DNA from: Epilithonimonas xixisoli | GTDB lineage: Bacteria; Bacteroidota; Bacteroidia; Flavobacteriales; Weeksellaceae | Reading direction: 5' to 3' | Length of the DNA: 64,000 nt | Assembly (NCBI RefSeq): GCF_004365655.1 | Contig: NZ_SOEO01000003.1 | Span: forward strand, 186,001 to 250,000 | Shown: positions 1 to 64,000 of the stretch, piece after piece | How positions within the stretch are numbered: the first letter of the stretch is position 1 | Layout: each line of letters opens with the position of its first letter | The notes under the pieces: generated by a model | Seen by the model: the letters and a program-made list of their open reading frames with translations, nothing else | What the model was told of the DNA's origin: nothing | The model's database searches: none | Made by a program: the position numbers and the translations under genes

Positions 1-353
1 TATTTGAAATCCGGTAAATATTTTCGAATTGGTACGTGTAAATCAATCGTTCCTTTTTCCACTTCCTGCAAAATCAATGTCGCTGTAATCTGCTTTGCGA
101 TGGACATTGTCGAAAATTTATCAGTGGTTTTCAAAGGTTTTTTCTTGTTGAAATCAACATTGCCAAAAGCTTTCGCATATTTTTCCTTCCCGTTTTGTTG
201 AATTAAAACCACGCCGTTGAAAGTTCTTGGATTAATGTTTTTTATTAAGCTGTCAATTTGTGCTGAATAATCGTTTTTCTGTTGAGCCGATGAATTACAG
301 GAAGTGAATAACGTAATAATAGCAACCGAAGCCAGTTTGAAAAAGTTTTTCAT
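1..353 (-). CDS. Serine hydrolase of the beta-lactamase/PBP family, N-terminal part (cut by left edge)
   Basis: Only the first 117 codons lie in the window; the frame is open at base 1. The start is the ATG at 353. The N-terminus is a lipoprotein signal with a lipobox cysteine at about residue 19 (LFTSC), so the enzyme should be lipid-anchored in the envelope. A SxxK motif (S-I-A-K, about residues 84-87) is placed where the catalytic Ser and Lys of class C beta-lactamases, esterases and D,D-peptidases lie, after a segment reading NGVVLIQQNGK that is typical of this fold. The substrate cannot be told from the fragment. It lies 39 bases downstream of the next gene on the same strand, so the two may be co-transcribed. 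Confidence 0.75.
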   Translation of the reverse strand, partial: MKNFFKLASVAIITLFTSCNSSAQQKNDYSAQIDSLIKNINPRTFNGVVLIQQNGKEKYAKAFGNVDFNKKKPLKTTDKFSTMSIAKQITATLILQEVEKGTIDLHVPIRKYLPDFK

Positions 354-392
354 TGATGTTTTTAAATTAAGGTTTATGGTAATTAGAAAATT

Positions 393-1370
393 TTATTTCA
401 GCCATTTTTCAATCGATTCAAGAAATACTTGCTGTTGGTCGACAAACAAATAATGAGAACAATTATCAATGATTTTGAAATTATTTTTTGTTACAATCTT
501 CTCCATATCATCCAATTGTTTGACGGAAAAAATATGGTCTTGTTGTCCGTAGATTGCAAATATTTTTATCTTCTTTTTCAATTTTTTCAGAATTGGTTTT
601 GTGTCAATATTATTTCTGCTTTCATTTTGATAGAATAAAATGGGTGCATTATCATTTCGGATATTATTTTTTCCAAATTCGCTCGCTTCATACTCTTCCC
701 GAAGTTGATTGGCATCTGCTGTTGGAAACGGCATTTTAAAATAATTATTTTTACTCGCCACTTCATAAACTTCTTTTCTGTATTCAGCAGAGTTTTTCGG
801 AAGTTTTTCTATTCCCGAAATTTTAGAAAGCATCAAACTGTCTTTAGTTTTTTGATAATTTTTTCTGGTTGAATTTAAAATATGGTCGTAAGTTTCTTGC
901 TGAGAAAATAATGCGCCGGCTAAAATTAATGATGATACTTTTTCAGGATTTTGTTCTGTGAAAATTGTTGAAACCAAACCTCCAAAACTATGAGCGATGA
1001 TATTTGCTTTGCCGATGTTGTGGGTTTTGTACAGCTCATTCAAATCATTATTCGCTTCCTGAAAAGTAAAAGTTGCAGTTGAGTCTATAGAACGTCCTTC
1101 GCCACGTCTGTCATAGACAATAACGTAAAAACCTTTGTCGGCCAAGTTTTGAGCAGTGGTTCCTTCAAAAAGTGTGGAATTTCCTCTCGGTCCGCCGTGA
1201 ACAAAAATAATCGCTGGATTTTTTCTGTTTCCGTAAGCTTTAGAATAAATTTTTATACGACTTTGGGAGATGGATTTTAAAGAAGAATTGTCTTTTTGTT
1301 GAGCTTGAGAATTAAAATTAATTAATAAAAAAGCCACAACAAAGAAAGGCAGTTTGAAAAAATGTCTCAT
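393..1370 (-). CDS. Secreted alpha/beta hydrolase
   Basis: 325 residues with a hydrophobic signal peptide ending near NSQA. The alpha/beta-hydrolase fold is indicated by the HGGP oxyanion segment (about 58-61), the nucleophile elbow AHSFGG with Ser about 128, an acidic residue in YGQQDHIF and a C-terminal histidine in NCSHYLF. The HGGPRG motif and the YDRRGEGRS segment recall proline iminopeptidase-like hydrolases, but the substrate cannot be predicted. It should act in the periplasm. It sits directly upstream of the partial serine hydrolase on the same strand and shares with it an N-terminal FFKL signal style, which suggests an envelope pair of hydrolases. Start chosen at the ATG at 1370. 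Confidence 0.8.
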   Translation of the reverse strand: MRHFFKLPFFVVAFLLINFNSQAQQKDNSSLKSISQSRIKIYSKAYGNRKNPAIIFVHGGPRGNSTLFEGTTAQNLADKGFYVIVYDRRGEGRSIDSTATFTFQEANNDLNELYKTHNIGKANIIAHSFGGLVSTIFTEQNPEKVSSLILAGALFSQQETYDHILNSTRKNYQKTKDSLMLSKISGIEKLPKNSAEYRKEVYEVASKNNYFKMPFPTADANQLREEYEASEFGKNNIRNDNAPILFYQNESRNNIDTKPILKKLKKKIKIFAIYGQQDHIFSVKQLDDMEKIVTKNNFKIIDNCSHYLFVDQQQVFLESIEKWLK

Positions 1371-1416
1371 TTGTTTTTTGAATTTGGTTAAGTTTTTTTA
1401 GTTTGATGAAAAGGAT

Positions 1417-2091
1417 TTACTCCAAAAGGTCAGGTCGCCTTTCCTTCGTCACTCTCACCGCTTCATCGTGCAACCAATCCTCAATAGCTGATGTATTGCC
1501 ACTTAATAAGATTTTCGGGACAGATAATCCTTTGTAAGTTTCTGGTCTTGTGTAGATTGGTGGCGAAAGTAGATTGTCCTGAAAACTGTCTGTCAATGCA
1601 CTTTGCTCGTCATTCAAAACGCCAGGCAAAAGTCGAATTACGGAATCTGCCAAAACGCAGGCCGCCAATTCTCCGCCTGTCAAAACATAATCGCCGATGG
1701 AAATTTCTTTTGTGATATGAAGGTCACGAACACGTTGGTCAACGCCTTTATAATGTCCACAAAGAAAAATTAGATTTTTTTTGATAGAAAGTGTATTGGC
1801 AATTCTTTGATTCAAGGTTTCGCCTTCTGGTGTGAGATAGATGATTTCGTCGTAGTCTCTTTGGGATTTCAGTTCAGAAATACAAAGGTCCAAAGGTTCC
1901 ACAGTCATTATCATTCCTGCGCCGCCACCGTAAGGTTCATCATCTACTTTGCGGTGTTTGCTGGTGCTCCAGTCTCGTATATTGTGAAAATGCACTTCTG
2001 CAAGTCCTTTTTCCATTGCTCTTTTCAGGATTGAGGTTTGGAAAGGGCTTTCCATCAGTTCAGGGAGTACACTTATGATGTCTATTCTCAT
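1417..2091 (-). CDS. trmD: tRNA (guanine-N1)-methyltransferase TrmD
   Basis: 224 residues, the normal length for TrmD, which methylates G37 of tRNAs that read codons starting with C or G, using S-adenosylmethionine, and so prevents frameshifting. Diagnostic motifs are PYGGGAGM (about 53-60), [19 protein letters not shown] and [14 protein letters not shown], which build the SPOUT trefoil-knot AdoMet site. The start is the ATG at 2091 beginning [11 protein letters not shown]. In many bacteria trmD lies between rimM/rpsP and rplS; here it stands apart, next to ndh. The gap upstream is filled by a degenerate 7-bp repeat array. Confidence 0.95.
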
Positions 2092-2102
2092 ATAATTATA
2101 AA

Positions 2103-2151
2103 TGATAATTGATAAGCGATAAATGATTATCTATCAATCATCATTTATCTT
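2103..2151. repeat. Inverted heptanucleotide array between ndh and trmD
   Basis: Seven consecutive 7-base units. The first four are of the TGATAAN type and the last three read as their reverse complements (TATCAA-type), so the array is also an imperfect palindrome. It fills nearly all of the 64-base gap between the ndh stop and the trmD start. It belongs to the 7-bp periodic family seen at several other gaps in this window. Confidence 0.75.
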
Positions 2152-2155
2152 TATA

Positions 2156-3415
2156 TTATTGTTCTGTCGGATTTTTTCTTGATGGCGCAATAATCAGCCT
2201 TAGTGAAGAATCTTTGTTGATATAGCTCCACATCCAGTTGAAGAAAATTGCCAGTTTGTTTCTGACGCTCAGAATCAGCATCAAATGTAAGAACATCCAC
2301 AAATACCAAGCAAGAAAACCTTGAAATTTGAATTTCGGAAGGTCAACAACAGCTCTGTGTTTTCCAATGGTTGCCATAGAACCACGGTCGATATATTCGT
2401 ATTCTGTCCAGTCTTTTTCAGAATCTTTTTTGAAATTTTTAGCCAAATTTTTGCCTTGGTTAATGGCGACATTCGCAACCTGTGGATGGCCTTGCGGATA
2501 TTTCGGCGTTTCCATATAAGCGATATCGCCAATGGCAAAAATGTTATCGAAACCTTTAACCTGATTGTAACGATTAACTATATATCGATTTCGAACCAAG
2601 TTTTCTTTATTAAAATCATCAATGATATTTCCGGTTACTCCAGCTGCCCAAATCACATTATTTGTTGGGATTGAGTTCCCGCTTGCCATATTGATAACTT
2701 CTCCGTCGTAATCTGTAACGCGTTCGTTTTTTAGAAATTTGACACCGAGTTGTTTCAGATAATCTTCCGCAGCATCCTGCGATTCCTGACTCATTGCTTC
2801 CAACGGTTTGTCGCCTGCGCTTATTAAAACAATATTAAGGTCGTCAAAGTTCATCCTAGGATAATCTCTTGGCAGAATGTGGGATTTCATTTCAGAAAAT
2901 GCACCAGCTAATTCCACTCCGGTTGGTCCGCTTCCGACGATTACGAGATTCCAGTTGCCATCGTCGCTGGATTTTCTTTCGATAATCATCTTTTCGAATG
3001 TCATCAAAATGTGATTTCGAATGGTGATGGCTTCCTGCGTATTTTTCATTCCCAAAGCCAAGTTTTGCATCTTTTGGTTTCCGAAGAAATTGGTTTTGCA
3101 ACCTGTGGCGATCACGAGTTTATCATAAGTGAAAACGCCATCATCGCCAATCACTTTGTTTTCAGACGGGATGATTTTCTTAACCTCCGTCATTCGAAAC
3201 TGAATATTTTTTGACCTTTGGAAGATTTTTCTGAAAGGAAAAGAAATGTTGGATGGTTCGATTCGTCCAGTTGCCACTTGGTAGAACAACGGCTGAAACA
3301 TATGATGGTTCATCTTGTCGATGACCATTACTTTATATTTGCCTTGATTATTAAGATTTCTGGCGAGTTGCAAACCTGCAAATCCACCTCCGATAATAAC
3401 AATTTTTTCCCGCAT
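2156..3415 (-). CDS. ndh: Type II NADH dehydrogenase (NAD(P)/FAD-dependent oxidoreductase)
   Basis: About 419 residues, the usual size for the single-subunit, non-proton-pumping NADH:quinone oxidoreductase. An FAD-binding GGGFAG lies at the N-terminus, a second dinucleotide fold with GSGPTGVELAG near 160-175 binds NADH, and AIGDIA near 290 is the conserved FAD-proximal motif. The C-terminal amphipathic/hydrophobic stretch (FLAWYLWMFLHLMLIL) fits attachment to the inner membrane. It feeds electrons from NADH to menaquinone. The ATG at 3415 is preferred to the GTG one codon upstream. The gene probably runs as its own unit or with trmD's neighbours; no clear promoter was found. Confidence 0.9.
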   Translation of the reverse strand: MREKIVIIGGGFAGLQLARNLNNQGKYKVMVIDKMNHHMFQPLFYQVATGRIEPSNISFPFRKIFQRSKNIQFRMTEVKKIIPSENKVIGDDGVFTYDKLVIATGCKTNFFGNQKMQNLALGMKNTQEAITIRNHILMTFEKMIIERKSSDDGNWNLVIVGSGPTGVELAGAFSEMKSHILPRDYPRMNFDDLNIVLISAGDKPLEAMSQESQDAAEDYLKQLGVKFLKNERVTDYDGEVINMASGNSIPTNNVIWAAGVTGNIIDDFNKENLVRNRYIVNRYNQVKGFDNIFAIGDIAYMETPKYPQGHPQVANVAINQGKNLAKNFKKDSEKDWTEYEYIDRGSMATIGKHRAVVDLPKFKFQGFLAWYLWMFLHLMLILSVRNKLAIFFNWMWSYINKDSSLRLIIAPSRKNPTEQ

Positions 3416-3509
3416 CACGAATTTTTTACAAATTTAAGACTTATTTTTTTCGAGATTGAAGAAATGCAAAAATTGTGCTTAAAATTTATGAAAAGTATAA
3501 TTTTTTAAA

Positions 3510-3548
3510 AATAAAAAAGCCTTGCCAAAAAATCTTGACAAGGCTTGA
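3510..3548 (-). terminator. Intrinsic terminator after the BtuG-like gene
   Basis: On the minus strand an AAGCCTTG stem and its complement CAAGGCTT surround a short loop and are followed by a T-rich run. It stands 20 bases after the stop of the BtuG-like gene. The stem shares the CCTTG...CAAGG core with hairpins at 12094 and 24347. Confidence 0.75.
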
Positions 3549-3567
3549 AAATTTCAAATGATGAAAT

Positions 3568-4599
3568 TTAGTTTTTATATAAACCACCAGCAATGATGCC
3601 TGCTGTAAATGATTTTTGAAGTGCGCCACTCAATGAGTAAACGGAAACTTTTGAAGCTTCTTGATAATCCTTGGCATCGGAAATGAAAATTTTGCCATTT
3701 AAAATTTCCAATGCATAGATGGTAGAGAAATCTGCAAAAGGTGCAATCGTGAATGCTGGAGCCGGAGTTGCTGGGCTTGAAACTGTAGTCACGTATACAT
3801 TGCCTTTGGAATTAAAAACAACTTGATTATTTTCAACGCTCAAGTTTTCTCCGTTTGCGATGCCTGCATATTTGGTTTCTTTTGCGATATTGCCTGCCGC
3901 ATTGATTTGATAAAGATAAGTGTCTGTTCCGTCTTGCGTTAGCGTGTAAACAAAATTGTCAGAAGCAACTGTTTTGCTGATTTGTCCGTGTGGAAGCGTG
4001 ATGGTTTTTTCTACCTCATTTGTATTATTGATGACAGAAATAGTGTTGCCAAATCCATAAGACGCGTGCTGAACGAAAACTTTGCTTCCAGCCGAAACGA
4101 TTCTTTCCACCGTATCTGTGAACGGAACCTTTTTTATAAAACTGTTGTTTGCAGCATTATAGATTGCAACATATTGCTCTCCCAAATAAGTGCTGTTGGT
4201 TACATAAAAGTTGTTGTTTGCGAAAGTGACGTAACGTGGTTGCTTCACATTGTCTGTGATAGTCGCTGTCTTCGTAAATCTGAAACGGTTTACCACTTCA
4301 ATTTTATTAGAATTGTTAACGATAATGTAAGCCTGGTCTCCTGAGAATCCAATATTGTTCACAACATCACCTAACGCTGTGTTGTTTACGGTTTTGTAGA
4401 TGTCATTCTCGATGGTCGAAATATCAGATGGGATAAAAGAAACGCTTCCACTAGGCGTTCCAAAGTTCCCTTCATTGGTTACAAGAATTCCACTATACGA
4501 TTTTTCCTGATTGTCCAAATCAAAATCATCGTCGTTACAAGATGCTACAAACAAAAGCGTGGATGCAAAAACTGCGGTTAAAAATTTGTTGAATTTCAT
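3568..4599 (-). CDS. BtuG-like surface beta-propeller lipoprotein (YncE/DUF5074 type)
   Basis: 343 residues. The N-terminus is a lipoprotein signal with cysteine at about 21 (FVASCNDDDFD); the acidic residues right after it fit the Bacteroidetes lipoprotein export signal for surface display. The rest is built of repeated beta-strand blades with motifs such as VTNEGNFGTPSGSVS, YVTFANNNFYVTN and ILNGKIFISDA, as in seven-bladed YncE-like propellers. It is encoded directly downstream of the riboswitch-controlled BtuB receptor. In Bacteroides the lipoprotein partner of BtuB, BtuG, is such a propeller and binds B12 tightly before handing it to BtuB, so this role is inferred from fold and context. 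The upstream tandem repeat duplicates its translation start region. Confidence 0.75.
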   Translation of the reverse strand: MKFNKFLTAVFASTLLFVASCNDDDFDLDNQEKSYSGILVTNEGNFGTPSGSVSFIPSDISTIENDIYKTVNNTALGDVVNNIGFSGDQAYIIVNNSNKIEVVNRFRFTKTATITDNVKQPRYVTFANNNFYVTNSTYLGEQYVAIYNAANNSFIKKVPFTDTVERIVSAGSKVFVQHASYGFGNTISVINNTNEVEKTITLPHGQISKTVASDNFVYTLTQDGTDTYLYQINAAGNIAKETKYAGIANGENLSVENNQVVFNSKGNVYVTTVSSPATPAPAFTIAPFADFSTIYALEILNGKIFISDAKDYQEASKVSVYSLSGALQKSFTAGIIAGGLYKN

Positions 4600-4907
4600 A
4601 ATATTTTTATTTATTGTTTTTTATTTGAATTATGTTTATCGCTGATGCGAGTTCATAATATTTTTATTTATTGTTTTTTATTTGAATTATGTTTATCGCT
4701 GATGCGAGTTCATAATATTTTTATTTATTGTTTTTTATTTGAATTATGTTTATCGCTGATGCGAGTTCATAATATTTTTATTTATTGTTTTTTATTTGAA
4801 TTATGTTTATCGCTGATGCGAGTTCATAATATTTTTATTTATTGTTTTTTATTTGAATTATGTTTATCGCTGATGCGAGTTCATAATATATTTATTTATT
4901 GTTTTTT
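4595..4907. repeat. 57-bp tandem repeat, five full copies plus one partial
   Basis: Five virtually identical 57-base units (starting at 4595, 4652, 4709, 4766 and 4823) and a 28-base sixth copy that carries a small substitution next to the btuB stop. The repeat fills the whole gap between btuB and the BtuG-like gene. On the minus strand each unit contains the sequence AATAAAAATATTATGAA, which is the start region of the BtuG-like gene. In the upstream copies that ATG opens a six-residue reading frame, MNSHQR followed by TAA. No spacers lie between units, so it is not a CRISPR array. Confidence 0.95.
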
Positions 4908-4910
4908 GCT

Positions 4911-6722
4911 CTAAAAGTTTAGTTTAAGATTAACAGCATAATTTCTCTTCGGCATAAAGTAGTAATTCACCGTTTCATAAATCTGATTAGCAATATTATT
5001 CACTTTAAAACCAACTTGAATATTTTTGATTGGATTAATATTAATTCCAGCATTCAAAACTAAGAAATCTTTCAGAAAGTTGCTTTCGGTATTATTTGTA
5101 AATCGCTTGCTGTTGTACAAAGCTTGGAAAAATAATCCGACGATTTTGTATTGATAATTGGTGTTGAAATTAATCTGATGAATCGGAACATAACTTAGCT
5201 GATTCTTCGTTTCTTGGTCTATGGCTTTCGTGTAAGAATAGCTGATTTGAGAATTTAATTTTTGATTTGTCCAGTTTTTATTGAAGGACAATTCCGTTTC
5301 CAAACCATAAAAATCCACTTTATCCACATTGATGGGCGACCAAATCGCGGGAGTCACCGGAACCCATTGGATCATATCTTTCATTTTTATATAATAAGGC
5401 GTGATTCCCAATTTGAAATTTTGATAACTTAAATAATGCGACATCTCCGCCTGATAAGACGTTTCCGCTTTCAAATCAGGATTCCCACCAGGCGTCCAAA
5501 ACAAGTCATTGAAAGTTGGAGCTTTGAAATTTCTGGAAATATTGATGGAAGTCTGATACCAATCATTTACCTTGTACTTTCCGCTAGCTGAGAACAAAAA
5601 AGGACTTTCATAGCCTTCTACAAAATCATATTTTGCACCAAGTTCCCAATAGAATTTCGCAAGTTGTTCATTTCTGTAAAGCAAAGAAAGATTGACTTGA
5701 TTTCGTTTCGGATTCTGGATTCCCGATTGATAACCTTCGCCTTGATTGTATTGATATTCTGAAATTAAATTGAATGAAGATTTGTTTGAAACAAAATAAT
5801 CGAAGTCATTCCGAACGATATATTGTTTCCCGATTCCACCATTGGATTTTGCTTTATTAATGTCGCCAAAATATTGAAAATTGTCTTCCAGATAAACCAA
5901 TTTCAAATCATTTTTTATTTTATTTGAATGTGATTTCCAGCCTGCCAAACTCCTGAAAGTTTGAACTAAATATTTAGTTTTGGTTTGATTTTCATCAAAA
6001 ATAGGGTAGTGCTGATCGCTGTCGTAATGTTGAGTTTGCCAATAGAATTCGTTGTTTTCATTAATCTTATAAGCCAATCCAAGATTGAATCCCGTATTTT
6101 GATATTCACCATTTCTATTAATAAATTTCTTCTCCGCAACTTCATAATCATTATCACTTTTCGAATGATTTGCAGAAAAACTGAAACTCAATTTTTCGTT
6201 GCTGAATTTGGTTTTAATGAAAGAGTTGAGCGTTCCAAAAGAACCAAATTCCGAAAACAAACTTCCGTGAAAACCTTTATCAAAATCCAAAGTATTATTC
6301 AGGTGAACCGAACCTCCAATCGCACCACTTCCATAAATCACACTTCCGCCACCAAATTTGATTCCGACGTTTTCATAACTCAGAAGATTCAAATTATTGA
6401 TGTCACCTTGACCTAAAAAAATCGAATTCACATTAATGCCATTCCAAACAAAAGCCGTTCTCTGCGCACCAGTTCCGCGGAAAGATGGCGAAGAAGTTGC
6501 GCCTCTACCATTTTCTTTGATGTAAATATTAGATTGAAATCTCAGAAGGTCCGAAAGTGATGTCGAATTTTCTAAAATCTTCTCAGAATTGATCCGAGAT
6601 ATTTTCGCCGTTTTCCCTACTTTATTGAATTGATTATCAATAAAAACCGTATCTATCAAAGATTCCTGAGCGGAAAATTGATGCAAAATTACCAAAGAAA
6701 GAAGTGTAAAAAGTCGTTTCAT
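4911..6722 (-). CDS. btuB: TonB-dependent vitamin B12 receptor
   Basis: About 603 residues with a signal peptide ending near FSAQ. The N-terminal plug contains ISRINSEKILENSTSLSDLLRF-like and SPSFRGTGAQRTAFVWNGI segments; the remainder is rich in alternating aromatic/polar beta-strands of a 22-stranded outer-membrane barrel and ends in a hydrophobic residue (LKLNF). It should import cobalamin across the outer membrane with TonB energy. The specificity is supported by the cobalamin riboswitch just upstream and a BtuG-like lipoprotein downstream. ATG at 6722 (MKRLFTLL) is chosen because the signal peptide starts there and a GGAGG-like sequence precedes it. No CarboxypepD_reg domain is present. 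Confidence 0.88.
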   Translation of the reverse strand: MKRLFTLLSLVILHQFSAQESLIDTVFIDNQFNKVGKTAKISRINSEKILENSTSLSDLLRFQSNIYIKENGRGATSSPSFRGTGAQRTAFVWNGINVNSIFLGQGDINNLNLLSYENVGIKFGGGSVIYGSGAIGGSVHLNNTLDFDKGFHGSLFSEFGSFGTLNSFIKTKFSNEKLSFSFSANHSKSDNDYEVAEKKFINRNGEYQNTGFNLGLAYKINENNEFYWQTQHYDSDQHYPIFDENQTKTKYLVQTFRSLAGWKSHSNKIKNDLKLVYLEDNFQYFGDINKAKSNGGIGKQYIVRNDFDYFVSNKSSFNLISEYQYNQGEGYQSGIQNPKRNQVNLSLLYRNEQLAKFYWELGAKYDFVEGYESPFLFSASGKYKVNDWYQTSINISRNFKAPTFNDLFWTPGGNPDLKAETSYQAEMSHYLSYQNFKLGITPYYIKMKDMIQWVPVTPAIWSPINVDKVDFYGLETELSFNKNWTNQKLNSQISYSYTKAIDQETKNQLSYVPIHQINFNTNYQYKIVGLFFQALYNSKRFTNNTESNFLKDFLVLNAGININPIKNIQVGFKVNNIANQIYETVNYYFMPKRNYAVNLKLNF

Positions 6723-6761
6723 TACAATCTGCCTTTCCTCCGAAAGCATTTAGTTTTAATT

Positions 6762-6935
6762 TTCTCTGGCAGGTCTCCTGACTTTCGCTGATTTTGCGCC
6801 TTCTCACGCGCCTATGGCGGGCAATGGCAAAGATTACAAAATCTCTTTTTTTGCGATTTACAGTTGCGGGGACAGTTGAAGAATTACGCTCCATTCCCAT
6901 TTAATCCCGAATCTTCGGGAACCAAATTCTCGGCA
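6762..6935 (-). promoter_or_regulatory. Cobalamin riboswitch
   Basis: Read on the minus strand, this leader contains the ordered hallmarks of the AdoCbl/cobalamin riboswitch: a TTAAATGGGAA block, the strongly conserved CTGTCCCCGCAACTGTA core (around 6860-6880), a variable arm, and the terminal AGTCAGGAGACCTGCC block near 6766-6784. It ends about 40 bases before btuB. With B12 bound it should repress btuB and, through it, the BtuG-like gene. Boundaries are approximate because the outer helix was judged by eye. Confidence 0.93.
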
Positions 6936-6971
6936 AATATAATGAAGTTCAAGCAACAATATCAAGATTCA

Positions 6972-8030
6972 TTAAAAAGGCAATCTTCCAATTTCTCCAA
7001 CATTTCGTTTTTTATAAAAAGTTTCCAACGGTTTTGGAAAAGATTTTTCGTCCGCCAATTTTTCATCAACAATTAAATATTCATTATCCGAAGCGAATTT
7101 CTCCAATGCTTTTTTCGATTCCAATTCAATAGTGTTGATTTCAATCGTCATATTCTTATGTGTCAGTTTATGATTGATTATCTTTGAATTCATAATTAAT
7201 TCTTCCCATTCTGCGGGCACAGAAGTCGGAAATTCATACAATTTCTTCCAGATAAAATCATTTCCTCTTTGTTTAATGAGAAACTGGTTTTGAAATTTGA
7301 TGAAGTAATATTTCAAACTCAGGTCTGTGACTTTTGCTTTCTTGGTTTTCATAGGAAATTCCGAGATTCTTCCCGTTTGATAAGCGATGCAATCATCATT
7401 CACAGGACATTCGCCGCAAAGTGGATTTTTTGGTTTACAAATTTCCGAACCAATGTCCATAATTGCTTGGTTAAAATCCCCAGGTTTGTCTTCCGGCATT
7501 ATTAATAAAGCCAAATCCGTGAAATATTGAAACGCCTTGGAACTCGACATATCAAAATCATCCGCAAAAATCCGTGACAAAACCCGATAGAAATTCCCAT
7601 CAATTGCCGGAATCTTTTCATCAAAACAAATACTTGCGACTGCCGCAGCTGTATATTTTCCAACGCCTTTCAGTTTCAGAATGTCTTGATAATGAGTAGG
7701 GAATTTACCATCAAATTCCTCGATGATTTGATGTGCTGCCTTGTGAAGATTGATAGCTCGGGAATAGTAACCAAGTCCTTTCCAGTACAGTAAAACGTCA
7801 TCCTCAGAAGCCTTGTGAAGTTCTTTGGCTGTGGGAAATCTCTCGATAAATCTGAGGTAATGGCCAAGGCCTTGCTTTACCTGAGTTTGTTGTAAAACAA
7901 TTTCGCTGATCCATATATTATAAGGATGTTGGTTTTCTCTCCAAGGAAGTTGTCTGGCATTAGTCTGATACCACTTTATGAGCTTTTTTCCAATGTGAAG
8001 AAAATCAGCATTTTGTTTGTTTGTTTTCAA
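6972..8030 (-). CDS. mutY: A/G-specific adenine glycosylase MutY
   Basis: 352 residues. MutY removes adenine mispaired with 8-oxoguanine. Visible features: the N-terminal LPWRENQHPYNIWISEIVLQQTQV family signature, the helix-hairpin-helix LKGVGKYTAAAV, the catalytic aspartate in AIDGNFYRVLSR, a 4Fe-4S cluster loop with four cysteines (CKPKNPLCGECPVNDDC), and a C-terminal NUDIX-like domain that reads the 8-oxoG strand. The start appears to be a TTG at 8030; there is no in-frame ATG before the conserved region. It is divergent from the HU gene, and its first codons overlap the upstream promoter element of that gene. Confidence 0.93.
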   Translation of the reverse strand: MKTNKQNADFLHIGKKLIKWYQTNARQLPWRENQHPYNIWISEIVLQQTQVKQGLGHYLRFIERFPTAKELHKASEDDVLLYWKGLGYYSRAINLHKAAHQIIEEFDGKFPTHYQDILKLKGVGKYTAAAVASICFDEKIPAIDGNFYRVLSRIFADDFDMSSSKAFQYFTDLALLIMPEDKPGDFNQAIMDIGSEICKPKNPLCGECPVNDDCIAYQTGRISEFPMKTKKAKVTDLSLKYYFIKFQNQFLIKQRGNDFIWKKLYEFPTSVPAEWEELIMNSKIINHKLTHKNMTIEINTIELESKKALEKFASDNEYLIVDEKLADEKSFPKPLETFYKKRNVGEIGRLPF

Positions 8031-8048
8031 AAATATATCTTATATTTG
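8020..8048 (+). promoter_or_regulatory. Bacteroidetes-type promoter of the first HU gene
   Basis: TATATTTG at 8041-8048 matches the TAnnTTTG -7 box exactly; TTTG at 8020-8023 (or 8016-8019) lies 17 (or 21) bases upstream as the -33 element. The implied start leaves a leader of about 20 bases before the HU ATG. Confidence 0.7.
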
Positions 8049-8077
8049 CACACCAAAAATATAAAGAATTTTAGAAA

Positions 8078-8368
8078 ATGACAAAGGCAGAATTGGTAAA
8101 TACCATCTCGAACAAGCTGGGAGTAGAAAAGAATGATACACAGAAAGTTATAGAAGCTTTCATGCAGGAGATCAGAACATCTATGTATAACGGAGATAAC
8201 GTTTACTTAAGAGGTTTCGGGTCTTTCATTATCAAAACTAGAGCGGCTAAAACAGGAAGAAATATTTCTAAGAATACAGCGATAGAGATCCCTGCTCACA
8301 ATATTCCGGCTTTCAAACCATCAAAAACTTTTGTAGAAAAAGTTAAGACCAAAGTTGCAGTTAAATAA
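8078..8368 (+). CDS. HU/IHF family DNA-binding protein
   Basis: 96 residues, a normal length. HU proteins bend and compact DNA as dimers. The helical N-terminus MTKAELVNTISNKLG is followed by the RGFGSFIIKTR beta-strand and the DNA-embracing arm (AAKTGRNISKNTAIEIPAHNIPAFKPSK), ending with VEKVK. It has its own consensus promoter and is followed at 35 bases by a tiny basic protein gene and then rng. A second HU paralogue lies at 19649; the two share the fold but differ clearly in sequence (this copy has IPAHNIPAFKPSK where the other has [12 protein letters not shown]). Confidence 0.93.
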   Translation: MTKAELVNTISNKLGVEKNDTQKVIEAFMQEIRTSMYNGDNVYLRGFGSFIIKTRAAKTGRNISKNTAIEIPAHNIPAFKPSKTFVEKVKTKVAVK

Positions 8369-8402
8369 GAATAAAATAATATAACGTATAAAAATATAAA
8401 TT

Positions 8403-8492
8403 ATGCCAAGCGGAAAAAAAAGAAAGAGACATAAGGTTGCAACTCACAAAAGAAAGAAAAGAAGAAGAGCAAACAGACACAAGAAGAAATAA
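8403..8492 (+). CDS. 29-residue Lys/Arg-rich protein, probable ribosomal component
   Basis: Translation gives MPSGKKRKRHKVATHKRKK followed by RRRANRHKKK, 29 residues with about two thirds Lys, Arg or His and no acidic residue. It starts with ATG and ends with TAA. Near-identical short proteins are, from memory, conserved across Bacteroidetes, and a small extra protein was reported in the Flavobacterium johnsoniae ribosome structure; I cannot confirm that this is the same one. The location between an HU gene and ribonuclease G fits a role in RNA or ribosome biology. The gene is too short for most automatic finders. Confidence 0.75.
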   Translation: MPSGKKRKRHKVATHKRKKRRRANRHKKK

Positions 8493-8600
8493 GATTTTTT
8501 TTTAACGTCTTACACATATAAATATAGTTGGTTCTATTGCCAACTATATTTTTGTTTTATATTTACAACCTAATTTTAGTAAAAACCCTTTTATGGCGTT

Positions 8601-10157
8601 ATGAAGAAAGAACTGATAATTTCCAATGAGGAAGATGCTTCAAAGATTGCATTGTTGGAAGATGGACGCCTTTTTGAACTTCATGAGCAGAAAGCCAAAT
8701 CCGATTTTGTAGTTGGGGATCTTTTTTTAGGGAAAATAAAAAAACTAGCTCCTAATCTGAATGCAGCTTTCGTAAGCATAGGAACAGATAAAGATGCATT
8801 CTTGCATTATCAAGACTTGGGTCCGCAGTTTCTTTCTTATCAGAAATTTCTGAAAAATACCATTGCAAAGAAACAACAGACGTCTAGCCTGAAAACAGCT
8901 GAGCGAACCAAAGACATAGATAAACTGGGGACAGTTGATAAAGTTTTGACAGCCGGCGACTTGGTTCTGATTCAGATTACAAAAGAGCCAATCTCTACGA
9001 AAGGTCCAAGGATTTCTACACAGATTTCTCTCACGGGACGTTTTTTGGTTCTGATTCCTTTTGATAATAAAGTTTCCATTTCCAAAAAAGTGAGCGACGG
9101 CGCTGAAAAAGAACGCCTCAAAACTTTGATTGAAAGCATCCGTCCAGAAGGTTTTGGTGTCATCATTAGAACTGTAGCGGAAGGGAAAAAAGTGGCTGAA
9201 CTTCACAATGATATGAATCAGCTGGTGAAAAAGTGGGAAACGACTTTCAAGAATATCCAGAAAAATAAAGTTCCTAGTAAGATCTTGAGTGAAGAAGATA
9301 AAGCTTCTTCTATTCTAAGAGACAACTTCAACCAGGATTTCGTAAGTATCATTTGTGATGATGAGAAAATGGTGGAGGATATGAAATCTTACATCGAGGT
9401 GATTGCGCCGGAGCGTAAGAATATTGTCCAATTCTATGATTCTCACATTCCTTTGATGGAATATTACAACGTTGAAAAGCAACTGAAGCAGAGTTTTGGT
9501 AAACACGTTAATATTCCGGCTTCCAAAGGAGCGTATCTCGTGATAGAGCATACAGAAGCGCTTCACGTGGTAGATGTGAACTCTGGAAACAATATTTCTT
9601 CTGCCAATACCAATAAAACGCACGCTTTGACGGTCAACAAAATGGCGGCCACAGAAATCGCAAGACAACTTCGTCTTCGTGATATGGGCGGAATCATCGT
9701 GGTGGATTTCATTGATATGGTGGATGCGGAACACAGGAAGGAATTGTACGAGCATTTCCGAGATGAAATGAAGCGTGACAAGGCAAGACACAAAATTTTA
9801 CCACCTTCCAAGTTTGGTCTCATCCAGATGACAAGACAGCGTGTCCGCGCAGAAAAAAACATCGAAACCAACGAAGAAAATCCGAACAAAGATGGCGAAA
9901 TCATCGCTCCAATCGTGATTATCGAAAAGATGGAAGATTCCATCAGAACTATTATGGCGACAGAGAAAGGGAAACTTTATCTGCACGTGCATCCATTTGT
10001 AGAAGCTTATCTTACGAAAGGTTTGGCAAGCATCCAAAACAAATGGTTTCTCAAATACAAAAAATGGGTAACTATCATTCCTAGAGATTCTTTCAAGATG
10101 TTGGAGTTCCATCTCTACAACGCTCAGAAAAAGGAATTGATAAGCTTTTCCAATTAA
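8601..10157 (+). CDS. rng: Ribonuclease G (Rne/Rng family)
   Basis: 518 residues, typical for RNase G rather than the longer RNase E. This endonuclease processes rRNA precursors and decays mRNA. An S1 RNA-binding domain is near the N-terminus (GDLFLGKIKKLAPNLNAAFVSIG, split at about 42-64), followed by an inserted segment, the RNase H-like and DNase I-like catalytic region with VVDVNSG (about 330) and GGIIVVDFIDM (about 370), where the two aspartates bind Mg2+. The C-terminus covers the small domain. The zinc-link CxxC of enterobacterial RNase E is not seen. Downstream is a clear terminator. The small basic protein gene 108 bases upstream is on the same strand. Confidence 0.92.
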   Translation: MKKELIISNEEDASKIALLEDGRLFELHEQKAKSDFVVGDLFLGKIKKLAPNLNAAFVSIGTDKDAFLHYQDLGPQFLSYQKFLKNTIAKKQQTSSLKTAERTKDIDKLGTVDKVLTAGDLVLIQITKEPISTKGPRISTQISLTGRFLVLIPFDNKVSISKKVSDGAEKERLKTLIESIRPEGFGVIIRTVAEGKKVAELHNDMNQLVKKWETTFKNIQKNKVPSKILSEEDKASSILRDNFNQDFVSIICDDEKMVEDMKSYIEVIAPERKNIVQFYDSHIPLMEYYNVEKQLKQSFGKHVNIPASKGAYLVIEHTEALHVVDVNSGNNISSANTNKTHALTVNKMAATEIARQLRLRDMGGIIVVDFIDMVDAEHRKELYEHFRDEMKRDKARHKILPPSKFGLIQMTRQRVRAEKNIETNEENPNKDGEIIAPIVIIEKMEDSIRTIMATEKGKLYLHVHPFVEAYLTKGLASIQNKWFLKYKKWVTIIPRDSFKMLEFHLYNAQKKELISFSN

Positions 10158-10167
10158 AAAATTTAAA

Positions 10168-10199
10168 AACTTTGCTAAATATTTGGCAAAGTTTTTTGT
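10168..10199 (+). terminator. Intrinsic terminator after rng
   Basis: AACTTTGC and its complement GCAAAGTT form the stem around AAATATTTG, followed by a T-run, just after the rng stop. Confidence 0.8.
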
Positions 10200-10264
10200 T
10201 TGTATTAACTAATATTTAACGCACACATTCTGTTATTTAAAATATAATTATGATATTTTGGTCA

Positions 10265-10272
10265 TACTTTTG
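10265..10272 (+). promoter_or_regulatory. Promoter -7 box upstream of porX
   Basis: TACTTTTG matches TAnnTTTG. It lies 26 bases before the porX ATG. No convincing TTTG was found at the expected distance, so only the -7 box is called. Confidence 0.5.
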
Positions 10273-10298
10273 ATACTTAAACTTAAATTAAAAAATAT

Positions 10299-11843
10299 AT
10301 GTCAGGAAAAATTTTATGGATCGATGATGAAGTAGATTTACTCAAACCTCATATTGTCTTTCTGGAAAACAAAGGTTATAGTGTAACACCAGTGAATAAT
10401 GTGAATGAGGCTTTGGAATTGATTGAAAAAGAAAAATTTGTTCTGACTCTTCTTGACGAAAATATGCCCGGAATCTCCGGTCTGGAAGCGATTCCAATGA
10501 TTAAAGAAAAAGATAATGCGCTGAAAATCGTAATGGTCACCAAAAGTGAGGAAGAGCACATTATGGAACAGGCAATTGGTTCTCAAATAGAGGATTATAT
10601 TTTGAAACCTGTGAATCCAAATCAGGTTCTTTTGTCATTAAAGAAAATCCTTCAAAGCGAATCTTTGGTTGAGCAAAAAACAATCGTGGATTATCAGCAA
10701 GAATTCCGAAACTTGAGTATGGAATTATCTTATCTTAGAACTTACCAAGATTGGGCAGAATATTACAAGAAAATCCTGAATTGGGAAGTGAAATTTGACA
10801 AAGTTTCGGACAATGAATTTGGTGATTTGCTTCAAAATCAAAAAGAAGAAGCCAATATCCAATTCTCGAAATTCATCGAAAATAATTACGAAGATTGGCT
10901 TCACGGCAACGAGAAACCGATGATGAGCCACACGCTTTTCAAAGACAAAGTGAAACCGGAATTGGAGAAAGAAAAAGTTCTGCTCTTGATGGTCGATAAC
11001 TTGAGATATGACCAGTGGAAAGTCATAGAACCGCTCTTCACAAAGTTCTATAACAAAACTTCAGAAGATTACTATTTCAGTATTTTGCCAACCGCCACGC
11101 AATACGCTCGTAACTCATTCTTTGCAGGATTGATGCCATCAGAAATCGAAAAAAGATTCCCAAACAATTGGTTCAATGATAACGAAGAAGGCAACAAAAA
11201 CGAATTCGAAAGAGACTTCCTAGAAGATCAAATGAAACGTTTGGGCTTATCCAGCAAATCAATGAAATATCTGAAAATCCTAAATTCAGATTTCGAAAAA
11301 AAGATTTTAGAAGATTTCAATCAGCATAAGAACAATGATTTGTTGGTGATTGTTTACAACTTCATCGATATTTTGTCCCACGCAAAAACCGACAACAATA
11401 TTGTAAATCAACTGATTAGAGACGATAAAACTTTCAGGTCATTGACTTACAACTGGTTCGAGAATTCATCATTATTGAAAATTATCAAATTGGCATCAGA
11501 AAATGGATTCAAATTGGTGATTACGACCGATCACGGCACAATTTATGTTAAAAAACCTAGTAAGGTGGTTGGCGACAGAGAAACATCTACCAACATAAGA
11601 TACAAAACCGGACGAAGTTTAACCTACGAAGACAAAGACGTTTGGGCAATCAATGATCCTGGAAAACTCTTTCTACCAAAGGGAAATCTGAGTTCAAAAT
11701 ATATATTTGCGAAGAATAATATTTTCCTCGCATATCCAAAAAACTATAATCACTTTGTGAATTATTACAAAGAAACTTATCAGCACGGTGGGATTTCCCT
11801 CGAGGAAGTCATCATCCCGATAAGCATATTAGAACCCAAGTAG
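10299..11843 (+). CDS. porX: PorX, response regulator with PglZ domain (type IX secretion control)
   Basis: 514 residues. The N-terminal receiver domain has the acidic pair in WIDDEVD (about 9-10), the phospho-acceptor Asp53 in LLDENMPG and the conserved Lys in ILKPVNP near 107. A helical linker follows, then an alkaline-phosphatase-superfamily PglZ domain (about 205-514) with MVDNLRYDQWK and the metal-ligand motif TTDHGT. This layout is that of PorX, which with the sensor PorY and sigma factor SigP controls the type IX secretion system in Bacteroidetes; the PglZ half has been shown in relatives to hydrolyse oligonucleotides. The sensor is not in this window. The gene is monocistronic here, followed by a 534-base gene-free stretch. 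Confidence 0.93.
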   Translation: MSGKILWIDDEVDLLKPHIVFLENKGYSVTPVNNVNEALELIEKEKFVLTLLDENMPGISGLEAIPMIKEKDNALKIVMVTKSEEEHIMEQAIGSQIEDYILKPVNPNQVLLSLKKILQSESLVEQKTIVDYQQEFRNLSMELSYLRTYQDWAEYYKKILNWEVKFDKVSDNEFGDLLQNQKEEANIQFSKFIENNYEDWLHGNEKPMMSHTLFKDKVKPELEKEKVLLLMVDNLRYDQWKVIEPLFTKFYNKTSEDYYFSILPTATQYARNSFFAGLMPSEIEKRFPNNWFNDNEEGNKNEFERDFLEDQMKRLGLSSKSMKYLKILNSDFEKKILEDFNQHKNNDLLVIVYNFIDILSHAKTDNNIVNQLIRDDKTFRSLTYNWFENSSLLKIIKLASENGFKLVITTDHGTIYVKKPSKVVGDRETSTNIRYKTGRSLTYEDKDVWAINDPGKLFLPKGNLSSKYIFAKNNIFLAYPKNYNHFVNYYKETYQHGGISLEEVIIPISILEPK

Positions 11844-11914
11844 TTTTTTCATAGTTTATTTGATTTGGGTTTACTGGGCGGAAAGAGGCAACTTTTTCCG
11901 CCTTTTTATAGATT

Positions 11915-12052
11915 AGGAGCAAGAAGTTTGGCTATTCTTTTCATCATTCCAACCCGCTTTCCACTATATCTTTTTTGCTTTCAGAACGTTTTGTCATCCA
12001 AAGAAAATTTCCCAAAAAAGCAAAAAAGGATGCCGTTGCAATCGGGGCTATG
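11915..12052 (+). repeat. Dispersed AGGAGC...GGGCTATG element, copy 1 (long form)
   Basis: It starts AGGAGC and ends GATGCCGTTGCAATCGGGGC-TATG, with CCGCTTTCCACTATATC and two facing TTTTTTGCTTT/AAAAAGCAAAAAA blocks between. The outer AGC...GCT and the inner TTTTTTGC...GCAAAAAA can pair, so the element is a long imperfect stem-loop. It carries about 30 extra bases after AGGAGC compared with the copies at 13869, 37504 and 51540. It lies in the gene-free stretch 11844-12377 after porX. Confidence 0.8.
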
Positions 12053-12093
12053 TTGAGGTTTTTCATTTCTTTTCACGATTTTATTCAATGCCC

Positions 12094-12126
12094 AGCCTTG
12101 TCAAGGTTCAAAACCTTGACAAGGCT
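12094..12126. repeat. Perfect palindrome, 15-bp arms
   Basis: AGCCTTGTCAAGGTT, a three-base spacer CAA, then the exact reverse complement. There is no T-run on either side, so it is not a normal terminator. The CCTTGTCAAGG core recurs in the terminators at 3510 and 24335. Confidence 0.85.
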
Positions 12127-12193
12127 AATTTCAACATTTCCTTTCACAATTCAAATCAAAATCCCGAACTTTGCAGACTAAAGTAATTTCAAT

Positions 12194-12328
12194 ACAAAGA
12201 CACAAATGTAAATGAGAAATCTTCGTAATTAAGCCACAAAGTTTTAACTTCGTTAAATTGAAAAATCTCGGATTTTCCTAGTGCCTTAAAAACGCATATT
12301 AAATAAAATAAATCTTTGTGCCTTTGTG
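12194..12328. repeat. ACAAAG-CACAAA inverted repeat with wide spacing
   Basis: ACAAAGACACAAA near 12194 faces CTTTGTGCCTTTGTG near 12313 across about 110 bases. The arms match at about 12 of 14 positions. The same kind of arms flank the gaps at 29304-29420 and 60121-60188. No gene is visible between the arms. Confidence 0.55.
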
Positions 12329-12342
12329 TTAAAGTAAGCAAA

Positions 12343-12370
12343 TCATTTATCAACCATCATTCATCAATCA
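12343..12370. repeat. Heptanucleotide array upstream of exonuclease III
   Basis: Four exact 7-base steps, TCATTTA TCAACCA TCATTCA TCAATCA, end seven bases before the start codon at 12378. Only one orientation is present. Confidence 0.7.
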
Positions 12371-12377
12371 TAAAAAA

Positions 12378-13142
12378 ATGAGAATCATTTCCTACAACGT
12401 CAACGGAATCCGCGCCGCTTTTACAAAAGATTTTTTGGGTTGGCTCAACGTCGCCAGTCCGGATGTTATCTGCATCCAGGAAAGCAAAGCAGGAAATGAC
12501 CAAATTGATATAGAAAGTTTGGAGAAATTAGGCTATCACAGCTATTGGCATTCCGCAGTGAAGAAAGGTTACAGTGGCGTAGGAATCGCCTCCAAAGTAA
12601 AACCAAATCACATTGAATATGGTTGTGGCATCGAAAGTTATGATAACGAAGGCAGGATTATGCGTGCAGATTTCGAGGGATTTTCTGTCATTTCAGTTTA
12701 TGTTCCGTCTGCTTCCAATATCGAAAGATTGGAATTCAAAATGCAATTCTGTTTTGACTTTTTAGAATACATAAAAGAACTCAGAAAAACCATCCCGAAT
12801 CTCATCATCAGTGGAGATTTCAACATTTGTCATCAGGCGATTGATATTCATAATCCAGTTGGTTTGGCAAACACTTCCGGATTTCTCCCGATGGAAAGAG
12901 AGTGGATGACGAAGTTTATGAACGAAAATAGTTTGACAGACAGTTTCCGACATTTCAATGACCAACCGGACCAATATTCCTGGTGGAGTTACAGAGCTGG
13001 TTCGCGTGCAAGGAACAAAGGCTGGCGTTTGGATTACAACTTCGTCTCGGAACCTTTGAAAGAGAAAATGACCAGAGCCGTAATCCTGCCAGAAGTCAAA
13101 CATTCCGACCATTGCCCGGTAATGGTTGAGCTATCAATATAA
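12378..13142 (+). CDS. xth: Exodeoxyribonuclease III
   Basis: 254 residues. Member of the exonuclease/endonuclease/phosphatase superfamily that acts as an AP endonuclease and 3'-5' exonuclease in base-excision repair. Visible motifs: ISYNVNGIRAA at the start, the metal-binding glutamate in CIQESK, GYSGVGIASK, the SGDFNICH catalytic Asp-Asn pair, and SDHCPVMVEL with the C-terminal catalytic His. ATG at 12378 is the only sensible start. It is flanked on both sides by heptanucleotide arrays and precedes the TRIC-type channel gene on the same strand, 82 bases away. Confidence 0.93.
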   Translation: MRIISYNVNGIRAAFTKDFLGWLNVASPDVICIQESKAGNDQIDIESLEKLGYHSYWHSAVKKGYSGVGIASKVKPNHIEYGCGIESYDNEGRIMRADFEGFSVISVYVPSASNIERLEFKMQFCFDFLEYIKELRKTIPNLIISGDFNICHQAIDIHNPVGLANTSGFLPMEREWMTKFMNENSLTDSFRHFNDQPDQYSWWSYRAGSRARNKGWRLDYNFVSEPLKEKMTRAVILPEVKHSDHCPVMVELSI

Positions 13143-13143
13143 A

Positions 13144-13213
13144 TGATATGCGATGAGTGATAATTGATTTCATTCAGTCGCAATTTATCATCCATCATTT
13201 ATCAATCATCAAT
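13144..13213. repeat. Ten-unit heptanucleotide array, palindromic
   Basis: Ten 7-base steps. The left units are TGATATG, CGATGAG, TGATAAT, TGATTTC and the right units TATCATC, CATCATT, TATCAAT, CATCAAT, so the two halves are roughly reverse complements around a CAGTCGC centre. It fills the gap between exonuclease III and the next gene. Confidence 0.75.
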
Positions 13214-13224
13214 TATAAAAATCC

Positions 13225-13857
13225 GTGCACGAACAAATCAATCTTATCATAGAAATCTTGGGAACCATTTCCTTTGCAATGTCGGGCAGTTTTGCTGCGA
13301 TGCAAAAACGCTTGGATCCTTTTGGCGTTTTGATTATTGCATTTGTAACATCGGTTGGTGGCGGAACTGTTAGAGATTTGCTTTTGGATGTTCCGGTTTT
13401 TTGGATGGTAGATCTTTTGACATTTGTGCTGATACTTTCCACTTGTGTTTTGTCTATGATTTTCAAATCGATTGAGAAGAATTTCAAAGTCACCTTATTT
13501 ATTTTCGATAGTTTTGGATTGGGACTGTTTACAATCATTGGAATACAAAAAGGTCTGACCTTGGGTTATCATCCTTTGATTTGTTTGACTTTGGGAACCA
13601 TCACGGGTTGTTTTGGTGGAATCATCCGGGATATTCTACTAAACCGAATTCCATTGATTTTCCGAAAAGAAATCTATGCTACGGCTTGTATTGTTGGCGG
13701 TGGAATATTTTTGTTATTTGCCAAATTTTCTACGCTATCTTACACTTTTGTTCAGATTTTCACGATTCTTTTGATTGTAACGATCCGAACTTTGGCGGTA
13801 AAATACCATTGGAGAATCCCGAAATTCTATGGCTACGAAAGTAATCAGGAAATGTAA
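13225..13857 (+). CDS. TRIC-family cation channel (UPF0126, YicG-like) membrane protein
   Basis: 210 residues with about seven hydrophobic segments. Two homologous halves each carry a glycine-rich repeat: GGGTVRDLLLDVP (about 47-59) and FGGIIRDILLNRIP (about 132-145), the hallmark of trimeric intracellular cation channels of the bacterial UPF0126 type. It should form a potassium/cation pore in the inner membrane. The start is a GTG at 13225, the only start that keeps the first hydrophobic segment intact. It follows exonuclease III on the same strand; a terminator shared with the convergent gene follows. Confidence 0.88.
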   Translation: MHEQINLIIEILGTISFAMSGSFAAMQKRLDPFGVLIIAFVTSVGGGTVRDLLLDVPVFWMVDLLTFVLILSTCVLSMIFKSIEKNFKVTLFIFDSFGLGLFTIIGIQKGLTLGYHPLICLTLGTITGCFGGIIRDILLNRIPLIFRKEIYATACIVGGGIFLLFAKFSTLSYTFVQIFTILLIVTIRTLAVKYHWRIPKFYGYESNQEM

Positions 13858-13868
13858 ACGACTCGAAT

Positions 13869-13950
13869 CATAGCCCTGATTGCAACGGCATCCTTTTGTG
13901 ATGAGGAACGAAGAGCAAAAGATATAGTGGAAAGCAGGTTCCCGGCTCCT
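13869..13950 (-). repeat. Dispersed AGGAGC...GGGCTATG element, copy 2
   Basis: On the minus strand it begins AGGAGCCGGGAACCTGCTTT, passes through CCACTATATCTTTTGCTC and ends AGGATGCCGTTGCAATCAGG-GCTATG, 82 bases. It is the short form of the element at 11915 in the opposite orientation, and it starts just 12 bases after the TRIC-type gene stop. Confidence 0.85.
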
Positions 13951-13958
13951 AAAAAATA

Positions 13959-13990
13959 AAAAAGGACTGAAAATAGATTCAGTCCTTTTA
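13959..13990. terminator. Bidirectional terminator between convergent genes
   Basis: AAAAGGACTGA and TCAGTCCTTTT form a stem with an A-run on the left and T-run on the right, so it can stop transcription from either side. Confidence 0.85.
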
Positions 13991-13999
13991 AATTATTCC

Positions 14000-14566
14000 T
14001 TAGTTGAATTTGCCTCGCATCCTCATATTCGGATTGTGCATATGTTTTTGCATCGTTGGCATTTTCAATTGATCTTTCATCATTTTGATTTGGTCTGTCA
14101 TCATTCCTGCAGAATCCAGCTGTTTGGCTTCTTCCAGAAGTTTTTGAGCTTCGTTTTTTCTGCCTTTGGCAAGTGCTGATGCGGCAAGGTTCAACTTTGC
14201 CATTGCTCGGTCGTGCTTCATATTCAGGCCGTAATCTAATGCTTTTTTCATCAGTCCTTCTGTTTTGGTTGGATGATCTTGCGCCGATGTCAAAGCCTGC
14301 AAATAGTGGAAGTAACCATATTGACTCTTGTGAAGTTGAGATGTGTAATTGGTAATGCTACCAAGAAATTTCTCGGCTTTTTCCATATTTTGTTTTCTCA
14401 ATTGCCAAAAAGCCAAAAGAATGTATTCGTTTTTGAAGAAAAGCGCAATTGGAATCGCAGACAAAATCACCAAAACTACGCCCCAGCCAATGTTTCGGTT
14501 GAACATCAAGTAAACGCCCAAAGCGATAATGATTGCAGCAATTACGAATTTTATGTACTTGTTCAT
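14000..14566 (-). CDS. Membrane-anchored TPR-like protein
   Basis: 188 residues. Two adjacent transmembrane helices fill residues 5-45 (FVIAAIIIALGVYLMF and GVVLVILSAIPIALFF), followed by a soluble helical region with tetratricopeptide-like pairs (AEKFLGSITNYTSQLHKSQYG; AMAKLNLAASALAKGRKNEA) and a Met/Lys-rich tail. Related Chryseobacterium proteins are, from memory, labelled as DUF2892 or TPR proteins. It probably scaffolds something at the cytoplasmic membrane; the partner is unknown. Monocistronic, ending at the shared terminator. Confidence 0.65.
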   Translation of the reverse strand: MNKYIKFVIAAIIIALGVYLMFNRNIGWGVVLVILSAIPIALFFKNEYILLAFWQLRKQNMEKAEKFLGSITNYTSQLHKSQYGYFHYLQALTSAQDHPTKTEGLMKKALDYGLNMKHDRAMAKLNLAASALAKGRKNEAQKLLEEAKQLDSAGMMTDQIKMMKDQLKMPTMQKHMHNPNMRMRGKFN

Positions 14567-14664
14567 TTTTAAAATTTAGGTTGCAAAGATAATGATTCGC
14601 GACCGAATTTCCGAATCAATGATTGATATTGTTGAAGGTGAATTTACTAAGAATGATTAGTTTT

Positions 14665-16455
14665 TCAAGAATTAAAAAACGTCCAAACCACTTTAGCTTT
14701 CACTTTTCCAAGGATTTCTTCCAAGGTCACTAAGTCTGCTTCTTTGATTCTTTTGACGGATTTTAGTTTTGTCAATAGCATTTCTATGGATTTTGGACCC
14801 ACGCCTGGGATTTGTTCCAGTTCAGATTTTATAGTTGAGTTTGTTCGTCTTGTTCTGTGATGTTTCACGCCAAAACGGTGTGCTTCGTCTCTCACGCGTT
14901 GAAGGATTTTCAGCGTTTCTGCTTTTTTATCAATATACAAAGGAATCGAATCCTCTGGGAAATAGATTTCCTCAAGGCGTTTTGCAATGCCAACGATTGT
15001 GATTTTTCCGTAAAGTCCAAGCAATTTCAAACTTTTTACTGCCGAAGATAATTGTCCTTTTCCACCATCAATTAGAATCAATTGCGGCAACGGTTCGCCT
15101 TCTTCCAGCAATCTTCGGTAACGGCGGTAGATGACTTCTTCCATCGTTTTAAAATCATCCGGACCAACCACAGTTTTCGGATGGAAAATTCTGTAATCTG
15201 CTTTGCTAGGTTTCCCGTCTTTGAAAACGACGCAAGCCGAAACAGGATTAGTTCCCTGGATGTTCGAGTTATCAAAACCTTCGATGTGTCTTGGTTCAAC
15301 CGGCATATGCAGGAGTTTTTGCATTTCTGCCATTATTCGGTTGGTGTGTCTTTCTGGGTCGATGATTTGGACTTGTTTCAGTTTTTCCAGTCTGTATTCT
15401 TTCGCATTTTTCTCGGAAAGTTCCACGATTCTTTTTTTGTCGCCGACTTTGGGAACAATCAATTTAACATTCGGAATTTCTAATGTTAAGTGAAACGGAA
15501 TCAAAATCTCTTTAGAAGTGGAATCAAATTTCTGACGAATCTCCACCAAAGCTTCCTCCAACATATCTTCATCGGTTTCTTCTAAAACTTTTTTAATTTC
15601 AGTTGTGAAACTTTGAACGATGGAACCATTTCTGATTTTAAAATAATTGATATAAGCTGCCGTTTCATCGCTCGTCATTCCAAAAACATCCACGTCATCA
15701 ATGCTTGGATTTACGACGGTATGTTTTTCCTGATAATTTTCGAGAGACTCAATATTATTCTTAATCATCTGAGCTTTTTCGAACTCAAGATTCGATGCAA
15801 AACGGAACATTCTTTCTTCCAGATATTTCTTGGCAAAACGGAAATCTCCTTTGATAATTCCTCTTATCGCTTCTACCTTTTCATCGTAATCTTCTTTGGA
15901 TTCAAGGTCTTCACAAGGTCCATTGCAATTTTTAATGTGATATTCCAGACAAACGCGGTATTTTCCTTCAGCGATTTTTGATGGAGCCAAATTCAGATTA
16001 CAAGTTCTGATTTTATAAAGATTCTTAATTGTATCAAGCAGAACTCGCGCAGGTTTTACTTTAGCGTAAGGGCCAAAATATTCCGAGCCGTCTTTTATTT
16101 TGGTTCGGGTCAAAAAAATTCTTGGAAAATCCTCATTTTTGATGCAAATCCACGGATATGTTTTGTCATCCTTCAACATCACATTATAGAAAGGTTGATG
16201 CGCTTTTATCAGATTATTTTCCAATAAAAGTGCGTCATATTCGCTGTTTACAACGGTTGTCTCCAATCTGTGAATCTTCGAAACCATAATTCTGGTTCGG
16301 TAGCCATTTTGATTTTTGTTGAAGTAGGAGAGAACTCTTTTGTTGAGGTGTTTTGCCTTTCCTACATACAAAAGCTGGTCGTTCTTATCATAATAACGAT
16401 AAACGCCGGGTTCCGATGGAAGTGTTTTGAGTTGAAGTTCTAAGTTGGGATTCAC
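14665..16455 (-). CDS. uvrC: Excinuclease ABC subunit C
   Basis: 596 residues, the usual length. UvrC makes both incisions during nucleotide excision repair. The N-terminal GIY-YIG nuclease reads PSEPGVYRYYDKNDQLLYVG with KAKHL next; a cysteine group (CLEYHIKNCNGPC) marks the Fe-S/zinc region; a UvrB-interacting UVR motif is near 205-240 (FEKAQMIKNNIESL); the RNase H-like second nuclease has GFDNSNIQG and LILIDGGKGQLSSA; tandem helix-hairpin-helix motifs (EQIPGVGPKSIEMLL) finish the protein. The start is a GTG at 16455. Confidence 0.95.
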   Translation of the reverse strand: MNPNLELQLKTLPSEPGVYRYYDKNDQLLYVGKAKHLNKRVLSYFNKNQNGYRTRIMVSKIHRLETTVVNSEYDALLLENNLIKAHQPFYNVMLKDDKTYPWICIKNEDFPRIFLTRTKIKDGSEYFGPYAKVKPARVLLDTIKNLYKIRTCNLNLAPSKIAEGKYRVCLEYHIKNCNGPCEDLESKEDYDEKVEAIRGIIKGDFRFAKKYLEERMFRFASNLEFEKAQMIKNNIESLENYQEKHTVVNPSIDDVDVFGMTSDETAAYINYFKIRNGSIVQSFTTEIKKVLEETDEDMLEEALVEIRQKFDSTSKEILIPFHLTLEIPNVKLIVPKVGDKKRIVELSEKNAKEYRLEKLKQVQIIDPERHTNRIMAEMQKLLHMPVEPRHIEGFDNSNIQGTNPVSACVVFKDGKPSKADYRIFHPKTVVGPDDFKTMEEVIYRRYRRLLEEGEPLPQLILIDGGKGQLSSAVKSLKLLGLYGKITIVGIAKRLEEIYFPEDSIPLYIDKKAETLKILQRVRDEAHRFGVKHHRTRRTNSTIKSELEQIPGVGPKSIEMLLTKLKSVKRIKEADLVTLEEILGKVKAKVVWTFFNS

Positions 16456-16641
16456 AGAGCAAATTTACGGAATATGAATTATAAATGTGAGGCTTGTTCT
16501 AATTTTTAAAATCTCACTGATGTCGCAGATTGAGCAAATTTTAAACCTAAAAGGAATCTGCGAATTTACTCATTCAACAATAATATTATTTTTTAAAATT
16601 ATCGATTAATTTGTACCTTGCCTTTACGAAACCGAAATATT

Positions 16642-17928
16642 ATGAACGAAATCATTTGTCCAAATTGTCAAAAAGCCTTTAAAGTGGACGAAGCTGGATT
16701 TGCTGAGATTCTGAAACAAGTTCGCAATCATCAATTTGAGGAAGAATTACAAGAGCGATTGAGAATTGCCGAAAGAGAAAAGAACAGTGAGATTGAACTT
16801 AATAAAGAAAAATTCAAAAGTTATCTGCAAGAGCAACTTTCCAAAAAAGATGCTGAAATTTCGCAGTTAAAGTCGGTGAGTGAGCTGGAGATGACGGGCA
16901 AAGTTTCGGAAAAAGAAAAGGAAATTCTGGAACTGAAAGCGAAAATTGAAAAAGCTGAAACTGAAAAAAAATTGGCGATTTCGGAAGCCGTTCAGAAAGT
17001 TGAAAATGAAAAAAACAGTATCGAAAACGAAAAAAATGAACTGAGTAATAAATTGAAAAATAAAGATTTAGAAAAAGAACTTTCGGAAAAATCTTTGAAG
17101 GAACAGTTTGATGAAAAGCTCAAATCCAAAGATATCATCATCAAATATAAGGATGAAGAAATCGACCGTGTGAAGGAGATGAAGGCCAAACTTTCTACAA
17201 AAATGGTTGGAGAAACTCTCGAACAGCATTGCGAAATTGAGTTTAATAAATTGCGTGCGACTGCATTTCAAAATGTCTATTTTGAAAAGGATAATGATTC
17301 GAGGTCGGGAAGTAAAGGCGATTTCATCTATCGTGAAGTTGATGAATCTGGCAATGAAATTATTTCGATAATGTTTGAAATGAAGAACGAAGCCGACCAA
17401 ACGGCGACCAAAAAACGAAATGAAGATTTCTTTCGCGAACTAGATAAGGATAGAACTGAAAAAAAATGCGAATATGCAGTGATGGTTTCATTATTAGAAG
17501 CCGAAAACGAATTTTATAATACAGGAATTGTAGATGTTTCGCATCGATTTCCGAAGATGTATGTTGTTCGGCCACAGTTTTTTATACCAATTATTACACT
17601 TCTGAGAAATGCGGCAATGAATTCCTTGCAATATAAAAAGGAAATCGCTTTGATGAGAAATCAGAATATTGATATTACCAATTTTGAAGAGAAAATAGAT
17701 ATTTTCAAACAAGGATTTGCGAAAAATTATGAATTGGCAAGCCGACAATTTAAAACTGCAGTTGACGAAATTGATAAAACGATAAGCCATCTTCAAAAAA
17801 CAAAAGACGCTTTATTGTCATCAGTAAACAATCTCCGTTTGGCCAACAATAAAGCAGAAGATTTGACCATAAAAAAACTGACTTATGGCAATCCGACTAT
17901 GAAGGCAAAATTTGATGATTTAGAATAA
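16642..17928 (+). CDS. DUF2130 family coiled-coil protein
   Basis: About 428 residues. It starts [20 protein letters not shown], with a CPxC zinc-finger-like pair, then runs into a long charged coiled coil (about 30-190, Glu/Lys rich), and ends with a globular domain whose [20 protein letters not shown] and [20 protein letters not shown] segments resemble the DUF2130 nuclease-like core. The role of the family is not established. ATG at 16642 gives the conserved N-terminus and is preferred to any upstream start. It converges on the membrane protein that follows, with only 11 bases between stops. Confidence 0.8.
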
Positions 17929-17939
17929 AGAAAATTGTT

Positions 17940-18962
17940 TTAAATCTTCCTGTTCTTCGCCAACATCGGAATCGAAATCAAGCCCATTACGAGCATAATG
18001 ATGATTTGAAGAGGCAATGTGATGAAAGAGTAGGCGAGTCCCAATTCTCCGCCTTCTATAGCATCTTTTCCCATTGAAATGAACAAGGCAGTGAAGCCAA
18101 ATTTCATTGCCAGGTTGAAAGCGCCGATTCCGCCACTTGCAGGGATTATCATTCCTAAAGTTCCGACTACTAAAATGAAACAACCGTCTGCTGGCGTAAA
18201 ATTAGAAGTTTCGGGAAGAGCAAAGCAAACTAAGTATGAAGCAAAGAAATAGCAAATCCAGATTCCTGCTGTGTAAAGGATGAATTTTCCTTTTTGTTTT
18301 AAGGTCAAAATAGATTTTAAACCTTCGATGATTCCTTTTCCGAAGCCAATAACTTTATTATAAATAGAAAGTTTTTGTAGTGATTTTCTAAAAGCGAATA
18401 ATAATATCAGGATAAAAACTACACAGCCTAAAATAATGTAAGTCAGGTTTGAATCTGATTGAGGTTTTGTCTGATTTTTTTGTTGTGTTGCTGCCTTGTA
18501 AAAAGCCAAAAGCGCATCATATTTGAAAATCAAAGTCAATAATGCGAAGATTCCCATACAAACCAAATCAACCACTCGTTCCAAAATAATTGTTCCGAAA
18601 GACTTGTCTACAGGAACTTTTTCCACCCCATAAAGCGCCGTTGAACGGGCAACTTCGCCACTTCTTGGAATCGTCAAATTCATTAAATATCCGAAAGAAA
18701 GTGACCAGAGAGAATTGGTACTAGAAATCTTGTGGCCCATTGGTTCCAACAGAAGATTCCAACGGATGGCTCTGAACCAATAAGCCGTCACTCCGAAAAA
18801 TCCTGCAAAAAGAACCCAAAGATAATTGGCTTTTTGTAATGAACCTTTGATTTTGTCAAAGTCCAATCCCTTCAGCGCAAGCCAGAGAAATAATCCGGCA
18901 ATTGCTATGGAAATTACAACTGTGAGAACGTTTTTGAGCAGTGATGGTTTCTTTTCTTCCAA
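17940..18962 (-). CDS. Lysylphosphatidylglycerol synthase-type transmembrane (UPF0104) protein
   Basis: 340 residues with about eight transmembrane helices. The pattern of the flippase half of MprF is visible: LFAGFFGVTAYWFRAIRW near the start, PRSGEVARSTALYGVEKVPVDK and ERVVDLVCMGIF in the middle, and PASGGIGAFNLAMKFGF near the end. No soluble aminoacyl-transfer domain follows, so it is a stand-alone transmembrane unit; its lipid substrate is unknown. The start looks like TTG at 18962, seven bases after the panD stop, implying co-expression with panD. Confidence 0.85.
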   Translation of the reverse strand: MEEKKPSLLKNVLTVVISIAIAGLFLWLALKGLDFDKIKGSLQKANYLWVLFAGFFGVTAYWFRAIRWNLLLEPMGHKISSTNSLWSLSFGYLMNLTIPRSGEVARSTALYGVEKVPVDKSFGTIILERVVDLVCMGIFALLTLIFKYDALLAFYKAATQQKNQTKPQSDSNLTYIILGCVVFILILLFAFRKSLQKLSIYNKVIGFGKGIIEGLKSILTLKQKGKFILYTAGIWICYFFASYLVCFALPETSNFTPADGCFILVVGTLGMIIPASGGIGAFNLAMKFGFTALFISMGKDAIEGGELGLAYSFITLPLQIIIMLVMGLISIPMLAKNRKI

Positions 18963-18969
18963 GATGTTT

Positions 18970-19320
18970 TTATGTTAGAAGATTGGTTTTTTCGTCTGGG
19001 AAAACGATTTTTGGCTGGAAATCCTTTGCCTCTTCCGGCGTCATCTGTCCGTAAGCAATGATGATAATGATATCTCCCTTCTGGACTTTTCTCGCAGCTG
19101 GACCGTTCAGACATATTTCACCGGATTTTCTTTTCCCTTTGATGACATAAGTGTCGAAACGCTCTCCATTATTGACATTTACAATGTAAACGCGCTCTCC
19201 AACGATTAAACCTGCGGCTTCTATGAGATCTTCATCAATGGTAATGCTTCCAATATAATCTAAGTCCGAAGCTGTGACGCGGACCCTGTGGATTTTCGAT
19301 TTAAAAACTTCGATAAACAT
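18970..19320 (-). CDS. panD: Aspartate 1-decarboxylase
   Basis: 116 residues. Produces beta-alanine from aspartate for pantothenate and coenzyme A. The self-processing site is the Gly-Ser pair in YIGSITID (about 24-25), which is cleaved to leave a pyruvoyl group on Ser25. The active-site Tyr/Arg region ([20 protein letters not shown]) and NGPAARKV follow. The gene stands upstream of the UPF0104 membrane protein with a seven-base gap, an arrangement seen in other Bacteroidetes. Confidence 0.95.
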
Positions 19321-19585
19321 AGGTGCAAATTTACATTAAATATATAAAAGAGTAAAAATTATGTATTCAAAAAAGTTATTGTAATTACATATGATTTCAT
19401 ACTTGTATTTTATGAATTTATGAATTTTAATAAAATTCTAATTATTTGGTTCGATTGTTGATTAATAGTGGCGAATCTTTGAAACTGAATCATAAAAAAA
19501 TGAGTGTTTTCGTAAAATATTGATTTATCAAAAATTCATCATATCAAATCGAAACATAGATTTTTATCTAAATATTATAAAAATA

Positions 19586-19616
19586 TTTGCACGATATTAA
19601 AATTGTCTTATATTTG
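19586..19616 (+). promoter_or_regulatory. Consensus Bacteroidetes promoter of the second HU gene
   Basis: TTTG at 19586-19589, a spacer of exactly 19 bases, and TATATTTG at 19609-19616 match the TTTG-N19-TAnnTTTG consensus of the flavobacterial primary sigma factor. The leader before the ATG at 19649 is about 25 bases. The 320-base gap 19321-19648 otherwise shows only AT-rich DNA. Confidence 0.85.
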
Positions 19617-19648
19617 CTATAACAACATAACTTTAATTAATAAATATT

Positions 19649-19948
19649 ATGAACAAGTCTGAATTAATCGACGCTATCGCGAAGGATGCAGAAATCACAA
19701 AAGCTGCTGCTAAAAAAGCTTTGGAATCATTTGTTGCTAACGTAACAGAAACACTTAAGAAAAAAGACGGTAAAGTTTCTCTAGTAGGATTCGGTACTTT
19801 CTCTGTATCTGAAAGAGCTGCAAGACAAGGTATCAACCCTGCGACTAAGAAACCAATCCAAATCGCTGCAAAAACTGTTGCGAAGTTTAAAGCTGGAGCT
19901 GATTTAGCTACTGCTGTTGCTGGTCCTGCTACAGGTAAGAAAAAATAA
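19649..19948 (+). CDS. HU family DNA-binding protein
   Basis: 99 residues. Classical [22 protein letters not shown], then [17 protein letters not shown], then the DNA-binding arm [20 protein letters not shown] and an Ala/Gly/Lys tail. Its consensus promoter, short leader and strong terminator, together with preferred codons (GCT, AAA, GTT), suggest this is the abundant HU. The HU at 8078 is a more diverged relative. Confidence 0.95.
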
Positions 19949-19965
19949 TTTATTTGAGTTTATTC

Positions 19966-19998
19966 AAATAAAAAAACCGTCGCAAGACGGTTTTTTTT
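19966..19998 (+). terminator. Strong terminator after HU
   Basis: AAAAAACCGTC / GACGGTTTTTT stem-loop with loop GCAA and a long T-run. The A-run on the left would also let it act for the convergent ribA transcript. Confidence 0.9.
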
Positions 19999-20009
19999 AT
20001 TTTATGTCA

Positions 20010-20606
20010 TTAAGAATTTTCGTCATCCAAAAGATGTCCGAAAAAGTCTTTCTTGGTTTTAAGATAAGATGCGCTGGACAAGTTTGATTTAATCTGCAAA
20101 GGAATTCTCGAATTGAAGTTGATGTCACTATCCTCAATGATTTTAATCTTTTCCGGATTGTTGGTCATTAGATTTACTGATTTTACATTTAGTTTGTTCA
20201 GCATTTCTATAGCAATGTCGAAATTACGATCGTCAGCTGGTAATCCTAATTCAAGATTGGCTTGAACAGTGTCAAAACCTTTCTCTTGCAAAGCATATGC
20301 TTTTAGTTTATTAATGATTCCTATGTTCCTACCTTCCTGTCTTAGATAGATTATCATTCCACCATTGTCCTGCATATATTGCATTGCGGAATTAAGTTGT
20401 TGTCCACACTCACATTTTTGGGAATGGAAAACTTCTCCGGTGATACATTCGGAATGGATTCTTACGTTAACGGGTTTGGTTAAGTCGGTATTTTTAGCAA
20501 TCAACGCCATGTGTGGCATCCAGTCTTTCTCATTTTCAGAAAAAGCCATCATTCTGAATTCCCCAAAATCTGTGGGAACATTCGATTCTGCTTGTAGTTG
20601 TAACAT
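20010..20606 (-). CDS. ribA: GTP cyclohydrolase II
   Basis: 198 residues, a stand-alone enzyme opening the first committed step of riboflavin synthesis. The zinc site is intact: HSECITGEVFHSQKCECGQQ carries the three cysteines. The downstream LRQEGRNIGI and the NNPEKI GTP-binding region are also present. Its existence matters because the ribB protein at 36290 has a GTP cyclohydrolase-like half without these cysteines. ATG at 20606 is preferred to a TTG one codon upstream. It is the last gene of a long minus-strand run, 17 bases after a lipoprotein gene. Confidence 0.93.
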   Translation of the reverse strand: MLQLQAESNVPTDFGEFRMMAFSENEKDWMPHMALIAKNTDLTKPVNVRIHSECITGEVFHSQKCECGQQLNSAMQYMQDNGGMIIYLRQEGRNIGIINKLKAYALQEKGFDTVQANLELGLPADDRNFDIAIEMLNKLNVKSVNLMTNNPEKIKIIEDSDINFNSRIPLQIKSNLSSASYLKTKKDFFGHLLDDENS

Positions 20607-20622
20607 CAAATAGAAAGGTGGT

Positions 20623-21084
20623 TTAGTTAGAAGACATAGATCCTGCCTCTGCGGTCTTGCTCTGTGCCGCTTCCAAAAGATTCATGTTGGTTTTGATCTT
20701 AACCATGTATCTGTTCAAAACTTCGTCATCATCCTTTGTCATAAACTTTCTGAGTTTCTGAATACTTTTGTAATTCTTCTCAAAATCTTTCAAAGATTTG
20801 GTTTTCGAAGAAATGTTAAGTTCTCTCACAGAGTTCAAATAATCTGTAAGTGCACTTTTTAGATAAGAAACTTCTTTATTCACCGCATCATTTTTGAATT
20901 TGGGAAATGTAGAAATCAAATTACTGATGGAAGACGCATAAACAATAGCTTCTGGTGTAAGATATGCGTAAGTATCAGACAATAGATCAGAATGAACCTG
21001 TTCCGACGCTGCTGAATTTGTAGAACAAGAATTTAAAATTGCTGATATTGCGATTGCCGATAAAAGCTTGGCTAAACTTTTCAT
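20623..21084 (-). CDS. Small predicted lipoprotein
   Basis: 153 residues. Signal with lipobox cysteine at about 20 (AILNSCSTNS), followed by a mostly helical soluble domain rich in Lys and Ser. No family recognised. Its ATG overlaps the stop of the DUF4254 gene by four bases, so the two are translationally linked and may work together in the envelope. Confidence 0.6.
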   Translation of the reverse strand: MKSLAKLLSAIAISAILNSCSTNSAASEQVHSDLLSDTYAYLTPEAIVYASSISNLISTFPKFKNDAVNKEVSYLKSALTDYLNSVRELNISSKTKSLKDFEKNYKSIQKLRKFMTKDDDEVLNRYMVKIKTNMNLLEAAQSKTAEAGSMSSN

Positions 21085-21695
21085 TTTTTCTGCATTTTTT
21101 GATACAGGATTGGATTAAGACTTTCATCATTGTACATCTTCATCTGCTTATAGAGCTTCATCTTAACTTTACCATTCTCAATATCAGAAAGCAACTGATC
21201 TATAGCTGTAGAAAGATCTTTTTTCTGTTCCAAAAGTACATTTAGTTTTTGAGAACATTGTAATTTGTGATCTTCAGAAGCCTCTTCCCGAGAAGCTTCG
21301 ATAGACATATGAAATATTTTCAAGGATAAAATCGAAAATCTATCTATGCACCAAGCTGGCGTTTCGCTGTTTATTCTGGCATCCGGATTCGGAGTTATGG
21401 TCTCGAAGTTTTTGTAAAACCAAAAATCGATTTGCTCTACCAAATCTGTTCTTTTTTGATTTAATTTATCAATTCTTCTTTTGATTTTTAAAGCTTCCGA
21501 AGGGTCGATATCTTCTTCTCTGATAATATCTTCCAAATGCCACTGAACGGTATCAATCCAATTCTTAGAATACAAAATCCATTCCAAAGAGTTGACCTGG
21601 AATGGATTATTTTCTTCAGAATTGACATCGTCTTTGATGTGATAATCTTTAATAGATTGATTAAAGATTTCCCACGATTTTTCTGTTAAACTCAT
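21081..21695 (-). CDS. DUF4254 family protein
   Basis: 204 residues, all-helical, with no signal peptide. Features SLEWILYSKNWIDTVQWHLED, a conserved motif DPSEALKIKRRIDKLNQKR and DFWFYKNFE. I recall this as DUF4254, a Bacteroidetes family often beside lipopolysaccharide or envelope genes; its function is unknown. It overlaps the lipoprotein gene downstream and follows tatA by 13 bases. Confidence 0.65.
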   Translation of the reverse strand: MSLTEKSWEIFNQSIKDYHIKDDVNSEENNPFQVNSLEWILYSKNWIDTVQWHLEDIIREEDIDPSEALKIKRRIDKLNQKRTDLVEQIDFWFYKNFETITPNPDARINSETPAWCIDRFSILSLKIFHMSIEASREEASEDHKLQCSQKLNVLLEQKKDLSTAIDQLLSDIENGKVKMKLYKQMKMYNDESLNPILYQKMQKK

Positions 21696-21708
21696 TTAAT
21701 GCTTCAGA

Positions 21709-21909
21709 TTAAGAAGGATCATTATTGGTAGATGAAGCGTCTTTTTTCTTGTCATCTTCTTTCACAGCGTCTTTGAACTCTTTCACTCCAGAGCCAAGTC
21801 CTTTCATTAGTTCAGGTATTTTTTTACCTCCAAACAACAAAAGCACGATCAAAGCAACTATTAAGATATGTTGCCAAGAAATACTTAATAAAACGGTGGA
21901 TATTATCAT
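21709..21909 (-). CDS. tatA: Twin-arginine translocase subunit TatA/TatE
   Basis: 66 residues. One N-terminal transmembrane helix ([21 protein letters not shown]) with the FGGKKIPEL hinge and amphipathic helix [15 protein letters not shown] typical of TatA, then a charged tail. It forms the protein-conducting pore for folded proteins. tatC is not in this window. It lies within the envelope operon between the EnvC-like gene and DUF4254. Confidence 0.93.
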
Positions 21910-21939
21910 CTTAAATTTTTTACAAAGTTAAATTATTTT

Positions 21940-23475
21940 TTAATACGAAACCCAACCAAGAGGATCTACCGGATTCTCTCCGTTCCAGATTTGGAAATCC
22001 AGTGTGATAGAATCATCAAAATCACTGCCAACTTCTCCAATTAACGTTCCAGCAGAAACTTGCTGGTTGGCTTTTACCAAGGTATTGGCAAGATTGGAGT
22101 AAACGGTGAAGTAATTTCCGTGTTTCACAAAAACCGTACGACTTCCGTTGATAACCTGAATAGTGGAAACCACGCCAGGGAACACACATCGTGCTTTTGT
22201 ACCTTTAGTAACAGCAATTTTTATTCCCGTATTTTCTTCCACAATATTTTTAAAAACAGGGTGTGGCTGTCTTCCAAATCTGTGTGTAACTGTTCCTCTT
22301 TCTACCGGAAAACCGATTCTACCTTTGTTGTCCGCAAAATTACTTCCTACGGTAGATCCAACGCCGTAACTTTTCATTACCTTTTTCTCGGCTTCATCTT
22401 TTGCGTCGTCGTTCTTTTTGTTGACAACGGCTTCATTTGCTTTGGCGGCAGCTAATTTTTCATTAGCAGCTTTCACTCTTTCTGCTGCTTCTCGGCTGGC
22501 TCTTTCAGCCGCTTCTTTTTTCTCAACAGCCTTGTTGGTTTCTGCTAGTTTTCTTTCTTCTTCTACTTTTTTGGCTGCTAATTCGTTGGCTCTTTTCGCT
22601 TCGTTTTCCGCACGTTTTCTTTCGGCTTCTGCTGCTGCAAGCTTAGCTCGGTTTTCGGCTTCTATTCTTTCTTTTTCTTTTTTGGCGGCTATGTCGGCTA
22701 ATCTTTTTCTCTCCGCTTCGGCTTTTCTCTCCGCTTCTTCCTTGGCTTTAGCAAGTCTTATTTCCTCTGCAATGATATTGGCAATCTGCTTTTGCAAAGA
22801 TTTTTGTTGCGCTTGCTTTTGACGCAATTCGGCAGTTAATTGCACTTCATTCTTTTTGAATTCATCCAGTAACTGCTGTTTTTGTTTTCTCTCCACTTCT
22901 ATCGTAGAAAGGTCTTTTTTCTGAGTCAATAAGAGATTGTCTTTTTCAGTAACTGATTTCTTTTTCAGCGAAATGTTTTTCTTGATTTCTGTCGCTTTAT
23001 TAGAAATTTCTGCAGCTTTTTTGTCCTGATACTCAGAGTATCTTTTTAGATATTCTATTCTATTAAGCGCTTCACCAATATTTTTGGAAGATAAGATAAA
23101 GGTAACTTTGTTCTGAACACCTTTTGTTTTGTAAGCTTTTACAAGAATTTCAGCATAGTTTTTTCTAAGGACTTCCAACTCACGATTGTTTTTATTAATT
23201 TCTAGCTGACGTTTGTAAATATCATCTTCTATAAATCTTTTCTCTTTCTGAGTATTGTTGTAAACCTTTTCGCGCAAAGCTAATTTTTGGTTTACAGCAT
23301 TTAGGTAAGCAATCGATAGTTTTGATTCTTGTTTGGTCTGGTTCAAAGTTGCATTGAGAGAGGAAATTTGTTTCTTAAGATCGGCATTTTGCTTTTGCAA
23401 TTGCTCTTTATCTTTCTGTCCAAACGCACTTCCGAAAAGGATAATACTTATAAAAAAGCTTAATTTCTTAATCAT
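21940..23475 (-). CDS. EnvC-like murein hydrolase activator with degenerate LytM domain
   Basis: 511 residues: signal peptide, a long coiled coil (about 25-250), an Ala/Glu/Lys-rich low-complexity region (about 250-370) and a C-terminal LytM (M23) domain. The positions that normally bind zinc are changed: the usual HxGxD reads NTGIK, YxHL reads YSNL, and the final HLHFE reads TLDFQ. The domain should therefore not be a peptidase, as in E. coli EnvC, which activates cell-division amidases. It overlaps the DUF4292 gene by four bases and probably acts in septal wall splitting at the inner-membrane face. Confidence 0.87.
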   Translation of the reverse strand: MIKKLSFFISIILFGSAFGQKDKEQLQKQNADLKKQISSLNATLNQTKQESKLSIAYLNAVNQKLALREKVYNNTQKEKRFIEDDIYKRQLEINKNNRELEVLRKNYAEILVKAYKTKGVQNKVTFILSSKNIGEALNRIEYLKRYSEYQDKKAAEISNKATEIKKNISLKKKSVTEKDNLLLTQKKDLSTIEVERKQKQQLLDEFKKNEVQLTAELRQKQAQQKSLQKQIANIIAEEIRLAKAKEEAERKAEAERKRLADIAAKKEKERIEAENRAKLAAAEAERKRAENEAKRANELAAKKVEEERKLAETNKAVEKKEAAERASREAAERVKAANEKLAAAKANEAVVNKKNDDAKDEAEKKVMKSYGVGSTVGSNFADNKGRIGFPVERGTVTHRFGRQPHPVFKNIVEENTGIKIAVTKGTKARCVFPGVVSTIQVINGSRTVFVKHGNYFTVYSNLANTLVKANQQVSAGTLIGEVGSDFDDSITLDFQIWNGENPVDPLGWVSY

Positions 23476-24269
23476 TTAATCTCTGTCTTTTTGTAATTGG
23501 CAGGAACGGAATAAGGCGTCTCCATTCGGGAAAAATCAAATTTCGTATTTTCAATTAATATTTCGTCTGTTTTGTTTGCTTTTATAATTATTTTAACACT
23601 TTTTGGAAAGCTCTCGTTACTCAAAATTTCTCTGTTTGAATAAGTGATTTCCAATTGGTCATTGTTTGCCAAATTCGTTAGTAAAACGTGGCTTAAATTG
23701 AAATCCGCATCGTAATCCAAAGCAATTTTATACTCAGAAGTTTTCCCATTTTCTGTGATTTTTTGAGTTTGTTTTGATGTTAATGTGTAGCCGGAAATAT
23801 TCTGAGTCAGATTATAATCATTTTCGGAAACAGGAATGAAAGTTTTTCCTAATAATAAATTTTGCAAAGCATTATAATCAATGAAATTGACATTCAGTAA
23901 TTTATTAAGATATCCAAAATCTGAATCAATATAAGTTTTGTCAAGCTTGTAATAGCCTTTGATGCCTTCTTGTGTTGCAACGCCTCTCGCAGCTTGGAGA
24001 ATGACGGCTGTGAGATTCATCCAAACTTTTTGACCATTTTCTATGTAAATCACAGCATCCAACGTGGGAATGAAAGAACCTGTTTTTGCATCAATTTTAC
24101 TGTTGATTTTAACGGCATCAAAAGTTGATTTTTTATCAATCGCTGAAAAAAAACTAGCATTGTTGGAAATTGGTTTCGTAGTGCTGACAGGCGTCGTAGT
24201 TTGATTATTCTGAACTTTACAAGAGGTAACAGCCAGCGCAGAAAGTATGATAAGAATGTATTTTTGCAT
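23472..24269 (-). CDS. DUF4292 lipoprotein
   Basis: 265 residues with a lipobox cysteine at about 17 (LAVTSCKVQN). The body has beta-rich segments and a length expected for an outer-membrane lipoprotein of the LolB/LolA-like kind; DUF4292 is recalled from related genomes, always before an EnvC-like gene. The stop overlaps the EnvC start by four bases, so they are one operon. A role in lipoprotein or envelope assembly is a guess. Confidence 0.75.
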   Translation of the reverse strand: MQKYILIILSALAVTSCKVQNNQTTTPVSTTKPISNNASFFSAIDKKSTFDAVKINSKIDAKTGSFIPTLDAVIYIENGQKVWMNLTAVILQAARGVATQEGIKGYYKLDKTYIDSDFGYLNKLLNVNFIDYNALQNLLLGKTFIPVSENDYNLTQNISGYTLTSKQTQKITENGKTSEYKIALDYDADFNLSHVLLTNLANNDQLEITYSNREILSNESFPKSVKIIIKANKTDEILIENTKFDFSRMETPYSVPANYKKTEIK

Positions 24270-24334
24270 AACTTTTTATGGTGAAACTTACAATATTAAC
24301 GCCAAAAATGAATTAATATTTTCAATGTTGATTG

Positions 24335-24381
24335 AGCTAAAAAACAAAAACTTTGTCAAAGTTCAAGCCTTGACAAAGTTG
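24335..24381 (-). terminator. Terminator after the nucleotidyltransferase gene
   Basis: On the minus strand AACTTTGTCAAGGCTTG and ACTTTGACAAAGTTTTTG form a hairpin followed by a T-run. The stem resembles the CCTTGTCAAGG palindromes elsewhere in the window. Confidence 0.7.
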
Positions 24382-24401
24382 ATATATTATTAAGAGTGAA
24401 T

Positions 24402-25421
24402 TTAATCTTTCGAAAGAAAATCAAGAACGGAATAATCTCCCAAAGAAATTTCTCTTGCCACACCAAAGTATTTTGCAGAGTTTCCAATCATTGAGTTGCT
24501 CAGATTTCCGTGATCGATGATTGTGTTTTCTTGGATCAATGAGTTGTCAATGTTAGAATTAATTACCACAGTATTATTTCCAAGAGAAACATTAGGTCCA
24601 ATTTTCGAATTCAAAATCTTCACATTTTCACCAATGAAACAAGGCGGAATAATCATGCAATTTTCGATATTCGCAGAGCTTGGATAGGTTGCCATACATT
24701 CTTTTTCGTATTCCAAAATCTTGCTGTTGGTTTCCACGGTCGCATTTTTGTTTCCACAATCCATCCAGTCATCTACTTTTCCAAGAGAGAATTTAGCGCC
24801 TTTTGCTCTGAGGTTTTCTAATGCTGTTGTCAATTGATATTCCCCACCTTCCATAATTTTGTTATCCATAATATGGTCGATTTCTGCCATCAATTTTTCA
24901 GCAGAGTTGAAATAATAAATTCCGATAATGGCAAGATCAGAAACAAATTCTTTCGGTTTTTCCACAAAATCTGTGATGAAACCATAATCATCCAATTTCA
25001 CAACACCAAAAGCAGAAGGATCTTCTACTTTTTTAACCCAAATTACTCCATCAGCATTAGTGTCCAAATGAAAATCAGCACGGAAAAGTGTGTCTGCGAA
25101 CGCAATAATTACCGGTCCACTCATACTTTTTCTCGCACAGTTAATGGCATGCGCTGTTCCAAGAGGTTCGGTTTGGGTATAAATGCTTCCTTTTGCGCCA
25201 AGATTTTCCGCTACTTTGATAAGGGAAGCTTCAACCTCTGGTCCGAAATCTCCAATAATGAAAGCGATTTCCTCGATTGGCTGATTCGCTACTTTTGCAA
25301 TGTCTTCAACCAGCCTTTGTACAATTGGTTTCCCTGCTATCGGAATCAGAGGTTTTGGAACTGTTAAAGTATGTGGTCTCAGTCTGGATCCACGTCCAGC
25401 CATAGGTACGATTATTTTCAT
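24402..25421 (-). CDS. Sugar-phosphate nucleotidyltransferase
   Basis: 339 residues. An N-terminal nucleotidyltransferase domain opens with MAGRGSRLRPHTLTVPKPLI, the GxGxRLxPxTxxxPKP signature, and contains the metal-binding aspartate in AFADTLF and DDWMDCGN. A C-terminal left-handed beta-helix with hexapeptide-like repeats follows (LNSKIGPNVSLGNNTVVINS). It should activate a hexose-1-phosphate, probably to a dTDP- or UDP-sugar for surface polysaccharide. The flippase gene lies 53 bases upstream on the same strand, consistent with glycan export. Confidence 0.88.
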   Translation of the reverse strand: MKIIVPMAGRGSRLRPHTLTVPKPLIPIAGKPIVQRLVEDIAKVANQPIEEIAFIIGDFGPEVEASLIKVAENLGAKGSIYTQTEPLGTAHAINCARKSMSGPVIIAFADTLFRADFHLDTNADGVIWVKKVEDPSAFGVVKLDDYGFITDFVEKPKEFVSDLAIIGIYYFNSAEKLMAEIDHIMDNKIMEGGEYQLTTALENLRAKGAKFSLGKVDDWMDCGNKNATVETNSKILEYEKECMATYPSSANIENCMIIPPCFIGENVKILNSKIGPNVSLGNNTVVINSNIDNSLIQENTIIDHGNLSNSMIGNSAKYFGVAREISLGDYSVLDFLSKD

Positions 25422-25474
25422 AAAATTGTTTTTAAATAATTGGTTATCAGTTGGTTTTTAATTTGTTTGAGTTT

Positions 25475-26932
25475 TTATTTTTTTTCGAATTTACTTAAAA
25501 TTTTATTAGGAATCATATTTTCTTTCTTAAGTAAAACGGTTGCCAAAAGTATAAATATAAGATTACCCAGCCAAATGTTTTGTTTTAAATATTGATAACA
25601 TAGCAAAGATGCCAACATTGTTATTAAAATGACAATCGAGTTTTTATAAATATTGTAAGGAACAGGATATTTGTATTGGCCCCAAATGTAAGATATGACC
25701 ATCATAGCAAAATAACTGCCAATCGTTGCCCAAGTCGAGGCCCAATATCCATATTTAGGAATAAAATAAAAATTAATTATTATGGTTATTAAAACGCCAA
25801 TGGTAGAAATGTAAGCACCAATGATGGTTTTGTCCGTCAACTTATACCAAATGGATAGGTTGAGATAGATTCCCAAAAACAAGCTTGCAAAAAGCAAAAT
25901 TGGGAGAATCGAAATTCCCTCATAATATTCCGGATTGTTGATGTAAATTTTTGCAATCCAATCCAAATTAACGGATAAAAATAAGACAATCAAACAATTG
26001 ATGGCGATGAAAATGTCCATCAGTTTGACATACATTTCTTTCGCATTTGCATTTTTCGAATTACTGAAAAAGAACGGTTCGATTCCCAAAGAGTAAGCTT
26101 GTCTGAACAAAATTACAAACGTCACCACTTTCGCAACACCGCCGTAAACGCCCAATTCGTGTCTTCCAATTTCGTCTGGCAAAAGGAATTTAAGGAACTG
26201 TCTGTCAAAGGTCTCATTGATGATTCCAGCTAAACCTGCTATGGTAATTGGCCAAGAATATTTTATCATTTTTTTCCAAAGTTCCCAAGAAAAATGCTTT
26301 ATCCTTGCAATTAATAATTCTTGAGACAACATCAAAAAAGTGACAGCACTTGCAACCAGATTTGCGACAAAAACGTAACCAATTCCAAATTCAGAATTAT
26401 ATTTCAAACCGAAAATTCCTTCTGGATATCTTGGAAGAATGATGATGAAAAATACAACTAATAGGAAATTGATAATCCCATTAGTGATTCGGATTCCGGC
26501 ATATTTTAAAGGTCTTTCGTTTTTCCTTAGCATTACAAAAGGCATTGCGGAAAAAGCGTCTAATGCCAGAGTAACTGTAAGAATTGCCAGTAAATCCACT
26601 TGGTCAGGCGTTTTGAAAGCAATTGCTAAAGGCTGTCGGTAGAGTAATGTGAAAAATAAATAGATTAATGTTACTGTCAAAACGCTGAAAAAAGCAGTCG
26701 AAATCAGTTTTCTGTCATCTTTTTCATCCAAGGCAAATCGGAAAAAAGTGGTTTCCATTCCGTGGGTCAAAAGTACGGCGATAACGCCCGCTACAGAATA
26801 AAAATCGGCAAAAGGTGAATAAGCTGTAGGACCAAAAGTTCTCGTTATAATTGGATTAATGACGAATGGAAACAGCCTGATAATCACAGTTGTTAATCCA
26901 TAAAGCGCAGTTTGTCCAAGTAATTTCTTCAA
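25475..26932 (-). CDS. Polysaccharide flippase (Wzx/MATE-like)
   Basis: 485 residues with about 14 hydrophobic segments. The N-terminus (GQTALYGLTTVIIRLFPFVI and NPIITRTFGPTAYSPFADFY) matches lipopolysaccharide O-unit or capsule flippases of the MVF/MATE superfamily. It moves undecaprenyl-linked sugars across the inner membrane. The start is a TTG at 26932. Placement next to a nucleotidyltransferase supports a glycan pathway; the remaining glycosyltransferases are not in this window. Confidence 0.88.
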   Translation of the reverse strand: MKKLLGQTALYGLTTVIIRLFPFVINPIITRTFGPTAYSPFADFYSVAGVIAVLLTHGMETTFFRFALDEKDDRKLISTAFFSVLTVTLIYLFFTLLYRQPLAIAFKTPDQVDLLAILTVTLALDAFSAMPFVMLRKNERPLKYAGIRITNGIINFLLVVFFIIILPRYPEGIFGLKYNSEFGIGYVFVANLVASAVTFLMLSQELLIARIKHFSWELWKKMIKYSWPITIAGLAGIINETFDRQFLKFLLPDEIGRHELGVYGGVAKVVTFVILFRQAYSLGIEPFFFSNSKNANAKEMYVKLMDIFIAINCLIVLFLSVNLDWIAKIYINNPEYYEGISILPILLFASLFLGIYLNLSIWYKLTDKTIIGAYISTIGVLITIIINFYFIPKYGYWASTWATIGSYFAMMVISYIWGQYKYPVPYNIYKNSIVILITMLASLLCYQYLKQNIWLGNLIFILLATVLLKKENMIPNKILSKFEKK

Positions 26933-26977
26933 TTCAAAAATTTTTGCAAAAATAATCTATTCTGACAAGAATCCGAT

Positions 26978-29275
26978 TTATTTCTTCAACTTATAATTCA
27001 TAAAGAAAACCAATTTTCCACCTTTCATAATGTCGTCGTGCTTCAATTTGTAGCCTTCAAACGGTTTTCCATTCAGCTCGATTCTTTCGATGTAAACATT
27101 CTTTTCTGATTGATTTTTAGCTTCGATTTCAAAGGTTTTTCCGTTCTCCAAATTCAATTTTGCGTTGACGATACTCGGACTTCCAATCCAGTATTCATCG
27201 GAACCTGGCGACACGGGATAGAATCCCAAACTGCTGAAAATATACCACGCGCTCATCTGTCCGCAATCGTCATTTCCTCCCAAACCATCTGGTTTTGCTT
27301 TATACTGCATTGTCAGGATTTTTCGGATTTGAGCTTGAGTTTTCCAAGGTTGTCCAGCAACATTATAAAGATAAGCCACGTGATGCGCCGGTTCGTTTCC
27401 GTGAACATAACCGCCGATAATTCCTTCTCTGGTAATATCTTCCGTATCCGCAAAAAACGCGTCAGGCAAATGCATTGAAAATAGTTCATCAAGATTTTCC
27501 CCGAATTTCTTTTGTCCACCCATCGATTTCATCAATTCCTCAGGATTGTGCGGAACGAAGAAGCTGTAATTCCAGGAATTCCCTTCGATGAAGCCTTGTC
27601 CGTGTGTGCTCATCAAATCAAATTCCTTTTTGAAACTTCCGTCAGACAATCTCAGTCTCATAAATCCGATGGATTTATCAAAGACGTTTTTCCAGTTTTC
27701 GGAACGTTTTAGATATTCATTATAAATATCAGTTTTGTCTAATTTCTTAGCAATTTGAGCAATCGCCCAATCGTCGTAAGCATATTCAACAGTATTGGAA
27801 ACCGACGTTCCATTTTTCTCCGAAGAGATGTAACCTTTGTCGATGTATTCGCCGATGCCTTCGTAATTTCTTTTGCTGGAAGTCGCAATGCAGGCCTTCA
27901 GAGCTTCGTCCGGATTTCCAGTGTAAGTGCCTTTGATAATCGCATCAGCAATCAATGAAACCGAATGATAACCGCTCATACACCAATTTTCGTTGGCGTA
28001 ATGTGACCAGATCGGCAACATTTTCAAACTGAATTGGTCGTAATGCGCCATCATCGATTTAATCATATCATTGTTCCGTTTTGGCTGAATGATATTGAAA
28101 AACGGATGCAACGCGCGATAAGTGTCCCAAAGTGAAAACGTCGTGTAATTCGTAAAACCTTTGGCTTGATGTACGTTTTGGTCAAGACCTTTGTATTCGC
28201 CGTTCGCATCCATATAAGTGGTTGGATTAATGAACGTGTGGTACATCGCCGTATAAAAATTCACTTTGTCATCTTCGGAAAGTGTGTTGACAACGATTTT
28301 ATTCAATTCCTTATTCCAATAATTTTGAGCTTGAGATTTTATTTTTTCGAAGTTCCAATCCGGCGTTTCTTTGGTTAAATTTTCCAAAGCATTGGCCTGA
28401 CTGACTGGCGAAATCGCAAATTTGATTTGAACTTTCTCATTCTCCTGCGTGTCAAAATCAAAATGCATTCTGATTTTCTTGCCGGCAATCTCTGGGAAAT
28501 TTTCGTCCTGATTCCATTTTCTCCAGAATCCGCGGTAAGCTTGTTTCGTATCAAAATTTTTCTGACCATAAGATTTGAACGGCTTTGAAAATTCCATTGC
28601 AAAATAAACTGTTCTCGTTCTTGCCCAACCGTTGGTTTGTCGATATCCAGTGATTCTGTGGTCGTTTTCAATTCTCACATAAGTCCAGACATTCTTATCG
28701 TCATAATTATAAATTCCTGCCATCAAATCCAAAATAATATGCGCATCATCCGATTTCGGAAATGTATATTGATGAACGCCAACTCTCGTTGTAGCGGTCA
28801 TTTCTGCCAAAATATTATAATCGTCAAGCTTCACTTTGTAATAACCTGCTTCCGCTTTTTCGTTTTGATGAGAAAATCTGGAACGGAATCCACTTTCTGG
28901 ATTTTGCGCCGTTCCGGGATTTAATTTTAATTTTCCAACTGTTGGCATTATCAAAAAATCGCCCAAATCCGAATGTCCCGTTCCGCTGAAATGCGTGTGC
29001 GAAAATCCAACAATCGTTTTGTCTTCGTAGCGATAGCCAGCGCAATATTTATAAACATCAGGATTGTATTTTCCATTGACTTCATAAGAAAGTGAATCAG
29101 TTTCCGGACTTAGCTGAACGGCACCAAAAGGTACAATTGCTCCCGGAAAAGTATGTCCCATTTTTTCGGTTCCAATGATTGGATTCACGAATTTTGAGAG
29201 CTTTTCTAATTTTTGAGAACTGAATAATGAAACGAATAAAACGGGCAGAATTAAAATGTATTTTCTTGGAGACAT
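26978..29275 (-). CDS. GH92 family alpha-mannosidase (secreted)
   Basis: 765 residues, the usual size for GH92, which are calcium-dependent exo-alpha-mannosidases acting on N-glycans or yeast mannans. Signal peptide residues 1-20. Family motifs: FVNPIIGTEKMGHTFPGA, KYCAGYRYEDKTIVGFSHTH, LWDTYRALHPFFNI and LGGNDDCGQMSAWYIFSSLG, the last with catalytic acidic residues. It probably acts in the periplasm or at the cell surface. It has no SusCD pair here. A wide inverted repeat separates it from the divergent pyrC gene. Confidence 0.93.
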   Translation of the reverse strand: MSPRKYILILPVLFVSLFSSQKLEKLSKFVNPIIGTEKMGHTFPGAIVPFGAVQLSPETDSLSYEVNGKYNPDVYKYCAGYRYEDKTIVGFSHTHFSGTGHSDLGDFLIMPTVGKLKLNPGTAQNPESGFRSRFSHQNEKAEAGYYKVKLDDYNILAEMTATTRVGVHQYTFPKSDDAHIILDLMAGIYNYDDKNVWTYVRIENDHRITGYRQTNGWARTRTVYFAMEFSKPFKSYGQKNFDTKQAYRGFWRKWNQDENFPEIAGKKIRMHFDFDTQENEKVQIKFAISPVSQANALENLTKETPDWNFEKIKSQAQNYWNKELNKIVVNTLSEDDKVNFYTAMYHTFINPTTYMDANGEYKGLDQNVHQAKGFTNYTTFSLWDTYRALHPFFNIIQPKRNNDMIKSMMAHYDQFSLKMLPIWSHYANENWCMSGYHSVSLIADAIIKGTYTGNPDEALKACIATSSKRNYEGIGEYIDKGYISSEKNGTSVSNTVEYAYDDWAIAQIAKKLDKTDIYNEYLKRSENWKNVFDKSIGFMRLRLSDGSFKKEFDLMSTHGQGFIEGNSWNYSFFVPHNPEELMKSMGGQKKFGENLDELFSMHLPDAFFADTEDITREGIIGGYVHGNEPAHHVAYLYNVAGQPWKTQAQIRKILTMQYKAKPDGLGGNDDCGQMSAWYIFSSLGFYPVSPGSDEYWIGSPSIVNAKLNLENGKTFEIEAKNQSEKNVYIERIELNGKPFEGYKLKHDDIMKGGKLVFFMNYKLKK

Positions 29276-29303
29276 TCTTTGGAATTTTGAAGCAATTTAG
29301 TTA

Positions 29304-29420
29304 AAACCACAAAAGACACAAAAGTTTTCTTGACTTTAGAAATCCTAAATAATGAAAAACTTTGTATTCTTTGACCTAATTAATGAAGATTGCTTTTTTC
29401 TTTTGTGACTTTTGTGGTTT
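29304..29420. repeat. 21-bp inverted repeat in the divergent GH92/pyrC gap
   Basis: AAACCACAAAAG-A-CACAAAAG at 29304-29324 faces its reverse complement at 29400-29420, 20 of 21 positions matching, with 75 bases between. It lies in the promoter region shared by two divergent genes. The arms are variants of the ACAAAG-CACAAA theme at 12194 and 60121. Confidence 0.85.
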
Positions 29421-29463
29421 ATTAATTCAAAAACTTAATTTTGTTTCTATCTAAAAAAGTAAA

Positions 29464-30804
29464 ATGAAAATTCTAATAAAAAATGCCCAAATCGTAAATG
29501 AAAATCTGGTCTTCGAAAGTGATATTCTGATTGAAAATGATTTGATTTCAAAGATTTCAAAAAATATCTCTGAAGAAAATGTTGACCAAATCATCGATGC
29601 TTCCGGAAAATATCTTTTGCCTGGAATCATCGATGACCAAGTCCATTTTCGCGAACCAGGTTTAACTCACAAAGGTGATATAGAATCTGAATCCCGTTCT
29701 GCAATCGCAGGTGGAACAACCAGTTTTATCGAACAACCGAACACAGTTCCAAATGCGGTCACTCAGGAATTGTTAGCTAATAAATATGAAATAGCTTCTC
29801 AAAAATCATTCGCCAATTACGGATTTATGATGGGCGGAACGAATGATAATCTTGAGGAAGTTTTAAAAACAAATCCAAGAAATGTTCCCGGAATCAAATT
29901 GTTTTTAGGTTCATCCACAGGAAATATGTTGGTTGATAATCCTGAAACTTTAGAAAATATTTTCAGCAATACCAGAATGCTGATTGCTGTTCATTGCGAA
30001 GATGAAGCGACCATTCGGGAAAACACAGAAAAGTACAAAGCGGAATACGGCGAAGATATTCCAGTGAAATTTCATCATCTCATCAGAAGCGAAGAAGCTT
30101 GCTTTAAATCTTCCTCAAAAGCTATTGAACTGGCAGAAAAAACAGGCGCGCGTTTACACGTTTTCCATTTGTCAACAGCGATTGAAACAGAGCTTTTTAG
30201 AAATGATATTCCATTAAAAGATAAAAAAATAACAGCCGAAGTTTGCGTTCATCACTTGACTTTCACGAATGAAGATTACGAAACAAAAAGCGGATTAATC
30301 AAATGGAATCCAGCCGTAAAAACGCAGAAAGACAAAGACGGACTTTGGGAAGCTTTGCTGGATGACAGAATCGATGTCATCGCAACCGACCACGCGCCTC
30401 ACACTTGGGAAGAAAAACAGAATGTTTATACAAAATGTCCATCAGGAGCGCCGTTGGTTCAGCATTCTTTGGTCGTGATGCTGGAGAATTTCCGAAACGG
30501 TAAAATCACTTTGGAGAAAATCGTTGAGAAGATGTGTCACAATCCTGCGATTCTGTTTAGAATTGAGAAAAGAGGTTTTATAAAAGAAGGATATAAAGCA
30601 GATTTGGTTTTGGTTGATTTGGATCAAAACTGGACTGTTGAAAAAGAAAATATCCTGTACAAATGTGGCTGGAGTCCGTTGGAAGGAATGAATTTCAGTT
30701 TTAAAGTGACGCATACTTTCGTGAACGGAAATCTGGCTTATGAAAACGGGAAAATTAATGAAGAGAAATTCGGGGAACGATTGCTTTTTGAAGTTCAGGA
30801 ATAA
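29464..30804 (+). CDS. pyrC: Dihydroorotase (class I type)
   Basis: 446 residues. Pyrimidine synthesis enzyme closing carbamoyl-aspartate to dihydroorotate. Visible: LPGIIDDQVHFREPG (about 51-65), HCEDE, the HLSTA metal site and DHAPHTWEEK. In the usual metal motif DxHxHxR the first histidine is replaced by glutamine (DDQVHFR). This substitution is, as I recall, common in Bacteroidetes versions, so the enzyme is probably active. Monocistronic, with a terminator shared by the convergent AraC gene. Confidence 0.92.
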   Translation: MKILIKNAQIVNENLVFESDILIENDLISKISKNISEENVDQIIDASGKYLLPGIIDDQVHFREPGLTHKGDIESESRSAIAGGTTSFIEQPNTVPNAVTQELLANKYEIASQKSFANYGFMMGGTNDNLEEVLKTNPRNVPGIKLFLGSSTGNMLVDNPETLENIFSNTRMLIAVHCEDEATIRENTEKYKAEYGEDIPVKFHHLIRSEEACFKSSSKAIELAEKTGARLHVFHLSTAIETELFRNDIPLKDKKITAEVCVHHLTFTNEDYETKSGLIKWNPAVKTQKDKDGLWEALLDDRIDVIATDHAPHTWEEKQNVYTKCPSGAPLVQHSLVVMLENFRNGKITLEKIVEKMCHNPAILFRIEKRGFIKEGYKADLVLVDLDQNWTVEKENILYKCGWSPLEGMNFSFKVTHTFVNGNLAYENGKINEEKFGERLLFEVQE

Positions 30805-30805
30805 C

Positions 30806-30836
30806 AAAAACGACTGCAAATTTGCAGTCGTTTTTT
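30806..30836. terminator. Bidirectional terminator between pyrC and the AraC regulator
   Basis: AAAACGACTGCAAA and TTTGCAGTCGTTTT form a near-perfect stem immediately after the pyrC stop, with an A-run on one side and a T-run on the other. Confidence 0.9.
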
Positions 30837-30840
30837 GTTT

Positions 30841-31737
30841 TTAATTAAAAGATTGCCTAAATTCCAAAGGCGACATTTTCGTTTTCTTTTTAAAAAGTGT
30901 ACTGAACGATTGCGAATGTTCAAACCCCAATTCATAAGCGATTTCACTCACGGATAATTCAGTCGTAGAAAGTTTCTCTTTCGCTTTGCTAATCAACTTT
31001 TCGTGAATGTGTTGCTGAGTATTTTGTCCGGTTTGAATTCTTAATAAGTCACTTAAATAATTCGGAGAAAGATTCATCGCTTCGGCAATCTGATGAACGG
31101 TCAATAAACCTTTTTCGGATGATTCTCTATCAAAATAATCATTAAGAAACGATTCAAACTTCGTCAAAAGCTGATGACTCCCGCTTTTTCTGGTAATGAA
31201 CTGTCTTTCATAAAACCGTTTGGAGTAATTCAGCAACAATTCAATTTGAGACAAAATAATTTCCTGCGTGTGCTGGTCAATGTGCTGACATTCCTTATCA
31301 ATTTTATTTAAAATTTCCAGCAAATCATTTTCTTCATCCTCAGAGAGATGTAAGGCTTCATTTACAGCATAAGAAAAAAATCCATAAGACGAAATGGTCA
31401 TTGCCAAAGGCTGTTTCAGCAGGAAATCTTCGTGAAAAATTAATAGATAACCTGTGTTTTCACAATCCATCGTTTTCAATTCCAGATATTGCACCTGATT
31501 TGGCGCCGTGAAACTCAAAACACCTTTGTCATAATCGTAATGTTGCTGGCCATACCTCATTTTTCCGGTCGCATTCCGTTTGAGCGCAACGCAGTAATAC
31601 CGGCTCACAAAACCCTTCCAAACCTCATCCTCAATAAAGACACTTTCAGAAAGATTGATAACGCTGACCATCGGATGTTTCGGCTCCGGAAGCGACAGTA
31701 ATCTGTGAAAAGCGGAGATGGATTTTATCGTGTTCAT
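30841..31737 (-). CDS. AraC family transcriptional regulator
   Basis: 298 residues. The C-terminal third holds two helix-turn-helix motifs of the AraC/XylS kind (VHQIAEAMNLSPNYLSDLLR and SVSEIAYELGFEHSQSFSTL) followed by FKKKTKMSPLEFRQ. The N-terminal cupin-like part should sense a ligand. An aldo/keto reductase lies upstream on the same strand, 215 bases away, with a degenerate repeat element in between. Regulation of that reductase is likely but only inferred. Confidence 0.9.
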   Translation of the reverse strand: MNTIKSISAFHRLLSLPEPKHPMVSVINLSESVFIEDEVWKGFVSRYYCVALKRNATGKMRYGQQHYDYDKGVLSFTAPNQVQYLELKTMDCENTGYLLIFHEDFLLKQPLAMTISSYGFFSYAVNEALHLSEDEENDLLEILNKIDKECQHIDQHTQEIILSQIELLLNYSKRFYERQFITRKSGSHQLLTKFESFLNDYFDRESSEKGLLTVHQIAEAMNLSPNYLSDLLRIQTGQNTQQHIHEKLISKAKEKLSTTELSVSEIAYELGFEHSQSFSTLFKKKTKMSPLEFRQSFN

Positions 31738-31795
31738 AACTTAAAATTCTAAATATTAAAGGTAATAATTTGACTCGAACCACTTTGTTAGGTTT

Positions 31796-31877
31796 GGGCG
31801 CCTTTATCCGTCTTCCACTCCCGCTTTTTTGCTCGTCGTACCTCCTCACAAAAAGAGCTCCGTTCAAGCCGGGGCGC
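31796..31877. repeat. Sister variant of the dispersed element (GGGCGCC...GGGGCGC)
   Basis: It starts GGGCGCC, continues CCGTCTTCCACTCCCGC and TTTTTTGCTC, then CACAAAAAGAGCTCCGTTC and ends AAGCCGGGGCGC. Layout and several blocks parallel the AGGAGC element, but the end sequences differ. The ends GCGCC/GGCGC can pair. It lies in the 215-base gap between the AraC gene and the aldo/keto reductase. Confidence 0.6.
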
Positions 31878-31952
31878 AATCGTATTGCGTTTTAAACAAA
31901 CCTTGAAGGTTTAATGTTTTTTAAATTAAAATTCGTGCATTTGTGGCAAGAA

Positions 31953-32960
31953 CTAATAATCCAAAAGTCCCATCCCAAACTCATCATAAGTCGCTCCGGT
32001 GTCTGTTCCCAAAGGTACGATACTTTCCAGCTTCTGAACATCAGCTTCGCTCAAGACAATTTTGCTGGCTTCAATATTCTGTTCAAGATAAGTTCTGCGT
32101 TTCGTCCCTGGAATCGGAACAATTCCTTTGCTGATAATCCACGCCAAAGCCAGTTGGGAAGAAGTGATTCCTTTTTCTTTCGCCATATTTTCAATCGCTT
32201 CCACGAGCTCAATATTTTTATAAAAATGCTCCTCCTGAAATCTCGGAATTGCTCTGCGGAAATCATTTTCTGCCAAATCATCAATCGAACGGATTTGTCC
32301 CGACAAAAATCCTCTACCCAACGGAGAATATGCCACGAAACCAATTCCCAGTTCGTTTAAAGTTTTAATAACACCTTTTTCTTCAACCGTTCTTTCAAAC
32401 AGAGAATATTCACTTTGTACCGCTGTAATCGGATGAATTGAGTGCGCTTTTTTCACCGTTTCAGAAGAAACTTCCGACAGACCAATGTACCCGATTTTTC
32501 CTTCCTTCACCAAATCGCTCATCGCTCCAACCGTTTCTTCAACCGGAACATTTTTATCAAGACGGTGCATATAATAAAGGTCGATGTAATCTGTTTTAAG
32601 GTTTTTCAGTGAACGCTCAACAGACTTTTTCACATAATCTTTTTGTCCATTAATTTTCCACGTAATCTGTTCGCTGTCATCAATTTCCCAACCGAATTTC
32701 GTTGCAATAATATATTCATTGCGGTTTCCTTCAATGGCTTTTGCGATGAGTCGTTCATTTGTAAATGGCCCGTAAAGGTCGGCAGTGTCGAGAAAATTTC
32801 CGCCCAATTCCAGCGAACGGTGAATGGTGGCAATCGCTTCTTTTTCGTCGTGCTTACCGTAAGTGTCGGCATCTCCAAAGCTGGTCATTCCCATACATCC
32901 CAAGCCGATATTCGGAATGATTAATCCTTGATTTCCTAATTTTACCTGATTCAATTTCAT
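31953..32960 (-). CDS. Aldo/keto reductase
   Basis: 335 residues, (beta/alpha)8 barrel, using NADPH to reduce aldehydes or ketones. Catalytic tetrad residues are visible: Asp in FLDTADLYGPF with the Tyr in the same segment, Lys in ATKFGW, and His in YYMHRLD. The NADPH-binding IPGTKRRTYLEQNIEA follows near the C-terminus. MGMTSFGDADTYGKHDEKEA marks it as the YajO/PLR-like subgroup. Substrate unknown. Its likely regulator is the AraC protein downstream. Confidence 0.92.
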   Translation of the reverse strand: MKLNQVKLGNQGLIIPNIGLGCMGMTSFGDADTYGKHDEKEAIATIHRSLELGGNFLDTADLYGPFTNERLIAKAIEGNRNEYIIATKFGWEIDDSEQITWKINGQKDYVKKSVERSLKNLKTDYIDLYYMHRLDKNVPVEETVGAMSDLVKEGKIGYIGLSEVSSETVKKAHSIHPITAVQSEYSLFERTVEEKGVIKTLNELGIGFVAYSPLGRGFLSGQIRSIDDLAENDFRRAIPRFQEEHFYKNIELVEAIENMAKEKGITSSQLALAWIISKGIVPIPGTKRRTYLEQNIEASKIVLSEADVQKLESIVPLGTDTGATYDEFGMGLLDY

Positions 32961-33150
32961 AATGTTGATTTTTATTGATACAAAATTCAGCAGAAATTAG
33001 AAGTCTGATGTATTCAAAATGAAGAATATTGTATGCAGATCACGGTTCATATTTCTTGCATAACTTTTGTTAATTCTTATCACGAAATAAAAATCTAATT
33101 TTACCAAAGACACAATTGATTTTAATTTTAATCTCAAAAGCATTTATTTA

Positions 33151-34032
33151 ATGAATCCATATTCACAACCAATGTTGCGCGAAGACGCACTCAAAGATAA
33201 AGTGGCCATCGTAACAGGTGGCGGAAGCGGACTAGGAAAAGCAATGACCAAATATTTTCTTCAGCTCGGCGCAAAAGTCGTAATCACTTCCAGAAATCTT
33301 GAGAAACTCCAAGGAACTGCAAAGGAATTGGAGGAAGAAACTGGCGGAAAAGTCCTTTGCGTAGCCTGCGACGTCCGAAACTGGGACGAAGTGGAAGCGA
33401 TGAAAGAAGCCACGTTGAAGGAATTCGGGAGGATTGATATTCTTTTGAACAACGCCGCTGGAAACTTCATCTCACCAACCGAAAGACTCACGCATTCCGC
33501 ATTTGATTCTATTTTGGATATTGTTTTGAAAGGAACCAAAAACTGCACACTTTCCATCGGGAAATATTGGATTGACAACAGAGTGCCTGGAACCGTTTTG
33601 AATATTGTAACTACTTACGCCTGGACAGGTTCGGCTTACGTCGTTCCATCCGCTTGTGCAAAAGCTGGCGTTTTGGCTATGACAAGAAGTTTGGCTGTAG
33701 AGTGGGGGAAATATAACATCCGCTTCAATGCGATTGCGCCAGGACCATTCCCTACGAAAGGTGCTTGGGACAGATTGTTGCCCGGAGATATGAAAGATAA
33801 ATTTGATTTGGCCAAAAAAAATCCGCTCAAAAGAGTAGGGGAACATCAGGAATTGGCCAATCTTGCGGCTTATCTGGTTTCAGATTTTTCATCTTTCGTG
33901 AATGGTGAAGTCGTGACCATCGATGGTGGCGAATGGCTTCAAGGTGCCGGCGAATTCAATATGCTGGAGGATATTCCGCAGGAAATGTGGGATATGCTTG
34001 AGAATATGATTAAAGCGAAGAAATCGAATTAA
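33151..34032 (+). CDS. SDR family 2,4-dienoyl-CoA reductase-like protein
   Basis: 293 residues. Rossmann fold with TGGGSGLGKAM (NADPH), NNAAGNF and a loop VVPSACAKAGVLAMTRS. The loop lacks the usual YxxxK tyrosine, carrying serine instead, exactly as mammalian 2,4-dienoyl-CoA reductase DECR1 does (VVPSASAKAG, from memory). It should reduce 2,4-dienoyl-CoA during oxidation of polyunsaturated fatty acids. Monocistronic. Start ATG at 33151. Confidence 0.88.
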   Translation: MNPYSQPMLREDALKDKVAIVTGGGSGLGKAMTKYFLQLGAKVVITSRNLEKLQGTAKELEEETGGKVLCVACDVRNWDEVEAMKEATLKEFGRIDILLNNAAGNFISPTERLTHSAFDSILDIVLKGTKNCTLSIGKYWIDNRVPGTVLNIVTTYAWTGSAYVVPSACAKAGVLAMTRSLAVEWGKYNIRFNAIAPGPFPTKGAWDRLLPGDMKDKFDLAKKNPLKRVGEHQELANLAAYLVSDFSSFVNGEVVTIDGGEWLQGAGEFNMLEDIPQEMWDMLENMIKAKKSN

Positions 34033-34070
34033 AATCATATTCAATTTAGCACATAGTTAAAATTACCACA

Positions 34071-34147
34071 CTTGCCGTCACTCAACGGCAAGCTTGTCAA
34101 GGATCGAAACCACACTTGCCATCATTTGATAGCACGCGTGGTTTTTT
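34071..34147 (+). terminator. Two adjacent stem-loops after the SDR gene
   Basis: First hairpin CTTGCCGT/ACGGCAAG (34071-34092), then an AAACCAC/GTGGTTT stem (about 34107-34147) ending in a T-run. The second is a plausible intrinsic terminator; the first includes TTGTCAAGG at its right edge like other palindromes here. Confidence 0.6.
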
Positions 34148-34234
34148 TATGAAGTTGCTTATACTTCGTTATAATGATGTAACAAGTTTCGGATTTTATT
34201 GACTAATTTTATTTATCACTAAAATTTTCCATCA

Positions 34235-36172
34235 ATGAATTTCAAACTTCCAACACTCTTTTCCGCTGTTGCGATATTTGCATTTACAACAAATGTGTTC
34301 GCGCAGGAATCGCCAAAGTACAGTTACACTGAAGCTTTTAAACCTTTATTTTATCCTCAAAGCGGAACAGAAACCCGCTCGGCAAGCGGACAACCGGGAC
34401 ACAAATATTGGCAGAACTCGGCAGATTATCAACTCAATGTGAGCCTCGATGAAAATAAAAACGAAATCACGGGAACTGCAGAGATTATTTATACCAACAA
34501 CAGTCCAGATCTGTTAAGTTTTCTTTGGTTGCAATTGGATCAAAATCTATTTGCAAAAGATTCACGCGGCAATGCTTTGATCCCACTTTCCGGAAGTAGA
34601 AATGGAGCGAAAGGTCAAGACTTTGATGGTGGCTACAGAATCAAATCTGTGAAATACGATGGAAAAGATGTCAAATACACCGTTACTGATACCAGAATGC
34701 AAATCGATCTTCCAAATGATCTGAAAGCCAATGGAGGCGTTGCAAAATTGAAAATCGAATATTCTTTCCTTTCCCCGAAATACGGATCTGACAGAATGGG
34801 AATCGAAGATACCAAAAATGGGAAAATCTTTACAATGGCGCAATGGTACCCAAGAATGTGCGTTTATGATGACATTTTGGGATGGAACACAACACCTTAC
34901 TTAGGTGCGTCGGAATTCTTTTTGGAGTATGGAACTTTATCAGCAAACATCACCGTTCCGGCAAATCATTACGTAGTAGCTTCGGGAGAATTGCTTAATG
35001 AAAAAGAAGTTTATTCCAAAGAAGAGATCAGCCGTTGGAATCAGGCAAGAACCAGTGAGAAAACCGTGATGATTCGTCCGGAATCAGAATTGGGTAAAAA
35101 CACCAAGTCGGGTACAAAAACTTGGAAATTCAAAATAGAAAAATCAAGAGACTTTGCTTGGGCTTCATCTACAGCGTTCATCTTGGATGCCGCGAGGATC
35201 AATCTTCCAAGCGGTAAAAAATCTTTGGCAATCTCGGCTTATCCAGTAGAAAGTGCTGGCGAAAAAGCGTGGGGGAGATCTACGGAATATACCAAAGCTT
35301 CCATCGAACATTATTCTGGAAAATGGTTCGAATATCCGTATCCAGCAGCAACAAACGTAGCAGGAAATGAGGGCGGAATGGAATATCCAGGAATTGTCTT
35401 TTGTCATATGAACTCCAAAGGAGAAGGACTTTGGGGCGTTACAGATCACGAATTTGGTCACACTTGGTTTCCGATGATCGTGGGTTCCAACGAAAGACTT
35501 TTTGCTTGGATGGACGAAGGTTTCAATACTTTCATTAATGAACTTTCTACCGAAGCATTCAACAAAGGAGAATACCACCGCAAGCAGAATATTGCACAAA
35601 TGGGAGCTTACGTCCTTAATGATAGTTTTGAGCCAGTGATGGTTGGTCCAGACAATATGAAGGAGAGAAGCATTGGGGTTTTAGCTTATTTCAAACCTGG
35701 ATTGGGACTTGGCGTTTTGAGAGAAAGCGTACTTGGACCAGAGAAATTTGATAAAGCTTTCAAAACTTACATCAACAGATGGGCTTACAAACATCCAACG
35801 CCGTGGGATTTTTTCCATACGATAGAGAATGTTTCCGGAGAGGAGCTCAACTGGTTCTGGAGAGGTTGGTTTATGAACAAATGGAAAATAGACCAAGCCG
35901 TGAAAAACGTAAAACCTGTGAACGGCGATTTCAAAAACGGTGCGCAAATCACGGTAGAAAATCTTGGACAATTGCCAATGCCGACTACGGTGGAAGTGAA
36001 ATTCAAAGATGGAACAACAGAAGTGGTGAAACTTCCAGTGGAGGTTTGGAAACGAAACACAGAATGGACTTTCCAAATAGATTCTACGAAAGAAGTGACT
36101 CAAGTAAAATTGGATCCTCAATCTACAGTTCCAGATGTGAATGCTAAAAATAATGTTTGGCCAGGGAACTAA
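34235..36172 (+). CDS. M1 family metallopeptidase
   Basis: 645 residues with a signal peptide (ending VFAQ). The zinc site is DHEFGHTWF (HExxH) with the third ligand Glu in WMDEGFNTF, 18-25 residues later; the exopeptidase GGMEYPG motif (variant of GAMEN) precedes it. M1 enzymes are aminopeptidases; the signal peptide places this one in the periplasm. The family-typical N-terminal beta-saddle and C-terminal tail are present. The gene ends in a palindromic intergenic region shared with ribB. Confidence 0.9.
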   Translation: MNFKLPTLFSAVAIFAFTTNVFAQESPKYSYTEAFKPLFYPQSGTETRSASGQPGHKYWQNSADYQLNVSLDENKNEITGTAEIIYTNNSPDLLSFLWLQLDQNLFAKDSRGNALIPLSGSRNGAKGQDFDGGYRIKSVKYDGKDVKYTVTDTRMQIDLPNDLKANGGVAKLKIEYSFLSPKYGSDRMGIEDTKNGKIFTMAQWYPRMCVYDDILGWNTTPYLGASEFFLEYGTLSANITVPANHYVVASGELLNEKEVYSKEEISRWNQARTSEKTVMIRPESELGKNTKSGTKTWKFKIEKSRDFAWASSTAFILDAARINLPSGKKSLAISAYPVESAGEKAWGRSTEYTKASIEHYSGKWFEYPYPAATNVAGNEGGMEYPGIVFCHMNSKGEGLWGVTDHEFGHTWFPMIVGSNERLFAWMDEGFNTFINELSTEAFNKGEYHRKQNIAQMGAYVLNDSFEPVMVGPDNMKERSIGVLAYFKPGLGLGVLRESVLGPEKFDKAFKTYINRWAYKHPTPWDFFHTIENVSGEELNWFWRGWFMNKWKIDQAVKNVKPVNGDFKNGAQITVENLGQLPMPTTVEVKFKDGTTEVVKLPVEVWKRNTEWTFQIDSTKEVTQVKLDPQSTVPDVNAKNNVWPGN

Positions 36173-36290
36173 GACTGATAGACAATAGACGAATAGATAA
36201 TAGACAAAAAAGCGTTCCAATTGGAGCGCTTTTTTATGTTATATAATAATGATAAAAGTCTATCATCTATTCGTCTATTGTCTCTTAGTC
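36173..36290. repeat. 33-bp inverted heptanucleotide arms bracketing a terminator
   Basis: The left arm (36173-36205) and right arm (36258-36290) are reverse complements at 30 of 33 positions; each consists of steps such as AGACAAT AGACGAA TAGATAA. Between them is a GC-rich hairpin with A-run and T-run (36207-36236, AAGCG...CGCTT), a bidirectional terminator. The complex exactly fills the gap from the M1 peptidase stop to the ribB stop. Confidence 0.9.
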
Positions 36291-37411
36291 TATAAAGCCA
36301 CCATCTCCGTCACTTCAACATCATAACCAGAAATAATTGGTTTGATGCTAGGATTCTGTGTGATCACTTTAAATTTATTAATACCCAGATCCTTCAATAT
36401 CTGCGTTCCAATTCCATAATCGCGGAAGTTTGGGGCAATGGTAGGAAGTTCGCTCGTTCCATCCTGATAATTCAGGAAATGCTGAAGTTTACTCAATGTA
36501 TTTTCTTTGTTCGAAACATTATTAATGAAAACCACCGCACCTTTTCCTTCAGAATTGATGAGATCCACAACACGTTGCATCAACGGATGTTCGCCATTAG
36601 AAAGTCTGCTCAAAACATCGAAATAAGAACTCGAAGATTGAACTCTCACAAGCACGGATTCGTCTGGCGTCCAAGTTCCCGTCGTCAAAGCAAAATGAAT
36701 CTGCTCCGTCGGCTTTTCCTCAAAAACATAAAACTTGAAATCCCCGAAATGTGTCTTTATATCACGCTCCTCGATTCTTTCTACAAGGTCGCCCTGTCTC
36801 AGTCTGTAGTGGATGAGGTCTTCTATGGAAACGACTTTTAGGTTGTGTTTCTTTCCGAATTCCAAAAGATCTGGAAGCCTCGCCATATCGCCATCGTCTT
36901 TCATAATTTCACAGATTACGCCACCTTCTTTTAGTCCGGCTAATCTTGTCAAATCAATGGCAGCTTCTGTATGTCCTGCTCTTTTTAAAACACCGCCTTC
37001 TTTTGCACGAAGTGGGAAGATGTGTCCAGGTCTCATCAGATCGCCAGGTTTGGTGTTCTGATCCATAATGGCCAAGATCGTTTTTGCACGGTCACCGGCA
37101 GAGATTCCGGTTGTAGCACCTTTTCCAAGCAAATCCACAGAAACCGTAAACGCCGTTTCTTTCGGATCCGTAGAATTGGCAACCATCGAGTTAAGTTCCA
37201 GTTCGTCACATCTCTTTTCGGTCAGCGGCATACAGATCAAACCTCTTGCGTGGATCGTCATAAAGTTGATGATCTCCGTCGTGGTCAGTTCTGCAGCAGC
37301 AAGAAGGTCGCCTTCGTTCTCACGATCCTCGTCATCTACCACGATGATCATTTTCCCGTTTTTGAGGTCTTCTATGGCTTCCGCTATCGTATTAAGTTGG
37401 ATCTTATCCAT
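36290..37411 (-). CDS. ribB: 3,4-dihydroxy-2-butanone-4-phosphate synthase with degenerate GTP cyclohydrolase II domain
   Basis: About 373 residues in the RibBA layout. The N-terminal RibB domain is intact (DDEDRENEGD, HARGLICMPL, GHTEAAIDLTRLAG). The C-terminal half resembles RibA but the zinc-binding segment that normally reads SECLTGDVF...CDC reads QSSSSYFDVLSRLSNGE here, with no cysteine. GTP cyclohydrolase activity is therefore unlikely; the stand-alone ribA at 20010 supplies it. The situation parallels the RibBX variants described in Proteobacteria. ATG at 37411 (MDKIQLNTI) starts the conserved domain. Confidence 0.9.
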   Translation of the reverse strand: MDKIQLNTIAEAIEDLKNGKMIIVVDDEDRENEGDLLAAAELTTTEIINFMTIHARGLICMPLTEKRCDELELNSMVANSTDPKETAFTVSVDLLGKGATTGISAGDRAKTILAIMDQNTKPGDLMRPGHIFPLRAKEGGVLKRAGHTEAAIDLTRLAGLKEGGVICEIMKDDGDMARLPDLLEFGKKHNLKVVSIEDLIHYRLRQGDLVERIEERDIKTHFGDFKFYVFEEKPTEQIHFALTTGTWTPDESVLVRVQSSSSYFDVLSRLSNGEHPLMQRVVDLINSEGKGAVVFINNVSNKENTLSKLQHFLNYQDGTSELPTIAPNFRDYGIGTQILKDLGINKFKVITQNPSIKPIISGYDVEVTEMVAL

Positions 37412-37503
37412 TGTACTAAAATTTTTTTGCAAAGATACTTATTTAGAACCTAAATAAAGATTGTAAAAATCGATTAAAGATATGCAAAACCTGTATATTT
37501 TTG

Positions 37504-37593
37504 AGGAGCCGGGAACCTGCTGTCCATTGCAATTCCTCGCGCCAGGCTTTGTCCATCGCTTGCTGTGGGATTTCCATTACCATCAGGGCTAGG
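37504..37593 (+). repeat. Dispersed AGGAGC element, copy 3
   Basis: AGGAGCCGGGAACCTGCTGTC at the start (trimmed), then CCATTGCAATTCCTCGCGCC, and CATCAGGGCTAGG at the end, 90 bases. Very close to copy 4 at 51540. It sits in the gap between ribB and tRNA-Cys. Confidence 0.85.
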
Positions 37594-37663
37594 AGACGTT
37601 TGGCCTATCAATCAACATTTTACAAAGGCTAAAAAAAAATTTTGAAATAAAGGGCCATTAAAA

Positions 37664-37693
37664 TTTGAAATTAGAAAAATTTCATTAAATTTG
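37664..37693 (+). promoter_or_regulatory. Promoter of tRNA-Cys
   Basis: TTTG at 37664-37667, an 18-base spacer and TAAATTTG at 37686-37693 match the flavobacterial consensus. The predicted start is a few bases before the tRNA at 37708. Confidence 0.75.
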
Positions 37694-37707
37694 CACTCCA
37701 ACAAAAT

Positions 37708-37778
37708 GGTGCTTTGGCCGAGCGGCTAGGCAGTGGTCTGCAACACCATCTACAGCGGTTCGAATCCGCTAGGCACCT
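37708..37778 (+). tRNA. tRNA-Cys (anticodon GCA)
   Basis: 71 bases fold into a full cloverleaf: acceptor GGTGCTT pairs with AGGCACC, the anticodon stem TGGT/ACCA encloses CTGCAAC with anticodon GCA, and the T arm GCGGTTCGAATCCGC is standard. The discriminator base is T and CCA is not encoded. Its 3' end is the integration site of the element that follows. Confidence 0.95.
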
Positions 37779-37825
37779 CACTGGTAAACCCTAATTCATT
37801 TATTATCAATGTTTTAGGGTTTTTT
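37767..37825 (+). repeat. Left attachment repeat (attL)
   Basis: 59 bases that begin CGCTAGGCACCTCA (3' end of the tRNA), continue TGGTAAACCCTAATTCA and end TTTTAGGGTTTTTT. They match 45174-45232 at all but three positions. The repeat includes the AAACCCTAA/TTTAGGGTTT terminator of the tRNA. Confidence 0.93.
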
Positions 37826-37835
37826 GTTTGCTGAT

Positions 37836-37857
37836 AATTCCAACCAAATTCCAACCA
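37836..37857 (+). repeat. Left arm-type repeat pair
   Basis: Two direct copies of AATTCCAACCA, 11 bases apart, just inside attL. The same pair occurs at 45035-45055 near the integrase. Such paired sites near both ends are typical for integrase arm binding. Confidence 0.7.
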
Positions 37858-38001
37858 TTTGAAAAAAGTGTGTTTTATTTCTTTTTTATGGACTCCGAAA
37901 ATTCCGAAACATATTGAAACATTATTACATCAGTTAATTGTTAGATTTGTCTAACTTTTTATATTTTACTCACGGGTGTACAGATAGTGGAATATAGATA
38001 A

Positions 38002-38595
38002 TTACATCAAAAAAGACCGTTCAAAATCTTCAATACTTGTATTTTCTTTTTGTCCTATCAGTTTCATTAACTTCAAATATCTTTTTGTTGGTTTTCCGTT
38101 GTAATGTGTTTTAAAATGTTTGCTGTACAATTGTTGATAAACCTCATCATTTAGCATAATTCCAAACATTTTGCTCCATTCTCGCATTTTCTTAGATTCT
38201 AATTGTTTTTCGTACATTAAATTTGGATTGGCGGAACGGTGTACAAAATAACCATTTATCAAATGTAGTTTTCTGCAAACTCTTCCTGTCTTTGGACAAA
38301 CAAAAAACCATATTTTGCCTTTTCCTAAATTGGATGGCTTTGTTATAAGTAGGGCGGTGTAGTTGATTTTATCTACATCTCTATATGTGTAATCAAATGT
38401 AATTATGCCGTTATTTTGTTCTGTTTTAATCGAGACAGATATTGAACCGTTATTTTGATTAGTACTTTGGTTTGTCCAATTAATAGATGTACTAATGAAA
38501 CTATCTGGATTTAATATTTTCATTCGTTTAAGGTCTGTAATTGAAATCATTTTTAATCTTTCAATCTCTGTTGGATAGGTGGCGTATTTTCCCAT
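38002..38595 (-). CDS. Island protein of unknown function
   Basis: 197 residues, no signal peptide or membrane segment. The most conserved-looking part is FVCPKTGRVCRKLHLINGYF, a CPxxGxxC pattern with a nearby His that resembles a zinc-ribbon-like segment found in many small mobile-element proteins of unknown role. No family assigned. It is the leftmost gene of the element and reads toward attL. Confidence 0.55.
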   Translation of the reverse strand: MGKYATYPTEIERLKMISITDLKRMKILNPDSFISTSINWTNQSTNQNNGSISVSIKTEQNNGIITFDYTYRDVDKINYTALLITKPSNLGKGKIWFFVCPKTGRVCRKLHLINGYFVHRSANPNLMYEKQLESKKMREWSKMFGIMLNDEVYQQLYSKHFKTHYNGKPTKRYLKLMKLIGQKENTSIEDFERSFLM

Positions 38596-38729
38596 AATTG
38601 GAACTGTTTTAAACCTAAATTATTAGGGAACTTGAAAATAGATTCAATTTGATTATAAGTTAGGAAATTAATTAAAAAAGAAATTTAACTGTTTAGATAA
38701 TCTTAGTATTTTTGAAAAAACTTTACACT

Positions 38730-39260
38730 ATGAAAAAAATACTTTACTTTTTATTGCTCTGTTCTTCATTTGTTTTCTCTCAAGAGCAATTATCTTTTGA
38801 AAAGATTGTTGTTGTTGATTCTACAATTACCAAAGAACAACTTTTCAATCGAGTTAACAATAAACTAATTTTAATATTTGGTAGTAACTTTAAGTTTGAA
38901 AGAGATGTTGTTATATCTGATAAATCGCAAGGTATTATTAAGGTTAAATTTTCAAAACCATATCCTGAGGAGGGTTTCAATAGTTTTGCTGGTGGTTACG
39001 TGGAATTTTTTATGACGTTTTTATTCAAAGATGGCAGATCTAAAATATCTTTAACAGACTTTAGGCATAGTAGTAATGCCAGTATGGGTGTAGTATTAAA
39101 CACCGATTTATATCCCTACAATAATTATAAAATGTTTAAAAAAACTGCAGATAAGAATTGGTTAAAGTTGCGAAAATTTATTGATAGTTATCAAACTGAG
39201 TTATTTCAAATCGGTGAAAATTTGGTGAAAAAACCTGCTGAAACAGAGTCTAATTGGTAA
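38730..39260 (+). CDS. DUF4468-like exported protein
   Basis: About 176 residues. A cleavable signal peptide (MKKILYFLLLCSSFVFSQ) precedes a beta-rich domain typical of DUF4468 (SKGI-type strand IKVKFSKPY, a long Phe-rich segment and a C-terminal helix). DUF4468 has a TBP-like fold and no known function. TATTTTTG at 38707-38714 is a possible -7 box. It is the only plus-strand gene of the element, so may be a cargo gene. Confidence 0.65.
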   Translation: MKKILYFLLLCSSFVFSQEQLSFEKIVVVDSTITKEQLFNRVNNKLILIFGSNFKFERDVVISDKSQGIIKVKFSKPYPEEGFNSFAGGYVEFFMTFLFKDGRSKISLTDFRHSSNASMGVVLNTDLYPYNNYKMFKKTADKNWLKLRKFIDSYQTELFQIGENLVKKPAETESNW

Positions 39261-39356
39261 AATCTTTAAAATATCTACCTATCTGTTCGTGCGTATAAAT
39301 TGACAAGTTAATTATTGGTTTTTTATCTAATTTTTAAATACTAATATTGCTAACCG

Positions 39357-40664
39357 TCAATTAAAATCGATTTCCATCTGTAAGTCATTATAATTCCTTT
39401 TATCAAATCTCTTTCGGCTGTGTTTTGGGTTGTGTATTGGGTTCGTTTTTGTGTTTCTAATGTTGTGAGCGATGTAATAAATTTGGCTGTCTGTATCTCG
39501 AATTTTCATCTTCTCAGACAAAAATCTATTTTCGAGGTCTTTGTAAATATTAGGTTCAAATTCTTTGTAATATTTCAAACCTCCAAAACACAAAAATTTA
39601 CTCCCTTTTCTCTGCATAGAAATATCCAATTCAGTCACTAAACAAACTCTGTTATTTTCGTTAGGTGGTGCATATTCCAAGTTTATCAGTTGGATGGGTG
39701 TTTGTGGTAAAACTTCTTTTCTCGTGTTAATAGGGTTTCCCTGTGTGGAATTTGCACCACTTTGGTAAGAATTGAGTTTGTCAATAATTTGTAGTTTGAT
39801 GAGGTTGTGCAGATTGTTTTTCCCTTTCAGTAATCTGTAATATTTTTCTTTGTACCGATTGAATTTATTTCGGTTTGAATCATTCTTTAAATCATCCCAA
39901 AAATCAATTTTATTTCCATTTCTGATAAATTGTACCTCATCGGTTTTTAAGTTGCTGAAATCAGGCGTTTGATTGATTAATAGAACATCTTCCCATTCGT
40001 CTAATATTGTTTGAGTGAGTATGTTGTAAATGTCAAGTTTTGTCAAGTCGTCTGCATTCCAGATTCCATAATTTTTAATATTCTTTGCCTCTTTACTCTT
40101 CACTTCAAAACGGAAAGTATTTGGATTGATACCATACTGTGGGAACTCTAAAAACTGCAATCCTTTGGCGTACGCCTTTATTTGTTTGTAATTGGTTGCA
40201 TCTGTTTTTTTGAAATAGGGAAACGCCCCAGTTTTGAAAGGTGTTTTTTTGCAGAAATACAATCCATCAATCAAATTTTTAATATCAGTTTCGGGAATGA
40301 TATTTAAACCAAATTCAATATTCACTACTTTCAGCTCGTTGTATTCTTGTTGTTCTATTCCCAAATAGTTCAGAATCTCAATAATTGTTTTAATGCTATT
40401 TTCGGGCGTGAAATCGTTGCCGTTGTGCTGGTATTGGTTAAAATGATAATGTGGACTTACATTAATCTCCAAATGTCCATAACCAATTACATTTCCGTTC
40501 TCTACTGCCTTGCGAAAATCCAAACTCAATTTTACTCCGTGCGTTCTATGTTTCAAAGAATGATAATAGTTTGTTTTTGGTCTGCATACTACAAAATCAG
40601 GATGCAATAACATCCTGTTTATTATCTCAATATCTGTAACGGAAAACTTTGTATTGTCTAACAT
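39357..40664 (-). CDS. Possible replication initiation protein of the element
   Basis: 435 residues. N-terminal region with HPDFVVCRPKTNYYHSLKH and HLEINVSPHYHFN, then VVNIEFGLNIIPETDIKNLI, a pattern I associate with plasmid/phage replication proteins of the gene-II or Rep family in Bacteroidetes. Neither a catalytic Tyr motif nor a clear HUH can be fixed by eye, so the call is tentative. It lies just downstream of the small gene and excisionase, in the same orientation. Confidence 0.45.
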   Translation of the reverse strand: MLDNTKFSVTDIEIINRMLLHPDFVVCRPKTNYYHSLKHRTHGVKLSLDFRKAVENGNVIGYGHLEINVSPHYHFNQYQHNGNDFTPENSIKTIIEILNYLGIEQQEYNELKVVNIEFGLNIIPETDIKNLIDGLYFCKKTPFKTGAFPYFKKTDATNYKQIKAYAKGLQFLEFPQYGINPNTFRFEVKSKEAKNIKNYGIWNADDLTKLDIYNILTQTILDEWEDVLLINQTPDFSNLKTDEVQFIRNGNKIDFWDDLKNDSNRNKFNRYKEKYYRLLKGKNNLHNLIKLQIIDKLNSYQSGANSTQGNPINTRKEVLPQTPIQLINLEYAPPNENNRVCLVTELDISMQRKGSKFLCFGGLKYYKEFEPNIYKDLENRFLSEKMKIRDTDSQIYYIAHNIRNTKTNPIHNPKHSRKRFDKRNYNDLQMEIDFN

Positions 40665-40729
40665 TTGCCTATATTTGCTCTGTTGTAATGGTTGCCACTA
40701 TTACACATTTGAACAATTAGGGAGCGGTT

Positions 40730-41170
40730 TTAATCGTTCCCTTTTTCGTTCATATCGTTTAACATTACTTTGATGATTTCCTTTACTATTATCGTGCGGT
40801 CTGCTATGATGAATGGATAGAACTGCGGACAAATGCGGATATAAATTGTTTCCCAATCTTCGGGGATGAATGCGACAAACAGAGATTTTTTTTCCTTTAC
40901 TTGTAAATCTGCATAGTAAAATCCCTTTGTTCCTGCTGGGCGTAATCCTGTAATGGTGCATTTGCTCCAGTTGGATGTATCTCGAATTTTTAAAAAGTTG
41001 TCCGCTCCTATGGTAGAATTATGACCGTTGTTTTTCTCGGTGCGTATCAGTTCGGAAAATGCTATCTTTTCGTAATTGGATAGTCTGTATTGCCTGAATG
41101 TTTTTTTAACCTCATCTAGGGTGTAGAACATCGGATAATGGTCGGGTGTGTAAGTGGTTGCCGTTTTCAT
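40730..41170 (-). CDS. Unknown island protein
   Basis: 146 residues, no signal. Mixed alpha/beta with SNYEKIAFSELIRTEKNNGHN and FVAFIPEDWETIYIRICPQF. It stops 65 bases before the replication-like gene and begins one base after the excisionase stop, so these three form an operon. No family recognised. Confidence 0.55.
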   Translation of the reverse strand: MKTATTYTPDHYPMFYTLDEVKKTFRQYRLSNYEKIAFSELIRTEKNNGHNSTIGADNFLKIRDTSNWSKCTITGLRPAGTKGFYYADLQVKEKKSLFVAFIPEDWETIYIRICPQFYPFIIADRTIIVKEIIKVMLNDMNEKGND

Positions 41171-41171
41171 A

Positions 41172-41456
41172 TTAACTCAATTTGTTTTGGTTAATAATCT
41201 GCTCCACTTCGTTGCGTTTGAAGTACACACGGTTGCCAAATCCATAACTCGGAATCATTTTTTCCTTGCGCCATCTGTGAAGTGTGGATAGGTCGATTTT
41301 GAGAAGTTTGCAGACTTCGGAACGTGTGAGGTATTCCGTTGGTTGGATGGGTTGGAATTGGGCGGAAAGTTGCGCCTTCAATTCAGGTATCAAAGAATTT
41401 TTTAATTCTGTGATGAGGTCGGTCGGGTTTGTGCCGATAAATTGGATTGTACTCAT
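41172..41456 (-). CDS. Excisionase-like helix-turn-helix protein
   Basis: 94 residues from the ATG at 41456. The C-terminal part is a MerR-like winged HTH: LTRSEVCKLLKIDLSTLHRW, then KMIPSYGFGNRVYFKRNEVE. Such proteins in Bacteroidetes elements are recombination directionality factors that favour excision, or regulators. It leads the operon with the unknown protein and the replication-like gene. Confidence 0.8.
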   Translation of the reverse strand: MSTIQFIGTNPTDLITELKNSLIPELKAQLSAQFQPIQPTEYLTRSEVCKLLKIDLSTLHRWRKEKMIPSYGFGNRVYFKRNEVEQIINQNKLS

Positions 41457-41560
41457 TTGCAATATCTTTTGTTTGTTATTGATATTGCAAAGGTGGGAAT
41501 GAGTTGTTCGGCTAATATTCCGCAGATATTAGTTTTTTATTCGGATACTACGGAATAAGT

Positions 41561-42700
41561 TTATTTTTTGGAATTGTTGTAATTGAGTGCGAGGTTTTCG
41601 AGTTGCGTTAAATGTTTTTGTGTACCCATTGATATTTCACGGTTGAGGTAATCAAAATTAAACAAGTCTTTTATCAGATTCTTATACGCTCTATGTTCAA
41701 TGTTGTAATCTCTTCCCTCGTTTAGAAATCTATAAATTTGATTGTATTTTGTAAGTTCATTAAATCTTATACCTGATGAAGTAAAATTATCTGAAAGATA
41801 TTTTAATAAATCAATATCAATTTGGTTTTGTTTGAGCGCAGAATTTTTGTTTTGAGTAATTTCGCCAGTATCTACAATTTTATTTATTATTTTTTCGGGT
41901 GTGTTTATTTTTTTATTTATTAGATTCTTTAAACTGTATAAGTTATAAAACTCAAAAGGAAAAAGTAATTCTTCCTTATTCAGAATTTTAGCGTCACCAA
42001 CAATTCCGTTTGGCGTTATCTTGTGATAAGGAATTTCAAGACCTTTATTATTTCTTTCTTCAATTGCATTATCAATATCTTCGGGGGTAAATTCTGATTC
42101 CTTTTCGTCACGTTCTACAAATAGATAATAATCTAAATCATATAGAATTGACCGTAAAATATCAATGTCAAAATTGTGAGATAGTTCCTTTAATTTCATC
42201 AAAATATCAGTACGTCCAAAATCTTCATCCTTTACTTTATCAAAGAAATCATAAATTGTTTGCGTCTTTACGTGCAAAGCTTCATAATTCTTAGTGATAT
42301 TATGTTCAATTTCAATATTTTGAGTTTGATTGGTGTTGTTTTGAAATTTAAATAAATTAATTTTCTCCCTATCAGTTTCATTCTCTAAAAATTCTATGAT
42401 TTTATCTAATTCCAGAATCTTCGAAAATGTGTTTAAGTGCAAAATCATAAGTGCTGATTTATCAAACTCACTTCCATCTAGTTCATAATTTTCTAATGCT
42501 GTATCTTTACATAATATTCTAAATAAATCATTAAATACCTCTTCGTTAGGCGAACTAATAAATTCCTTAAATTCTTTGTAGATTTTAAGTTGCTGGTTAC
42601 TGTACCACAATAATGTCCCTCTACTAGATTGTACATTTTCAAAATCAATTAAATAATTCTCTTTAAAATCCGTGTAGTACAGATATTTCGGTATCTCCAT
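41561..42700 (-). CDS. Unknown 379-residue island protein
   Basis: All soluble, Asn/Lys/Glu-rich, no signal or membrane segment. N-terminal part has an FKENYLIDFENVQSSRGTLL segment; the C-terminal part (about 290-379) is helical. No domain recognised. Starts at ATG 42700 and ends about 100 bases before the excisionase start. Its position between toxin-antitoxin genes and the excisionase is where satellite and island cargo genes often lie, so a defence or regulation role is possible but unsupported. Confidence 0.5.
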   Translation of the reverse strand: MEIPKYLYYTDFKENYLIDFENVQSSRGTLLWYSNQQLKIYKEFKEFISSPNEEVFNDLFRILCKDTALENYELDGSEFDKSALMILHLNTFSKILELDKIIEFLENETDREKINLFKFQNNTNQTQNIEIEHNITKNYEALHVKTQTIYDFFDKVKDEDFGRTDILMKLKELSHNFDIDILRSILYDLDYYLFVERDEKESEFTPEDIDNAIEERNNKGLEIPYHKITPNGIVGDAKILNKEELLFPFEFYNLYSLKNLINKKINTPEKIINKIVDTGEITQNKNSALKQNQIDIDLLKYLSDNFTSSGIRFNELTKYNQIYRFLNEGRDYNIEHRAYKNLIKDLFNFDYLNREISMGTQKHLTQLENLALNYNNSKK

Positions 42701-42733
42701 ATTTTGAACATTTGTAAGTGGTTGCCTTTTTGG

Positions 42734-43009
42734 TTAATTTCTTTGAAACATTGAGTTGTGAAACATAAAAATATTTTCCAACCATCTGATATAAACTTGT
42801 TTTTGTGTACTTATTGGCTGTTGTAATAAATTCGAAAATGGACGTTTCCAACTTTCCAAATATCCTATTTTAAACGGAATGTCAGTATTAACAATTATTT
42901 CAAAATCTACATCATCCATTTGTTTTATTTCTTTTTCTATTCTCTCAAATTTCCTTTGATATTCATAGGGAGTATATTTTCGGTAAACGTCAGGGATAAC
43001 TTTTTCCAT
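42734..43009 (-). CDS. Small unknown island protein
   Basis: 91 residues beginning MEKVIPDVYRKYTPYEYQRK, with a helical N-terminus and an aromatic C-terminal segment. A second frame across its 3' end is also open (42663-42851), so a frameshift or a different gene boundary is possible. It starts nine bases after the stop of the HTH antitoxin. Confidence 0.45.
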   Translation of the reverse strand: MEKVIPDVYRKYTPYEYQRKFERIEKEIKQMDDVDFEIIVNTDIPFKIGYLESWKRPFSNLLQQPISTQKQVYIRWLENIFMFHNSMFQRN

Positions 43010-43018
43010 AATTTTACT

Positions 43019-43333
43019 TTATCCCACTTTCAAACTCAATCCCAATGCATTGATGATTTGGGTAAAATTAGAAATCTGCAAATCTGTTTTGCCTTGTTCT
43101 ATTTTGGCAATGTAGGCACGCTCTTTTCCTATTTTGTCGGCAAGTTCCTGCTGGGTTAGTTTTTGCTCCTTTCGGGTTTCTTTTATCAGTTCTCCGTAGT
43201 AGTAGGCTAGTGCCTTTGCAGAAAACGCTTCACGTTCGGGCGTGCCGTGTTTACCATATTTTTCGGTTAAATAGTCGTTTGCGGTTGGTAGTTCTCTTTT
43301 TATTTTTTCTATGTCTAATTTTGGTCTGTCCAT
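43019..43333 (-). CDS. HigA-like antitoxin (XRE helix-turn-helix)
   Basis: 104 residues. The C-terminal half is a Cro/C1-type HTH: LTQQELADKIGKERAYIAKI with EQGKTDLQI. The N-terminal part is helical. The start overlaps the toxin 3' end by 19 bases, the reversed toxin-first order typical of HigBA. It should bind the toxin and repress the operon. Confidence 0.85.
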   Translation of the reverse strand: MDRPKLDIEKIKRELPTANDYLTEKYGKHGTPEREAFSAKALAYYYGELIKETRKEQKLTQQELADKIGKERAYIAKIEQGKTDLQISNFTQIINALGLSLKVG

Positions 43334-43653
43334 TTTTCTAAAATTTTAATTGCCTTTTTTATTTCTTTGTCGTAGTCTTTTGTTGCCTTTTTCATAAATC
43401 CCGAAATCAATAAAATGGTTGTTGCCTGATTGATGTTTTCGTGGTCGATAGAAAAAGTTAATATCCGATATTCGTTTTCTGTTTGTATTCTCAATTCATA
43501 CAAATTTGTATTCGTGAGTTTCTTGATTATTTTATTATTTATAACTGTTTGCGTTTCCAAAATATCAAAAACATAAAGGATTTTGTTTCTAAGTCTTTCG
43601 TTTGAATTTTCTACAAACTCATCAAATTCGGGTGTTCTAAATAATATTCTCAT
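43315..43653 (-). CDS. HigB/RelE-like toxin (Gp49 family)
   Basis: 112 residues, RelE/HigB fold: FVENSNERLRNKILYVFDIL helices, the NLYELRIQTENEYRILTF strand pair with basic/aromatic residues, then a hydrophobic strand (TILLISGFMKKA). Such toxins cut mRNA on ribosomes. The gene precedes its antitoxin, and both lie beside the integrase, so the pair could stabilise the element. Confidence 0.82.
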   Translation of the reverse strand: MRILFRTPEFDEFVENSNERLRNKILYVFDILETQTVINNKIIKKLTNTNLYELRIQTENEYRILTFSIDHENINQATTILLISGFMKKATKDYDKEIKKAIKILEKWTDQN

Positions 43654-43696
43654 ATCAATTACTATGCAAATGTAACAAATTAATTACATTCTGTTT

Positions 43697-44989
43697 TTAA
43701 GATATTTTCTGGTTTGATAGTTTTTTGAAAGTCTTTGCGGTCTGCATTGCCCAATCGTCTGCGGTTCTGCCTATATAGTTCAGAAACATATTTTCTGTTT
43801 TATGTCCTGTGATACTCATCAATTGAGGTGTGGTAAATTCTTTATTCCCGTAGAAATTGGTAGCAAACGAACGTCTGCAAACGTGGGAACTTACCAAATT
43901 GTATTTTTCCGTTTCTACAATTTCGTTTTTCTTTTTGTCTTCGTTGTACACTTTGCCTTTTATCATTTCGTCAATTCCTGCAAGTTCGCAAACCTTTTTG
44001 ATGTAGCGGTTAAACAGTACGGCGTTGGAATCAAAATTAATGGCAAGTATTGGCGGAAAATCTCCGTTGTATTTCTGCAAAATGGTTTCCACCTCATCGT
44101 GGATTGGTATCACAACTTTTTCACCTGTTTTCTGCTGTTTAATCTCAATGAATCGGAATGTGTTCCCCTCGCTATCGGTTTTGGTGTAAATCATTCGTTT
44201 GTTCATCCTCAAAAGGTCTGAAACTCTCTGTCCAAGATAACAACCAAGTACCAACCAATCTCGGGCAATATTCCAATCCGTATTGAGTGTAGTAACATTT
44301 TTTATTTTCTCAATCTCATCAAAGGAAAGGAAAACTTTGTACTCTGTGTTGGTTGTTCCTGTACTGAATCCTCTAATGGAATAGTGAATAGATTTGCCAT
44401 TTTGTTCAGCATCAAACAAAACTGTTTTCAGATTTTTAATAAATCTTACGGCTGTGGTTTCCATCAAATTGCAATCTGTGATGAGATAGTTTTTGAAATC
44501 AATTAAGATTTTGGAACTCACATCCTGCAATAGAAAGATTTTCTTTTTCTTCTTTTGATAAGATAGAAAACGGTCTTTCAGGTTGTTGTACTTTTTTAAA
44601 GTGGATTCTGTATAGGATGCCGTACTGCGTTTGAAGTCTGTGAAGTTTTGCAGATAGTTTATGAAAACAGTATCATCTTCTTTTATCTCTATGCGATTGT
44701 AGAATTTATCAATCTTTTCAGCTAACCAATCTTTTGAGAAAATAACGCCTTTGGAATAATCGGAATTATATTCTTTCAAAACAAAGGTTTCCAACTCATT
44801 TAGCTCTGTGTAAAGTATTTTGAACTCTGGTTGGGTTTGGATAGGTCGGGATGTTTTTACGCTCCAGTATTTCGGATTGATGATTTTCCCTGTTTTGATT
44901 TGGAAAACATTATCTCTATCAATTGAAAAACGGATATAGATTTGAGCGTTCTCGGTTTTGTGTAAAACCCGAAATTTAACGGTTGCCAT
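43697..44989 (-). CDS. Tyrosine recombinase/integrase
   Basis: About 430 residues. N-terminal arm- and core-binding domains (the SAM-like fold of Bacteroidetes integrases) precede the catalytic domain. Catalytic residues visible: Arg in GCYLGQRVSDLLR, His-x-x-Arg in SHVCRRSFAT, the GHKT His/Trp position and the nucleophile Tyr in NYIGRTADDW. It integrates at tRNA-Cys. ATG at 44989 (MATVKFRV) is chosen; it lies 46 bases from the arm-type repeats, which could also serve its own promoter. Confidence 0.93.
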   Translation of the reverse strand: MATVKFRVLHKTENAQIYIRFSIDRDNVFQIKTGKIINPKYWSVKTSRPIQTQPEFKILYTELNELETFVLKEYNSDYSKGVIFSKDWLAEKIDKFYNRIEIKEDDTVFINYLQNFTDFKRSTASYTESTLKKYNNLKDRFLSYQKKKKKIFLLQDVSSKILIDFKNYLITDCNLMETTAVRFIKNLKTVLFDAEQNGKSIHYSIRGFSTGTTNTEYKVFLSFDEIEKIKNVTTLNTDWNIARDWLVLGCYLGQRVSDLLRMNKRMIYTKTDSEGNTFRFIEIKQQKTGEKVVIPIHDEVETILQKYNGDFPPILAINFDSNAVLFNRYIKKVCELAGIDEMIKGKVYNEDKKKNEIVETEKYNLVSSHVCRRSFATNFYGNKEFTTPQLMSITGHKTENMFLNYIGRTADDWAMQTAKTFKKLSNQKIS

Positions 44990-45025
44990 ATTTGAAATTT
45001 TTGAACAATCAAATGTACAAAATCC

Positions 45026-45055
45026 GTTGGAATTAATTCCAACCAAATTCCAACC
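45026..45055. repeat. Right arm-type repeats and 18-bp palindrome
   Basis: GTTGGAATTAATTCCAAC is an 18-base perfect palindrome and overlaps the direct pair AATTCCAACCAAATTCCAAC (45035-45055), the same pair as near attL. Three TTGGAATT units thus stand within 30 bases just upstream of the integrase. Confidence 0.75.
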
Positions 45056-45173
45056 GTTCTGAAATTTAGTAAAACGCTATGCACTTACATACCATTGTAG
45101 AGTACTATAAATAAAGGGTTTGCGGTGTATTTTTAAGTTTTACGAAAATGCTATAAAACTCGTTTGTCGGGTA

Positions 45174-45232
45174 CGCTAGGCACCTCAATGGTAAACCCTA
45201 ATTCATTTATTGACAATGTTTTAGGGTTTTTT
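45174..45232 (+). repeat. Right attachment repeat (attR)
   Basis: 59 bases matching 37767-37825 except at three positions. It restores the tRNA 3' end sequence CGCTAGGCACC and the AAACCCTAA...TTTAGGGTTT hairpin, but not the rest of the tRNA. Confidence 0.93.
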
Positions 45233-45649
45233 ATTTTTGTTATGTTTGAAATTTGAGCATAAAAATTCTTTGGAAACAAAATAAAATAGGGAGACCAACT
45301 AAGCGTCCCCCTACTTATTCTTAAAAAAAACTATATAAGTGTGAATGGTATTTGTTCATAAACAATTATGTTGCCAAACATATTTTCTCAAATAAAATAA
45401 ATTTCCCAAAACTCAAATTTATTTCAATCCAGTTTTTGTTTTAAATTTTAAAAATCGATTCACAAATTTTGTCGATCTTATTAAATTTATGCTTTACATA
45501 ATAAAAGCTTAAGTTTATTTAGTTTTTCATTATCCTGTTTAACTGTTAAAGTTTCCCTTTTGTAAGGAAAATCGATTCGTTTAAGATTTTTGGCAACGAT
45601 TTTGTAATGTAGTACTTACCTATTTATAATCACAAAACATTTTCACAAT
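45233..45649. other. Gene-free stretch after the element
   Basis: No coding sequence is visible. A hairpin at 45287-45313 (TAGGGAGAC / GTCCCCCTA, one mismatch) is followed by T-rich DNA on the minus strand and could be a terminator reading toward the element. The rest is AT-rich with no recognisable motif, and probably contains the promoter of the gene at 45650. Confidence 0.5.
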
Positions 45650-46054
45650 ATGGAAGCCACAGAACTTAGACTCAACAATTTGGTCATCTATGAAGATGAG
45701 ATCGTACCAGTAATCGGGATGGAAAATAAACACAATGGTCTTTTTGTAAAGATTGATTCCTTCACTGCGGTAGATCAAAGAAAGCTAAAACCGATTGCAC
45801 TTACGGCAGAATGGTTTTCAAAATTGGGATTCAAGGAAGTGTATCGTTCATCTACTAGAGTGCGATTCGACCTTCCGAATTTTTGCAGATATGATTTTGA
45901 CCTTAGTTCAAACAAAATTCTTGAAGGATTTTTGTTCTTTGGAAATTACATCAAATGCACCCATCTTCATCAATTACAAAATATCTATTTCACGCTCACA
46001 GGCGAGGAATTGAAAGTTGAACACAATCTTACACAAAAAGAGATTGTAGCTTAA
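45650..46054 (+). CDS. Small unknown protein of the phage/mobile-element type
   Basis: 134 residues, beginning MEATELRLNNLVIYEDEIVP. The opening ELRLxNLV and the segment LTAEWFSKLGFKEV are typical of short proteins, widespread in Bacteroidetes phages and islands, whose function is unknown. It is outside attR, so it could be a trace of another insertion at the same locus or an ordinary gene. A good terminator follows. Confidence 0.6.
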   Translation: MEATELRLNNLVIYEDEIVPVIGMENKHNGLFVKIDSFTAVDQRKLKPIALTAEWFSKLGFKEVYRSSTRVRFDLPNFCRYDFDLSSNKILEGFLFFGNYIKCTHLHQLQNIYFTLTGEELKVEHNLTQKEIVA

Positions 46055-46061
46055 AAAATAA

Positions 46062-46098
46062 AAAACCTGATTTGCAAAAACGAATCAGGTTTTTTTAT
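46062..46098 (+). terminator. Terminator
   Basis: AAAAACCTGATT and AATCAGGTTTTT form a long stem with T-run, starting seven bases after the stop of the preceding gene. Confidence 0.9.
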
Positions 46099-46122
46099 AT
46101 CTGAATTTAATGAAAGTAAAAA

Positions 46123-46157
46123 TCTAGGTTCTGGCTTCTAACTTCTCACATCTTTCC
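46123..46157. repeat. TCT-anchored heptanucleotide array before mpl
   Basis: Five 7-base steps: TCTAGGT TCTGGCT TCTAACT TCTCACA TCTTTCC. It ends 26 bases before the mpl start. Confidence 0.75.
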
Positions 46158-46183
46158 TTACTTTTGTCTAAAATTATTCAGAA

Positions 46184-47521
46184 TTGAAAACCCATTTCAT
46201 TGCTATTGGCGGTTCTGCGATGCACAATCTTGCCATTGCGCTCAAAGATAAAGGCTATCAGGTCACAGGCTCAGATGATGCTATTTTCGAACCTTCAAAA
46301 TCCAGATTGGACAAAAAAGGAATTCTTCCCGCAGAATTGGGCTGGTTTCCGGAAAAACTGACTTCGGATATTGATGCCGTAATTCTCGGAATGCACGCTC
46401 ACGCAGACAATCCTGAGCTCGCAAAAGCAAAAGAATTAGGTTTGAAAATCTATTCTTATCCGGAATTTCTCTACGAACAATCCAAAGAAAAAACCAGAGT
46501 TGTCATCGGCGGTTCCCACGGGAAAACCACGATCACATCGATTATTCTTCACGTTCTAAATTTCCATCAGAAAGATATCGATTATATGGTCGGCGCCCAA
46601 TTGGAAGGATTCGATTGTATGGTGAAAATTACGGATGACAATGATTTTATGATTCTCGAAGGCGACGAGTATTTGTCTTCTCCGGTTGATTTGCGTTCCA
46701 AATTTTTACTCTATCAACCCAATATCGCTTTGGTTTCCGGCATTGCTTGGGACCACATCAATGTTTTCAAAACCTTTGATGATTACATTGAGCAATTCAG
46801 AAAATTTGTGGCGAGCATCACGCCTGGAGGCGTTTTGGTTTATAACGAAGAAGATGCTGAAGTTGTTAAAGTAGTTGAAGAAGCCGAAAATTATTTCAGA
46901 AAAATCCCATACAAAACGCCAGCTTACAAAATAGAAAATAGAATTGTCAATCTGAAAACCGATATGGGCGATATTCCATTATCTGTTTTCGGAAAACACA
47001 ACTTGCTGAATATGGAAGGTGCGAGATTCATCTGTTCGCAACTGGGCATTATGGAAGAAGAATTCTACGAAGCGATTATGAGTTTCAAAGGCGCTTCTAA
47101 ACGTCTCGAAGTTGTCAAAAGAGCCGATGGAGGTTTGCTTTACAAAGATTTCGCACACGCACCAAGCAAAGTAAAAGCGACTGTTTCCGCATTTGCAGAA
47201 CAGTTTGAAAAAACCGAAACGTTTGGATTTTTAGAATTGCACACGTACTCAAGTTTGAATCCGGTTTTCCTGGAGCAATACGACCACGCAATGGATGGTT
47301 TGGATAATGCGGTAGTTTTCTATTCCGAAGATGCTTTGAAAATCAAAAGAATGGACCCGATTTCTCCGGATTTGATTAAGGAAAAATTCAAAAATGAAAA
47401 CCTGAAAGTCTTTACCAGTGCAGAAGACCTTCACGCATACTGGGAAACTTTGGACAAATCGAAAGGCGCTTTTGTAATGATGAGTTCCGGTAATTTCGGA
47501 GGTTTGGATTTGACGAAATAA
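46184..47521 (+). CDS. mpl: UDP-N-acetylmuramate:L-alanyl-gamma-D-glutamyl-meso-diaminopimelate ligase
   Basis: 445 residues, Mur ligase fold. It reattaches recycled murein tripeptide to UDP-MurNAc. Motifs: AIGGSAMHNLAIALKDKGY with GSD (UDP-binding), the P-loop GGSHGKTTITS, EGDEYLSSPVD and the C-terminal DFAHAPSKVKATVSAF. The Mpl-specific lack of an early glycine-rich MurC loop and the length fit Mpl over MurC. The start is a TTG at 46184. Confidence 0.9.
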   Translation: MKTHFIAIGGSAMHNLAIALKDKGYQVTGSDDAIFEPSKSRLDKKGILPAELGWFPEKLTSDIDAVILGMHAHADNPELAKAKELGLKIYSYPEFLYEQSKEKTRVVIGGSHGKTTITSIILHVLNFHQKDIDYMVGAQLEGFDCMVKITDDNDFMILEGDEYLSSPVDLRSKFLLYQPNIALVSGIAWDHINVFKTFDDYIEQFRKFVASITPGGVLVYNEEDAEVVKVVEEAENYFRKIPYKTPAYKIENRIVNLKTDMGDIPLSVFGKHNLLNMEGARFICSQLGIMEEEFYEAIMSFKGASKRLEVVKRADGGLLYKDFAHAPSKVKATVSAFAEQFEKTETFGFLELHTYSSLNPVFLEQYDHAMDGLDNAVVFYSEDALKIKRMDPISPDLIKEKFKNENLKVFTSAEDLHAYWETLDKSKGAFVMMSSGNFGGLDLTK

Positions 47522-47532
47522 ATTAAATAATA

Positions 47533-48054
47533 ATGAAACGGTTATTAAAGTTTGTTTTAATTTTAGTTGTTTTTGTGAGTTGTTCAACGGATAATTTTTA
47601 TGAAACAAAAAGAACATTACAAACTGATAAAACTGATTATAAAATTGGAGAAAAAATTAGTTTGATTTTGAAAATTCAACCTGAAAAATCTGAAAAACTA
47701 ATAAAAATTTACAGGAATTATCAAAACTTACAGGTTTCTTTTTCTTTGCTAAATTATGATGTTCACAATTCAAATGGGAAGATTGAGAAGAGAGAAAATG
47801 TACCAAATTCTGAAATTGAATCAATAACAATTACCAAACATAAGCCTTTTGAAAAAACCTTTGCTGGAAATATTATTGACAATGCGGATTCTGTGAAAAT
47901 TGAATTTTTAGAATTAAATACTTCTGCAAACTTTGCAAAGAAAGATTTGATAAATGGTAAAGTCAGAATTCACGGATTGTGCATTCCAATTAACCCAGAG
48001 GCTGGTGCATCTTTAGAAGAGTATTTTGATATTGTTGATGTAAAAATTCACTGA
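47533..48054 (+). CDS. Predicted lipoprotein
   Basis: 173 residues with lipobox cysteine at about 17 (VVFVSCSTDN). The remainder is beta-rich with KTDYKIGEKISLILKI, resembling an immunoglobulin-like domain. No family named. It follows mpl by 11 bases on the same strand and overlaps the convergent thioredoxin gene by seven bases. Confidence 0.6.
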   Translation: MKRLLKFVLILVVFVSCSTDNFYETKRTLQTDKTDYKIGEKISLILKIQPEKSEKLIKIYRNYQNLQVSFSLLNYDVHNSNGKIEKRENVPNSEIESITITKHKPFEKTFAGNIIDNADSVKIEFLELNTSANFAKKDLINGKVRIHGLCIPINPEAGASLEEYFDIVDVKIH

Positions 48055-48503
48055 TGAATTACTAATTTTCCCAATAATAATTTCAAAGTCCCATTACCGA
48101 CCAATCCTTCATTCCGAAACAAAACTTTCCCATTTCTATCAATCAAAATCCAACTTGGATAAACTTGTTTTTTGTTTGATGAAATCTCAACCGCCAATTC
48201 GTGAATCCCAGAATTTCCATTCGAAATATAATTGTAATTTTCACCAAAAAATTTAATCGATTCTTTGTTTTTTTCAGGATTAAAAGTGATAAAATAAACC
48301 TTGTCATTCATCAGATTTTTCAACTCCAAATCCTTCTCCACTTGATATTTCTGAATTTTACAAATCGAACACCAATCAGTTTTCATATAAATCAAAATTG
48401 GCTTGTCCAACTTTTTCGGTAAACTTTCAAATCCATAATTCTTCACTTCCTGTGAATTAAAAATTCCGGAAATCATTAATAATATGAAAGTCAATATTTT
48501 CAT
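48048..48503 (-). CDS. Thioredoxin-like protein
   Basis: 151 residues with an N-terminal signal (ends FNSQ). Thioredoxin fold; active site CSIC in YMKTDWCSICKIQKY (about 46-49). The conserved cis-Pro lies in QVYPSWILID. It should act as an exported disulfide oxidoreductase. It lies 33 bases downstream of a TonB receptor whose plug carries a CxxC (NCAVCNTGD), and the two may be co-expressed. Confidence 0.85.
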   Translation of the reverse strand: MKILTFILLMISGIFNSQEVKNYGFESLPKKLDKPILIYMKTDWCSICKIQKYQVEKDLELKNLMNDKVYFITFNPEKNKESIKFFGENYNYISNGNSGIHELAVEISSNKKQVYPSWILIDRNGKVLFRNEGLVGNGTLKLLLGKLVIHQ

Positions 48504-48506
48504 TAA

Positions 48507-48541
48507 TCTAACTTCTAAAATCTAATTTCTAATCTCTACCT
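48507..48541. repeat. TCTA heptanucleotide array
   Basis: Five perfect steps TCTAACT TCTAAAA TCTAATT TCTAATC TCTACCT. The array runs through the TAG stop codon of the receptor gene at 48536-48538. Confidence 0.85.
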
Positions 48542-50626
48542 AATTTGGTATCTAATCCCCAAAAACGTCCGAATTCCCTGCATCGGCGCATAGCCATAAG
48601 TCGTATCAAAAGTGTGACCGTAAGGATTGCTCGCAACATCATCCACTTGATTGTCAAATGGGTCAAACGGACGAAGAATTGGATTTTTCGGTGTGAAATT
48701 TAATAGATTTCTTACGCCTCCATAAATCTCAAAACCATTTTCAAATTTCTTAGTCAGCTGAATATTCATCAACGTAAACCAAGGCGAATATTCCGGTCGG
48801 AAATCATCTGGAACAGTTGGCAATCGCATTGGGCCGTAGAATTGTCCCGTCAAATCCATCGAAAATTTATTAGCAAATTGATAACTCAAATTGTAAGTTC
48901 CGCTCCACTTCGGCGCGTGCAATTGCTGGATTCTCTCGCCTTCATTTTCCTGATAAACATCCATATAAGTCAATCCAAACATTAGCTGAATAGGCAAACT
49001 CCAATTCGTGCTAATGTCTGCTGAAATTCCTCTCGAAATCGCGTGTCCAGCCAAATTATCATAAATGATTTTATCCGGCTCCGAATCAAAATCGCCCACA
49101 ATCTTATTGTTGAAATAAGAGTAAAATCCGTTCACATCCACGTTAATAAAATAATCTTGGATTGGAATTTTCATCAGATAACTCAAATTTGTATTCAAGG
49201 ATTTTTCCGGCTTCAAATCATCTGCAATCACCACTTCCCGCGAACCAGTCAACGCCGCGTGGTCTTCTGTGAAAAGATTCACCACACGGAAACCTGTTCC
49301 AAAACTAAATCTCAAAGTATGGTAAGGGTTTGGCTCAAATTTCCAAGCCACTCTCGGGGAATGCACAGATTTGTGAATCTTGTGATAATCATATCGGTAA
49401 CCCAAAAGCAAGGTGTTTTTATCATTAATTTCCAATTCGTCTTCTACATAAAATCCTAAAATTGGTGATTTCATCGGTTGATTTTCACCTTCAGAATTTG
49501 CTGTTCCAGGCGTATTGTCATCGTAGAAAGTCGATTTCGAAGTCGTTCCGCTTTTCAAAAGATGTTTGCCCAACTGCTTTTCCCAATTCATTTGTAGAAA
49601 CAAAACTTTTTGAGTCGCCAAGTAAGAAGTGTTCCCGTAAAACGAACTCTGATGATGGTAATTGTAAGAATATTGAAGCAAAAATTTCTCCTTCAAAGGT
49701 AATTGATAAATTCCAAAAAACTCAAATCGGTTGGTGTAAATGCTTTCGCCGTAAACATCATTAGAACCTCGGTTTCGCTTTTGCCACTGCATTTCGCCAC
49801 CAAATCTATCTTCACAAAAATACCTCAAAGCAAAACTCGCCTGTCGATTTTCTTTTCTTTTGAAATTCCATTTGTTGAAAATTGAGATTCTGTTTTGCAA
49901 AGGCGTGTCTGTGAAATTATCTTTATTCTGGTCAATTCTGTTTCCGAAATAGAAATAATTAAGACTCAACAAACTGGAAAAATTCTTGTTATCAAACATT
50001 TTTTTCGCAATATCAAGATTGATTTCACCTTGGTTTCCAGTCATCACATCGGTCGCAAAATCCGGCGCCTGCAAAGCATTTTTGGTAATGATATTAATGA
50101 CGCCACCCATTGCTTCCGAACCGTAAATAGACGAAGCCGGACCTTTCGTTACCTCAATTCTATCAATCAAACTATTCGGAATTCCACTGAGTCCGTAAAC
50201 TGTGGAAAGTGAACTGACAATGGGCATTCCATCAATCAAAATCATCGTGTAAGCGCCTTCCAAACCGTTGATGTGAATGTCGCCCGTATTACAAACCGCA
50301 CAATTCAGCTGAGGTTTCACACCGTTGACCATCGCAATCGCTTCAAACATATTAGACGTTGGATTTTTCCTGAAAAATTGTTGCGAGTAAACATCTGTCG
50401 AAATCGGGCTGTTCAATTTCTGCACGGGAAATTGGGTGATTGTGACTTCGTCAATATCGTTTGATTTCTTCAAAGTGTCAATGGACGCGGTTAAGGAATC
50501 TTGCCGAATAGTTTCCACTACCTTCAAAGTGTCCACGGAAGAATTTAAAGAATCTTTCGGAATAGATTCAATTTGCGCATTAATTAAAACCGAAAATAAA
50601 CTGAGTATGATGTAAAGTAATTTCAT
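48536..50626 (-). CDS. TonB-dependent receptor with CxxC in the plug
   Basis: About 696 residues from the ATG at 50626, where a signal peptide begins (MKLLYIILSLFSVLINAQ). After it an imperfect repeat of about 20 residues precedes the plug (VTITQFPVQKLNSPISTDVY). The plug carries LNCAVCNTGDIHINGLEGAY, followed by TMILIDGMPIVS. The CxxC and nearby thioredoxin are typical of receptors for metal ions or metal chelates, perhaps copper; this is inference. The barrel ends LGIRYQIR. The gene ends inside a heptanucleotide array. Confidence 0.85.
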   Translation of the reverse strand: MKLLYIILSLFSVLINAQIESIPKDSLNSSVDTLKVVETIRQDSLTASIDTLKKSNDIDEVTITQFPVQKLNSPISTDVYSQQFFRKNPTSNMFEAIAMVNGVKPQLNCAVCNTGDIHINGLEGAYTMILIDGMPIVSSLSTVYGLSGIPNSLIDRIEVTKGPASSIYGSEAMGGVINIITKNALQAPDFATDVMTGNQGEINLDIAKKMFDNKNFSSLLSLNYFYFGNRIDQNKDNFTDTPLQNRISIFNKWNFKRKENRQASFALRYFCEDRFGGEMQWQKRNRGSNDVYGESIYTNRFEFFGIYQLPLKEKFLLQYSYNYHHQSSFYGNTSYLATQKVLFLQMNWEKQLGKHLLKSGTTSKSTFYDDNTPGTANSEGENQPMKSPILGFYVEDELEINDKNTLLLGYRYDYHKIHKSVHSPRVAWKFEPNPYHTLRFSFGTGFRVVNLFTEDHAALTGSREVVIADDLKPEKSLNTNLSYLMKIPIQDYFINVDVNGFYSYFNNKIVGDFDSEPDKIIYDNLAGHAISRGISADISTNWSLPIQLMFGLTYMDVYQENEGERIQQLHAPKWSGTYNLSYQFANKFSMDLTGQFYGPMRLPTVPDDFRPEYSPWFTLMNIQLTKKFENGFEIYGGVRNLLNFTPKNPILRPFDPFDNQVDDVASNPYGHTFDTTYGYAPMQGIRTFLGIRYQIR

Positions 50627-50709
50627 TAAAACAAAAATGTTAGACAAAGCTAACAATTTTATTAGAAATAAAAAATTTACTTTGGTTTTAATTTCTCGCA
50701 CACAAAAAA

Positions 50710-50731
50710 AACTCATCAAAAAAATGATGAG
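50710..50731 (-). terminator. Terminator after the Bax inhibitor-1 gene
   Basis: On the minus strand AACTCATCA and TGATGAGTT form a stem with a T-run after it; it stands 49 bases beyond the gene's stop, with a heptanucleotide array in between. Confidence 0.75.
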
Positions 50732-50745
50732 TTTAATATTAATTG

Positions 50746-50780
50746 TCTAAAATCTAAAATCTAGATTCTAACATCTTTTC
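50746..50780. repeat. TCTA heptanucleotide array
   Basis: TCTAAAA TCTAAAA TCTAGAT TCTAACA TCTTTTC, five 7-base steps, end at the stop codon of the Bax inhibitor gene. Confidence 0.8.
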
Positions 50781-51463
50781 TAATCTCTTCTGCTCAAAAA
50801 TATTCTCAGAATATACCAGAACAAAAGCATTATGGATGAGAATAATTGTAAAGCTGCGCCCACATATTGCCCTTTCGAGTATTGGTTTTTGATGTTATAA
50901 GTCTCATACAAAATACTCGCACTTGCCAACGCAACCATCGCCAAGGAGAACCAAAGTCCAAGATTGAACCCGAAAATTGCGCCAACCACAATCACGCCCA
51001 ACGCTACAAATCCACCAATCACGATGATGTTTCTAAGGAAAGAAAAATCCTTGTTTGTAAGGAAAACTGCCGCCGTCAATCCAGCAAACATAAAAACTGT
51101 TACCAACGCTGCTTGCGTGATGATTTCTGGTGCGTACAAAGTTGCGATGCCCAACATCGGGAGAAAAATCACGGCTTGTATCAAAACAAACAATCCCAAT
51201 CCCAGATATTGCGTCGTTTTTGAAACCGAGAACGACAATTTGGTTGCCAACATAGACACCATCCAAAACACACCGATGATGAGTAACCACGTGTATTTTC
51301 CAGACATCATAGACAATATCATTTCCATCGGAACCACTTTCAGCAAGATGCTTTCCACCGCTCCGAACGCCAAAATCGCCAATGCGACGTGCATATAAGT
51401 TTTTCTGTAAAATTCTGCTCTTTCGACTTCCGAAATCTCAGAAACCATTAATGAATCATTCAT
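50780..51463 (-). CDS. Bax inhibitor-1/YccA family membrane protein
   Basis: About 227 residues with seven transmembrane segments. Typical start SEVERAEFYRKTYMHVALAI and the central LGLGLFVLIQAVIF and FGFNLGLWFSLAMV helices. The C-terminal NQYSKGQYVGAALQLFSSIM is characteristic. Family members leak calcium or sense pH across the membrane; in bacteria the role is poorly defined. ATG at 51463 (MNDSLMVSE) is chosen over an upstream start. Confidence 0.9.
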   Translation of the reverse strand: MNDSLMVSEISEVERAEFYRKTYMHVALAILAFGAVESILLKVVPMEMILSMMSGKYTWLLIIGVFWMVSMLATKLSFSVSKTTQYLGLGLFVLIQAVIFLPMLGIATLYAPEIITQAALVTVFMFAGLTAAVFLTNKDFSFLRNIIVIGGFVALGVIVVGAIFGFNLGLWFSLAMVALASASILYETYNIKNQYSKGQYVGAALQLFSSIMLLFWYILRIFLSRRD

Positions 51464-51539
51464 TTGTAAAAATTTTAATAATCTCAAAGATAACATTTTC
51501 TAATAAAAACGAATCTTAAGACTTTCATAATTATTTTTC

Positions 51540-51629
51540 AGGAGCCGGGAACCGGCTTTCCGTTGCAATTCCTCGCGCCTTGCTTTTCCCATCGCCTGCT
51601 GTGGGATTTCCACTGCAATCAGGGCTATG
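51540..51629 (+). repeat. Dispersed AGGAGC element, copy 4
   Basis: AGGAGCCGGGAACCGGCTTTC at the start (trimmed), CGTTGCAATTCCTCGCGCC in the middle and AATCAGGGCTATG at the end, 90 bases. Nearly the same as copy 3 at 37504, and in the same orientation. It lies in the 448-base gene-free stretch 51464-51911. Confidence 0.85.
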
Positions 51630-51668
51630 GGTTTCAGCATAAAAACAACAGTGTTCCTAAAAACATAT

Positions 51669-51719
51669 TTTGTCATTCAGTAGGAATCTAGACTGCTGAG
51701 ATTCCTACGGAATGACAAA
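51669..51719. repeat. 21-bp palindromic repeat (GTCATTC...GAATGAC)
   Basis: Left arm TTTGTCATTCAGTAGGAATCT (one base beyond the limit trimmed in spirit: key blocks GTCATTC and GTAGGAATC) pairs with the right arm at 51699-51719 at 20 of 21 positions, with a nine-base loop AGACTGCTG. No T-run follows. I recall similar sequences between genes of other Chryseobacterium. Confidence 0.8.
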
Positions 51720-51882
51720 GATTGTGTTTAATCTTACCTGAGCGAAGCGCCTTTATCTCAAAATAGTTATTTTTTTAATGGAATCGATGAATCTTTGATT
51801 TGCGAACCTTAAAGTGTTTTCAATAATTTCAAAAAAATCTTTGCGCTCTTTGCGTTAAAATCTAAGTGTCAGAAAAAAATAT

Positions 51883-51890
51883 TACATTTG
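51883..51890 (+). promoter_or_regulatory. Promoter -7 box of hmgA
   Basis: TACATTTG matches TAnnTTTG and lies 21 bases before the ATG at 51912. The -33 element is weak. Confidence 0.6.
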
Positions 51891-51911
51891 AGAAAAGCCA
51901 AATCCAACAAA

Positions 51912-53066
51912 ATGAGATACGTTCAGTTAGGTAAGATTCCACCAAAAAGACACACGGTTTTCAAATCCGAACAAGACCAATTCTATTACGAGCAACTCTT
52001 TGGAACAGAGGGTTTTCACGGCATTGCATCGTTGTTGTATCACACGCATCGCCCGACTCAAATCAAATCCATTGGCGAAGCAAAAGACGTGACACCGAAA
52101 ATCGCAGTCGAGAAAAACGTCACGCCAAGAATGATAAAAGGCGCAAAAGTGACCGCCGAAGATGACTTTTTGGAAAGCCGAAAGGTTCTGATGCTAAACA
52201 ACGATTTGAAAATGGGTCTGGCAAAACCAAGAAAATCACCAGACTATTTTTATAAAAATGCAGAATGCGACGAGTTACTTTTCGTTCACGCCGGAAAAGG
52301 AATTCTGAAAACAATGCTCGGAAATATTGAGTTTTCTGTCGGCGATTATCTCATCATTCCGAGAGGAACAATTCATCAGCTAGAATTGGAATCTGAAGAA
52401 AACGTTTTCCTATTCATAGAAGCGCATTCCCCGATTTACACACCAAAACGTTACCGAAACGAATTCGGACAATTGCTGGAACATTCGCCTTTTTGCGAGC
52501 GTGATATTGTTCCGCCAACTTTCGTAGAACCGAAAAATGAGAAAGGCGATTTTCTCATCAAAGTCAAAAAGGAAAATCAAATGACGGATTTCATTTATGC
52601 CACTCATCCCTTTGATGTGGTTGGTTGGGACGGTTATTTTTATCCTTACAAATTCAATATCAAGAACTTCGAACCGATTACGGGGAGAATTCATCAACCG
52701 CCTCCGGTTCATCAGAACTTCGAAGCGCATAACTTTGTGGTTTGTTCTTTCGTGGCGAGAATGTACGATTATCATCCTCAGGCAATTCCTGCGCCGTACA
52801 ACCATTCAAACATCGATTCCGATGAGGTTTTGTTTTATACAGAAGGCGATTTTATGAGCAGAAACCACGTGGATTTGATGGATTTTTCACTTCACCCTGG
52901 CGGAATTGTTCACGGCCCGCATCCAGGCGCGATGGAACGAAGCATCGGCAAAAAATCTACGGATGAATATGCGGTAATGGTTGACCCATTCCGACCTTTC
53001 AAACTGACGGAAGAAGCGATAAAAGTGGAAGACCCGAGTTACAAGACGAGTTGGTTGGAAGATTAA
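51912..53066 (+). CDS. hmgA: Homogentisate 1,2-dioxygenase
   Basis: About 384 residues. Opens the aromatic ring of homogentisate to maleylacetoacetate in tyrosine/phenylalanine breakdown. The Fe2+ ligands sit in the double cupin C-terminal part: the histidine and glutamate in HSNIDSDEVLFYTEGDF and the HPGGIVHGPHPGAMERS histidine cluster. ATG at 51912 (MRYVQLGKIPPKRH) matches the family start; an upstream TTG at 51888 overlaps the promoter. A Crp/Fnr regulator follows by 20 bases. Confidence 0.93.
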   Translation: MRYVQLGKIPPKRHTVFKSEQDQFYYEQLFGTEGFHGIASLLYHTHRPTQIKSIGEAKDVTPKIAVEKNVTPRMIKGAKVTAEDDFLESRKVLMLNNDLKMGLAKPRKSPDYFYKNAECDELLFVHAGKGILKTMLGNIEFSVGDYLIIPRGTIHQLELESEENVFLFIEAHSPIYTPKRYRNEFGQLLEHSPFCERDIVPPTFVEPKNEKGDFLIKVKKENQMTDFIYATHPFDVVGWDGYFYPYKFNIKNFEPITGRIHQPPPVHQNFEAHNFVVCSFVARMYDYHPQAIPAPYNHSNIDSDEVLFYTEGDFMSRNHVDLMDFSLHPGGIVHGPHPGAMERSIGKKSTDEYAVMVDPFRPFKLTEEAIKVEDPSYKTSWLED

Positions 53067-53086
53067 TTTTAAATATAATTTCTTAT

Positions 53087-53668
53087 ATGTCCGATTTCGA
53101 TTACTTGATAAATTATGCCCAAAATACATTTGGATTGGATGATGCTGACGTTAAAAGAATCGATGATTATTTTGAAATTCAAACGCCTAAAAAGAACGAA
53201 ATTATACTTAATTCTGGAGAAGTTTGCAAAAATATTTATTTTGTCAAAAAAGGAATTCTAAGAACTTTCCATATCAATTCCAACGGAACGGAATTCACAA
53301 GATTGATTGTGAAAGAAAATCAGTTTTGTACGGTTTTGATTAGTTTCCAAGAGAAGATGGCTTCGCCGGCTTTTATTCAGGCTTTGGAAGATTGTGTTTT
53401 GTTCAGAATTTCTCAGGAGAATTTTCTTAGATTTGTTTCTCAATCCGAGAATGCAAAGAAAATCTACACAACTATTTTGGAAGAATTTCAGAATTTTCAA
53501 ATCAAAAGATTGGAGTTTCTCACGCAATATTCTCCTCAAGAAAAAACTGAAATTTTCATTAAGGAAAATCCAGAATTAGAATCCCGAATCACAGACAAAA
53601 TTATAGCGTCTTATCTACAAATTACGCCGGAAACTTACTCCCGATGTAAGAAAAAGTTGGAGTCTTGA
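53087..53668 (+). CDS. Crp/Fnr family transcriptional regulator
   Basis: About 193 residues, beginning MSDFDYLINYAQNTFG at ATG 53087. Cyclic-nucleotide-binding-like beta-roll: NSGEVCKNIYFVKKGILRTF and a middle segment SFQEKMASPAFIQALEDC, then a C-terminal helix-turn-helix (SRITDKIIASYLQITPETYS). There is no 4-Cys Fe-S motif, so it is not oxygen-sensing. It follows hmgA closely and may be co-transcribed; whether it controls the tyrosine genes is unknown. Confidence 0.85.
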   Translation: MSDFDYLINYAQNTFGLDDADVKRIDDYFEIQTPKKNEIILNSGEVCKNIYFVKKGILRTFHINSNGTEFTRLIVKENQFCTVLISFQEKMASPAFIQALEDCVLFRISQENFLRFVSQSENAKKIYTTILEEFQNFQIKRLEFLTQYSPQEKTEIFIKENPELESRITDKIIASYLQITPETYSRCKKKLES

Positions 53669-53723
53669 TTTGAATCAATTTTTTGAATGTGTAATTTCTT
53701 CAAATTTGATGAAAATTACACTT

Positions 53724-54140
53724 ATGAAAACAATTTTGACTTTTATGATTTTGTTGCTTGGTTTTAATTTTAACCTTGCTCAGCAAAAAAAGATTGACAG
53801 CAGTTTTACCAAAGAAAAACATTTGAAATCCTACAAGCCATTGATGAAAACGGCTAATATCCTTTTGGCTTCGGGAGGCGGATTGATGCTGATTGGTGGG
53901 ATTCTGATTGCAACTGATAATTCGGAAGATAATGGTTGGATTACAATTATTTCAGGACAAGAATTTGCAGGTGTGATGGTTATAATTGCTGGAATTATTA
54001 CAGCTTCAGTTTCAATTCCGTTTTACATTACGGCTTATGTGAAAAAGCGTAAGTTAAAATTGTCTCCCGCAATTACTTACGAATATCAAAAGAATATGCA
54101 GATTCCAATTACTAATTTTGGGCTTGCTATCAATTTTTAA
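53724..54140 (+). CDS. Small exported membrane protein, unknown
   Basis: About 138 residues from ATG 53724, where a signal peptide starts (MKTILTFMILLLGFNFNLAQ). Two glycine-rich transmembrane helices follow (ILLASGGGLMLIGGILIAT and GVMVIIAGIITASVSI) and a short basic tail. Similar two-helix layout is common in Bacteroidetes proteins of unknown function. A terminator overlaps its downstream side. Confidence 0.6.
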   Translation: MKTILTFMILLLGFNFNLAQQKKIDSSFTKEKHLKSYKPLMKTANILLASGGGLMLIGGILIATDNSEDNGWITIISGQEFAGVMVIIAGIITASVSIPFYITAYVKKRKLKLSPAITYEYQKNMQIPITNFGLAINF

Positions 54141-54147
54141 AAATGAG

Positions 54148-54169
54148 AAGCTAACATTTTTGTTAGCTT
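54148..54169. terminator. Terminator between convergent genes
   Basis: AAGCTAACA / TGTTAGCTT stem with a T4 loop. It lies between the stops of convergent genes with A/T-rich runs on both sides. Confidence 0.75.
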
Positions 54170-54176
54170 TTCGATT

Positions 54177-54716
54177 TTAAGTGAAATCCACATTTACCAC
54201 TATCGTTTTTCTGTCTTTCAAAAAATGGATAAATAGATGTCTATCTTCCTCTCCAATAATTTTTCTTTCAAAAACTTTATTACCATTTTCAATTGATTCT
54301 TTTAGCGCATTGTCATTTTGTAATTCCTTGAGTAATTTACTGTAATCCGATAGAGATAATTCAATAATTGATTTGGAAAAGTAATCGCCGTGAAAATCTG
54401 GATAGCTTGAACTCTTAAATTTTATTTCTGCTGATTTAGGAATTTTTTGTTTTGTAACATATTCAAATTCATTATAATAAAAGCTTTTTGGTGGGTAAAC
54501 CGCAGTGTATGAAAAATAGAAAGAAAGTAATGCAGAAGAAATGAATAAGTATAATACAAGCATATTATTGCTTAAATATTTCGATTGTATGTCAAATATA
54601 TTTCGAATGTATTTCAATATTAAATATGGAATGATTATGAATACAGAAAAAATCAAAAATATAAAAATGAATAGAACTGTAATTACAATATGGTGATAGT
54701 CATTTAGATTTTCCAT
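54177..54716 (-). CDS. Membrane protein, unknown
   Basis: About 179 residues from ATG 54716 (MENLNDYHHIVITVLF). Three transmembrane helices near the start and around residue 60, then a soluble C-terminal domain rich in Lys/Glu. Function unknown. It follows the next gene upstream by one base, so both are translated together. Confidence 0.6.
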   Translation of the reverse strand: MENLNDYHHIVITVLFIFIFLIFSVFIIIPYLILKYIRNIFDIQSKYLSNNMLVLYLFISSALLSFYFSYTAVYPPKSFYYNEFEYVTKQKIPKSAEIKFKSSSYPDFHGDYFSKSIIELSLSDYSKLLKELQNDNALKESIENGNKVFERKIIGEEDRHLFIHFLKDRKTIVVNVDFT

Positions 54717-54717
54717 A

Positions 54718-55008
54718 TCAATTCCCAGCAATCGGACTTCCAAAAATCCCAACCGCCATTTCTGCCCAAATTAGCATTAACAAAGCAACAATTCCCAAAA
54801 CCAAAATCAATCTCGATTTGAAAGTTTTTACTTTTTTCAAAACAAAATCAAGCGTGAAAACGGTTGCAAACAGCAAGATTCCCATAATTACAAAATCGGA
54901 CAAAGTCCAATTGACTTCTTTTGTAAACTGCATCGCAATCAATGGAATGCTCAATAAAACAAACGGAATTGAAAATAGAAGTACGCTTCTTTGATTAGTT
55001 GTTATCAT
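54718..55008 (-). CDS. Small four-helix membrane protein
   Basis: 96 residues with three or four hydrophobic helices (VLLFSIPFVLLSIPLIAM, FVIMGILLFATVFTLDFV, LILVLGIVALLMLIWAEM). No motif recognised. First gene of a two-gene unit on the minus strand; it ends one base before its partner starts. Confidence 0.6.
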   Translation of the reverse strand: MITTNQRSVLLFSIPFVLLSIPLIAMQFTKEVNWTLSDFVIMGILLFATVFTLDFVLKKVKTFKSRLILVLGIVALLMLIWAEMAVGIFGSPIAGN

Positions 55009-55148
55009 AATTTTAAAGTTTAATTGGTTGTAAAGAACTTTGAATTACAAAGTAAATAAATATTTTTTAAACTTTCAAAATTATTTTCAAATTAATATGA
55101 CTTTTTACCAAACTGATAACGCTCATTTTTTTGTTTATCTTTAGGATA

Positions 55149-55156
55149 TAAATTTG
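55149..55156 (+). promoter_or_regulatory. Promoter -7 box of the CoA-transferase
   Basis: TAAATTTG matches TAnnTTTG and is 18 bases before the ATG at 55174. A TTTG lies 15 bases upstream, somewhat too near. Confidence 0.5.
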
Positions 55157-55173
55157 TGAAAAATATTTAAGCG

Positions 55174-56445
55174 ATGATCAATTACGTTACAGCAGAAGAG
55201 GCAGTTTCAATTATTAAAAGTGGCGACAGGATTTTCGGACACGGAAGTGCTTGTACGCCTAATATTTTGTATGATGAGTTGGCAAAACAATCTTCCAGGC
55301 TCAGCAATGTGGAGATGGTTTCCATCACGCAACAAGGTAATGTAGAAATTGCTAAACCTCAATATAAAGACAGTTTTTTCATCAATTCATTGTTTACTTC
55401 TACGCCGGTTCGTGAGGCTGTGAATGGTGAAAATGGAGATTATGTTCCGATTTTCCTGAGTGAGATTCCTGTGCTTTTCAAAAACGGAATTCTGCCAATT
55501 GATGTCGCTTTGATTACCGTTTCTCCGCCGGACGATCACGGTTATTGTACGCTTGGAACTTCTGTGGATGTTGCGAGAAGTGCGATTGATACTGCGAAAA
55601 CAATCATTGCGGTTGTGAATCCAAAAATGCCTAGAACGCACGGCGACGGAATGATTCACATCAACCGAATCGAAAAGCTGGTTTGGAATGAGGAAGATCT
55701 TTTGACCATCGATTATGGCTCCAAAGTTGGCGCAGAAGAAATGCTGATAGGAAAGCACGTCGCAGAATTAATTGATGATAAAGCAACTTTACAAATGGGA
55801 ATCGGAACCATTCCGGATGCGGTTTTGAAATGCCTTGGAAATCACAAAGACCTTGGCGTTCACACAGAAATGTTGAGCGATGGCGTGATTGATTTAATCC
55901 AAAATGACATCATTAATAATAAGTATAAAGGCACGCATACCAACAGAACAATTACAAGTTTTTGCTTCGGAACCAGAAAGTTATATGATTTTGTAGATGA
56001 CAATCCTTCGATCGCGTTTATGGATGTTCAGCACGTGAATTTTCCTATTAACATTATGAAAAACAAAAAAATGCACGCGATAAATTCGGCTATCGAAATT
56101 GACATTACAGGTCAGGTTTGCGCAGATTCTATCGGGACTTACCAGTTCAGCGGAATCGGCGGACAAATGGATTTTATGCGAGGCGCCGCGTTGAGTGAAG
56201 GTGGAAAACCAATTATGGCACTTTCATCCAGAACCAAAAAAGGTGTTCCGAGAATTGTTCCTTTCCTCAAACAAGGCGCTGGCGTTGTAACAACGAGAGG
56301 TCATATTCATTACGTTGTGACGGAATTTGGAACGGCTTACTTGTACGGAAAAAATCTTCGTCAAAGAGCCAAAGCTTTGATTGATATTTCTCATCCTGAT
56401 GACAGAGAAATGCTGGAGAGAGCGGCTTTTGAACGGTTTAAATAA
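55174..56445 (+). CDS. Acetyl-CoA hydrolase/CoA-transferase family protein
   Basis: 423 residues. N-terminal domain with GHGSACTPNILYDELA and middle motif LQMGIGTIPDAVLKCLG; C-terminal domain with VVTEFGTAYLYGKNLRQRA, then KALIDISHPDDRE. This is the family of acetate, succinate and 4-hydroxybutyrate CoA-transferases. Because tyrosine breakdown releases acetoacetate and hmgA, hppD and fahA are neighbours, activation of acetoacetate to its CoA ester is a reasonable guess. Specificity cannot be settled from sequence alone. Confidence 0.87.
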   Translation: MINYVTAEEAVSIIKSGDRIFGHGSACTPNILYDELAKQSSRLSNVEMVSITQQGNVEIAKPQYKDSFFINSLFTSTPVREAVNGENGDYVPIFLSEIPVLFKNGILPIDVALITVSPPDDHGYCTLGTSVDVARSAIDTAKTIIAVVNPKMPRTHGDGMIHINRIEKLVWNEEDLLTIDYGSKVGAEEMLIGKHVAELIDDKATLQMGIGTIPDAVLKCLGNHKDLGVHTEMLSDGVIDLIQNDIINNKYKGTHTNRTITSFCFGTRKLYDFVDDNPSIAFMDVQHVNFPINIMKNKKMHAINSAIEIDITGQVCADSIGTYQFSGIGGQMDFMRGAALSEGGKPIMALSSRTKKGVPRIVPFLKQGAGVVTTRGHIHYVVTEFGTAYLYGKNLRQRAKALIDISHPDDREMLERAAFERFK

Positions 56446-56482
56446 AATTAAACAAACTTTTAATTTTTTCTCACTTTTGTTG

Positions 56483-56490
56483 TATATTTG
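56483..56490 (+). promoter_or_regulatory. Promoter -7 box of the 264-residue protein
   Basis: TATATTTG, a perfect TAnnTTTG, 25 bases before the TTG start at 56515. Confidence 0.6.
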
Positions 56491-56514
56491 ATATAACACA
56501 CAAGTATTTTTTAA

Positions 56515-57309
56515 TTGAAATCAATTTATAACTTAATAAAAGAGGAAATTCGGAAGCAACCCAATATTCAGGAATCCATTTTGGGGAAAGCAAATCCGTG
56601 GAAAAGGAGTCATTATATCATTCTTTCTGAGATTATCAAAGAGGAACTTTCTAAAAAAGAAGAATTGCAGAATGAGAGAAAGTTTGAACTCGGAACCAGT
56701 ATTTCTCATATCACTTTGCAACGTTTTTTTGAGAGTGATTATGATTATAAGACTCACAACGATCTGCGTTTTTTGAAAACGTTGGATAAGGTTTGTATTT
56801 TCCTGGGTTTCAAAGATCTAAGTGCTTTCGTGATGAATGTGAAGGATAAGAATCTTTATAACAAATCCGCATTCGAAAAGGAATTCACGACTGATATAGT
56901 TTACAAATATTGCCAGACAAATTTTGAGTTTTTCAAAGTTTTCCCCGAATTAAAGCTTGATATTTTCGATGATTTAATTTTTCCGGAAGCACCTTTCCGT
57001 GAGAGAATTAGAAATTACAGTTCACAACTTTGCGAGAGAAAATTGAAACTTGTTGTCAACAACAACCGATCCAATTTTGAGATTTTTGATTTGGATATTA
57101 TTTCAGAAGAGCCTGAAAAAATCGTAGTGAAAACACAGGAGTTTTGGAATCTGGTGTTTGTGGTAGAGCACTCTGAGGAGGAATATATCGTGAATGAGCT
57201 TAATACCCAAATCTACTTCATCAAGAAAAAGAACAATGAATGGAAAATCTGGGACAATTACAATCCAAACTCTGGATTGCTTAATAATGAAATAGAAAAA
57301 AAGCCGTAA
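56515..57309 (+). CDS. Unknown cytoplasmic protein
   Basis: 264 residues from a TTG start. The N-terminal third is helical and contains SHITLQRFFESDYDYKTHND, which looks like a DNA-binding helix; the C-terminal part is beta-rich. Similar proteins in flavobacteria are annotated only as hypothetical. It carries its own -7 box and terminator. The stop codon lies inside the terminator hairpin. Confidence 0.6.
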   Translation: MKSIYNLIKEEIRKQPNIQESILGKANPWKRSHYIILSEIIKEELSKKEELQNERKFELGTSISHITLQRFFESDYDYKTHNDLRFLKTLDKVCIFLGFKDLSAFVMNVKDKNLYNKSAFEKEFTTDIVYKYCQTNFEFFKVFPELKLDIFDDLIFPEAPFRERIRNYSSQLCERKLKLVVNNNRSNFEIFDLDIISEEPEKIVVKTQEFWNLVFVVEHSEEEYIVNELNTQIYFIKKKNNEWKIWDNYNPNSGLLNNEIEKKP

Positions 57310-57325
57310 ACAACGGCTTCATTTT
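57301..57325 (+). terminator. Terminator overlapping the stop codon
   Basis: AAGCCGT/ACGGCTT stem with loop AAACA and T-run; the TAA stop (57307-57309) lies in the loop. Confidence 0.85.
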
Positions 57326-57642
57326 TTCAATCTGTGCATTTATGTTTTTAGAATCCTGAATTTTTCTATAACAAATGTAACACTACAAATCCATAAAACT
57401 TAAACTTAAAAATACTTAAAACTACTTATTGTGTTTTCTTTATATATTTTCTGTTTTTATTAAATTAATAATTAACAAAAGATAATTATTTTAACAAATA
57501 ATGCTTAAATTTAGTTAATTAGTGTAAAGTTAACATTTTTAATTAATGTAGTTTGCATTTTAAAACTAAAAACTAACAGATGTTAGTTTATTCCCAAAAA
57601 ATTCTTATCTTGGCATCAACAGATATAAAAGTAAAAAGTAAA
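57326..57642. other. Gene-free AT-rich stretch before hppD
   Basis: About 317 bases without a gene. It holds two tracts of AAACTTAAAC/AAAATACTT-like repeats and a TATCTTGG near 57607, a weak -7 candidate for hppD. No repeat element or hairpin was noticed. Confidence 0.4.
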
Positions 57643-58773
57643 ATGTCAACACTCACTTTTGCCGAGAAAATCGCACAAGCCGAGAATTTTCTCCCCATCA
57701 ACGGAACAGATTATTTAGAGTTTTATGTAGGAAATGCCAAGCAGGCGGCCCATTTTTACAAAACCGCATTCGGTTTTCAGTCCGTAGCTTATGCTGGTCC
57801 GGAAACTGGCGTCAGAGATAGAGCGTCTTACGTTCTTCAGCAAGGAAAAATCAGATTGGTATTGACTTCGGGACTCAAGTCGGATTCTTCAATTTGTGAA
57901 CATCAGAAAAAACACGGCGATGGTGTCAAGATTTTGGCACTTTGGGTAGATGATGCCGAGAAAGCCTTTGAAGAAACCACAAAACGTGGCGGGAAACCAT
58001 ATCTGGAGCCTCAAACTTTGACCGACGAATTCGGAGAAGTGAAGATGTCCGGAATCTACACTTATGGCGAAACAGTTCATATGTTCGTGGAACGTAAAAA
58101 TTACAATGGAGCATTTATGCCAGGCTACGAACCTTGGAAAAGCGACTACAATCCGTCCGATGTTGGACTTCTGTACGTGGACCATTGCGTAGGAAATGTT
58201 GGCTGGGACAGGATGATTCCAACGGTTGAGTGGTACGAAAAAGTGATGGGATTTGTCAACATTCTTTCGTTTGACGACAAACAAATCAATACAGAATATT
58301 CCGCTTTAATGTCAAAAGTAATGTCCAACGGAAACGGATTTGCCAAGTTCCCAATCAATGAACCAGCCGAAGGTCAAAGAAAATCTCAGGTGGAGGAATA
58401 TCTGGATTTCTACGAAGGCGAAGGCGTACAGCATATTGCCGTTGCGACAAAAGATATTGTCAAAACTGTTACAGAACTGAAAAGTCGTGGGATAGAATTC
58501 CTTTCGCCACCGCCAGAAGCCTATTACGAAATGATTCCGGATAGAGTGGGGAACATCGATGAAGACATTAAGAAACTTCAAAGTTTGGGAATTTTGGTGG
58601 ATTGTGATGAGGAAGGTTATCTACTTCAAATTTTTACAAAACCAGTCGAAGACAGACCAACTTTGTTCTACGAAATCATCGAGAGACACGGCGCTCAGAG
58701 TTTCGGAGCCGGAAACTTCAAAGCCCTTTTCGAAGCCTTGGAAAAAGAACAGGAAAAACGTGGCAATTTATAA
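57643..58773 (+). CDS. hppD: 4-hydroxyphenylpyruvate dioxygenase
   Basis: About 376 residues. Converts 4-hydroxyphenylpyruvate to homogentisate. The glyoxalase-like double fold is visible; Fe2+ ligands are His in YVDHCVGNV, His in GVQHIAVAT and Glu in FYEIIERHG. ATG at 57643 (MSTLTFAEKI) is preferred to the TTG-like upstream start; the N-terminal DYLEFYVGNAKQAAHFY is family-typical. A terminator and a heptanucleotide array separate it from fahA. Confidence 0.94.
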   Translation: MSTLTFAEKIAQAENFLPINGTDYLEFYVGNAKQAAHFYKTAFGFQSVAYAGPETGVRDRASYVLQQGKIRLVLTSGLKSDSSICEHQKKHGDGVKILALWVDDAEKAFEETTKRGGKPYLEPQTLTDEFGEVKMSGIYTYGETVHMFVERKNYNGAFMPGYEPWKSDYNPSDVGLLYVDHCVGNVGWDRMIPTVEWYEKVMGFVNILSFDDKQINTEYSALMSKVMSNGNGFAKFPINEPAEGQRKSQVEEYLDFYEGEGVQHIAVATKDIVKTVTELKSRGIEFLSPPPEAYYEMIPDRVGNIDEDIKKLQSLGILVDCDEEGYLLQIFTKPVEDRPTLFYEIIERHGAQSFGAGNFKALFEALEKEQEKRGNL

Positions 58774-58790
58774 ACCAAATCATTCACTAT

Positions 58791-58826
58791 AGAATTAAAG
58801 CATTATTTTTAATGCTTTAATTTTTT
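58791..58826 (+). terminator. Terminator after hppD
   Basis: AATTAAAGCATT and AATGCTTTAATT are perfectly complementary around a six-base loop, and a T-run follows. Confidence 0.85.
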
Positions 58827-58827
58827 G

Positions 58828-58862
58828 TCTAAATTCTAACATCTAAACTCTAACTTCTATAT
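58828..58862. repeat. TCTA heptanucleotide array abutting fahA
   Basis: TCTAAAT TCTAACA TCTAAAC TCTAACT TCTATAT, five exact steps. The ATG of fahA begins one base later at 58864. Confidence 0.85.
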
Positions 58863-58863
58863 A

Positions 58864-60120
58864 ATGAAATCATTCATAGAATATTCCTCAGATTCAGACT
58901 TTTCCATTCACAATATTCCGTTTGGTGTTTGTGTTTTTAACAAAGAATTTATTGCCTGCGCAACAAGAATTGGCGATATCGTCATCGATTTGGCAACCTT
59001 GTACGACCTTGGTTATTTTGAAGAAATCACCGAAATGGACGAAAATGTTTTCGAAGCCTACACCATCAACGAATTTATTGAACTTGGAAAACCTGTTACC
59101 AATAAAGTCAGAGAAAAAATCCAACAGCTTCTACTGGAAGATTCACTTCTTTCAAAAGACGAACGAACGATTACAGACTGCTTCTACAATCTCGACGAAA
59201 TCCAAATGATGATGCCTTTGCACATCCCAAATTACACCGATTTTTACAGCAGTATCCAACACGCCACCAACGTCGGAATGATGTTCCGCGACCCAGCCAA
59301 TGCACTTCTTCCAAACTGGAAACATTTGCCGGTTGGTTATCACGGTCGCGCGTCTTCCATTGTTTTATCAGGAATCGATATCATCAGACCTTGCGGACAA
59401 ATCAAACCACCAGATGCAGACAAACCGATTTTCAGCGCGTCAAAACAACTCGATTTCGAATTGGAAATGGCTTTTGTGGTGAATAAAAATACAGATTTGG
59501 GCGATAGGATTTCTGTGGCTGAGGCAGAAGATGCGATTTTCGGAATGATGATTTTCAATGATTGGTCGGCAAGAGACATTCAAAGTTGGGAATATGTTCC
59601 GCTTGGTCCATTTTTAGGTAAGAATTTTGGCTCTTCTATTTCGCCTTGGATTGTAACTTTGGAAGCTTTGAAACCATTCAAAACAGAATCTCCAAAGCAA
59701 GAACCAGAAGTTTTAGATTATCTGAAATTTGAAGGAGATAAAAATTATGACATCAATCTCGAAGTTTATTTGAAACCAGAAAACTCCGAAGAAAATCTGA
59801 TTTCGCAAAGCAATTACAAATTTATGTACTGGAATATGTTCCAGCAATTGGCGCATCATACCGTGAATGGTTGCAATGTGGAAGTTGGTGATGTTTATGC
59901 CAGCGGAACAATTTCTGGAGAAGATAAAAAATCGTACGGTTCGATGCTGGAATTGTCTTGGAAAGGCACAAAACCATTGCAACTCAAAAACGGAATCGAA
60001 AGAAAATTTATAGAAGACGGCGATACGATTACGATGAAAGCGTGGTCAGAAAAAGACGGCATCCGAGTTGGGTTTGGGGAAGTTTCTGGGAAGATTTTGC
60101 CGGCTATTTTACCAAAATAG
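58864..60120 (+). CDS. fahA: Fumarylacetoacetase
   Basis: 418 residues. Hydrolyses fumarylacetoacetate to fumarate and acetoacetate, the last step of tyrosine breakdown. The family core NIPFGVCVF at the N-terminus, HVGMMFRDP-type segment (HATNVGMMFRDP), YHGRASSI and the metal-binding DFELEMAFVV plus FNDWSARDIQ are visible. A maleylacetoacetate isomerase gene is not nearby. The array directly before the ATG replaces a normal leader. Confidence 0.94.
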   Translation: MKSFIEYSSDSDFSIHNIPFGVCVFNKEFIACATRIGDIVIDLATLYDLGYFEEITEMDENVFEAYTINEFIELGKPVTNKVREKIQQLLLEDSLLSKDERTITDCFYNLDEIQMMMPLHIPNYTDFYSSIQHATNVGMMFRDPANALLPNWKHLPVGYHGRASSIVLSGIDIIRPCGQIKPPDADKPIFSASKQLDFELEMAFVVNKNTDLGDRISVAEAEDAIFGMMIFNDWSARDIQSWEYVPLGPFLGKNFGSSISPWIVTLEALKPFKTESPKQEPEVLDYLKFEGDKNYDINLEVYLKPENSEENLISQSNYKFMYWNMFQQLAHHTVNGCNVEVGDVYASGTISGEDKKSYGSMLELSWKGTKPLQLKNGIERKFIEDGDTITMKAWSEKDGIRVGFGEVSGKILPAILPK

Positions 60121-60188
60121 ACACAAAGGTTTTCACAAAGTTCACAAATTTTTTTTCTCCTTGTGGTCTTTGTGAAAAATCATTGTGA
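60121..60188. repeat. CACAAAG inverted repeat after fahA
   Basis: CACAAAGGTTTTCACAAAG on the left faces CTTTGTGAAAAATCATTGTG on the right (18-20 pairs with some mismatches) around a T-rich centre, so a hairpin could form. Related arms are at 12194 and 29304. Confidence 0.55.
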
Positions 60189-60221
60189 GCTTAGTGGTTA
60201 AAAATATTTTAAAGAAAAAAA

Positions 60222-61046
60222 ATGAAAACAATCATCCCATCCGATATTTCAGCAGTTCAATTACAACAAGTAATGCAAACAGCGATTGCGCCGAGACCAA
60301 TTGCTTTAGCAAGTACAATAAATGCAGAAGGAGAAATCAATCTTTCGCCTTTCAGTTTTTTCAATATGTTCAGCACGGTTCCACCGATTGTGATAATTTC
60401 GCCTTCCAGAAGAGTTCGTGATAATACGACCAAACATACTTTGGAAAATCTGAAAGAAGTTCCAGAATTGGTCATTGGAAATGTGAATTTCGAGATGGTT
60501 CAGCAGGTTTCCTTGGCGAGTACCGAATATGAAGATGGCGTGAATGAATTTATTAAATCAGGTTTAACAATGCAACCTGCAGACATTGTAAAACCACCTT
60601 TGATTGCAGAATCTCCCGTCAATTTCGAATGCAAAGTTCTTGAAATTAAAAGTTTAGGAGAACTTGGAGGCGCAGGAAATCTCGTGATTGCAGAAATTGT
60701 GAAAATTCATATCAATGAAAAATATCTGGATGAAGCCGGAAATCTAGACCAGAAACAATTGGATTTGGTAGCGAGATTGGGGAGTAATTTCTATTCCAGA
60801 AATAATGAAAACAATATCTTCGAAGTTCCTAAACCATTAGTGACGAAAGGAATCGGTTACGACAAGCTTCCTGACGAAATCAAACAAAGCGACATTTTTA
60901 CAGGCAACGATTTGGGAATGTTGGCGAATGTGGAAATTTTACCAAATGGTCCTTTTTCATCAGAAAAAGATGTACATTTATTAGCTCAGAACTTTTTAAA
61001 AAACAATGAAATCGAAAATGCGTGGAATGTTTTAAAATCTGACTGA
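60222..61046 (+). CDS. Flavin reductase family protein
   Basis: 274 residues. FMN-binding split-barrel: RPIALASTINAEGEINLSPF with SFFNMFSTVPPIVIIS, and VNFECKVLEIKSLGELGGAG. Such proteins reduce flavin with NAD(P)H or act as FMN-dependent oxidoreductases. It follows fahA by 102 bases and probably belongs to the same aromatic catabolism cluster; substrate unknown. Confidence 0.82.
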   Translation: MKTIIPSDISAVQLQQVMQTAIAPRPIALASTINAEGEINLSPFSFFNMFSTVPPIVIISPSRRVRDNTTKHTLENLKEVPELVIGNVNFEMVQQVSLASTEYEDGVNEFIKSGLTMQPADIVKPPLIAESPVNFECKVLEIKSLGELGGAGNLVIAEIVKIHINEKYLDEAGNLDQKQLDLVARLGSNFYSRNNENNIFEVPKPLVTKGIGYDKLPDEIKQSDIFTGNDLGMLANVEILPNGPFSSEKDVHLLAQNFLKNNEIENAWNVLKSD

Positions 61047-61051
61047 TAGCC

Positions 61052-61079
61052 ATTAAAAACTAAAAACCATCAATTAAAC
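61052..61079. repeat. Heptanucleotide array
   Basis: ATTAAAA ACTAAAA ACCATCA ATTAAAC: four 7-base steps, one base before the next start codon. Confidence 0.55.
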
Positions 61080-61080
61080 T

Positions 61081-61326
61081 ATGAAAAAATCGGTGTATCA
61101 AACCATCATCAGCCTTCTGATTTTGGTAATTGTGATGTCGGTTTTTGCCGTTGTCAACATCCAGGTCAGTTTGACATATGAAACTGAGAATATGAAAGAT
61201 TGCATTTCGCTGATTTCTGGGAGAAATCTTTGTCAGGAATTGTTAGTTTCGAAAATCATCATTGTGATTTGCCTGATTGTTGTTTCTGGAATGTTGAGTT
61301 TTAGGAGTAGGATTGTGAAAGATTAA
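61081..61326 (+). CDS. Small membrane protein
   Basis: 81 residues with two transmembrane helices (IISLLILVIVMSVFAVVNI and VSKIIIVICLIVVSGMLSF) and a short hydrophilic loop with two cysteines. No family recognised. Convergent with, and overlapping by 26 bases, the toxin gene. Confidence 0.55.
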   Translation: MKKSVYQTIISLLILVIVMSVFAVVNIQVSLTYETENMKDCISLISGRNLCQELLVSKIIIVICLIVVSGMLSFRSRIVKD

Positions 61327-61648
61327 TTCTACTTTCTCTTTCAATTTTTGTGGGATTTTGGCGTGTGTCGAAGATGTCGACAATTTTTATTTGAAAATCA
61401 TCGTCATTTATTGAATATATTATTTTGTAATTAGATTCGACAATATAATGGTAGTCAATGTTTTTATACATTAAAGAGAGTTCCTTTTGCCCAATTCTAG
61501 GATTGTTGATTAATCTATCAGGGGCTAAAAGAATTTTGGTAATGATTTTTTGAGCAACATTATAGCTTTTAGATTTTTCTTGATAATAAAGAAAAATTTC
61601 ATCAATTTGTTGTTCAGAAAATTCTGACCAAACGATTTTATAAGCCAT
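61301..61648 (-). CDS. RelE/ParE-like toxin
   Basis: 115 residues from ATG 61648 (MAYKIVWSEFSEQQID). ParE/RelE fold: two helices then strands, with NPRIGQKELSLMYKNIDYHY and VESNYKIIYSI, then VDIFDTRQNP near the end, a motif typical for ParE-like toxins. The antitoxin gene precedes it and overlaps by 11 bases. Confidence 0.85.
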   Translation of the reverse strand: MAYKIVWSEFSEQQIDEIFLYYQEKSKSYNVAQKIITKILLAPDRLINNPRIGQKELSLMYKNIDYHYIVESNYKIIYSINDDDFQIKIVDIFDTRQNPTKIERESRINLSQSYS

Positions 61649-61868
61649 ATTTAGAAAGAAGTTCTTCAGTTGTTTTGAATCTTCCATTTTCAAAATCATC
61701 CTCAGATTTTGCGATTCTTTCGTGAAGTTCTTCAACTGTAAAAGGTTTTAATTCTTTCTCAGACTGTTTGTTTTTTTTCAAAAGCTTCTCGAATTGAGAG
61801 ATTAATTCCTCACTTTGAAGATTTAGAAAAGCTTGAACAAATTCTATTTTTCTCGTTTCGATATTCAT
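61638..61868 (-). CDS. Antitoxin partner
   Basis: 76 residues from ATG 61868. Two-helix segment FVQAFLNLQSEELISQFEKLL followed by FTVEELHERIAKSEDDF. It shows the length and helical pattern of flavobacterial ParD/RelB-like antitoxins. Overlaps the toxin by 11 bases. Confidence 0.78.
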   Translation of the reverse strand: MNIETRKIEFVQAFLNLQSEELISQFEKLLKKNKQSEKELKPFTVEELHERIAKSEDDFENGRFKTTEELLSKYGL

Positions 61869-61923
61869 TTTCAATATGTTTTAATCAAAATTACAAATTT
61901 ATTTTTAAAGAAAATTATAACTA

Positions 61924-62463
61924 TTAATTTATATTCTTTCGTGAGAGTTGTTGATTTTCAGCAATTTCAATTTTTTGAATCTCGTTATTATTATTTCCTT
62001 TAATATACGTAATTTTCACTTTTAATCCATCATAAAAAGTATTGGAATGATTTCCTCCAAAATGGTTGAATTCATATAAAGCATTGTCCAAATAATTAAA
62101 TTGGATAGAATCAACATTAAATTTTTCGACAGTAGTTTTTCCACTTCTAGGATATGCGACTATTCTCTTAAAGTTTGAAATTTCTCCTTCAACTTTTTGA
62201 ACTCTATCAGAATTAAGTAATTTAGTTAGTCTTTTCTCTGTATTGTCTTCTGAGAAAAACTTTAAATAAACGTAGCCTGAAAATGATATAATTACAAATG
62301 GACTTACTATGAATAAATAAAACTTTTTTTCAAAATCTGATTTTTTAAATTTAAGAATTGATAAAAAAAGGAAAAATGAAATGATAAAAATAACTAGCGA
62401 AACAGAACTAGAAGATGTGGAACTTGGAGAATCAAGTATTGACCAATAAGTGTAATATTTCAT
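61924..62463 (-). CDS. Membrane protein of unknown function
   Basis: About 179 residues with two transmembrane helices near the N-terminus (VSLVIFIISFFLFLSIL and FYLFIVSPFVIISFSGYVYL) and a soluble C-terminal domain. No family recognised. It follows the ABC transporter gene on the same strand by 22 bases and may be co-transcribed. Confidence 0.55.
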   Translation of the reverse strand: MKYYTYWSILDSPSSTSSSSVSLVIFIISFFLFLSILKFKKSDFEKKFYLFIVSPFVIISFSGYVYLKFFSEDNTEKRLTKLLNSDRVQKVEGEISNFKRIVAYPRSGKTTVEKFNVDSIQFNYLDNALYEFNHFGGNHSNTFYDGLKVKITYIKGNNNNEIQKIEIAENQQLSRKNIN

Positions 62464-62485
62464 CAAATAAAGTTAATTATTTTTT

Positions 62486-64000
62486 CTAAATCACCGCATC
62501 TCCATCCGGCGAAACCACCTGAGCCCTGTAAAGCAAAGAGTAATACCCATTTTTCACAAGCAATTCCTGATGCGTTCCTTCTTCTACAATCAATCCGTGG
62601 TCCATCACGATGATTTTGTCTGCTTTTTCAATGGTCGAAAGTCGGTGCGCGATGAGAATTGATGTTCTGTTTTTCGTGATTTTTTCTGTCGCTCTTTGGA
62701 TTAATTTTTCACTTTCGTGGTCGATGGATGAGGTCGCTTCATCAAGAATTAAAATTTTCGGGTCAGAAAGATAAGCTCTCAAAAATGACAACAATTGTCT
62801 CTGTCCAAGGGAAATGGAAGAGCCTCTTTCGCTCACCACATAATCATATCCGTTTGGTAAACTTTCAATAAATTCGTCAACGCCTATTTCTTTCGAAGCT
62901 TTTTTTACTTGTTCCAAAGTAATGCTTTCGTCGCCCAAAGTCAGGTTTTCAAAAATACTGCCGTGGAAAAGAAAAACGTCCTGAAGAACAACGCCGATAT
63001 GACTTCGCAAATTATACAATTCATAATCCCGAATATCAACATCATCCAACATTATTTTTCCGGAATTAATATCATAAAGTCTGGTAATCAAACTGATAAT
63101 CGTAGATTTTCCTGCGCCGGTTGCTCCAACGATTGCTACAGTTTCTCCAGAATTCACTTTGAAATCAATGCCTTTCAAAACCAATTGTTTCTCGTCATAA
63201 GCAAAATGAACATTCTGGAATTCAATCTTTCCATCGAAATGGTCTCGTGCAATTGTTCCGTTATTTGGCATCGCTTGGTCTTCATCCATCACGCCGAGAA
63301 CCCTCTCCGCGCCTACAATTCCTCTCTGAATATTATTAAACCTATCCGCAATCTGTCTCAACGGACGAATCAGCATATTAATAAACTGAATAAAAGCAAT
63401 GATTACACCGGGCGTAGATTTAATAAAACCACCATAAAATAGAATAAATCCAATAAAAAGTGAAGAAATCAATTCAACCACCGGAAAGAATAACGAAAAG
63501 ATGAAAACCGTTCTCAACAAAGCTTTCTTCAATTCAATATTAATTTTATCAAACTTCGAAAACTCCGCTTCTTGTCGGTTGAAAACCTGAATCAAAGGCA
63601 TTCCTGCCAAACGTTCCTGCACAAAACTGTTCTGGGTGGAAGTCCAACTTCTTTCCTGTCCAAAAGCCGTTTTCAGTTTTTTCTGAAAAATCCTTGTGAT
63701 GACAACCATTATCGGAAGAATTGCCAAAGAAATCATACTCAGATGCGTGTCCACTTGGAACATCATAAAGAGGACAAAAGCGATTCTCAAAATGTCTCCA
63801 AAAACCATCAGAAATCCGTCTGTGTAAACTGTGGCAATCGTTTCTACATCGCCAACTGCTCTTGTTACGAGACTTCCAATCGGCGTTTTGTCAAAAAATG
63901 CAGTTCGGAAATAGATGAGTTTGTGATACAATCTTTCTCTAATGTCTCTAATCACATTCTGTGAAATGAAATTGGAGAAATAAACCAAGAAAAAGTTGAG
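62486..64000 (-). CDS. ABC exporter, permease-ATPase fusion (cut by right edge)
   Basis: About 505 residues are in the window; the frame continues past the right edge, so the start and the first membrane helices are missing. Transmembrane half of exporter type I with YFSNFISQNVIRDIRERLYH, then an ATPase with Walker A GATGAGKST, signature SLGQRQLLSF, Walker B ILILDEATSSID and the switch His in IAHRLST. It resembles MsbA/multidrug or lipid exporters. Substrate unknown. Confidence 0.9.
   Translation of the reverse strand, partial: LNFFLVYFSNFISQNVIRDIRERLYHKLIYFRTAFFDKTPIGSLVTRAVGDVETIATVYTDGFLMVFGDILRIAFVLFMMFQVDTHLSMISLAILPIMVVITRIFQKKLKTAFGQERSWTSTQNSFVQERLAGMPLIQVFNRQEAEFSKFDKINIELKKALLRTVFIFSLFFPVVELISSLFIGFILFYGGFIKSTPGVIIAFIQFINMLIRPLRQIADRFNNIQRGIVGAERVLGVMDEDQAMPNNGTIARDHFDGKIEFQNVHFAYDEKQLVLKGIDFKVNSGETVAIVGATGAGKSTIISLITRLYDINSGKIMLDDVDIRDYELYNLRSHIGVVLQDVFLFHGSIFENLTLGDESITLEQVKKASKEIGVDEFIESLPNGYDYVVSERGSSISLGQRQLLSFLRAYLSDPKILILDEATSSIDHESEKLIQRATEKITKNRTSILIAHRLSTIEKADKIIVMDHGLIVEEGTHQELLVKNGYYSLLYRAQVVSPDGDAVI

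Follow-up and report, generated by a model that had tools for sequence, protein, structure and literature searches.

What becomes of a gene whose translation start region has been copied several times in tandem into the space just upstream of it? The question is raised by a putative vitamin B12 uptake operon of Epilithonimonas xixisoli. It lies in the window, i.e. the whole 64-kb stretch of DNA analysed here (G000:C3:186001-250000, genome of 3.39 Mb). The operon runs on the minus strand from a cobalamin riboswitch through a btuB-like gene, a repeat-filled spacer and a BtuG-like gene to a terminator-like site, with the following parts:

begins at 6941, minus strand: promoter-like TATATTTG with a TTG upstream, from the TAnnTTTG scan
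6751..6941, minus strand: cobalamin riboswitch RF00174, operon leader (cmscan 88.8 bits, E 1.3e-20)
4911..6749, minus strand: btuB-like TonB-dependent receptor gene (ORF as listed; Pfam plug and barrel)
4600..4910, minus strand: btuB-btuG spacer of 311 nt, holding the 57-bp array (4595-4907)
3568..4599, minus strand: BtuG-like lipoprotein gene (DUF5074 domain and profile match)
3517..3546, minus strand: intrinsic-terminator-like site downstream of btuG (13-pair stem and T-tract)

The promoter-like sequence, found with the promoter consensus TAnnTTTG, is a doubtful candidate overlapping the first bases of the riboswitch aptamer match. The terminator scan of the region returned two sites (3546-3517 and 3605-3588), with 1.9 expected by chance. 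The best NCBIfam match of the btuB-like product was TonB-B12 at 119.5 bits, under the cut-off of 599.7, and the true start of the gene may, judging from its sequence, lie nine codons further in, at MKRLFTLLSL. A profile of the window's lipoprotein and 10 relatives matched solved BtuG chains, the best being 8bmx (E 2.5e-27), given as BtuG2 with cyanocobalamin in PMC10404256. The riboswitch was also present at seven of the eight relatives' loci searched, the contig of the eighth ending inside btuB. Cobalamin riboswitch, TonB receptor and BtuG-family lipoprotein, the parts expected of a BtuBG uptake locus, are all found here. Elsewhere in the 64-kb window, Flavo-1 RNA was matched three times, at 11946-12053 (minus strand), 13868-13945 (plus strand) and 37509-37594 (minus strand).

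The array was reported by Tandem Repeats Finder at 4595-4907 with a period of 57, 5.5 copies, 99% matches and a score of 619, the highest among the five rows obtained for the window. The btuB stop is located at 4913-4911 and the btuG ATG at 4599, with a gap of 311 nt (4910-4600) in which only 3 nt (4910-4908) remain uncovered. Both the duplication of the btuG-like start region by a 57-bp tandem repeat and the filling of the gap, as described in a sequence-only reading of this DNA, were thus borne out. On the sense strand, the btuB stop is followed by 26 nt, by ATGAACTCGCATCAGCGATAAACATAATTCAAAT plus AAAAAACAATAAATAAAAATATT repeated five times, and by the btuG ATG. Each unit is composed of a 31-nt hairpin and a 26-nt A-rich copy of the btuG start region, and btuG's own start region forms the last half-unit of the array. 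The six-codon frame that the same reading had assigned to each upstream unit, ATGAACTCGCATCAGCGATAA (MNSHQR and a stop), occurs exactly five times, with minus-strand ATGs at 4884, 4827, 4770, 4713 and 4656. These ATGs are 57 nt apart and all in frame with btuG, with 36 nt between the stop of each mini-ORF and the ATG that follows. The start string AATAAAAATATTATGAA, said to recur in every upstream unit, was found at four of the five mini-starts and, as its fifth occurrence, at the real btuG start; in the btuB-proximal copy it is replaced by AATAAATATATTATGAA, with T for A at one base before the ATG. Between -26 and +5, these four mini-starts have exactly the sequence of the btuG start. Copies 2-5 do not differ from one another, and their base at the changed place is also that of btuG's own start region, which is what multiplication of the unit on the btuG side would produce. 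The hairpins of the five copies were scored with R1, a covariance model built from four units (those of the window, G016, Epilithonimonas sp. JDS, i.e. G014, and PS02293), copy 1 being among its sequences:

4846..4891, minus strand: hairpin of copy 1 (btuB-proximal), mini-ATG 4884, R1 73.5 bits
4789..4834, minus strand: hairpin of copy 2, mini-ATG 4827, R1 69.1 bits
4732..4777, minus strand: hairpin of copy 3, mini-ATG 4770, R1 69.1 bits
4675..4720, minus strand: hairpin of copy 4, mini-ATG 4713, R1 69.1 bits
4618..4663, minus strand: hairpin of copy 5, mini-ATG 4656, R1 69.1 bits

Such an array is not a chance occurrence. No second array with a unit >30 bp and at least 95% matches was detected in the 864 kb of the genome scanned, which comprised the window and 40 stretches of 20 kb (about one quarter of the genome; units up to 500 bp, score at least 60). 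In its near-identical units arranged head to tail, the array is of the minisatellite type. A literature search covering titles and opening lines of abstracts of open-licence papers returned no description of it. A promoter inside the unit was rejected, no TAnnTTTG box being present in the array on either strand, and an 89-aa plus-strand ORF (4645-4914) was dismissed as a gene, being no more than an antisense frame kept open by the 57-nt length of the repeat (57 = 19 x 3). The terminator scan found no antisense terminator (a hairpin followed by a T-rich stretch) on the plus strand, where the unit folded no better than shuffles (z -0.96).

The scanned stretches also contained other repeats. Large arrays with a 77-bp period, each repeat having about 47 bp conserved and a variable part, were located at L164:18085-L165:3450 and L166:19408-L167:537, corresponding to ~278-283 kb and 319-321 kb of G000:C1; we take them to be CRISPR-like. 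A 285-bp array (89%) and a nested cluster with periods of 21, 42, 63 and 206 (L186:5243-5931, near 105 kb of G000:C2) were also noted.

The unit further contains a hairpin, which the sequence-only reading had omitted and which changes the meaning of the observation. It has 10 pairs, with outer arms ATTATG/CATAAT and inner arms TCGC/GCGA. A two-unit stretch folded with a z of -3.71 and none of 200 shuffles folded as well; the folding energy of -7.2 kcal/mol for one unit and -14.4 for two beats shuffles but is weak. In the alignment of the four units, standard pairs occupied 39 of the 40 pair cells, one outer pair being broken in G016, and two pairs were altered on both sides, the outer one in JDS and the inner one in PS02293 and JDS. 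Control structures slid along the alignment were 25-52.5% paired. Among 500 column shuffles, 25 equalled the paired percentage, 107 the two doubly changed pairs and 368 the pair-type count. Since only four sequences were available, this covariation is suggestive rather than strong. The btuG start region flanks the hairpin on both sides in G016, JDS, PS02293 and the window. The palindromic form of the unit is that of REP/REPIN elements, the many intergenic copies in the genome that characterize them not being found. As in intercistronic hairpins, the structure has no U-tract, lies between cistrons and is kept in relatives, here in four sequences, with most relatives having none.

The mini-frame is not conserved among the carriers. 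The short ORF encodes MNSHQR in the window, MNPAICGKHYSNKNNK in JDS and MNPHFAVTIIQLKNNK in PS02293, and there is no ATG in G016; in JDS and PS02293 it has 16 codons and ends 7 nt before the btuG ATG. Neither the mini-peptide nor the mini-AUG is as well kept as the hairpin.

In Bacteroidota, translation is initiated independently of Shine-Dalgarno pairing and stray AUGs are avoided in the vicinity of starts, and in Flavobacterium johnsoniae A at -3 and -6, low structure at the start and few stray AUGs are favoured, as outlined in PMC6847099. Such avoidance of extra AUGs suggests that they matter (PMC6847099), and in a phage case cited in PMC12548453 ribosomes take the nearer of two starts. With the first mini-AUG 26 nt after the btuB stop and the shared -26 to +5 context, the five mini-AUGs could act as decoys, as had been proposed, capturing 30S subunits or ribosomes terminating on btuB and lowering btuG output with copy number. 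The predicted structure speaks against it. In ensemble folding with four settings, the probability of being unpaired from -3 to +3 was 0.06-0.15 for the window's mini-AUGs versus 0.56-0.65 for the btuG AUG, and opening the region from -20 to +20 in the five-copy sequence required about 8.4 kcal/mol at the mini-starts versus 3.9 at btuG. The same start sequence is therefore predicted to be closed five times and open once. The PS02293 mini-AUG behaved like those of the window (0.06-0.11 unpaired). In JDS, the mini-AUG was 0.52-0.60 open with pairs of unlimited range and 0.92 when folded without the btuB sequence, a closed state (0.07-0.08) being obtained only when pairing was restricted to 60 nt. 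The corresponding site of G016, which has no ATG, was 0.31-0.41 open, and its CATAAT 3' arm is predicted to be able to pair instead with btuG's own start. Mini-AUGs predicted to be paired in a hairpin that is kept with compensatory changes, together with a frame that differs in JDS and PS02293 and lacks its ATG in G016, make decoy starts unlikely.

A related suggestion, that the number of copies tunes expression through exposure of the start, gained no support from folding, as the openness of the btuG AUG stayed at 0.59-0.63 for 0 to 8 copies. Among relatives without a unit, the btuG AUG was predicted to be more open than the window's in G011 (0.79-0.88) and not more open in G013 (0.51-0.69).

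The mini-ORFs might also serve as a relay, passing ribosomes that terminate on btuB to btuG by reinitiation and preserving the coupling of the two genes despite the insert. The five in-frame mini-frames spaced by 57 nt would suit this role, as would the short distance between the 16-codon mini-ORFs of JDS and PS02293 and the btuG ATG, and MIRUs are thought to keep a downstream gene coupled via their own ORF (PMC12548453). However, the window's mini-ORFs end at 36 nt from the next ATG, their AUGs are predicted to be closed and G016 offers no ATG at all, which renders the relay very improbable. A leader attenuator was not indicated either: no terminator-like site was found in the btuB-btuG gap and the short ORF was not conserved (six codons in the window, 16 in each of two relatives and no ATG in another).

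The comparison of unit number in related genomes, which had been put forward as a check, gave 0, 1 or 5 copies; the number differs between species, as in minisatellites, and the fixed number that had been named as evidence against a regulatory role was not observed at this level. Five copies are present in the window's genome (G000), one each in G016, JDS and PS02293, and none in G013 and G011. The gap of G016 is 72 nt long and that of PS02293 73 nt, with BtuG proteins 86% and 83% identical, respectively, to that of the window; the JDS gap is also 73 nt long, with a BtuG of 44-47% identity. Each of these three gaps reads start region, hairpin, start region. The gap of G013 has 23 nt and no unit, with BtuG 96% identical to the window's; this genome is a MAG of 73% completeness, and its zero copies could reflect assembly loss. 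The gap of G011 has 11 nt and no unit. A protein search identified btuG in 17 of the 23 genomes of the genus. In 14 of these the gap measured 10-23 nt and had no unit, two had a single unit and the window's genome had five.

The same picture emerged from named loci, of which the best 80 of 227 were taken, some of them from the same species as the 23 genus genomes. With the gap counted to the first in-frame ATG after an upstream ORF of at least 600 nt, 78 of the 80 were measurable (L131 and L134 were not), and at 74 of these the gap was up to 25 nt, with a median of 13. The four longer gaps belonged to PS02293, JDS, L092 (296 nt) and L108 (42 nt). The long spacers of L092 and L108 were discarded as homologues of the unit, having no R1 match. 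By eye, the L092 gap (L092:3329-3624, 296 nt, a Flavobacteriaceae MAG) shows palindromes with CCTACGG/CCGTAGG cores, which are REP-like and unrelated to the window's unit. In 1.06 Mb of loci from 96 relatives, two arrays with at least 3 copies, a unit of at least 25 bp and at least 85% matches were found, neither of them in the btuB-btuG gap. An array of 116 bp x 5.1 (91%) was noted in Chryseobacterium endalhagicum (L081:2227-2806), about 2.2-2.8 kb upstream of btuG.

Searched against 320 family genomes, to which PS02293, from another collection, does not belong, R1 gave matches in 28 at E up to 0.5 under stricter filters. Scores of at least 69 bits were reached in only three of the 320, G000 (five places), G014 and G016, always in the btuB-btuG gap, and the next-best score was 32.1 bits; as the model was built from the carriers, their high scores are by construction and the finding is the absence of others. 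An exact-core search confined zero-mismatch matches to the btuB-btuG locus of three of the 23 genus genomes, and matches with 1-2 mismatches elsewhere in the genus occurred at about the rate of a reversed-pattern control. A mobile or dispersed element was rejected, with no second strong locus in the genome, the 23 genus genomes or the 320 family genomes. The unit is a locus-specific element and not a dispersed repeat.

The presence of 0, 1 and 5 copies among close relatives could also indicate a contingency locus, in which frequent copy-number changes within a strain would make cells differ in their btuG/btuB ratio. Near-perfect copies favour frequent changes in length, and repeat number sets expression in the pil1 locus of Streptococcus gallolyticus (PMC3894217). 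However, expansion was seen once, no examined relative having more than one copy, and folding predicts a btuG start unaffected by copy number; such a role appears quite doubtful.

A tree based on ndh and trmD united PS02293, G016, G014, G019, G000, G013 and G011 in a single clade (100/100), within which G013 and G011 formed the sister group of G000. G019 has no unit and is little informative, because its BtuB, 55% identical, is foreign to the clade. On this tree, no more is needed than a single ancestral unit, its loss in the line leading to G013 and G011, and an increase to five in that of the window. The btuB tree is in conflict with it, joining G011 with G016 and G013 with G000, and would need two losses; the conflict indicates that the lineages have exchanged DNA. 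Between G013 and the window, the first 360 nt of btuG (4240-4599) contain 2 differences and the last 707 nt of btuB 64 (Fisher P 5e-10), which places a recombination edge in or beside the spacer. The copy-number difference would accordingly be recent or have arrived with that exchange.

The BtuG gene itself also looks cassette-swapped when the window (3568-4599) is compared with L140 (G011) and L141 (G014). Its product is only 44% identical, and the btuB, ndh and trmD products of these loci are 84-99% identical to the window's. Identity within btuG falls after ~120 nt, with the signal peptide kept, and recovers near the gene end.

An error of assembly was considered as well, since short reads resolve an array of this kind (313 bp, units of 57 bp) poorly and the true copy number might not be five or the array might be misassembled. 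However, copy 1 has a base change of its own, the array joins btuB and btuG cleanly and three other genomes carry homologous single units, so that an artefact is extremely unlikely.

A further possibility is that the array, and even the hairpin, is neutral debris of slippage on duplicated A-rich sequence. Most of the examined relatives have no unit, the unit number is unstable and the test for covariation, with its four sequences, is not a strong one; on the other side, a single unit has been retained in species whose BtuB differs by 5-16% from the window's, and has done so with two pairs changed on both sides. Neutrality is somewhat unlikely on this balance, and it shares the amplification step with the explanation preferred here, the odds of the preferred and the alternative readings not being exclusive.

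We prefer, with a probability of about 0.6, to explain the array by a cassette of hairpin plus start region that was inherited as a single copy and recently amplified in tandem; its hairpins would keep the false starts closed and set btuG apart from btuB. The single copy would have been present between btuB and btuG in the ancestor of one Epilithonimonas species group. Slipped replication or unequal recombination would then have added copies, giving five in the window, or removed them, leaving none in two close relatives, both being possible because the hairpin is flanked on either side by a near-identical copy of the start region. In vitro, archaeal polymerases slip at a hairpin accompanied by short direct repeats (PMC4134008). 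In the mRNA, each hairpin would pair the start codon brought by the duplication, and the real btuG start would thereby remain the sole open one. If btuB and btuG are translationally coupled at all, the increase of the btuB-btuG distance from about 13 to 311 nt would weaken this coupling, and the array would place hairpins between the btuB and btuG segments of the mRNA. Most probably, spacing is the main change caused by the insert. According to a reporter study cited in PMC12548453, coupling declines gradually from +50 to +350 nt, and in malEFG and other E. coli operons the upstream segments are protected by intercistronic hairpins that have no U-tract (PMC5927463). Loss of coupling or protection of a segment may operate at the btuB-btuG spacer, and any effect on the putative B12 uptake is likely to be modest. 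A more elaborate role, in which the unit count would set the BtuG:BtuB ratio under one riboswitch via spacing, competing pairing or segment decay, each duplicate AUG being locked in its hairpin, seems rather improbable; competing pairing would be provided by the CATAAT arm, which can pair with the upstream ATTATG or with that of the real btuG start.

The plausible idea of decoy starts is thus probably wrong and was corrected by the hairpin analysis. The locus offers a natural series of 0, 1 and 5 copies of a start region, predicted to be shut in the window, in which structure can be tested against sequence in the start choice of Bacteroidota. The same series could also show whether copy number can shift the balance between operon partners such as BtuB and BtuG.

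The closest known kinds of element are MIRU-like start-codon repeats and intercistronic hairpins. MIRUs form tandem arrays of variable number. Like the window's unit, a MIRU is a short repeat at a downstream start codon with a small ORF (PMC12548453). As described there, MIRUs are dispersed and join the next gene by a -4 nt overlap (PMC12548453), whereas the window's unit has one strong locus only, its hairpin is maintained through compensatory changes and its mini-ORF, at 7 nt or 36 nt from the next start, has no overlap with btuG. The protective hairpins of E. coli malE-malF, like those of the window, have no U-tract and stand between genes of a transport operon (PMC5927463). They are presented as energetically stable (PMC5927463), whereas the window's are weak and A+T-rich, pair a duplicated start codon and occur in five copies. 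The pil1 leader of S. gallolyticus, with its GCAGA repeats, resembles the window in that tandem repeats precede the gene of a surface protein and are accompanied by a short ORF and a stem-loop (PMC3894217). In pil1, changes in repeat number put a single leader peptide into another frame with respect to a terminator (PMC3894217); in the window, in contrast, the unit length of 57 is divisible by 3, every mini-ORF ends at its own stop codon and no terminator was found in the gap. The B12 uptake loci of Bacteroides likewise unite riboswitch, btuB and btuG, with the BtuG fold family recognized here by sequence profile; where PMC10404256 describes these loci, it mentions no repeat of the 57-bp type.
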